Shown: positions 1 through 32,169 of the stretch, piece by piece
Layout: every line of letters begins with the position of its first letter
Position numbering within the stretch: the stretch's first letter is position 1
Notes under the pieces: model-generated
Databases searched by the model: none
What the model was told of the DNA's origin: nothing
The model's input: only the letters and a program-made list of their open reading frames with translations
Source: Desulfobulbaceae bacterium
GTDB lineage: Bacteria > Desulfobacterota > Desulfobulbia > Desulfobulbales > VMSU01
Direction of reading: 5' to 3'
Assembly: GCA_013792005.1 (NCBI GenBank)
Contig: VMSU01000082.1
Span: 1 to 32,169 of the forward strand
Length of the DNA: 32,169 nt
Position numbers and translations under genes: made by a program

Positions 1-990
1 CGCCTTGCTCCAGGAGTAGGCGCCATCCTTTTTTGGGTCGGGCGTGATTGTGGAATCCTGAACATTCAAACCACTGGCAGAGGAATATTTGGAATATTTT
101 ATGTCTTGGGAGATTTTGTTCAGGTCGACTGCTTCCAGTGTGCCGTCAAATATCACCCCTGGCGCAAATAGTTTCTGGCCTTTCTGGTCGGGTGATAAAG
201 GCAAGAGACCGTAGGAGAGAAAGCCGCCCTTGCTTTTTCCGATTTTCCAATATTCCGGGAAGGCGGTGGCTACCGCGACCACGTCGGGGATGTATTTGTT
301 GTGAATAAAATCTCGCACTTCCTTGATCAGTGATTGGTAGGCGGCGATTATATCAATTCGGGGCTCCTGGGTGCAGCCGCCTGGGAAGATGGCAGTGGAG
401 TGGGGGAATTTGCCGCCGAAGAGGGCTGCGGCACGATTGGCCTTCTTTTGAAGCTCCATTGCCTCTAAATAATGTTTTAATGCCCCGATATTGATCTCCT
501 TGTCAGTAATATACTGCCCTGTGAGGCGAGGGAGGAATGGGGCGGCAGGAAACGCTTTGTTGCGGGAGAGTTCTGCCTGCACCCATTGCTTGACCGTAAT
601 CAGCTCCGCATCCTTGCCCGTGTAGTCAAGGACTGCGGTAATGTCGACAAAGTCAAGAGCTGAAAGTTGATAAAAGTGCAGGAGATAGTCGTAGAGGTGG
701 TTTGCTCCTTGAATAAGGTTGTGCATGATCCGGCCATTGGCGGTTGCCTGAATTTGATAGGCGTTTTCCTGGGCATAGGAGGAGGCAATGGCATGGGCAT
801 AGGGACACACTCCGCAGATTCGCTGGGTGATTTGTTGTGCATCGAGCGGGTCGCGGCCCTGGAGAAAGATTTCAAAGCCGCGAAACATTTCGGACATACA
901 CTGGGCATCGACCACGATGCCATTATCAATGGTGGTCCGGATATTAAGGTGGCCTTCGATGCGGGTAATCGGGCCGAGATCAATCTTCAT
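1..990 (-). CDS. NiFe hydrogenase large subunit (C-terminus off window)
   Basis: This is the catalytic large subunit of a nickel-iron hydrogenase, which oxidises or forms H2. I translated the minus strand from the ATG at 990; it stays open for 330 codons to the left edge, so the C-terminus, including the second Cys pair (DPCxxCxxH), is missing. The N-terminus has the family motif PITRIEGHL (residues 7-15), then FRGFEIFLQGRDP and RICGVCPYAH, where Cys59 and Cys62 form the first CxxC pair binding the Ni-Fe centre. The LSALDFVD and YSWSKA segments resemble group 1 (respiratory, membrane-associated) enzymes. GGAG lies 9 nt before the start. No small-subunit gene lies directly upstream, so it would have to be downstream, beyond the edge. 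Family is certain; the subgroup is inference. Confidence 0.95.
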   Translation of the reverse strand, partial: MKIDLGPITRIEGHLNIRTTIDNGIVVDAQCMSEMFRGFEIFLQGRDPLDAQQITQRICGVCPYAHAIASSYAQENAYQIQATANGRIMHNLIQGANHLYDYLLHFYQLSALDFVDITAVLDYTGKDAELITVKQWVQAELSRNKAFPAAPFLPRLTGQYITDKEINIGALKHYLEAMELQKKANRAAALFGGKFPHSTAIFPGGCTQEPRIDIIAAYQSLIKEVRDFIHNKYIPDVVAVATAFPEYWKIGKSKGGFLSYGLLPLSPDQKGQKLFAPGVIFDGTLEAVDLNKISQDIKYSKYSSASGLNVQDSTITPDPKKDGAYSWSKA

Positions 991-1084
991 AGGGGGCTTC
1001 TCCGTGGGGGATAGCTTTTCTTGTTAGGGTGAGATGATAACTATCAGGAATCGTTGAGTAATTGATAGTGTTATTGACTTTAGC

Positions 1085-1131
1085 TTGATGTTGTTGGCAC
1101 TTGATGTCATTGGTAATTGATGTCATTAGTA
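1085..1131. repeat. Three tandem 16-bp repeats upstream of the hydrogenase gene
   Basis: Three copies of a 15-bp unit start at 1085, 1101 and 1117, a strict 16-bp period. Copies 2 and 3 are TTGATGTCATTGGTA and TTGATGTCATTAGTA (14 of 15 identical). Copy 1 is TTGATGTTGTTGGCA (12 of 15 against copy 2). They lie about 95-140 bp upstream of the hydrogenase start in the 262-bp gap at 991-1252. The position suggests regulator sites, but no protein can be named. I saw nothing else in this gap. Confidence 0.7.
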
Positions 1132-1252
1132 TAAGTTATGGCAGTTTTAATGGAGGATGTCAAAAAGATATTTTTAGGAAAGCAAAAAGATAAAGGGCAG
1201 TGATGATCAGGGGTTGGAGAGGTGAATTGTAGTAACGACTTTTGGCGCAGAG

Positions 1253-2092
1253 CTAATGATCGGCGCCGGTTACGAAATCCATAATCACCCGCCACCACGC
1301 TTGATTGGTATGAAAGAGCAGGTCGTTATGCCCGGCCGCTTGGATCTGCCACATCTTTTTGGCGGAGGTGGTAATCGAGCGATATAAGTGGTCGGCATGT
1401 TGAATCGGAATGATCGTATCTTGTCCAGCAGCAACCACCGCGACTCTTCCGGGAAATGACTTGAGGTTGGCAATGGTGTCATAGCTGTCGGTAAGAAAAA
1501 TCCTGACCGGTAGAAAGGGGAATTTTGCTTGGGTGATCGCTCTGAGGGTATCCCACGGAGTGATGAGGATAATTCCTTCGATAGGGATGGGTGAGTGGTT
1601 GGCCGTTGCAGCGGCCACCCCGCAGCCCAGAGATTCCCCAAGGAGGAAGATCGGCTCACCGAATTGTTCAAACGCCAGCTGTGTCGTCTCCATAGCGTCA
1701 GTGACAAAGGCTTTTTCCCCCAATTCGCCCTTGCGTCCTCCGTACCTGGGGTATTCGGCAAGGATGACTCGATACCCTAGAGGGGCCAGTGTCTCCATGT
1801 AGAATGTCCTGTCGATCGCAGTGCCGCCATTGCCATGGAAAATTATGATGGTGCCTTTTTGGGATGCGGTTTCTCTGGTAGAGACAAGGGCTCGGTACTC
1901 TGATAGGGAAGGGGAGGGCCAGGGTTTAAGGTGCGCTGCCGTAAGTGATTCCTCAGCAGGCAAGGTAGAGCTAGGGAAATAGAGGAGCGAGTGTTGGAGG
2001 TTGCAGCCGGAGAGGAGCATCACTATCACCATCAGGAGGGTGTTTCGAGCGTGGGTTGATTTTTGGGCCTGCCATTGATTTTTTGAGGGCAT
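1253..2092 (-). CDS. Alpha/beta-hydrolase lipoprotein
   Basis: This is a serine hydrolase of the alpha/beta-hydrolase fold, about 279 aa. Residues 18-30 form a lipoprotein signal with the lipobox LLSGC, so Cys30 should be lipidated and the enzyme anchored in the envelope. The HGNGG oxyanion loop is at 86-90, the nucleophile elbow GESLG puts Ser154 at the active site, and Asp225 (in GQDTIIP) and His255 (in AAGHND) complete the triad. It resembles the ABHD13/BEM46-like group; the substrate is unknown. A TTG lies one codon earlier, but I chose the ATG at 2092. It begins 6 bp after the DUF2784 stop with no clear ribosome site of its own, so translation is probably coupled. It is the last gene of the AmmeMemoRadiSam operon. 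Confidence 0.85.
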   Translation of the reverse strand: MPSKNQWQAQKSTHARNTLLMVIVMLLSGCNLQHSLLYFPSSTLPAEESLTAAHLKPWPSPSLSEYRALVSTRETASQKGTIIIFHGNGGTAIDRTFYMETLAPLGYRVILAEYPRYGGRKGELGEKAFVTDAMETTQLAFEQFGEPIFLLGESLGCGVAAATANHSPIPIEGIILITPWDTLRAITQAKFPFLPVRIFLTDSYDTIANLKSFPGRVAVVAAGQDTIIPIQHADHLYRSITTSAKKMWQIQAAGHNDLLFHTNQAWWRVIMDFVTGADH

Positions 2093-2098
2093 CAAATT

Positions 2099-2527
2099 TC
2101 AGTGGTTGGGTGCGTCACTGCTCCTGTGCTTGTTTAGGGGGCGGTGGTTTTTTGAAGCTACGCGGCGACTTCTCTTCCGATAGAGAGAGATTCCGTAGAT
2201 CAGGGCGTTGATCACAATAACCAAACCGGCCAGCCAGAATTGGATGCCGCGCGTGAGGCCTGGGGGGTAGATGATGGGGATGAGGTAGTGTTCAACAAAA
2301 CTTTCCGAATACCCGCTATCCCCTGCAGCACGGCGAAATTCTACTTCCAGTGGTGTAAGCGGGCAGATTTTGCCGGACAACTCAATATAGGCCCCCCAGC
2401 AGGCGGCAGGAATGTGGAGGAGCGCAATCCGGGGGGTACGGAGGACAAGGAAGCCTCCAAAAATGACGAATCCGATAAACAGAAGATGGAGGACGAGGAC
2501 GGAGTCTGCCAAGATGAGGTATGTCAT
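2099..2527 (-). CDS. DUF2784 family membrane protein
   Basis: This 142-aa protein matches my recollection of the DUF2784 family in length and conserved words: LADSVLVLHLLFIGFV near the start, RIALLHIPAACWG, KICPLTPLE, SFVEHYLIPIIYPPGLTRG and a C-terminal hydrophobic helix. Three to four transmembrane helices are expected, and the tail is basic (KRSRR). The frame is open upstream to 2584, but that extension lies inside amrS. The ATG at 2527, 7 bp after the amrS stop, gives the start expected for the family. The function is unknown. It is the fourth gene of the minus-strand operon and sits between a radical SAM enzyme and a lipoprotein hydrolase, which suggests a shared envelope role. Confidence 0.85.
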   Translation of the reverse strand: MTYLILADSVLVLHLLFIGFVIFGGFLVLRTPRIALLHIPAACWGAYIELSGKICPLTPLEVEFRRAAGDSGYSESFVEHYLIPIIYPPGLTRGIQFWLAGLVIVINALIYGISLYRKRSRRVASKNHRPLNKHRSSDAPNH

Positions 2528-2534
2528 GACGATA

Positions 2535-3710
2535 TCAGTTCCAGACTCCGGGAATATCTTCCTGGCAAAAAGTACAGCTGCCATTCTTGATGTGTTTGGT
2601 AGTGATTACGTATCCCCGCCTTTCGATGATGAGTTTTCCGCAGTTATGGCAATAGCTGTTTTCGGCCGGGTGGCCAGGCACATTGCCCACGTACACGTAT
2701 CGCACTCCCGCCTTCTTGGCAATGTCCCTGGCCTTGTTCAGGGTGGACACTGGGGTTGACGGCAGCTGATTGAGTTTATAGAGCGGAGAAAAGCGGCTGA
2801 AGTGAAGGGGGCAATCCTGCAAGCCGTTGACAGAGAGCCAGTCGCACATCCGTTTGATCATCTCCAGGTTGTCGGTCCAGGTGGGGATGACGAGGTTGGT
2901 GATCTCGAGCCAGACGCCCTCTTCCTTGAAAATCTTGAGGGTGCGCAAGACTGGGTCCAGCGTGGCTCCGTTCAATTTTTCATATACCCCGGTATCGAAA
3001 CTTTTAAGATCAATATTGGCGGCGTCAATTACCGCGCACAGTTTTCGCAATGGTTTTTCGTTGATGTAGCCGCTCGATTTCCAGACGTTTTTGATCTTAT
3101 GAGTCCGCGCGATCGTTGCGGTGTCAAAGGCATACTCGTAAAAGGTGGTCGGTTCGGAATAGGTGTAGGCGATAGATTCGCAACCAGCTTTCAGGCACTC
3201 TGCGACCACTTGATCAGGCATCAAGTCTACATTCCTGGTCTCCAGCGGCGTCTTTTGGGAGATCTCCCAGTTCTGGCAGTTTAAACAGCGCAGATTACAT
3301 CCGGCGACTGCAATCGAGAAAGCGCGGGTGGCTGGAAGAAAGTGATACAGCGGCTTTTTCTCGATGGGATCGATGTGTACGGCGCACGGGTTGCCGTAAG
3401 CGATGGAATACACGATGCCTTGATAGTTGATTCTGTTTCGGCAGATGCCGATGTCGTTTGCTGCGAGCACACAGCTGTGGGGGCATTTCAGGCATTTGAT
3501 TCCGCCTTCGATATCTTTGCAGAACCAGGCCTCTTTGCTCCATTTTCCTGGGCCTTCTGGCCCAAGCAGCGAGGAGGCTGCCGCCTCATTATTCCCTGTA
3601 ATCACCGAGAGCGGATCCAGGCCGAGGATACAACTGCCAAGCGCTGCGCAGCAGAGGTGCAAAAACTCTCGCTTGCTCAGCATTGGTTGGTGTCGTGGAG
3701 TTTTATTCAT
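2535..3710 (-). CDS. amrS: AmmeMemoRadiSam system radical SAM enzyme
   Basis: This 391-aa radical SAM protein is the third component of the AmmeMemoRadiSam system. The cluster-binding CxxxCxxC motif is Cys138, Cys142 and Cys145 (CNLRCLNCQNWEIS). Upstream of it are family words such as CLKCPHSC (73-80) and the segment from AYGNPCAVHIDP to KPLYHFLP. Cys354/357 and Cys379/382 form a C-terminal CxxC pair that probably binds metal. The first 35 residues look like an export signal: SKREFLH followed by a Cys/Ala/Leu-rich stretch resembles a Tat motif with KR in place of RR. AGAGGG lies 8 nt before the ATG and supports this start. The substrate is not established for the family. It lies 30 bp downstream of the spermidine-synthase-like gene and 7 bp before DUF2784. 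Confidence 0.93.
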   Translation of the reverse strand: MNKTPRHQPMLSKREFLHLCCAALGSCILGLDPLSVITGNNEAAASSLLGPEGPGKWSKEAWFCKDIEGGIKCLKCPHSCVLAANDIGICRNRINYQGIVYSIAYGNPCAVHIDPIEKKPLYHFLPATRAFSIAVAGCNLRCLNCQNWEISQKTPLETRNVDLMPDQVVAECLKAGCESIAYTYSEPTTFYEYAFDTATIARTHKIKNVWKSSGYINEKPLRKLCAVIDAANIDLKSFDTGVYEKLNGATLDPVLRTLKIFKEEGVWLEITNLVIPTWTDNLEMIKRMCDWLSVNGLQDCPLHFSRFSPLYKLNQLPSTPVSTLNKARDIAKKAGVRYVYVGNVPGHPAENSYCHNCGKLIIERRGYVITTKHIKNGSCTFCQEDIPGVWN

Positions 3711-3740
3711 CGTTTTGCCCTCTTGAAAGTCAAACCCTAT

Positions 3741-5948
3741 CTACACACCCACCCTGATCTGATACCGTCCGCGGTTGATGACACAAATCCCGGCGCTTAG
3801 GGCGGATATCCCTCCTACCAGGACGCTGACGTTTTTGATGCCAAGGAGCGGAATGGCGTAGACTGTCACAATAAGCGCGCCGATTGCCGAACCGGCAAGG
3901 TCAAGGCCGTAGAGTTCGCCGGCGACAGCCGCAACGGGACCGGTTTTTATTTGTGACGCCACCGCAAACTCCATCCCGATCAGGGCGGCTATGGTAAAGG
4001 TCATGCTGGTAAAAGTCAGGTGAACTGTAAATGGTGCAAAATCGGCCAATTGTAACCGGGGCAGCGCCACAGCCAGGATCATGCCTGCGGTTGCGACCAT
4101 GAGTTGTAGGGTGATGAAGCTGTCGATTCCTGCTTGTTTGCCAAAGCGCTTGATGGACCATGATCCTGCGGCCAGCCCTGTCATGAAGGAGGTGATGACG
4201 ATCCCGGTCATCTGGTAGAGAGAGCCGTACAGGGTCTGAAAGGCAATGAGTAAAATCATTTCCAGGGACGAGGCGCAAAGACCAGCAGTAAAGATGCCGA
4301 GGCCGAGAGGGTTGAATTTCCATAGTGTCATCAGTAGCGCCGCCAGGGTGAGCAAAATCCATGGTCCGCTTGAGGCCCCCAGGGAACTCAGCCAGTAGTC
4401 GAGTTGCTGAAAGTAACAGACCGGGGCGAAGTCCGTGTTTAGCGTTGCCGCAGGGTCAAGGGCTGCGGTGGTCGCCCGGCTGCGCTCTTCAAGCATCCGG
4501 TCGTTGAGGTAGTATTGGTTGACGTAAAGGGTATCAATGCCTTTCTGCTTGATGAGTCGACCGATATGAATGTCAAGAGGGGTGTCAGAGGCCAGGAAGT
4601 AGTTACGCCAGCCGGGCACAATAACAACGTTGGCGAAGATCTGTTTGAGGGTGGCGTGAAGTGAGGAGGTGAGCAGCCGTGCTTCAGGGCCCTGGTATTC
4701 GGTTGTTGGAAGCAGGCTGATGGAGATAATTCCGCCATCGGATAACACCTGCTTTAACTCCCGGAAAAATTCCACGGTAAAGTAGCGGTTGAGGTGCGCT
4801 GTCTCCGGATCGGGGAGATTGATCAATGCCACGTCATATCTTGTGGTTGTCCGGCGGACATGACGACGGGCATCGTCAGAGATTATCCGGATTCTCTGGT
4901 CGGTGAGCGACTGGGTGAAGGTTCGAGTAAGGTCGGTGATCCATGGATTGATTTCGGTGTAATCGATTGAAGTAACGTCATATTTTATGATTTCTTGTGG
5001 TGTTCCGGAAATCCCTCCCCCAACCAGGAGCACCCGGTGCGGCTTAGGGTGCTGAACCATGGTATAGTGGACCCCCTCTTCTGCCGCAGTAATATCGTTG
5101 GTCGAAGCCATCAGCACGGTATTTTCAAAAAAATTCATCTGATCGCCCTGACGAGTGACGGTCAGGTTCCCGTAGGGGGTGTCTTTGAAGGTGACGAGTT
5201 CTTGGCCGGGAAAGAGAAATCTTCGGGTCCGGCTGTCGGGGTCGGCAATGCCTACGATCAGGGCTGCAGCAATAAGAAGCGCTCCGCACACTGCGGCGAG
5301 ACGGTGGTGATTGCCGTGCGTCACCAAGATTGCGAGGGAGAGATCAAGGAGCAGGAGCAGGGCAAGGGCCTGAAAGGTATCAAGCCGGGGAGAAGCAACA
5401 GTGTGAATACTGTGCCGCCAACTGCGCTCCCGAGAGATTCCCAGGAGTAAGACAAGGCGATGAGGTTTTCCCCTCTCTGCTGTGACAGGCTGGCTGCAAA
5501 AAAAAGCGAAGGAGAAGCCGGAGAGCAGGCAGAACGGGGTGAGCAGGGCCAGTGAGTAGAAAAGGGATTGGTTGATGCCGAGTATGATCCCTGGGAGAAA
5601 GACGATATTGCGGAGAATGCGGAGCAGGGAGACGGTGATCATCGGCAGCAGTGCCAGTCCGATCAGGACAAGGGTAATGGTGACGGGGCGGCTGACGTGG
5701 CGTTCGGAAAACTTCCCTAGAAACGAGCCAAGTCCGGTCAGGATCATCCAGTTCGCCAGCACAATGCCGATAATCAGCTCATTGCCGTAAAAGACCGATA
5801 GGAACTCCTTGAGCAGGACGATCTGGGCGCTGATGGAAGTCGCGCCAACTGCGGCAAGGGCCGCGACGAGCAGGGCAGCGGACTCGGAGGAGGGGAGGTG
5901 TGATTTGCCGGGATAATCCCTCTGCCCCTGTTCCGCGTGAACCGCCAT
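3741..5948 (-). CDS. Membrane protein with spermidine-synthase-like domain (two compensating frameshifts)
   Basis: About 735 aa. An N-terminal helical bundle and a C-terminal bundle (from about residue 530) flank a soluble Rossmann domain at about 240-490. The soluble domain carries spermidine-synthase-family features: PYGNLTVTRQGDQM, the SAM-loop-like VLLVGGG, YTEINP, DDARRHV and INLPDPETAHLNRYFTVEFF. It fits the fused MFS/spermidine synthase-like family. The aminopropyltransferase gate Asp region reads INLPDP, so true polyamine synthesis is doubtful. Residues about 159-187 are out of frame; see the finding at 5387-5473. The frame is open to 6020, but the ATG at 5948 follows the amrB-amrA stop by 5 bp and gives a sensible N-terminus. 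If the shifts are real, a few conserved membrane residues are lost without truncation. Confidence 0.85.
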   Translation of the reverse strand: MAVHAEQGQRDYPGKSHLPSSESAALLVAALAAVGATSISAQIVLLKEFLSVFYGNELIIGIVLANWMILTGLGSFLGKFSERHVSRPVTITLVLIGLALLPMITVSLLRILRNIVFLPGIILGINQSLFYSLALLTPFCLLSGFSFAFFCSQPVTAERGKPHRLVLLLGISRERSWRHSIHTVASPRLDTFQALALLLLLDLSLAILVTHGNHHRLAAVCGALLIAAALIVGIADPDSRTRRFLFPGQELVTFKDTPYGNLTVTRQGDQMNFFENTVLMASTNDITAAEEGVHYTMVQHPKPHRVLLVGGGISGTPQEIIKYDVTSIDYTEINPWITDLTRTFTQSLTDQRIRIISDDARRHVRRTTTRYDVALINLPDPETAHLNRYFTVEFFRELKQVLSDGGIISISLLPTTEYQGPEARLLTSSLHATLKQIFANVVIVPGWRNYFLASDTPLDIHIGRLIKQKGIDTLYVNQYYLNDRMLEERSRATTAALDPAATLNTDFAPVCYFQQLDYWLSSLGASSGPWILLTLAALLMTLWKFNPLGLGIFTAGLCASSLEMILLIAFQTLYGSLYQMTGIVITSFMTGLAAGSWSIKRFGKQAGIDSFITLQLMVATAGMILAVALPRLQLADFAPFTVHLTFTSMTFTIAALIGMEFAVASQIKTGPVAAVAGELYGLDLAGSAIGALIVTVYAIPLLGIKNVSVLVGGISALSAGICVINRGRYQIRVGV

Positions 5949-5953
5949 GGCGG

Positions 5954-7465
5954 CTACGGACCTTGGTGCCTTTCGCCGAAGACTAAGGCCTCGTATACAT
6001 AGAGTTCGGCATCCTTCCATCCGTCCCAGCCTATCCCGGCCTTGTCTCTGGAGCAGTGACCTAGAAACTCATGTTTGGTCCAGCCGGTCTCCGTGGCTAC
6101 TTGGGGAAGAAAGGTGCCCGAGCGCAGTCCTTGGCGGATATAGATCCCATGCTTGCCTAATTCAAGCTCATGAACAGAGTTGATCTTTTTCATGGGGGTG
6201 AGCACGGATATTTCAATAGTAAGATCCTTCACTTCGTCTTCCGCGACAGGGGTGAACCGATTGTCCCGAGAAGCTGCGGCAATTGCCATGTCCTGCACCA
6301 CCGAATACAGTGGCCCCAAGGCATCGAACTGGCCGATGCAGCCACGTAACTGGCCATTATTCTTGAGAGTGACAAAAGCGCCGCACGGCATGGTGAGTAT
6401 ATCGGAGAGGGAATCGGGATTAATTTCTGGTATGGGTTGCCTCGTCACATAGCGCGCGACTGTATTTCTGGCAATTTTAAGCAGTGTCTCTTTGTCCTTA
6501 GGGGTGAGCACAAAGGATGTCTGTTCCATTTCGGATTTTTCTTGCTTGGTAACCGTGAGGGCATGGTAGCCAACGACCCGTCTCTTGTCTCCGTCCGGGG
6601 TGTCGCCGGAGTTTTTGTACTGGATCGGATGATAGGCGAAGTCGGAAGAGGCTGAGGTCATGTACATCAGGGTCAGGACCCCGGAGGCCCCGCACAGGGT
6701 CGTTGCCAGATTGCGGATGTTGGACTCCTCGTGGCCGCGCATGGTCGTGATCAAGGTGTCTGGAGAGTTAGAGACGATAGCATTGGCAACCGATTTGTCT
6801 ACGGCAACTGCATCGTTATAGTCCGGATAGTGAGAAAAGTCGGTGCTGATGACGAAGAGGTTGTGGTCGTTCATGTAAGGGAGGAGCGCCTCGCCGATTG
6901 CGCGACAGGTCTCTGGGCTATTGTGGCCCAGGACAATGGGGACGATCCTGAAAGGTTTTTTTAAGTGCTGCTGGAGGAAAGGAACCTGCACCTCGACACT
7001 ATGCTCAACTGCATGGGCATCTGTCCGGGTGGTGAATAATTTGGACTTTTCGACCAACTCTTCGCCAAGTTCGCGATTAACCACAACTGTGCCTAGCGGG
7101 GTGGTGAAATTTCCGGTGCAGTAAACGGCAGCCCCTTCAAAGCCGATCCGGTGGCTGGGGCCAAGGATGAAGATGGTGTTATAGCTTGCGTCCGGATCAA
7201 GTTGGTTGAACCCTGAGGCGGCAACGAGACCGGAGTATTCGTATCCGGCATGGGGGACAATGATTGCGCTGATATGGCCTAGATTCTTTCGAGCAATGGC
7301 CTTGGTAAACAGAGTGGTGAGCATTTGTTTTAGTTCGTCCGCCCGGCCCGGATAAAACATGCCCGCGACAGCAGGTTGACGGTCTTCTGGGCGTTTTTGA
7401 GCATGGCTGATCACGGCAAGAACGAGCAGGGGGAGGAGGAAGGCGAGTGATTTGTATGTGAGCAT
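5954..7465 (-). CDS. amrB: Exported AmrB-AmrA (Memo-AMMECR1) fusion
   Basis: This 503-aa protein joins two AmmeMemoRadiSam components. Residues 1-22 are a Sec-type signal peptide (LAFLLPLLVLAVISHA). Residues about 26-305 are a Memo domain with PAVAGMFYPG, PHAGYEYSG (His72), GPSHR (His105), STDFSHY (His212) and LCGASGVL (Cys258), the residues expected for the Memo metal pocket. Residues about 320-495 are an AMMECR1 domain with CGAFVTL and LRGCIGQF (375-378 is GCIG). GGAGG lies 7 nt before the ATG. It is the first gene of a five-gene operon that also contains amrS, so all three components of the system are present in two genes. The biochemical role of the system is not settled; a periplasmic location is inferred from the signal peptide. 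Confidence 0.93.
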   Translation of the reverse strand: MLTYKSLAFLLPLLVLAVISHAQKRPEDRQPAVAGMFYPGRADELKQMLTTLFTKAIARKNLGHISAIIVPHAGYEYSGLVAASGFNQLDPDASYNTIFILGPSHRIGFEGAAVYCTGNFTTPLGTVVVNRELGEELVEKSKLFTTRTDAHAVEHSVEVQVPFLQQHLKKPFRIVPIVLGHNSPETCRAIGEALLPYMNDHNLFVISTDFSHYPDYNDAVAVDKSVANAIVSNSPDTLITTMRGHEESNIRNLATTLCGASGVLTLMYMTSASSDFAYHPIQYKNSGDTPDGDKRRVVGYHALTVTKQEKSEMEQTSFVLTPKDKETLLKIARNTVARYVTRQPIPEINPDSLSDILTMPCGAFVTLKNNGQLRGCIGQFDALGPLYSVVQDMAIAAASRDNRFTPVAEDEVKDLTIEISVLTPMKKINSVHELELGKHGIYIRQGLRSGTFLPQVATETGWTKHEFLGHCSRDKAGIGWDGWKDAELYVYEALVFGERHQGP

Positions 7466-7534
7466 AGCGAGCCTCCACGGAGAGAAGGGCTTGATCTGGA
7501 AGATGGGGACCTGAATACAGATGCCTATATTGAA

Positions 7535-7563
7535 TATTTACCAAGAATGTACTGTAAAGTCAA
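7535..7563 (-). promoter_or_regulatory. Candidate sigma-70 promoter of the amrBA operon
   Basis: On the minus strand, TTGACT (7563-7558) is followed after 17 bp by TAAATA (7540-7535). The -35 box matches 5 of 6 consensus bases; the -10 is weaker. The predicted transcript would start near 7528, leaving a leader of about 60 nt before the amrB-amrA ATG. This rests on sequence match and position only. Confidence 0.4.
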
Positions 7564-7959
7564 AGATACATTAAAAAAATATATTTAATGCTAACATTGT
7601 GCTAGCCTGTTACTGTCAGTCAATCATTGTGATAGAAGTGCTACCTTGTATTATAGGAATGTGATTTCTGCGAGTGTAACTGCCTGGAAAGTTACTTTCT
7701 TTACCTTGTTTCTGTCGGAAGGATATACATAGCACATCCGCTATCCTCACTATTTTCCTGTTATTGCTTCGGTGGGCAAATAGTGTAGCCTCTCTTTTTT
7801 TTTTGATAAATTGGAATAAAGTAATAAGTTCAATATGTCGCTTTTTACGCTTCCTTCATCGCTTGACTATTAAGTTGCCTGAGCAATACATTAATTTAAC
7901 AGTGACAGATTGGAGCAGTATGTGTGTAAAGTTCGGTAATGGACGAAAAGTCTCTCAAA
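7564..7959. other. AT-rich divergent intergenic region, no gene recognised
   Basis: The region separates the minus-strand amr operon from the plus-strand chemosensory genes. I see no convincing coding frame, RNA gene or repeat here. It must hold the promoter for the 8020 gene, but no clear -35/-10 pair or GG-N10-GC element was found on the plus strand. Confidence 0.5.
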
Positions 7960-7982
7960 CCTCCTCCTGTTGTGGGAGGAGG
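7960..7982 (+). promoter_or_regulatory. Hairpin in the leader of the CheB-CheR gene
   Basis: CCTCCTCC (7960-7967) and GGAGGAGG (7975-7982) form a perfect 8-bp, GC-rich stem with a 7-nt loop, in an AT-rich leader 37 bp before the start codon at 8020. No T-run follows, so it is not a standard terminator. The 3' arm is an anti-anti-Shine-Dalgarno-like purine run. It could affect mRNA stability or bind a regulator. Confidence 0.45.
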
Positions 7983-8019
7983 GAATAATCAGCTTAAGGT
8001 AATGTGATAAAGAAGAACT

Positions 8020-11000
8020 ATGACCACAAAGAAAAACTCCATAGCTAAACGTAACGTCGCAAAATCTAAGCATACGCTTGACGAGAAGCTTGATAGTGGC
8101 TCCAGTCAAGATCAGTCAACTGAGAAACGGAGCACGAAAACAAAGAAAGGAGACCTTCCCGCCACTTCGGTGGATTTTCCGATTGTTGGCATCGGGGCCT
8201 CTGCCGGAGGCCTCTCGGCCTATGAGGCCTTTTTTTCCGGGATGCCTGCCGATATCGATCCGGACATGGCCTTTGTTCTGGTGCCGCATCTGGCTCCTGA
8301 CCACAAGAGTTACCTTCGTGATCTGATCCAACGCTTAACCCGAATGCAGGTTTTCGAGGCCGAGGATGGGGTGACTGTCAAACCTAACTGTGTGTATATT
8401 ATTCCTCCTAACCGTGACATGGCCTTTATGAAAGGCAAGTTGCAGTTGTTGAAACCGGTATCTCCGCATGGACAGCGATTGCCGATTGATTTTTTCTTTC
8501 GTTCTTTGGCTCAGGATCGGCGTGAAAAAGCGATCTGTGTCGTTCTCTCTGGCACAGGACGTGATGGCATGATGGGGGCACGGGAGGTTAAGGGCGAGGG
8601 TGGTATGGTCATGGCCCAGCAACCTGAATCTGCTGAATACGATGGTATGCCGTGTAGTGCCATTGCCACCGGCTTGGTGGACTATATTCTGCCCCCTGCT
8701 GAAATGCCGGAGCAATTGATTCTCTATGCCTCCCATTTTTTTCATAATAGGACCAGATCATTTGTTCCTTTATCTTCCAGGGGGGGAGATGTCTTCAATA
8801 AAATTTTTGTGTTGCTTCGAGACCAGACCGGGCATGATTTTTCCGAATATAAAGAGAATACTATTTTTCGACGAGTGGAACGGCGGATGGTTGTTCACCA
8901 GATCGAACGGATTGACGAATATATTCAGTATTTGCAGTGTAACCCGGTTGAGACTCAGGCCCTTTTTTGTGATCTCCTGATTGGGGTTACCAGTTTTTTT
9001 CGGGATCCTGACTCGTTTGCCGTGCTGGCTTCCCACATCAGATCACAATTTTTTACCCATAACCCAACCGCTGTCACAATTAGGGTATGGGTTCCGGCCT
9101 GTTCCACTGGTGAAGAGGCCTATTCCATCGCCATCCTGCTTCATGAGCAAATGGATGCGCTGCATCAACATTTTAAGGTTCAGATCTTTGCTACCGATAT
9201 CGATAGTCATGCCATTGAAATGGCCCGCTTGGGAACGTATCCGGTGAGTATTGCCAGAGATATTTCTGCTGAGCGGTTGGCAAAATTTTTTACTTTGCAA
9301 GCCGACGGCAATACCTATCGCATTAATAAGGGTATCCGCGATATGCTGGTTTTTTCCGAGCAGGATGTGATCAGAGACCCACCTTTTTCCAAACTTGATC
9401 TGGTCAGTTGCCGCAACTTGTTGATCTACATGAGCAGTGCGTTGCAGAAGAAGCTGATCGCTTTATTTCACTATGCCTTGAATTCGGGAGGCCTTCTTTT
9501 TTTAGGTACGTCTGAAAGTGTGGGCGATTTAAGGGGTCTCTTTATTTCTCTTGATCGTAAGGCTAAACTCTACCAGAGCAAAGATAGTGCTCTTGGCGAA
9601 CAGCGCCATGCATTGAGGAAATTCATCAAGCCCATGATGGGAGATGAGGTTGCACCACAAGATATCGGTCCTGCTTATAGCGGCAGAAGGCTGACCCGAC
9701 GTGAGTTGGTCGAGCGAGTTCTGTTGCAGCATTACACTCCGGCCAGCATTTTGGTGAACAAAGCAGGAGAGATCCTTTATGTTCATGGCCGCACCGGCAG
9801 GTATTTGGAAATGGCTGCGGGCGATATCGGAGTCAATGTCCTGAAAATGGCGCGTGAAGGGCTTCGTCGCGACTTGATCACCGCCTTGCACACAGCGATC
9901 ACTCAGCAAGAGACGGTGAGGCGCTCTGGTCTCAGGGTCAAAACTAACGGCGATTTCAGTGTTGTTAATCTGACGGTGACTCCGGTGGTTCTAGGTTTTG
10001 AAGAGTCCAGCACTTCGGCTCTGCTCAGTCAGGGTAATCTGAGTGTGTCGGGGGAGCCTGGTGTCAGTGAATTCAGGGCGAGGCGTGAGGTGCCTACTGA
10101 TCCGTTCTTGTACTTGATCATTGTAGAAGAGGTCGGGGAGGTGGATGAGGCACTAGCCAGCAAGGTTAGTTTAGGGGATCTTGCAGAAGCTGCGGAAATG
10201 TCCCCTGATGCTCAAGCGCTCATCTCTTCCCTGCGCCAAGAACTGCGGGCCAAGGAGGAATATCTGCAGAGTGCCACCGAAGAACTGGAGGCCTCAGGTG
10301 AGGAGATGCAGTCTGTTAACGAGGAGCTTCAATCTTCAAACGAGGAGCTCGAGACCTCTAAAGAGGAGCTGCAATCAATCAACGAGGAGTTGACCACAGT
10401 CAATACTGAGCTGCATAACAAGGTTGTCGATTTGTTGCGGTCCAACAATGACTTGAACAACCTGCTTGCCGGTACCGGCGTCGGCACTATCTTTGTGGAT
10501 CAGAAGATGCTCATTCAGCGCTTCACCCCTGCCGCCTGTCTGCTGGTCAATCTGATCCCGTCAGATGTGGGCCGACCTGTGGGACATACGGTAACCAATC
10601 TGGTGAACTATACTAACTTGGAGGAGGATGTGAAGGCGGTACTTGATAGTTTGGTGCCAAGAGATATTGAAGTGAAAAGCAAGTCGGGAGCTTGGTTCTT
10701 GATGTCCATCCGGCCGTATCGCACCCTGGAGAATGTGGCTGAAGGAGCGGTTATCAATTTTGTGGAGATTACCAAGATGGTAGACGCCCAGGAATCATTG
10801 CGGCGCTTGGCGGTGGTGGTCAATGATTCCCACGATGCCATTACCATGCAGGATCTGGCCGGACGTATTTTGGCCTGGAATTCCGCAGCCCAAAGAATGT
10901 ACGGTTGGACCGAGGCCGAGGCGCTGGCAATGAATATCCGGGAATTGATCCCTGAGAGTTTACGGGATGAGGCGATGGAAAAGGTTCAGCAGCTTATTTG

Positions 11001-11163
11001 CGCGGAAAAGATTCTGCCTTATACAACTCAAAGGCTCACCAAAGATGGCCAGAATCGTACTGTATCGATTACCGCTACCGCCCTTTTGGACAAGGACGGG
11101 AAAGTCTATGCCATTGCCACAACGGAACGCAGTCAAGGTCTGGAAATTCAGAGGAGAGGATGA
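8020..11163 (+). CDS. CheB-CheR-PAS fusion chemosensory protein
   Basis: This 1047-aa soluble protein has, in order: a low-complexity Lys/Ser N-terminus (1-50); a CheB methylesterase domain (52-235) with catalytic Ser61 in GASAGG, His90 in VPHLAPDH and Asp182 in GTGRDG; a CheR methyltransferase domain (258-520) with the SAM-binding segment VWVPACSTGEEAYSIAI and the NLLIY motif; a PAS-like region (560-700); a long EEL-repeat coiled coil (733-815); and two PAS domains (817-925, 930-1040). It has no CheB receiver domain and no transmembrane helix, and it ends without a kinase domain. A kinase follows 162 bp downstream and is the likely partner. Such fusions occur in many environmental bacteria; here no other chemotaxis gene is visible, so a signalling role other than flagellar chemotaxis is plausible. 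Confidence 0.93.
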   Translation: MTTKKNSIAKRNVAKSKHTLDEKLDSGSSQDQSTEKRSTKTKKGDLPATSVDFPIVGIGASAGGLSAYEAFFSGMPADIDPDMAFVLVPHLAPDHKSYLRDLIQRLTRMQVFEAEDGVTVKPNCVYIIPPNRDMAFMKGKLQLLKPVSPHGQRLPIDFFFRSLAQDRREKAICVVLSGTGRDGMMGAREVKGEGGMVMAQQPESAEYDGMPCSAIATGLVDYILPPAEMPEQLILYASHFFHNRTRSFVPLSSRGGDVFNKIFVLLRDQTGHDFSEYKENTIFRRVERRMVVHQIERIDEYIQYLQCNPVETQALFCDLLIGVTSFFRDPDSFAVLASHIRSQFFTHNPTAVTIRVWVPACSTGEEAYSIAILLHEQMDALHQHFKVQIFATDIDSHAIEMARLGTYPVSIARDISAERLAKFFTLQADGNTYRINKGIRDMLVFSEQDVIRDPPFSKLDLVSCRNLLIYMSSALQKKLIALFHYALNSGGLLFLGTSESVGDLRGLFISLDRKAKLYQSKDSALGEQRHALRKFIKPMMGDEVAPQDIGPAYSGRRLTRRELVERVLLQHYTPASILVNKAGEILYVHGRTGRYLEMAAGDIGVNVLKMAREGLRRDLITALHTAITQQETVRRSGLRVKTNGDFSVVNLTVTPVVLGFEESSTSALLSQGNLSVSGEPGVSEFRARREVPTDPFLYLIIVEEVGEVDEALASKVSLGDLAEAAEMSPDAQALISSLRQELRAKEEYLQSATEELEASGEEMQSVNEELQSSNEELETSKEELQSINEELTTVNTELHNKVVDLLRSNNDLNNLLAGTGVGTIFVDQKMLIQRFTPAACLLVNLIPSDVGRPVGHTVTNLVNYTNLEEDVKAVLDSLVPRDIEVKSKSGAWFLMSIRPYRTLENVAEGAVINFVEITKMVDAQESLRRLAVVVNDSHDAITMQDLAGRILAWNSAAQRMYGWTEAEALAMNIRELIPESLRDEAMEKVQQLICAEKILPYTTQRLTKDGQNRTVSITATALLDKDGKVYAIATTERSQGLEIQRRG

Positions 11164-11270
11164 AGAACACCGTGGTTCTCAATTGTTTTGAGCTGTTTTG
11201 TCTTTGCTGCCCGGTTCTCTTCGGCTTCGCTCTAGGAACTGTCATATGGTGTGAATCGGTTATCGATTAA
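11160..11270 (+). CDS. Possible 36-aa hydrophobic peptide, ATGA-overlapped
   Basis: The ATG at 11160 overlaps the stop of the CheB-CheR gene as ATGA and follows the purine-rich stretch GAGGAGAGG. The frame encodes 36 residues with a Cys/Phe/Leu-rich core (FELFCLCCPVLFGFALG) that could span a membrane once. I recognise no family. It may be a translationally coupled small membrane peptide or chance. Confidence 0.2.
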   Translation: MKNTVVLNCFELFCLCCPVLFGFALGTVIWCESVID

Positions 11271-11325
11271 TGTCTGTAAGTTGAGCTAGGATGGTTAGCG
11301 GTCATGAATAATAAAGGAGGGGATC

Positions 11326-13431
11326 TTGGCAAAAAAAGAAAATATTCCTGAAAAGCAAGAGGCCCTGCGTTTACAAGCAGAGGAGAAGATTATTGCTCCG
11401 ACCGGTCACATGGATAAACAGACCGCTCAAGTTTTTTACGAGCTGCGAGTGCATCAGATTGAACTAGAGATGCAGAATGAGGAATTGCGTCGCACCCAGC
11501 AGGAATTGGAGGCCTCACGGGCCTGTTATTTTGATCTCTACAATCTGGCCCCGGTTGGCTATTGTACCCTCGATCGATCGGGAGTGATTCTGGAGGCAAA
11601 CCTTACTGCCGCGACCCAGCTTGGAGTGGTGCGCGGCGAGCTGGTCAATCAGTCAATCAGCCGCTTTATCTACCCTGATGATCAGGACATTAATTCGCAG
11701 CATCGCAAACTGCTTTTTGAAACCGGCCTGCCTCAGGCCTGCGAGTTGAGACTGATTCGTCCCGATGCCACCTCCTTCTGGGCACGACTGGAGATCAATC
11801 TTGCCCATAGCGCCGACGGCTTGCCATTATGCCGGGTTGTGATCAGCGATATTACCGCGATCAAGCAGATGGAAGAGTCCCTGCGGCAGAGCGCAGTAAA
11901 GTTCCGCACCGTGGCTGATTTTACCTATGATTGGGAGTATTGGCTCGGGCCTGATGGTGATTTTCTGTACTGCTCTCCCTCCTGTCAGAAGGTTACGGGG
12001 CATTCGGTGGCGGTTTTCGAACACGACCCTTCCCTGCTGCGCGCACTTATTCATCCTGATGATTTAGCCGCCTATGACCAGCATTGCCACGCTGCCAGGG
12101 AACAGCGATTAGCACAAGAACTTGAATTCAGGATCATTCGTGCCGATGGCTCAATTCGATGGCAGTGGATTTCCCATGTCTGTCAGCCTGTTTATGATGA
12201 TAATGGTAAATTTCTAGGGACTCGAGGAAGTTGCCGGGACATTACCGAGCGGAAGCTTTTGGAGGCTGAGGTCATAAAGGACAGAAATCTTGCCTCGCTT
12301 GGTGTTCTGGCAGGGGGTATTGCTCACGATTTTAACAATCTGTTTCAGGGGCTTTTTGGTAATCTGGCACTTGCTAAGATGAATATTGAAAAATCGAGCA
12401 AGGCGTATCCCTTTTTGCAAAATGCGGAGAATGTGTTCGATGCAGCGACCAGACTCACCAGTCAGCTTATCGCTTTTTCTACTGGCGGCATCTCAATTTT
12501 GATCACCATCCAGCCGGCGCCTCACATCAAGCAAGAGGTAGTTGCCTGTATGGCCGGATCTGACCTGGCGGTTGAATTTTATTTTGCTGATAACCTCTGG
12601 TCTATCAATGTTGATCCGAACCAATTTCGTGAAGTCATAAAGCAGATGGTGTGGAACGCGAAGGACGCCATGCATTCAATATCTCGGGGTAAGCTTAAAA
12701 TAGTGGCCACCAACGAAGTTGTACAAGAGTCTGGGCATGGCGCGTGCCCAACCCTTGCTCCAGGTAACTATGTGAAAATTTCAATCAAGGATCAGGGATG
12801 TGGAATTAAAAGTAACCATCTGTCCAGCATCTTCGATCCTTATTTTTCAACCAAGCAGCCTGGGTGCCAGAAGGGCATGGGGCTTGGGCTTGCCTTGTGC
12901 GATACCATTGTCCGTAAGCATGGCGGAGCGATTGTGGTGAATACCAAGCCAGATAAGGGGTCCACCTTTCATATCTATATTCCGGCTGTGGTGTCGGTTG
13001 CCCGGAAGGTGGAGAAGGTAACTGATCAGGATGATCAGGGGAGAGGGCCACGAATTCTGATTATGGACGACAATGCTACGATTGTGCAAGTGACGACAAA
13101 TTTCTTGAAGATTTCCGGTTTTCGAGTTGACGCGGTTGCGGACGGTGATGAAGCGGTCAAGGCTGTGACGGAAGCATATTCAGTTAGCGATCCCTATGTG
13201 GTTGTCATTCTAGATTTAACGATTCCCGGCGGCAAGGGTGGGAAGGAGGTGGTCTCTGTTCTCAGAACGATTGATCCTGGAGTAAAGACCATGGTCTCAA
13301 GCGGTTATACCAGCGATGAGGCCATGATTGACTTTGCCAATTACGGATTTGATGCCGCTTGCGCCAAGCCCTACCTGCTGGCGGAGTTGAAAGAGCAGGT
13401 AGAGCGATTGTTGAGTGAACGTCAGGGCTAA
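11326..13431 (+). CDS. PAS-PAS hybrid histidine kinase with C-terminal receiver
   Basis: This 701-aa soluble kinase starts at a TTG, chosen because a near-perfect AAGGAGG (11314-11320) lies 5 nt upstream and no ATG fits. Residues 35-65 are a coiled coil (ELEMQNEELRRTQQELEAS), followed by a PAS domain (about 66-180) and a second PAS/PAC domain (190-308, ending in CRDITERKLLE). The dimerisation helix has GGIAHDFNN with phospho-accepting His334. The ATPase domain has Asn444 (VWNAKDAM), DQGCGI and GMGLGLAL. The receiver domain (575-695) has Asp630 (VVILDLTIPGG) and Lys681. It is probably co-transcribed with the CheB-CheR protein, and the two likely form one sensory pathway. The signal and output are unknown. 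Confidence 0.93.
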   Translation: MAKKENIPEKQEALRLQAEEKIIAPTGHMDKQTAQVFYELRVHQIELEMQNEELRRTQQELEASRACYFDLYNLAPVGYCTLDRSGVILEANLTAATQLGVVRGELVNQSISRFIYPDDQDINSQHRKLLFETGLPQACELRLIRPDATSFWARLEINLAHSADGLPLCRVVISDITAIKQMEESLRQSAVKFRTVADFTYDWEYWLGPDGDFLYCSPSCQKVTGHSVAVFEHDPSLLRALIHPDDLAAYDQHCHAAREQRLAQELEFRIIRADGSIRWQWISHVCQPVYDDNGKFLGTRGSCRDITERKLLEAEVIKDRNLASLGVLAGGIAHDFNNLFQGLFGNLALAKMNIEKSSKAYPFLQNAENVFDAATRLTSQLIAFSTGGISILITIQPAPHIKQEVVACMAGSDLAVEFYFADNLWSINVDPNQFREVIKQMVWNAKDAMHSISRGKLKIVATNEVVQESGHGACPTLAPGNYVKISIKDQGCGIKSNHLSSIFDPYFSTKQPGCQKGMGLGLALCDTIVRKHGGAIVVNTKPDKGSTFHIYIPAVVSVARKVEKVTDQDDQGRGPRILIMDDNATIVQVTTNFLKISGFRVDAVADGDEAVKAVTEAYSVSDPYVVVILDLTIPGGKGGKEVVSVLRTIDPGVKTMVSSGYTSDEAMIDFANYGFDAACAKPYLLAELKEQVERLLSERQG

Positions 13432-13460
13432 GGATGTTGGCTCTGGGATCGAGAAGTATC

Positions 13461-15281
13461 TTATGCCGATTGCTCAATACGCGGCAGGTGGAGGGTGAAT
13501 ACGCTTCCTTTTCCTAAGTCACTTTTTACCGTCACCGAGCCGCCATGGGCCTGGACGATGTGTTTGACGATGGCCAGTCCCAGTCCGGTCCCGCCCAGTT
13601 TGCGACTGCGGGCCTTGTCGCTGCGGTAGAAGCGTTCGAAGATGCGGGGAAGGTGTTCTTTGGCGATGCCGCAGCCGGAGTCGGTGACGGAAATCGTTAC
13701 CTCCTGCTGGTCCTCGTGGACCTCTAGCCTGACTTCACTATGTTCTGCGCTATATTTGATGGCGTTGATCAGCAGATTGGTAACCGCCTGTTCCAGGAGG
13801 CGGGCATTCATCAGGACCGATACGGTATCTCCGCAGCGCAGGGGTAAGGAGATATGTTTTTCACTGGCGCGTATTGAGACTGCTTCAAGGCAATTGCGCA
13901 GGATTGGGGTCAGGCGACCGGGGTGTAGTTCGATTTCGTCATTGCCGGCTTCTTGCTCGATGCGGGAGAGGGATAGGAGGTCGTCGATGATGGCATTCAA
14001 GCGGTTGGCTTGTTTTAAGACGATGTGGAGGAAGCGTTCCATGTCATCGGGCAGGCCGGGTGCCTGGTCGCAGATCGTTTCCACAAAGCCCATAATCGAG
14101 GTGATTGGGGTTTTTAATTCATGGGAGACATTGGCGACGAATTCTCGACGCATATCTTCAAGCCGTCGCATCCTGGTGACGTCATATAACACGATCAGGG
14201 CACCCATGTGCTGTCCTTGGTCGCCATAGAGTGAAGTGCCGCTGGCGTTGAAGTGCTGTCCGGTGGCTCCGACTCCAAAGACAATCTCGTCTCTGGATAT
14301 CGGGGTTTGGCTCTTTAACGCTTCTCTGACAAATTTCAATAGTCCGGCGTGTCGCACTGTTTCGACAATTGGCTTGCCTATCCCTCTGTGAGCGTTGCTT
14401 CCTAACAACCGGAAGGCTGCTTCGTTCATGTGTTCGATTCGTTCTTCCTGATCAATGACAATCACTGCTTCGACCATACTCTTGAACACAGCTTCTAGCT
14501 CATTTTTCTGTTGAGTTACGGTCTTGACTCGCTCGTCGAGTTCTACGGCCATCTGATTAAGGGCTTCCGCCAGCCCTGCCACTTCTTTGGAGACAGCTCC
14601 GTCTGCGATTGAAATTTTCTTGTTGAAGTCATGGCGGCCAAATCGTTCCGCGATGTGTTGCATGTCTTCAAGGGGGCGACTGATCCGTCGCGAAACAAAG
14701 AGGGTGGCGGCTACTGCCAAGAGGAGCAGGATTAGTGAAGCCAGGAACATCTTAACAGTTACATCGCGCATCAGGAGATCAAGTGAGGTTGGCGGGATTG
14801 ACAGCCTGATAACGCCGAGTACTGCCGGTTCCGGCTTGGCTGTATCTTGATCGGCGAGCAGGGGAAGGGCGGCATAAAGCATTCTTTTCCGGCCTTTTTT
14901 GCTGAGACGGGCAGAGGTCCCCTCTTTTCCAGAGAGGGCGATTGCCACTTCCTCACGGTCACCATGGTTGTCCATGGTTGCCGGGTCTTCCTTGGAGTCT
15001 GCGATTACTGTTCCATCAGTTGAAATAACGGTAATTTTTGATCGGGACTCATCGCCAAGGATACGGCATTGTTCCTTGATCAGTTGGAGGTTATTGGCCA
15101 GCAGAGCGGGGCGAAGCTGTTTGAGGACCAGGTGAGAGCGAACGTTCAGGTCGTTCAGCGCCTGAGTGGTATAAAAGGCTTTAAGGTAGTGGGAGACAAA
15201 GAATCCGCTGGCAATGATGGTCAGAATGATGACCAGTACTGTGGGGGGAAAGATTTGCCAGAGTAGGCGTTTGCGGGCCAT
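13461..15281 (-). CDS. phoR: Phosphate regulon sensor kinase PhoR
   Basis: This 606-aa membrane histidine kinase responds to phosphate limitation and phosphorylates PhoB. Two transmembrane helices (9-31 and 173-197) flank a periplasmic region of about 140 aa. A HAMP domain (about 198-250), a PAS domain (260-370), a dimerisation helix with His387 in SHELKTP, and an ATPase domain (Asn506, DSGCGI, GGTGLGLAIVK) follow. The frame is open to 15377, but that would overlap phoB. The ATG at 15281 lies 4 bp after the phoB stop and has AAAGGA 8 nt upstream. The larger periplasmic region differs from E. coli PhoR and is like the versions found outside the gamma group. The pst genes beside it support the assignment. 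Confidence 0.92.
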   Translation of the reverse strand: MARKRLLWQIFPPTVLVIILTIIASGFFVSHYLKAFYTTQALNDLNVRSHLVLKQLRPALLANNLQLIKEQCRILGDESRSKITVISTDGTVIADSKEDPATMDNHGDREEVAIALSGKEGTSARLSKKGRKRMLYAALPLLADQDTAKPEPAVLGVIRLSIPPTSLDLLMRDVTVKMFLASLILLLLAVAATLFVSRRISRPLEDMQHIAERFGRHDFNKKISIADGAVSKEVAGLAEALNQMAVELDERVKTVTQQKNELEAVFKSMVEAVIVIDQEERIEHMNEAAFRLLGSNAHRGIGKPIVETVRHAGLLKFVREALKSQTPISRDEIVFGVGATGQHFNASGTSLYGDQGQHMGALIVLYDVTRMRRLEDMRREFVANVSHELKTPITSIMGFVETICDQAPGLPDDMERFLHIVLKQANRLNAIIDDLLSLSRIEQEAGNDEIELHPGRLTPILRNCLEAVSIRASEKHISLPLRCGDTVSVLMNARLLEQAVTNLLINAIKYSAEHSEVRLEVHEDQQEVTISVTDSGCGIAKEHLPRIFERFYRSDKARSRKLGGTGLGLAIVKHIVQAHGGSVTVKSDLGKGSVFTLHLPRIEQSA

Positions 15282-15285
15282 AGTC

Positions 15286-15987
15286 TTATCCTTTGAATTT
15301 GTATCCGATACCGCGGACGGTCTCGATGTAGTGTTGTTTTGAGCCGAGTTTTTTACGAAGCGAAGCGATTTGGACATCCACGGTTCGGTCTGTCACGGCA
15401 AAATCTCCGTCATGAACTGCGTTGTTTATCTGGTCGCGGGAGAAAACCCAGCCTGGTTTTTCGGCCAGGAACCGTAGGATTCTGAATTCACTGGTGGTCA
15501 GGGCGAGGATGGCGCCTGCTACTTTAACCTCGTGACGGGTCGGGTCAATGGACAGGTCTTCGTTGAGGATTGTCTTGGTGTCGGAAGAGGGTGGGGCAGG
15601 AGGGATATGATCGCCCCGTCTGAGCACCGCCCTGATCCTGGCGAGCAGGACCTTGGGGCTGAATGGTTTTGGGATGTAGTCATCGGCCCCCAGGTTTAAG
15701 CCGGCAACAATATCACTCTCCTCTGTCTTGGCTGTCAGCATGATGACCGGGATTGGTGTGGCTGTGGAATTATTTTTGATCATTTTGCACAGATTGAGAC
15801 CATCGATCCCGGGAAGCATCACGTCTAGGAGGATGAGTGAGGGGTGTTCCAGCTTAAGAGCGGCAAGCATTTCCTCGCCAGTGGTAAAGCCTTGCACCGT
15901 AAAGCCTTCCTTGGCCAAGTTGTAGTAAATCAAGGCGAGGATGTCTTCCTCGTCTTCTACCACCCATATTGTTTCTTGACTTATCAT
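15286..15987 (-). CDS. phoB: Phosphate regulon response regulator PhoB
   Basis: This 233-aa OmpR-family regulator binds Pho boxes and activates the pst genes. The receiver domain has the acidic pocket EDEED (11-15), Asp55 in LLDVMLPG and Lys in PKPFSPK. The winged-helix domain ends in TVDVQIASLRKKLG and VRGIGYKF. The frame opens 10 codons earlier, but the ATG at 15987 has AAGGA 6 nt upstream and gives the standard N-terminus. It is the first gene of phoB-phoR and is transcribed away from pstS. Two Pho-box-like arrays lie in the shared upstream region. Confidence 0.93.
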   Translation of the reverse strand: MISQETIWVVEDEEDILALIYYNLAKEGFTVQGFTTGEEMLAALKLEHPSLILLDVMLPGIDGLNLCKMIKNNSTATPIPVIMLTAKTEESDIVAGLNLGADDYIPKPFSPKVLLARIRAVLRRGDHIPPAPPSSDTKTILNEDLSIDPTRHEVKVAGAILALTTSEFRILRFLAEKPGWVFSRDQINNAVHDGDFAVTDRTVDVQIASLRKKLGSKQHYIETVRGIGYKFKG

Positions 15988-16040
15988 TCGTTTTCCTTGT
16001 GAGTTTTCACCAATCAAAGCGCATTTTTTAATTAATCAGA

Positions 16041-16073
16041 AATTAACTGACTGTTCATCGCCTTTTAACACAG
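16041..16073 (+). promoter_or_regulatory. Candidate Pho box array A (three 11-bp repeats)
   Basis: Three 11-mers carry the cores TTAACT, TTCATC and TTAACA at 16043, 16054 and 16065, an exact 11-bp period like E. coli PhoB sites. It lies 54-86 bp upstream of phoB and in the forward orientation relative to pstS. TATTGT, 9 bp downstream at 16080, could be a plus-strand -10. It may serve phoB autoregulation, pstS, or both. Confidence 0.55.
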
Positions 16074-16175
16074 GGGGGCTATTGTCATTCCTAACGGTAA
16101 GGGCGTGGTCGGGAGCAGAGTAGATCTGGCCATCAGAGGTTGATTGTTGCTACCATAAAGAAAGGAGAACGGAAA

Positions 16176-16190
16176 ATGTATCTTTTTTAG
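16176..16190 (+). other. Four-codon mini-ORF with strong ribosome site
   Basis: AAAGGAG (16161-16167) lies 8 nt before ATG TAT CTT TTT TAG, which would encode Met-Tyr-Leu-Phe. It sits between the two Pho-box arrays, so only a transcript starting at array A would carry it. It could be a leader mini-ORF or a relic of an older start site. Confidence 0.25.
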
Positions 16191-16203
16191 CGGGGTAATT
16201 AAA

Positions 16204-16236
16204 TTTTAATAATATCTTAACACAATATTAACAATT
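16204..16236 (+). promoter_or_regulatory. Candidate Pho box array B upstream of pstS
   Basis: Three 11-mers have cores TTAATA, TTAACA and TTAACA at 16206, 16217 and 16228, again an exact 11-bp period and the same orientation as pstS. TAGAAA at 16243 is a possible -10, about 9 bp beyond the last core, which matches the usual spacing of a PhoB-activated promoter. The array ends 50 bp before the pstS ATG. Confidence 0.65.
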
Positions 16237-16286
16237 GGCGTGTAGAAACCAGATCAATCAGTCAAAATCCAACAAAGGAGCTTGTC

Positions 16287-17285
16287 ATGACCGCTTTATT
16301 TACACTCTCGACTACCAAAAAGTTTATGGCCTCGGCCCTCATAGCCTTGGCCTTGCCGCTTGCCGCCACTGTGGCTACAGCAAGCGATGTGAAAATCGAT
16401 CCGAATCTCCCCGTGTATCAGCCGACAACCGGTGTTGCCGGCAATATGGACAGTATTGGTTCCGACACCTTGAACAATCTCATGACTTTTTGGGCCGAGT
16501 CGTTTAAGAAGCATTATCCAAATGTCAAGATTCAGGTGGAGGGGAAGGGGTCCAGCACCGCACCTCCAGCCCTGATCGCAGGTACTGCTAACATCGCTCC
16601 CATGTCCCGTAAGATGAAGAGCACCGAAGAGGACGAGTTTGAGAAGAAGTACGGTTTTAAACCCACTCCGATCGGTGTTGCCCTTGATTCCCTGGCTGTC
16701 TTTGTGAACAAGGATAACCCGGTTTCCTCTCTTACCATGCAGCAGGTGGATGCTATCTTCTCCAAGACCAGAAAGAGCGGCGCTCCGGCAGACATCACTA
16801 CCTGGAAGGACATTGCCCTTGATAGTCCGTTGGCAAAACAGCCGATTAGCCTTTACGGTCGTAACTCTGCTTCCGGTACTTATGGTTACTTTAAGGAACG
16901 CGCCTTGGCCAAGGGTGATTACAAGGATACTGTTAAGGAGCAGCCGGGATCTGCTGCGGTGGTTATGGGCATTACTGAGGATCGAGCCGGTATCGGTTAC
17001 TCCGGCATTGGGTATGTTACCTCCGGGGTGAGGCCTCTTGCCTTGGCGGCCAAGGAGGGTGCACAGGCCTATGAGGCCAACATGGACAATGTGTTGAAAG
17101 GTAAATACCCACTGTCTAGAATGCTTTATGTCTATGTCATTAAAGAGCCAAACAAGCCTTTGGCTCCGTTACAGCGGGAGTTTTTGAAGTTTGTCCTTTC
17201 TGCTGAAGGTCAGGAAATCGTGGTGAAGGATGGGTATATGCCTCTGCCTGCCGCGATTGTCGAGAAGGAGTTGCAGAAGTTGTAA
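16287..17285 (+). CDS. pstS: Phosphate-binding protein PstS
   Basis: This 332-aa periplasmic protein captures inorganic phosphate for the Pst ABC importer. Residues 1-32 are a signal peptide ending ATVATA before Ser33. Phosphate-site words are visible: GSDTLNNL (58-65), [23 protein letters not shown] (start at 87) and [12 protein letters not shown] (191-202). AAAGGAG lies about 7 nt before the ATG. It is the first gene after the divergent phoB/pstS region, follows Pho-box array B, and is separated from pstC by a terminator-like hairpin. Its length is typical of the family. Confidence 0.95.
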
Positions 17286-17359
17286 TAACCGAAAAGAGTG
17301 CTTGATGCGGTGGAGTTTCCTCTCCTCTCCCGGCCTCTTTTTTTTCATTGAAAGACAAC

Positions 17360-17403
17360 GCTCGGGGAAGCAGGTAGATTGTCTGCTCTCCCGAGCATTT
17401 TTC
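17360..17403 (+). terminator. Rho-independent terminator/attenuator between pstS and pstC
   Basis: GCTCGGG (17360-17366) pairs with CCCGAGC (17390-17396), and AGCAG with CTGCT extends the stem inside a two-base asymmetry. ATTTTT follows at once. It lies 75 bp after the pstS stop and 19 bp before the pstC start. It should end most pstS transcripts and let a minority continue into the permease genes. Confidence 0.85.
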
Positions 17404-17421
17404 ATAAAAAACAAGGACCGC

Positions 17422-19641
17422 ATGGACAAGCAATTCTTAAAACGAGTTCGCCGCAATGATAAGATCGCTAAGACGGTGATTCAGGTTTGCGGTGTTATGG
17501 TAATCGTTTGTGTTATGGCTATCCTCGCCTTGATTGTCAAGGTAACGTTGCCCCTCTTTGCCTCTTCACAATTACTTAACGAGCAGACGGTGGATTTTGC
17601 CGCAGAGTCAGGATTTGAGCCGCTTGCCATTGGTGTTGGCAGTTATGGCGAGGCCTATCACGTCTTTGGGCGGGATGGTTCTGTCAGCTTTTTGAGCCTC
17701 CCAGACGGGGCTATGATTGAAAAGAAACCGGTGCGTGATGGGGGGCCGGGAACGATCAAGCAGATCGAACAGTATAAGAACTCCTTCTATAATATTCTGT
17801 GGCAGGATGGCAGTTTGTCGATGGTCGAGGTGCGCTATCAGCCTACCTTTGATATGGACGGCAAAAGGACCATCGTGCCTTCGCTTTCTATTGTTAGAGA
17901 GTGGTCGGTCCCTGAAGGGGCTGAGCGGATCAGCGCCAGCCTGGCCCGGATATCTGACGATAAACGTTATTCGCGGATTGATCTCCTGACTGACAATACC
18001 ATCTTAATTAGTCATGAGGTGACGACAACAGATCTTTTTGACAACCAGAGCGTCGAGACTATGACCTCGCGGATTGAAGACCCTCTTCCTGGTCGCATCA
18101 CCGCCTTTACTGTCGATGATCATGGTGGTTTTCTCTATGCCGGAACGGATACCGGCTACGTGGTTCGCTGGGATCTGACGGACAGTGAGGCGGCAAAGAA
18201 GACTGACACTTTTGCCGCTACTTCGGAATCGGATCCGATTTCGGCGTTGGGGCTCGTCTTTGGTGGTCAATCGGTAATTGTGGGGTCAAAGTCCGGTTCC
18301 CTACAGACCTGGATGTCGGTTCCATCAGCAGTGGGCAACTCGATCCGCAAGATGGAGAAAATTCATACCTTCACCCCTCATGCCAGTGCGGTTAGTTATT
18401 TTCTTTCTTCTCGGAGAGACAAGACCTTTTACTCGATGTCCGAGGCCGGGATGATCCATGCCGATCACTTGACCAGTGAAAACCATCTCTTCGAAACCAA
18501 GGCGCCGAGTCAGCTGTTTAGTGTTTCCCAGAAAGACAACGCCATTGTCGCTTTGGGCCAGGATGGCAAGGTTCGTACCTGGGAGATTTTAAATCCGCAT
18601 CCGGAAGCCAGTCTGAGAACGCTGTTTGGTAAGGTGTGGTACGAGGGGTACGGGAAACCGCAGTTTGTCTGGCAGTCCTCGTCCCAGTCGGACGATACGG
18701 AACCAAAACTGAGTCTTACTCCGCTGATCTTCGGTACCATGAAAGGCACTCTGTATGCGATGCTCTTCTCTATTCCGGTGGCTATCTTTGGCGCTGTCTA
18801 TACCAGCCAGTTTACCTCCCCTCGCTTTAGAAAGAACATCAAGCCCATTATCGAGGTCATGGCTTCAGTGCCATCGGTGGTAATCGGATTCCTGATCGCC
18901 TTGTGGCTTGCTCCGATAGTTGAAAGTTCACTTCTGGTTATCGTCGTTGGGGTGCTGCTCCTGCCGCTACTTTTCACCGGGGTGATGGTGCTTATTCAGC
19001 CCCTTTACCGGAATAGGAGGTTTGTCAATCGGGTCCGTGGCTATGAATTTATATTATTAGTGCCGCTCTTTTTTGTGTGTGGTTGGCTGGCCATGGAAAT
19101 TGCGCCGCTCCTGGAAGTCGCGTTCTTTGATGGTAATTTTACGCTTTGGCTCTTTCATGACCTTGGGATGAGGTATGATCAGCGAAATTGTATCATCATC
19201 GCCTTTGGATTGGGTATCTGTGTCATTCCCATTATTTTTTCGATTACTGAGGATGCAATTTCCAATATCCCTCCCAGCTTGACCGCAGCCTCCCTTGCTC
19301 TGGGGGCCAGTCGATGGCAGACCGTGTGGCGGGTTATCCTGCCTTCGGCCAGTCCCGGCATTTTTGCCGCCATGATCATCGGTTTCGGCCGGGCGGTTGG
19401 GGAAACCATGGTGGTTCTGATGGCCACAGGAAATACCCCGATAATGGACTGGTCGATCTTCAATGGTATGCGGACACTGTCTGCTAACATTGCTGTTGAG
19501 ATTCCCGAAGCCCCGGTGGGGGGCACTTTGTACCGCGTTCTCTTTCTCTGTGCGACGGTGCTGTTCTCTCTGACCTTTATTCTAAACACCGGAGCTGAAA
19601 TTATCCGTGAACATCTGCGTAAGAAATACGGACGATATTGA
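17422..19641 (+). CDS. pstC: Phosphate ABC transporter permease PstC (extended form)
   Basis: This 739-aa permease is far longer than E. coli PstC (about 320 aa). One transmembrane helix (about 17-42) is followed by a periplasmic region of about 400 residues with beta-propeller-like repeats (FGRDGSVSFLSLPDG, YAGTDTGYVVRWDL, VGSKSGSLQTWMS, ALGQDGKVRTWEI). The conserved linker EPKLSLTPLIFGTMKGT then leads into the six-helix permease core, with the EAA-loop region SLALGASRWQTVWRVILP that contacts PstB. The frame is open back to 17230 inside pstS, but the ATG at 17422 has AAGGA just upstream and lies after the terminator. Extended PstC proteins are known in Pseudomonas and relatives; the role of the propeller is unclear. 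Confidence 0.93.
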   Translation: MDKQFLKRVRRNDKIAKTVIQVCGVMVIVCVMAILALIVKVTLPLFASSQLLNEQTVDFAAESGFEPLAIGVGSYGEAYHVFGRDGSVSFLSLPDGAMIEKKPVRDGGPGTIKQIEQYKNSFYNILWQDGSLSMVEVRYQPTFDMDGKRTIVPSLSIVREWSVPEGAERISASLARISDDKRYSRIDLLTDNTILISHEVTTTDLFDNQSVETMTSRIEDPLPGRITAFTVDDHGGFLYAGTDTGYVVRWDLTDSEAAKKTDTFAATSESDPISALGLVFGGQSVIVGSKSGSLQTWMSVPSAVGNSIRKMEKIHTFTPHASAVSYFLSSRRDKTFYSMSEAGMIHADHLTSENHLFETKAPSQLFSVSQKDNAIVALGQDGKVRTWEILNPHPEASLRTLFGKVWYEGYGKPQFVWQSSSQSDDTEPKLSLTPLIFGTMKGTLYAMLFSIPVAIFGAVYTSQFTSPRFRKNIKPIIEVMASVPSVVIGFLIALWLAPIVESSLLVIVVGVLLLPLLFTGVMVLIQPLYRNRRFVNRVRGYEFILLVPLFFVCGWLAMEIAPLLEVAFFDGNFTLWLFHDLGMRYDQRNCIIIAFGLGICVIPIIFSITEDAISNIPPSLTAASLALGASRWQTVWRVILPSASPGIFAAMIIGFGRAVGETMVVLMATGNTPIMDWSIFNGMRTLSANIAVEIPEAPVGGTLYRVLFLCATVLFSLTFILNTGAEIIREHLRKKYGRY

Positions 19642-19768
19642 TTACTGTGTCATAAATACATGAGGTTGACGGGGATCAGTTGCCGGTTTTCGGTTACAAG
19701 TTCCTAGTCAGGCATGATTTTTTGGGATATTGTCTGATATCAGTGGGTGTTCAGCCATTAATTAGTAG

Positions 19769-19790
19769 TGTTCACTAACCGTTAACTGTC
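19769..19790 (+). promoter_or_regulatory. Candidate Pho box C upstream of pstA
   Basis: Two 11-mers, TGTTCACTAAC and CGTTAACTGTC, carry cores TTCACT (19771) and TTAACT (19782) exactly 11 bp apart. They lie in the unusual 206-bp gap between pstC and pstA, in the same orientation as arrays A and B. The array has only two units, so support is weaker. It could give pstA-pstB-phoU an internal promoter. Confidence 0.35.
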
Positions 19791-19847
19791 AACCGCAAAC
19801 CGATAACCTGAGCAGTTATACTCTTTTAAGCTAAGGAATGTGATTAG

Positions 19848-21449
19848 ATGATGAAGAAGTTTTGGAGACGCGGAGAGCCCTTTGTCTGGGCAACGGGCCT
19901 GACCTTGTCGACTATTATCATCATGACAGGGCTGCTCCTCTATGTGGTGGTCGTGAATGGTATCGGTGTTTTTTGGCCGCGCCAGCTGGTGCAACTGACC
20001 CTCAATGACGGACGTGCCGTCATGGGGGAGGTGACCCAGGTCAATGAAGGCGTTGGTCAAGGTCAGCGTCTTCAGCTCAAAATCGGGAATCGAGATCTGT
20101 ATGGTCTCGATTTTACTTGGGTAAATGATTCTGATGTCAAGGATAGAAGCTATCCTCAAGATGCCTATGTTGTTGAACGTCAGGAATACGGGAATTTCTT
20201 CGGCTTTTTGCTGAAGGTGCATAGCCCTGGCCATACCGCAGATGGGAACGATGAAGGCCTTGACGAGGCGTTAACAAAGGTCCGCCAGGATGCAGCGCCA
20301 ATTCTGGACTCTGGCAAGAAAATTAATGGCACTTTTTCTGATATCAATCTGGCGATTGAGAAGATTGATCAGGCCATTGCCAAGTACCATTACCGGGGCA
20401 TTACTGATCAGGATGAACGGATTGTCGCACTTCTTCAGAAAAAAGATGGGCTGAAGGCACAGTTTGAAGAGCTTCTTGCTGATCGGCAGCGCAATGTCAA
20501 GGAGCTGTCGAAGTATAATGCCGTGTTTCGCGCAGCTGATGGTAGAGAGGCAACCATACCGGTCTCTCAGCTGGTTCGGGTATATCAGCCCAATTCCATG
20601 AATTTTTTTCAGAAGTTTGGACATTATGGGTGTAAATTAGGAGAACTTTTCTTTGCCGAGCCCCGTGAATCCAATACCGAAGGCGGGCTATTTCCTGCAA
20701 TTTTCGGTACCGTGATGCTGGTCCTGCTTATGAGCATCCTGTCGTTTCCTTTAGGCGTAATTTCCGGTATTTATTTGCGTGAGTACGCTAAGGCCGGTAT
20801 TCTGGTTAAAACTGTCCGCATCGCGGTCAATAACCTGGCCGGCATTCCCTCTATTGTCTACGGGATTTTTGGTTTGGGCTTTTTTGTCTACGGGGTTGGG
20901 GGAGTGGTGGATAATGTGTTTTTTCCCGAGCGCTTGCCTTCGCCGACCTTTGGGACCGGCGGTATCCTGTGGGCCAGTCTGACTCTCGGATTACTGACCA
21001 TCCCTGTGGTTATTGTGGCGACAGAAGAGGCTTTGGGGTCTATTCCCCCAGCCGTGCGAGAGGGATCGCTGGCCTTGGGAGCGACCAAGTTCCAAACTCT
21101 TACTCGTCTGCTCCTGCCTATGGCATCACCGGGAATTATGACCGGTTTTATTTTGGCTATGGCCAGGGCTGCCGGTGAGGTGGCTCCGCTGATGATTACC
21201 GGTGTGGTTAAGCTGGCTCCTGCCTTGCCGTTGGATGGGCAATTCCCGTATATTCACCTTAATCGGAAGTTCATGCATTTGGGTTTTCATATTTATGATA
21301 TCGGTTTTCAGTCCCCTAACGTCGAGGCAGCCAAGCCCATGGTCTATGTCACCACGTTGTTGCTGATTCTCATCGTTCTTGCTTTGTGTAGTGTAGCTAT
21401 CCATCTTCGCAACATCATGCGTCAGCGGTACGCCATTGCTGATGTCTGA
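19848..21449 (+). CDS. pstA: Phosphate ABC transporter permease PstA (extended form)
   Basis: This 533-aa permease is the second membrane subunit of the Pst importer. A first transmembrane helix (about 15-38) leads into a periplasmic region of about 220 residues, with a helical part (about 140-210) rich in charged residues. The permease core (from about 275) contains LFPAIFGTVMLVLLMS, VYGIFGLGFF and the EAA-loop region SLALGATKFQTLTRLLLP, then GEVAPLMITG. The N-terminal extension matches the extended PstC partner. AAGGA lies about 12 nt before the ATG, a loose spacing. Confidence 0.93.
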   Translation: MMKKFWRRGEPFVWATGLTLSTIIIMTGLLLYVVVVNGIGVFWPRQLVQLTLNDGRAVMGEVTQVNEGVGQGQRLQLKIGNRDLYGLDFTWVNDSDVKDRSYPQDAYVVERQEYGNFFGFLLKVHSPGHTADGNDEGLDEALTKVRQDAAPILDSGKKINGTFSDINLAIEKIDQAIAKYHYRGITDQDERIVALLQKKDGLKAQFEELLADRQRNVKELSKYNAVFRAADGREATIPVSQLVRVYQPNSMNFFQKFGHYGCKLGELFFAEPRESNTEGGLFPAIFGTVMLVLLMSILSFPLGVISGIYLREYAKAGILVKTVRIAVNNLAGIPSIVYGIFGLGFFVYGVGGVVDNVFFPERLPSPTFGTGGILWASLTLGLLTIPVVIVATEEALGSIPPAVREGSLALGATKFQTLTRLLLPMASPGIMTGFILAMARAAGEVAPLMITGVVKLAPALPLDGQFPYIHLNRKFMHLGFHIYDIGFQSPNVEAAKPMVYVTTLLLILIVLALCSVAIHLRNIMRQRYAIADV

Positions 21450-21530
21450 TGTTCTTTGTTGGGCATGGTTTTCTCAGGTTATTATTGAACTGAGCGCCGC
21501 GGTCCTAACGTAACGTTAAATTGAAACTCT

Positions 21531-22319
21531 ATGAGCCCTCAACCGAACCCCATTATGTCCATCACCGACGCCATTGTCGACGTGAAGGATCTCCACCTGT
21601 ACTATGGCGCCAGCGAAGCCCTGCGTGGCATATCCATGAGTATTCCCAGAAAGAAAGTCACGGCCTTGATCGGGCCGTCCGGGTGCGGTAAGTCTACCTT
21701 TATCCGTTGTTTTAACCGGATGAATGACCTGATTGAATCAATCCGCATTGAAGGTGAAATCCGGATTGATGGTCAAGATATTTATGATACCCAGGTCGAT
21801 GTTATCGAGTTGCGGAGACGAGTGGGTATGGTCTTCCAGAAGTGGAATCCATTCCCTAAGTCAATCTATGAGAACGTGATCTATGGTTTGAGGATTGCCG
21901 GGGTTAAAGACAAGAATGTTCTTGATGAGACCGTGGAGAATAGCTTACGACGGGCAGCCCTGTGGGACGAGGTAAAGGACCGCCTGCATGAGTCAGCCAT
22001 GGGGATGTCGGGCGGACAGATGCAGCGCCTTTGTATTGCCCGGGCTATTGCAGTGGCCCCTGAGATCATTCTCATGGATGAACCATGTTCCGCTCTGGAT
22101 CCCCGTTCAACAGCTCGAATTGAGGATCTGATCCGGGAGTTGCAGGGTGAGTTTACCATCATCATCGTTACGCACAACATGCAGCAGGCAGCGCGGGTCT
22201 CGGATTTTACCGCATATTTTTATCTTGGTTCGTTGATTGAATTTGGGTTGACCAAACGGATCTTCACCACTCCAGTATGTAAGGAAACTGAAGATTATAT
22301 TACCGGTCGTTTCGGGTGA
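21531..22319 (+). CDS. pstB: Phosphate ABC transporter ATPase PstB
   Basis: This 262-aa ATPase powers phosphate import. Walker A is GPSGCGKST (48-56), the Q-loop is VFQKWNPFP with Gln103, the signature is [14 protein letters not shown], Walker B is IILMDEP (Asp183, Glu184), and the switch His is His215 in VTHNMQQA. Two residues differ from the usual PstB words: Trp105 replaces Pro in KPNPFP, and SGGQMQ replaces SGGQQQ. No good ribosome site precedes either ATG (21531 or 21555), so I kept the first. It lies 81 bp after pstA and 29 bp before phoU. Confidence 0.95.
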
Positions 22320-22348
22320 GCTGTGTGCGAAGTCTGAGGACGTGAGCT

Positions 22349-23035
22349 ATGATAAAAAATATTTCTGTTGAGCGTGAAAAGCTGAAGAAGCAGATCCTGC
22401 ACTTGGGCTCTGAGGTAGAGGCCAATCTTGTTAAGGCCGAGAAGGCGCTGATGGAATTTGACCATCAATTGGCCCGGGATATTATCACCACCGATGCCAG
22501 TATTGATGATATTGAAATTTCGGTGGAGGAGAAGTGTCTGCAGATACTGGCTCAGCATCAGCCTGTGGCCAGCGACCTGAGATTTGTGGTGACAGTGCTT
22601 AAGATTAACAATGATCTTGAGCGAATAGGTGACTTGGTCGTTAAGATCGCTGATCGGATTTTGCTCCTTGCAGACAGGCATTACGCACCGTTCTCCGCCT
22701 CCCTGGCAGTACAGTTCCCGGAACGTTTTCAGCATATGTTTGCCGAGACCGCCAAGATGGTGTCGATGAGTCTGGACTCGTTTGTCAGAATGGACGCCGA
22801 TCTGGCCTATAAAGTCCGGCTTTGGGATGATCAGGTCGACGAGGCAAAGAAGGTGATTCGTCTGCAGATCGATGAGATTATCCAGAACGATGTGACACAG
22901 CAGCCTTATTTGGGGATGCTGTTAAGTGTCTCCAGGAGTTTGGAGCGGATTGCCGACCACGCCACTCATATTGCTGAAAACGTTATCTATATGCTTCAGG
23001 GCCTCATTGTCCGGCACACACCAGAAGGTCATTAA
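22349..23035 (+). CDS. phoU: Phosphate transport regulator PhoU
   Basis: This 228-aa helical cytoplasmic protein links the Pst transporter to PhoR and represses the Pho response when phosphate is plentiful. It has the two PhoU repeats, each with the metal-site-like pattern: NNDLERIGDLVVKIADR (about 89-105) and SRSLERIADHATHIAENV. TGAGGACGTGAGCT precedes the ATG. It ends the pst operon, as in most bacteria. Length is near the usual 220-240 aa. Confidence 0.95.
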   Translation: MIKNISVEREKLKKQILHLGSEVEANLVKAEKALMEFDHQLARDIITTDASIDDIEISVEEKCLQILAQHQPVASDLRFVVTVLKINNDLERIGDLVVKIADRILLLADRHYAPFSASLAVQFPERFQHMFAETAKMVSMSLDSFVRMDADLAYKVRLWDDQVDEAKKVIRLQIDEIIQNDVTQQPYLGMLLSVSRSLERIADHATHIAENVIYMLQGLIVRHTPEGH

Positions 23036-23261
23036 CCATCTCTTGAGGTGAGTTCGGCAGACGGGGTCGTCTCTCCCCATCGTTTCCACTGCATTTCAAG
23101 AGACTCTTCCCCCCCATTTTTTTCATATTTTTCTTCCCTGTTTTTCTTTGGCACTAAGTCGTTGTCACAAAACAATGTCATCATCTAATTGGTAAAAACG
23201 GCATAAGGAGTCGTAATGTAATAATTGAAAAAGCGGGAGTTATTTCGTGACGGCTCCTAAT
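23036..23261. other. Intergenic region after phoU, no gene recognised
   Basis: A T- and C-rich stretch (about 23105-23160) follows the phoU operon. I saw no stable hairpin with a T-run directly after phoU and no coding frame. With 23262-23294 it separates phoU from the small ORF. Confidence 0.4.
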
Positions 23262-23294
23262 TCTTCATCAAAAATTAATCATACCTTCACCATA
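23262..23294 (+). promoter_or_regulatory. Candidate Pho box array D
   Basis: Three 11-mers have cores TTCATC, TTAATC and TTCACC at 23264, 23275 and 23286, an exact 11-bp period and the same core pattern and orientation as arrays A-C. It lies downstream of phoU and about 115-125 bp before the small cysteine-rich ORF. TACATT at 23312 is the nearest -10-like hexamer, somewhat far away. The repeated phase is unlikely by chance but has not been tested. Confidence 0.45.
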
Positions 23295-23418
23295 GGCTGA
23301 CATCCCCTGGCTACATTGAAGAAATGGAGTATTATCTGGTTGTTGGGTGGCGGTCAGCGACTTGTTGACTATCATGCTTGCGGGATAAAATGCAGCGATT
23401 ACTGAGAGGATGAGGGGT

Positions 23419-23610
23419 ATGGCTAGTAAAACTTTACCGCTAGAAAAGGCGGCGAAATACCTATGCACAGTTCTCGATGGGAGGTGCCCAATGGCGATAG
23501 AAAGTTACCCGTGTCCTACTGACTGCACGGTCGAAACTGTTCCATGGCATTGTTGGGTAATCTATTTTCAGGACCTGGGCACTATCAAAGAGGAAGGATT
23601 TAAAACCTAA
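23419..23610 (+). CDS. Small cysteine-rich protein, unknown function
   Basis: The frame encodes 63 aa from the ATG at 23419 (another ATG lies 3 codons upstream at 23410). Purine-rich GAGAGG and GAGGGG precede the two starts. The protein has five Cys (16, 23, 32, 36, 45) with words such as CTVLDGRCP, YPCPTDC and PWHCWVIYF, no signal peptide and no transmembrane helix, which could suit metal binding or disulfides. I do not recognise the family. Its stop codon touches a rho-independent terminator, and a candidate Pho box lies upstream, so it looks like an independent transcription unit and possible Pho-regulon member. Confidence 0.45.
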   Translation: MASKTLPLEKAAKYLCTVLDGRCPMAIESYPCPTDCTVETVPWHCWVIYFQDLGTIKEEGFKT

Positions 23611-23636
23611 GTGACTGATAATGTATCACTTTTTTT
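23609..23636 (+). terminator. Terminator after the small cysteine-rich ORF
   Basis: AAGTGA (23609-23614) pairs with TCACTT (23626-23631), followed by a run of T to 23636. A second hairpin, AGCCC/GGGCT (23643-23647/23655-23659), follows closely. Their position directly after the ORF stop supports the ORF being transcribed. Confidence 0.55.
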
Positions 23637-23731
23637 GAATTGAGCCCTTTTTCTGGGCTATTTCCGCAATCGTTGTACTGTAAAAGCCCTAAAAATTGAA
23701 TAAGGAGCGAATTTTATTAGTATTAAGAGGA

Positions 23732-23748
23732 GAGCAGCAATGCTGCTC
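23732..23748 (-). terminator. Hairpin downstream of the receiver-kinase gene
   Basis: GAGCAGCA and TGCTGCTC form a near-perfect palindrome around one base, 16 bp past the stop of the minus-strand kinase gene. The tail on that strand is CTCCTCTTAAT, which is only moderately T-rich. A transcription end is likely but not certain. Confidence 0.4.
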
Positions 23749-23763
23749 AGCAAGTGATGATTA

Positions 23764-24921
23764 CTATCGGTTGAAAGTGATGAGGAATAGACTGCCTTCG
23801 CCTGGGGCACTGGTTAGGCGGATTTCACCGCCGAGTTCCTGGGAGAGGCGTTTGACTGAGTAAAGACCGAGCCCCGTCCCTCGGTGGATATCACGGATTG
23901 TCTCTCCCCGGTAGTAAGGCGTGAAGATTTTTTGTTGTTCCTTAAGAGGGATTCCAGGTCCTTGGTCTTGCACCACAATACGGATCCTGGTTTCAGAGAT
24001 TATGATTCCCAGTGAGACGTCAGATGATGGCGGGCAGTATTTGACCGCGTTATCTAACAGACTTGAGATGATGACCTTTAGGGCGAGGCGGTGCAGCCTG
24101 ACAGGTTGCTTTGGCAGGGGAGAAACGTTGATTTTGACCATTTTTCGTTGGGCAGTCTGGTTATGAACAGGCATAATAGCGGTCACGATTTCATTAAGGC
24201 GACAATACTCTCGCGGCAGACTGTGATCGGTGTTCTCCAGTTTGGTGAGCAGAAGCATCTCGTCCGCCAGCTCAGAAACTTGATTGATACTATGACTGAT
24301 TACTTGCAGGTAGTTCTTTCTTTTAGCTTTTTCGTGCTGAAAATTGCTGCCTTTGAGCAGCCGTTGACAGAGTCCGCCGATCACCGTGAATTGAGAACGG
24401 AGTTCGTGAAAGAGCATTTGTCTTGTTGCTGTGCTGTTCTCTTTTTGCTTATGAAGACTCCTTACTTCCAATTCCATTCTGTGGCGTTCCTGTCGTTCAG
24501 CAATCATTTTGTGACAGTTGAGGATGACCTCCTTCACTGAATAGGGTTTGGCGAGATAAGCGTCGGCACCGCACTCCATTCCTCTGACTCTGTTTTTACC
24601 TGCCGACAGAGCTGAAAGCATAATAACCGGCAGGGCAGCGATCCTTGGTTCGGTGTGGTTTCTGATGAAGCGGCAGACATCCCAGCCATCTTTTACCGGC
24701 AGGAGGATATCGAGCAGCACCAAGTCGATTCCGACGTTTGTATCAAGCAGTTGGCATGCTTCGTCTCCGTTGGTGGCGATGAGAGGGGTGAAACCCTCCT
24801 CACGCAGCCGATACTCAAGCAGAGTTGCCAAATCATCTTCATCCTCGACGATTAGGATCGTGGCAGCGTTGTTGGGTATTTTCCTTTGCAGAAAGGTATT
24901 GTTTGCGCAGTCTGTTGACAT
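23764..24921 (-). CDS. Receiver-histidine kinase protein (RR-HK order)
   Basis: This 385-aa soluble protein has an N-terminal receiver domain (21-140; Asp71 in LLDILLP, Lys125 in AKPYSVK), a coiled-coil linker, and a kinase core. His172 lies in FHELRSQFTV, where the usual HELRTPL is altered. The ATPase domain has Asn291 (LLDNAVKY), DQGPGIP and RGTGLGLYSV. The receiver-first order suggests that phosphorylation by another kinase controls its own kinase activity. The frame is open to 24987, but the ATG at 24921 has AAGGAG 6 nt upstream. It stands alone on the minus strand after the Pho locus; the partner and target are unknown. Confidence 0.9.
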   Translation of the reverse strand: MSTDCANNTFLQRKIPNNAATILIVEDEDDLATLLEYRLREEGFTPLIATNGDEACQLLDTNVGIDLVLLDILLPVKDGWDVCRFIRNHTEPRIAALPVIMLSALSAGKNRVRGMECGADAYLAKPYSVKEVILNCHKMIAERQERHRMELEVRSLHKQKENSTATRQMLFHELRSQFTVIGGLCQRLLKGSNFQHEKAKRKNYLQVISHSINQVSELADEMLLLTKLENTDHSLPREYCRLNEIVTAIMPVHNQTAQRKMVKINVSPLPKQPVRLHRLALKVIISSLLDNAVKYCPPSSDVSLGIIISETRIRIVVQDQGPGIPLKEQQKIFTPYYRGETIRDIHRGTGLGLYSVKRLSQELGGEIRLTSAPGEGSLFLITFNR

Positions 24922-24992
24922 TTTTTTCTCCTTTGCATTGCCGAGCGATGGTCTTGGGAGATTGTATCGCTGAACGTCATCAAACACGATTA

Positions 24993-25036
24993 TGATTAAG
25001 AAATAATGAGCGTAATGTGAAAAATTGATTAAGAAA
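24993..25036. repeat. Direct repeat upstream of the receiver-kinase gene
   Basis: TGATTAAGAAA occurs at 24993-25003 and 25026-25036, exactly 33 bp apart. Both copies lie 70-115 bp upstream of the minus-strand kinase start. Spacing of about three helical turns suits a pair of regulator sites, but AT-rich sequence can give such repeats by chance. Confidence 0.35.
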
Positions 25037-25180
25037 AATGACTGATTATCCGGAATAATAAGTAAAAAAGTTCAGGGAACTCCTTCTTGTGATAATTCAC
25101 GACCTCAAGGGCTGTTAGGTGTTTATTATCTGCGCTTTGCCAATGACAAATGAACCTCTTTCTGGTTTATTCAGAATAAT

Positions 25181-25208
25181 TTGAAACAAAGAATTTACAC
25201 TATATTAT
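25181..25208 (+). promoter_or_regulatory. Candidate sigma-70 promoter of prfC
   Basis: TTGAAA (25181-25186) is followed after 16 bp by TATTAT (25203-25208). A start near 25215 would leave a leader of about 145 nt before prfC. Apart from this and the direct repeat, I see nothing in the 440-bp gap at 24922-25361. Confidence 0.4.
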
Positions 25209-25361
25209 CAGCGTGAATAGTTATCGGCATTAGCATCTCTTAAACGAGTCCGAATTGTAGGACATCAGAAAAAATACCCTTTGCCATTTTTACAGCTTTG
25301 GTGTTTGTTCCCGCACTTGCCAGTTGTTTTATGAAACACTTAACATGATACGATTTACGAT

Positions 25362-26948
25362 ATGACCCAATTTAACAAAGCAGAAATTGAACGTTGCCGA
25401 ACCTTTGGCATTATCAGCCATCCCGACGCCGGCAAGACCACTCTCACAGAGAAACTTCTCCTCTACGGTGGTGCTATCCAGTTGGCAGGAGCTGTGAAAT
25501 CAAAAAAAGCGGCCCGTAAGGCCACCTCCGACTGGATGACAGTTGAGCAGGAACGCGGTATTTCGGTGACCACCTCGGTGATGAAGTTTCAGTACCGTGA
25601 TTTTGAGATCAACCTGCTGGATACTCCAGGCCATCAGGATTTCTCGGAGGATACCTACCGGGTTTTGACCGCCGTTGATAGTGCCTTGATGGTGATTGAC
25701 AGTGCGAAGGGTGTTGAGGCTCAGACTGAGCGCCTGATGGAGGTTTGCCGGATGCGCAATACTCCGATCATCACTTTCATTAATAAGCTCGATCGGGAGG
25801 GGCTGTCGCCCCTTGAGGTTATGGGGGATATTGAAAATAAGCTCCAGATCGAATGTGCTCCCATGTCCTGGCCAATTGGCATGGGCAAGAATTTCAAGGG
25901 GGTCTACAATCTCTATCGCAAGGAACTGCACCTGTTTACCCCTGGCAAAGAGACTGCCGATCAGGACGGGCTTGTTATTACCGATTTGTCTGACCCACGC
26001 CTTGATCAGCTGTTAGGGCATCAGGCCGAGGAGCTGCGCAATGATATTGAACTTTTGGCTGGAGCGGCCTGTCCGTTTGACTATCAGCACTATCTGAAGG
26101 CTAATCAAACACCGGTTTTTTTTGGCAGCGCGGTCAATAATTTCGGGGTCAGGGAGCTGCTTGACGCCTTTGTCGAGAACGCTCCTCATCCCGAACCCCG
26201 TCAGACTGAGACCCGTGAGGTTTCACCCTATGAAGCGGATTTTTCGGGATTTGTCTTTAAAATCCAAGCCAATATGAATCCGGCTCATCGCGATCGGATT
26301 GCTTTTTTGCGTATTTGTTCGGGGAAATTTACCCGCGGCATGAAGGTGATGCATCATCGGATTGGTAAGGAGGTCACCTTGTCGAACGCCACCTTTTTTA
26401 TGGCCCAGGGCCGGACTAATATCGAGGAGGCATATCCAGGTGATATTATTGGTCTTCACAACCACGGAACCATAAAAATCGGCGATACTTTTTCCATTAA
26501 GGAGCCGCTTAAATTTACCGGGATTCCTAACTTTGCGCCGGAACTCTTTCGTCGGGTCATTCTCAAAAATCCCTTGAAGTTGAAGCAGTTGCAAAAAGGT
26601 CTGCTGCAACTGGCGGAGGAGGGCGCTGTGCAGGTCTTCCGGCCTCAGTTGGGCAGTAGTTATATCTTGGGAGCGGTGGGCGAGTTGCAGTTTGAGGTGA
26701 CCATGGCCCGACTCAAAGCGGAGTACGGGGTTGATGCCATCTATGAATCGGTAGATTTGGCTGATGCCCGGTGGATTAGCTCGGCGAATCGTAAAAAGCT
26801 TGAGGAGTTCAAGAGCCGGAATCAGGCCAGTCTGTATCTTGATGCGGACGGGTTTTTAACATATTTGGCTCAGAGTCAATGGCATCTGACCTATGTTATG
26901 GAGCAATGGCCGGATATTGTCTTCATGAAGACCAGGGAACATATGTGA
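25362..26948 (+). CDS. prfC: Peptide chain release factor 3 (RF3)
   Basis: This 528-aa translational GTPase frees RF1/RF2 from the ribosome after termination. The length matches E. coli RF3 (529 aa). GTPase motifs are G1 SHPDAGKTT (19-27), G2 RGISVTTSV (65-73), G3 DTPGH (87-91) and G4 NKLD (141-144). Domains II and III follow, with RF3 words such as [10 protein letters not shown] near residue 437. No clear ribosome site precedes the ATG. The ferredoxin-nitroreductase gene begins 39 bp downstream and may share the transcript. Confidence 0.96.
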
Positions 26949-26987
26949 TGGGGTTTAGTTAATGATCGGGTGAGAGGAGGAGAGCTG

Positions 26988-27821
26988 ATGGATCTGCAAT
27001 TTCGCGTTGATACGGAGTTGTGTATTGGATGTGGGCAGTGTGTGGACGATTGTCCTTATATGGTTCTGGCCATGGATGAAAACGTCCCTATGGTGGTTGC
27101 GGCTCGGGCTGGCGCCTGTATTCGTTGCCAGCACTGCCTTGCTATCTGTCCTGAGGCGGCTTTGTCGATCCATGGAGTTGATCCGGCAGACTGTGTGTCG
27201 ATTCAGGGTCATTTCCCTGATGTCGCCCGATTGGATACCTTGATGCGGGGCCGCCGGTCCGTTCGTCGTTACCGTGATGAGAATGTGGACCTGGTCCTTA
27301 TCAGGCGGCTACTTGATACTGCCTGGCAGGCGCCAACCGGTGTTAACAGCCGTCAGGTCTTGTTTTCGGTGGTTGATGACAAAAAGTCCATGGCTGTTCT
27401 GCGTCAAGAGGTTATGGCGAGTCTGGCCAGCGCTGTTCGGGAGGGTAAACTTCCCCCGGAGCGGCAATTGTTTTCAGGTTTTGTCCGGCTGTGGGAAGAG
27501 AAGGGGGTCGATATCATCTTTCGTGGCGCTCCTCACCTGTTAATTGCCTCCGCTCCTCGCAACTGTCCTTGTCCCGAGCCTGATTGTCTGATTGCACTCT
27601 CCTATTTTGAGCTTTTAGCTCAGTGCTATGGGCTGGGCACGGTATGGGATGGTTTGGCCAGGTGGACCCTCTCTGAGTTCTTGCCGGAGTTTATGGAGCG
27701 CCTTGGTATCCCGTCGGACCACCTGGTCGGCTACGCGATGGTTTTTGGTTACCCGGCGGTGGAGTATCAACGAACTGTTGATCATGGTCCGGCATCTATC
27801 AATCGGGTGGTGTTTGGTTGA
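26988..27821 (+). CDS. Ferredoxin-nitroreductase fusion
   Basis: This 277-aa protein joins two 4Fe-4S ferredoxin motifs to a nitroreductase-like flavin domain. CIGCGQCVDDCP (Cys12/15/18/22) and CIRCQHCLAICP (Cys44/47/50/54) bind the clusters. The flavoprotein part starts at RRSVRRYRDENV (about 85) and runs to the end. The clusters probably feed electrons to FMN; the substrate is unknown. The frame also opens at a GTG at 26970, but GGAGGAGAG lies just upstream of the ATG at 26988, which I chose. Such fusions are common in strict anaerobes. Confidence 0.92.
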   Translation: MDLQFRVDTELCIGCGQCVDDCPYMVLAMDENVPMVVAARAGACIRCQHCLAICPEAALSIHGVDPADCVSIQGHFPDVARLDTLMRGRRSVRRYRDENVDLVLIRRLLDTAWQAPTGVNSRQVLFSVVDDKKSMAVLRQEVMASLASAVREGKLPPERQLFSGFVRLWEEKGVDIIFRGAPHLLIASAPRNCPCPEPDCLIALSYFELLAQCYGLGTVWDGLARWTLSEFLPEFMERLGIPSDHLVGYAMVFGYPAVEYQRTVDHGPASINRVVFG

Positions 27822-27914
27822 TCAGCAGGAGTGGAGTTTGTTATTGCCAGAACACTTAGTGAGTGAGATCAAGACGGTTCCCTCGCCTGCAATCAGAAAA
27901 ATGGACCAGGAATT

Positions 27915-28994
27915 ATGGCTGAAAATCCTCTCTCCCCGGCGCGCAAGATGGGGCTTCCTCCCGGGAGCGCTATTTATATTGGTGAGCGGCGAACCAGTCC
28001 GGTAACTCTGACCCTTACTTCCTTTTCACCGGAGTTCGTTGAAATAGCAACATTGACCGCCGAGTTGCCGCCCTTTGTCGCGGAATCTGGCGTAGTTAAC
28101 TGGCTTGATATTGTCGGTTTGCATGATGTGTCGATTATTGAGGAGATTGGTCATCGTTTTAACCTTCATCCTCTTACCGTCGAGGACATCCTCAACACTA
28201 CTCAGCGACCGAAGCTCGACATCTACGATGATTATCTTTTCGTCGTCGTTCGTATGCCTACTTACAACAAAGCTGACGGAGAAATTGGCCTTGAGCAGGT
28301 CAGTATGGTTATTACCAATAACTTGCTGCTTACGTTTCAGGAAAGAGGGTTTGCTGCGATGGACTCGATCCGGGCACGGATCACTGGAGCAAAAGGCCGG
28401 ATCAGAAGGATGGGGTCCGATTATCTGGCTCATTCTGTTCTTGATGCAGTCGTAGACTGCTATTTCTCTCTGCTTGAACAGTTGGAGATCTTGACCGACG
28501 ATCTGGAAGAGGAGGTCATCGGTGAGTCAACAAAGGAGACCATCTTTCGGATTCATAAGCTGAAAACCAAGATGACTCTGCTTCGGAAATCGGTATGGCC
28601 CCTGCGCGACCTGATCAATTCCTTGTATCGCGATGATTTGCCGTTTATTTCCGATGCTGCGTATCCTTTCCTGAAAGACCTGGCTGATCATACCATCCAG
28701 ATTATAGATAGCGTTGAGACCTTGCGTGATATTATTACCGGCCTTTTGGACGTCTACTTGTCGACGGCCAGCAATCGGATGAACGAGGTGATGAAGGTTC
28801 TCACTATCTTTGCCGCGATCTTCATTCCTTTGACCTTTATTGCAGGGCTATACGGCATGAACTTTAATACAGCTATTAGCCCTTATAATATGCCGGAGTT
28901 GAACTGGGTATACGGTTATCCTGGGGCGCTCTTGTTGATGCTGGCAGTGGCGGTGGGCATGGTCACTGTCTTTAGGAAACGAGGGTGGTTTTGA
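27915..28994 (+). CDS. corA: CorA magnesium/cobalt transporter
   Basis: This 359-aa channel imports Mg2+ and can carry Co2+ or Ni2+. The large N-terminal cytoplasmic domain contains the family words HPLTVEDILNTTQRPK and a long helix leading to the membrane. Two C-terminal transmembrane helices (about 293-313 and 333-352) flank the signature YGMN (313-316), and the tail is basic (FRKRGWF). AGGA precedes the ATG. It lies 93 bp after the nitroreductase and is convergent with the next gene, 26 bp away. Confidence 0.95.
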   Translation: MAENPLSPARKMGLPPGSAIYIGERRTSPVTLTLTSFSPEFVEIATLTAELPPFVAESGVVNWLDIVGLHDVSIIEEIGHRFNLHPLTVEDILNTTQRPKLDIYDDYLFVVVRMPTYNKADGEIGLEQVSMVITNNLLLTFQERGFAAMDSIRARITGAKGRIRRMGSDYLAHSVLDAVVDCYFSLLEQLEILTDDLEEEVIGESTKETIFRIHKLKTKMTLLRKSVWPLRDLINSLYRDDLPFISDAAYPFLKDLADHTIQIIDSVETLRDIITGLLDVYLSTASNRMNEVMKVLTIFAAIFIPLTFIAGLYGMNFNTAISPYNMPELNWVYGYPGALLLMLAVAVGMVTVFRKRGWF

Positions 28995-29020
28995 AGGGTG
29001 GAAAAGGTGAGTTTGTGGTT

Positions 29021-29503
29021 TTAGGAGTGAGAAGATTGCATGTTTAAGAGGTTTTCGACTTGTTGTGGGGTCAGGTAATTTCTCTTGATGGCAATCTGGC
29101 CAAACTTCTTGTCGCTCTTATCGCTCTCACCACTCTGGCAGAACAGAATTTGGGCAATATCCTCAAGTGTCAGCCATTTCTGTATACGGGCCAGTTCGCC
29201 GATCCTGCTTATGTTTGCCATGTTCTCCGGGGCGTGAACATCAAGTTCATTTTCGAGCAGTTCTTCAACCGTTCCTTCAGATTGCTGTACGTCATAAAAC
29301 TCCCGCTTCAGATTGATAATCCAAGCTGGGATGGAGATGGCAAAGAAAATTACCGCAGCAATAAGGACTTTCTGCCATACATACCCTTCAACACTGACTC
29401 CAAAAGGATAGGCCAGCATCGCGAAGTAAAACATCGACATTACGATACACAACGCTGTTTTCTTCTCGGCACTGAATTTTTTGGTTGTTTTGTTAGTGTT
29501 CAT
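29021..29503 (-). CDS. Two-helix membrane protein with predicted sigma-54 promoter, unknown
   Basis: This 160-aa protein has two transmembrane helices (about 17-36 and 43-65). Its C-terminal cytoplasmic half has two similar helical segments, IQKWLTLEDIAQIL (107-120) and FGQIAIKRNYLTPQQVENLL (134-153). The last pattern resembles small repeats found in type II secretion/pilus ATPase N-termini and signalling proteins, but I cannot name a family. The frame is open to 29596, but the ATG at 29503 has AAGGAGGT just upstream. A strong sigma-54 promoter lies 90-103 bp upstream, and an ATTGCA/TGCAAT cluster lies further upstream. Expression is probably tied to the NtrC-type regulator at 30603. Confidence 0.75.
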   Translation of the reverse strand: MNTNKTTKKFSAEKKTALCIVMSMFYFAMLAYPFGVSVEGYVWQKVLIAAVIFFAISIPAWIINLKREFYDVQQSEGTVEELLENELDVHAPENMANISRIGELARIQKWLTLEDIAQILFCQSGESDKSDKKFGQIAIKRNYLTPQQVENLLNMQSSHS

Positions 29504-29590
29504 AATACACCTCCTTCTTGGTTTGTGTGGGTCCTTATCCCCTATTGTGGTGTTTTTCTCTCTTTTCTCTTCTCTCTTGGTTTGATAACA

Positions 29591-29608
29591 GAGCAATCAT
29601 GATGCCAA
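29591..29608 (-). promoter_or_regulatory. Candidate sigma-54 promoter (minus strand)
   Basis: On the minus strand the sequence reads TTGGCATCATGATTGCTC. The GG (-24) and GC (-12) are exactly 10 bp apart, and TGGCAT and TTGCT match the TGGCAC-N5-TTGCW consensus closely. The predicted start near 29581 leaves a leader of about 78 nt before the 160-aa membrane protein gene. Confidence 0.7.
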
Positions 29609-29741
29609 TAAATTTGTTTTGAAGGGAGTTTTTTCGAAGAGGTATATGCAATATATTGATATCGAGAGATAAATTACTTGTCGTCTGGCAGGTGTGCATG
29701 CCGGATTGTTTCATCTGTGTCCGCTAACTTGCGTTCTTTGC

Positions 29742-29796
29742 TCCCTAAAATTGCAAATATGCAATTTTAGGGATTGCACGATTGCATACCTGCAAT
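29742..29796. promoter_or_regulatory. Palindromic enhancer-like cluster (ATTGCA/TGCAAT half-sites)
   Basis: A palindrome has 14-bp arms (29742-29755 and 29760-29773) around AATA. Its inner arms read AATTGCA and TGCAATT. A second site, ATTGCA-TACC-TGCAAT (29781-29796), uses the same half-sites and the same 4-bp gap, with its centre 31 bp away (about three turns). An extra ATTGCA lies at 29773-29778. The cluster is about 160-215 bp upstream of the minus-strand sigma-54 start, the usual place for an enhancer, and about 400-460 bp from the plus-strand one. No T-run follows, so a terminator is unlikely. Confidence 0.65.
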
Positions 29797-30173
29797 GTAT
29801 CAGGGGAAACAGATGGTTTTGCTTCTGATTTTGCCAATTTTTGTACTCTGGGTAAATAAAAGTGAAGATTACGTGTCTAAGATAATCATAGGGCTAATGC
29901 TGAAAAACAAGGTCACATTTTCTGCATCTGTAGCATCATTCTTACTGATCCTGATAAGATCCTCACAGGCTTATTAATAGTGATATATCCTTCTGTTTCA
30001 CCAGGTTTGTGGAGATTTGGAGTTTTTTGATTGTGCCTGGCCAGGGTGCATCATGTTCATTTTGGCGGAAAGCCGGAATGAGGGATTTGCTTGTTGACAA
30101 CCGAGTGAGAAAGGGGAGGAAGGGGCCGCACGCTGGCAGGAGAAATCACTGACTGTTGCTGTGTGCTGTTTGA
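29797..30173. other. Intergenic stretch, no gene recognised
   Basis: This part of the divergent region between the 160-aa membrane protein and the NifX-like gene has an open frame at 29774-29977 that is hydrophobic but lacks a ribosome site. I see no RNA gene or repeat beyond the flanking sites. Confidence 0.5.
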
Positions 30174-30191
30174 TAGGCACTACTATTGCAT
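30174..30191 (+). promoter_or_regulatory. Candidate sigma-54 promoter of the NifX-like gene
   Basis: TAGGCACTACTATTGCAT has GG (30176-30177) and GC (30188-30189) exactly 10 bp apart, with GGCAC and TTGCA as in the sigma-54 consensus. The predicted start near 30201 is 57 bp before the ATG at 30258. Confidence 0.7.
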
Positions 30192-30257
30192 TGAAAATGA
30201 CTCACAATTGATAAAAAATGCCGCCTGTTATGAAAATTCATTGCAAGAGTGATACTT

Positions 30258-30566
30258 ATGAAAACCACAGCGATAGCTTTGTTTGGCTCACGGATCTCCC
30301 CCCGTTTTGATTGTGCTCAGGAATTTATGGTGATCACAAGTTCTGAAAACGCCGTGACAGGGAAACATATCGAAACTATCCGGGAGGATATGCCAATTAT
30401 GAAGGTACGGCGTTTAACTGCTCTTAAGGTGGATACCTTAATCTGCGGAGGGGTTGATGAATCTTCACGTGAACATCTTCTCTCCCACGGGATCAAGATC
30501 CTTGCCAATAAAAAAGGAGAAGTAGAAGAGAATGTTTCCAGTTATATTACTTCTTCGTCTGATTGA
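30258..30566 (+). CDS. NifX/NifB-C-terminal-like cofactor-binding protein
   Basis: This 102-aa protein belongs to the dinitrogenase iron-molybdenum cofactor family. Visible words are ALFGSRISPRFDCAQEFMVI near the start, CGGVDESS in the middle and LLSHGIKILANKKGEVEENV at the end, the expected fold length. No nif genes are present, so it is probably one of the stand-alone family members of unknown role. A GTG start lies 3 codons upstream, but AAGAG 8-10 nt before the ATG at 30258 favours the ATG. A sigma-54 promoter lies upstream, and an NtrC-type regulator gene converges 36 bp downstream. Confidence 0.85.
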   Translation: MKTTAIALFGSRISPRFDCAQEFMVITSSENAVTGKHIETIREDMPIMKVRRLTALKVDTLICGGVDESSREHLLSHGIKILANKKGEVEENVSSYITSSSD

Positions 30567-30602
30567 GTTTGTCCTGATCGCATCATCAATGGTGCCAGAG
30601 TG

Positions 30603-31970
30603 TTAACCCTCCTGATATTTTTTTAGTTTCCTCCATAAAGATACACGGTCAATCCCAAGCACATTTGCTGCCTTCGTTTTGTTTCCTTCAACTGTTTTAA
30701 GAACAGATAATATGTGGTCACGCTCATTTTCTTCAAGGCTACAGGTCTGTCGTTCTGCTTGAATTGGGTGTGTCGATATCCGTTTGTACTTGTTGAGTTC
30801 TTGCGGTAGATGGTGAAGTTTAATTTCCGGTTCATTGCTCATTGCCAGTGACCGTTCAATGATATTTTCAAGTTCTCTGACATTCCCGGGGTAATCATAT
30901 TCTTGGAGGGCGGTCAGGGCTTCAGTTGTGATAGATTTCATCGTGTTGTCAACTATCGGATATTTTGCTAGAAAATGGCGCACGAGTTGTGGAATGTCAT
31001 CTTTTCTGTCGCGCAAAGGAGGGATGTTGAGTGAAACAACATTTAATCGATAGTATAGATCTTGGCGAAACCGTCCAGCCTTGACCTCATCTTGCAGGTC
31101 TTTGTTCGTCGCGGCTACTATGCGAATATCAATTGGAATTTCAGTTGTTCCGCCGACTCTGATGATCTTTTTTTCCTGCAAAACACGTAGGAGTTTCACC
31201 TGCATTGTTACCGGAATCTCACCAATCTCATCAAGAAGGACCACCCCCTCGTCTGCCGATTCAAGCAAGCCTTTGCGCCCTTTGCTGGCCCCAGTGAAGG
31301 CGTCTTTTTCGTGACCGAAAAGCTCGTTGAGCATTAGCTCTTCATTGAGCGCTGCACAGTTAATTGGCAAGAACCGTTTGTTGGCCCTGGGACTCAGTTC
31401 ATAGATTGTTCGGGCAACCAGCTCTTTTCCTGTGCCTGTTTCACCGTGGATAAGAACGTTACAGTCCAACTGAGCGACTTGGGCAATATCATCTTTTAGT
31501 TTTAAAATGGCAGAGTTGTGCCCGACGAATTGGGTCACCCCTTTTTTTGCCATGATCCGCTGTTTTAATCTGGTTATTTCATTTTTAAGAACAACTTTTT
31601 CCAGGGCTTTTTTTACCAGAATACGTAATTCTTTCAACTTGATTGGTTTTGGCAGGTAATAGAAAGCGCCTTTGGCCATGGCATCAACAGCAGAGTTGAC
31701 AGTGGCATAGCCAGTGACGATAATTACTTCCGCCTCCGGTAGCATATTTTGTGCTGCCTCCATGACCTGCACACCATCAATGTCTGCCATTTTAAGATCA
31801 GTAATTATCAGGTCAAAGTGATCACGAGAAATTTTGTCAATGGCCTCCATTCCGTTCGGCGCTGTTGCTACGGAATATCCATCGGCGTTAAGGATGTGGC
31901 TTATGTTCTGAAGGTTGATAACTTCATCGTCAACAACCAATATTCGTAAATCTTTATTGTCGGACATCAT
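30603..31970 (-). CDS. NtrC-family sigma-54-dependent response regulator
   Basis: This 455-aa activator has three domains. The receiver (about 8-125) has Asp58 in LIITDLKM and Lys108 in PKPIKLKEL. The AAA+ domain (about 147-385) has Walker A GETGTGKE (176-183), the sigma-54 loop DAFTGA (223-228), Walker B VVLLDEIGE and the arginine-finger region FRQDLYYRLNV. The C-terminal Fis-type helix-turn-helix (about 426-451) has GNKTKAANVLGIDRVSLWRKL. The sigma-54 loop is usually GAFTGA; here the first Gly is Asp. AGGA lies 4 nt before the ATG. It follows a kinase gene by 27 bp and is the best candidate to act on the sigma-54 promoters beside it. Confidence 0.95.
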   Translation of the reverse strand: MMSDNKDLRILVVDDEVINLQNISHILNADGYSVATAPNGMEAIDKISRDHFDLIITDLKMADIDGVQVMEAAQNMLPEAEVIIVTGYATVNSAVDAMAKGAFYYLPKPIKLKELRILVKKALEKVVLKNEITRLKQRIMAKKGVTQFVGHNSAILKLKDDIAQVAQLDCNVLIHGETGTGKELVARTIYELSPRANKRFLPINCAALNEELMLNELFGHEKDAFTGASKGRKGLLESADEGVVLLDEIGEIPVTMQVKLLRVLQEKKIIRVGGTTEIPIDIRIVAATNKDLQDEVKAGRFRQDLYYRLNVVSLNIPPLRDRKDDIPQLVRHFLAKYPIVDNTMKSITTEALTALQEYDYPGNVRELENIIERSLAMSNEPEIKLHHLPQELNKYKRISTHPIQAERQTCSLEENERDHILSVLKTVEGNKTKAANVLGIDRVSLWRKLKKYQEG

Positions 31971-31997
31971 TTGTTCCTATCTCGTTTAACGGTATTG

Positions 31998-32169
31998 TCA
32001 TGCTGTAGTTTGTCCCTCGCTTGATGGTAACGTGATGTCAAATCTGGTTCCCTTCCCCGGTGCACTTTGCACCACAATACTTCCTTTGTGTTTTTTAATA
32101 ATTCCGTAAACAACAGCTAAGCCCAGTCCCGTTCCTTCTCCCACCTTTTTGGTGGTGTAGAATGGATCA
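31998..32169 (-). CDS. Histidine kinase, C-terminal end (N-terminus off window)
   Basis: The minus strand reads from the right edge to a TGA at 31998-32000. The 56 residues visible are the end of a kinase ATPase domain: [20 protein letters not shown] holds the G2 box, then [20 protein letters not shown]. The order and 27-bp spacing to the NtrC-type regulator show a two-component pair, with the kinase upstream. The sensor part lies outside the window. Confidence 0.9.

Follow-up and report, generated by a model that had tools for sequence, protein, structure and literature searches.

In enhancers of the NtrC/ZraR type, helically phased dyads stand in tandem, usually 100-400 bp ahead of a -24/-12 promoter. 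The products of the orp operons carry a dinitrogenase-cofactor (NifX/ORP) domain, and the CbcBA system combines multihaem c-type and b-type subunits under the control of a sigma-54 regulator, BccR, which is a response regulator. In D. vulgaris, the orp operons and their activator DVU2106 are organised around two divergent sigma-54 promoters with palindromic sites between them (PMC3897727, PMC4641369); DVU2106 is a one-component activator with a GAFTDA loop, and the ORP complex has been assigned to cell division (PMC4641369). CbcBA of Geobacter sulfurreducens is an inner-membrane bc-type cytochrome (PMC12307469).

The locus considered here lies in a window of 32,169 nt, the whole stretch of DNA analysed, from a Desulfobulbaceae bacterium. 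Here two sigma-54 promoters point outwards from a cluster of dyads, towards a small membrane protein gene on one side and a NifX-like gene on the other. Searches with several typed forms of the operator string found no published description of it in open-licence papers.

The divergent control region and its genes

The features of the region are as follows.

29021..29503, minus strand: small membrane protein, 160 aa, in which two TM helices are predicted, with an MshEN-like domain at the C-terminus
29592..29607, minus strand: sigma-54 promoter TGGCATCATGATTGCT of the membrane protein gene (consensus match; conserved block upstream of paralogues and orthologues)
29742..29773, no strand: perfect 14-bp-arm palindrome around the first dyad (arms 29742-29755 and 29760-29773, exact)
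29750..29796, no strand: operator (enhancer) cluster of ATTGCA-N4-TGCAAT dyads (motif scan; same spacing in four other clusters; block conserved in comparison with G257, a sister species)
29750-29765: first exact dyad, ATTGCAAATATGCAAT
29773-29788: third dyad, overlapping the second, with one mismatch in the TTGCA-N4-TGCAA core
29781-29796: second exact dyad, ATTGCATACCTGCAAT, 31 bp from the first
30175..30190, plus strand: sigma-54 promoter AGGCACTACTATTGCA of the NifX-like gene (consensus match; counterpart in G257)
30258..30566, plus strand: NifX-like gene, 102 aa, Nitro_FeMo-Co domain PF02579, one of two paralogues
30603..31970, minus strand: NtrC-type response regulator, 455 aa, receiver-AAA+-HTH_8 with a DAFTGA loop, convergent neighbour
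31998..32169, minus strand: 3' end of a histidine kinase, cut by the contig end (read from sequence)

The sequence-only reading had described two outward-pointing GG-N10-GC sigma-54 promoters, and both are present where it placed them. They have the TGGCA...TTGC context of sigma-54-dependent promoters, each matching 10 of the 12 consensus positions (TGGCACG-N4-TTGCW). Only three sites in the 32-kb window are as good, two of them within this 754-bp intergenic region; an approximately dinucleotide-preserving shuffle of the region gives approximate chance expectations of 0.07 promoters of such quality and 0.003 exact dyads. The half-site cluster, the 14-bp-arm palindrome and the second site 31 bp away were likewise found at the positions originally given, the palindrome being without conservation in the paralogous clusters outside its TTGCA/TGCAA half-sites. 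In seven regions upstream of paralogues and orthologues of the membrane protein, the sigma-54 element is the clearest conserved block besides the ribosome site. The check proposed with that reading, conservation of the half-sites and GG/GC elements upstream of orthologues, thus came out in its favour, and the recurrence of clusters beside orthologues and paralogues supports ATTGCA-N4-TGCAAT as the operator. As the promoters and paired operators are conserved, they are predicted to be functional, and comparison between genomes identifies the region as a divergent sigma-54 control region.

Translation of the membrane protein most likely starts at the ATG at 29503, giving 160 aa, rather than at the TTG of a 191-aa frame; a good ribosome site precedes this ATG. 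The protein scores 20.9 bits against NF053729 (MshEN), under the curated cut-off of 38, and does not combine a score above this threshold with both conserved motifs, as an MshEN c-di-GMP receptor would; its designation as a certain c-di-GMP receptor was dropped on account of the score. In a structural model of modest confidence (mean pLDDT 64), the C-terminal part appears to match the MshEN domains of PilF and MshE in fold, and sequence searches for relatives among solved structures returned none that were convincing. The NifX-like protein belongs to PF02579, scoring 37.7 bits against a gathering score of 26.3. Downstream of its paralogue elsewhere in the genome (locus L007, 7347-9440) come an FmdE-family gene and one for a molybdopterin-binding domain, which hints at a connection with molybdenum or tungsten. 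The kinase fragment is likely to be the partner of the response regulator, whose sigma-54 contact loop is DAFTGA rather than GAFTGA, a natural change of the first glycine. Elsewhere in the window, 8020-11163 encodes a CheB-CheR-PAS fusion protein of 1047 aa.

Distribution of the operator and its targets

Across the window's own assembly (4.0 Mb in 252 contigs) there are seven exact dyads, all within five clusters, on contigs C82 (the window), C180, C223, C229 and C3, each of which has two dyads 31 bp apart. The remaining one-mismatch sites, six in number, are unpaired; five are inside reading frames, five are without a sigma-54 site in their vicinity, and they look like background. The small membrane protein gene is present in exactly four copies and the NifX-like gene in two, every one of them at an operator cluster. 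All six target genes have a sigma-54 promoter, although on C180 that of the membrane protein is 1.54 kb from the operator and the score of the NifX promoter is 9, not 10. The target of the fifth cluster, on C3 (L006 1-480), lies beyond the contig end: the contig stops approximately 210 bp away from the operator, and neither a good sigma-54 site nor a fragment of the membrane protein is present on it.

The membrane protein is restricted to nine of the 258 genomes of the class, two named relatives being a Desulfobulbaceae MAG and a Deltaproteobacteria MAG. In G257 the elements stand in the same divergent order (NifX-like gene, promoter, operators, promoter, membrane protein), with TGGCACTACTGTTGCA ahead of the NifX-like gene in the orthologous region on its contig C62; alignment reveals that the operator and promoter blocks have been kept whilst most of the other intergenic DNA around them has diverged. 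The copies in G254 have a two-turn dyad spacing of 21-22 bp, and a -12 element of GT instead of GC. Four short membrane-protein paralogues in this genome (L047, L048 and L049) consist of the two-TM part alone, the MshEN-like domain being absent; each has operators paired at a spacing of 22 bp, together with a conserved element, TTTGGCAC...GTGTA, that reads GT rather than GC at -12.

An unbiased, class-wide search of the 258 genomes for two TTGCA-N4-TGCAA dyads 15-20 bp apart detected pairs in 23 genomes (22 besides this one), against three matches to the reversed pattern used as a control. Fourteen of 23 pairs examined have a strong sigma-54 site pointing away from them within 450 bp, compared with 5.6% of random positions. 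An origin of the operator by chance was rejected on the genome-wide clustering, the class-wide pair search and the shuffle rates.

Operators in different families precede an operon encoding a seven-haem cytochrome c and a cytochrome b561, small membrane proteins, and NifX-like genes. Nearly all members of the target cytochrome c family have seven CXXCH motifs, with a C-terminal hydrophobic segment, and the partner is a Ni_hydr_CYTB protein; the class-wide target operon therefore has the multihaem c-type and b-type membrane subunits of a CbcBA-type bc cytochrome. In the window's family, the cytochrome operon can begin with the membrane-protein gene itself, as in C180, G255 and G257. Hmc-like subunits are encoded near the activator or the membrane gene in G214, G215, G254 and G256, and a PilZ-like gene, weak by Pfam, is found near several operator loci.

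In other families, a small membrane protein of some four hydrophobic segments is found under the same operator (L115, L119, L120, L121, L123, L129 and L130), taking the place of the window's two-TM protein; the one member searched had no Pfam match. The seven-haem cytochrome gene is also separated from the sigma-54 promoter by a small gene with an HTH-like, transposase-like N-terminus (L115 9145-9516; L123 5520-5918; L129 5949-6317).

The best reading of these targets is that the regulon comprises a quinone-linked membrane electron-transfer module and small accessory membrane proteins. Neither target had been assigned a role from the window itself; the class-wide targets allow this to be narrowed to a regulon with a presumed role in membrane electron transfer.

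The candidate activator

A one-component PAS-AAA+-HTH activator is encoded on another contig of the same genome (C180:5680-7041). It scores 211 bits against Sigma54_activat and 40 bits against HTH_8, and has a GAFTEA loop; the operator is linked to an AAA+ sigma-54 activator with an HTH domain, as in a bacterial enhancer-binding-protein regulon. Orthologues are present in nine of nine genomes with the membrane protein. Outside this genome, 14 of 24 distinct operator pairs have a PAS activator of this family no more than 5 kb away; almost all of the others adjoin the cytochrome operon, a NifX-like gene or the small membrane genes, in many cases where a contig ends. Regulon membership and the linkage to the PAS activator are both established by this comparison of genomes.

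Near exact operators, most activators have a nearly constant recognition helix, GI(E/D)KTTLWRKMK. The helix of G214, G216 and one of the G253 copies is instead GISTTT(L/I/M)WRKMK, and there the half-sites are partly TTTCA/TGAAA, with the 31-bp spacing kept. This covariation of helix and half-site, in three loci only, is the strongest indication available that the operator is read by the PAS protein.

The sequence-only reading had given control of the unit to the adjacent NtrC-type regulator and its kinase (30603-32169), such that the phosphorylated regulator would bind ATTGCA-N4-TGCAAT and activate both promoters. The pair does adjoin the unit in the window, and the regulator, itself a sigma-54 AAA+ activator, has a Fis-type HTH and a recognition helix broadly similar to that of the PAS activator (DRVSLWRKLKKY and EKTTLWRKMKRY, respectively). 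However, it is convergent with the NifX gene, sharing no operon with it, and has the DAFTGA loop described above, which is common to its three closest orthologues (L053, L054 and L055). Of 18 other genomes searched, only G214, G216 and G001 yielded these orthologues, which are 64-65% identical; orthologues are missing from six of the eight other genomes with the membrane protein, where the best matches are at most 50% identical, and G257, which has the same divergent unit, is among the six. The genomes searched are mostly fragmented, so these absences are soft. No operator was found near the orthologues in G214, G216 and G001, or near the more distant homologous loci examined. A two-component circuit would have its receiver-domain regulator co-inherited with the operator and targets, a pattern that was not observed. 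Distribution and operator-free orthologue loci together led us to reject the response regulator as the cognate activator, and the attribution of the unit to this pair, which is improbable, was abandoned.

Given the similarity of the recognition helices, cross-binding by the response regulator is possible, and with its adjacent position this could suggest that both activators share the operator, the PAS protein as the conserved one and the response regulator as a local recruit in this species providing a second input. Its orthologues have no associated operator, however, and nothing positive points to recruitment, making this arrangement decidedly improbable. It is most improbable that the half-sites, whose AT-rich sequence could suit a repressor or nucleoid protein and which on C3 form a cluster without a promoter on a contig fragment, merely lie between the sigma-54 promoters as the site of such a factor, as operators throughout the genome are confined to sigma-54-linked clusters, their helical-phase spacing is typical of activator enhancers, and they are linked to, and covary with, a sigma-54 activator. 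The activator is probably the one-component PAS protein, judged by co-occurrence, linkage and covariation, and the neighbouring response regulator probably stands outside the circuit.

The proposed circuit and its relation to described systems

We infer that dimers of the PAS-AAA+-Fis-type-HTH activator (C180:5680-7041) would bind the TTGCA-N4-TGCAA dyads, which are set about three helical turns (31 bp) apart, and assemble there into an ATPase ring; through looping of the DNA, the ring would then activate RNA polymerase-sigma54 at both promoters, that of the membrane protein to the left and that of the NifX-like gene to the right. The same activator and operator are predicted to run the other membrane-protein gene copies, the second NifX-like gene with its FmdE and molybdopterin-binding-domain genes, and the membrane complex of seven-haem cytochrome c and cytochrome b561. 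A C-x8-C-x3-C-type motif is conserved in the PAS domain, hence the signal may be redox or metal linked. Taken as a whole, with the divergent region, the dyads, both targets and the other copies, this PAS-activator circuit is likely to be correct.

At six loci (C180, G255, two in G253, G214 and G216) the operator follows closely on the 3' end of the activator gene, and beyond the gene's 5' end there is a second sigma-54 promoter, at 1.54-1.72 kb from the operator. The approximately 450 bp upstream of this distant promoter contain at most a two-mismatch operator site. At three of these loci (L042, L043 and L050) the operator is between convergent genes and no sigma-54 site scoring at least 10 is nearer, which suggests long-range enhancer looping over the regulator gene. 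Enhancer action across that gene is the simplest reading of the six-locus geometry, and we tentatively consider it a conserved, natural long-range enhancer, with the regulator gene inside the loop; this is a serious possibility that falls a little short of being favoured. Were the 1.6-kb geometry true, it would be a natural case of an enhancer acting across its regulator's own gene.

The comparisons indicate that this is a real, conserved sigma-54 regulon of sulfate-reducer-like bacteria, with its regulator reassigned, which would also control a membrane electron-transport complex. What was an isolated motif becomes a defined, searchable regulon of a Desulfobulbales-like class, for which an activator, an operator and targets can be named, and which suggests that a quinone-linked multihaem cytochrome complex and new small membrane proteins are under its control.

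Amongst described systems, the MshEN domains of MshE and Thermus PilF (GSPIIB) match the C-terminal domain of the membrane protein in fold and, weakly, in sequence; the membrane protein differs from them in having one degenerate MshEN domain, preceded by two TM helices. The arrangement of dyads in tandem and in helical phase is shared with NtrC/ZraR-type enhancers, whereas here the half-site is TTGCA/TGCAA, the activator lacks a receiver domain, and at some loci the enhancer is past the regulator's 3' end, approximately 1.6 kb from the promoter. Of the described cases, the orp region of D. vulgaris appears to be the nearest: compared by layout and products, it is alike in its divergent promoters, palindromes, one-component activator DVU2106 and NifX/ORP domain. 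Its targets form the ORP complex, whereas those described here encode a membrane protein and a NifX-like protein of a single domain. Against NF041136, the NifX-like genes match the C-terminal ORP portion alone, and no full-length MrpORP scored above the cut-off in the eight genomes searched; membership of the orp system was rejected on this account. CbcBA, likened here by make-up alone, resembles the core targets found across the class in being a membrane quinone oxidoreductase of multihaem c-type and b-type subunits under sigma-54 control; its regulator BccR is a response regulator, whereas the regulon described here appears to be governed by a one-component PAS activator.
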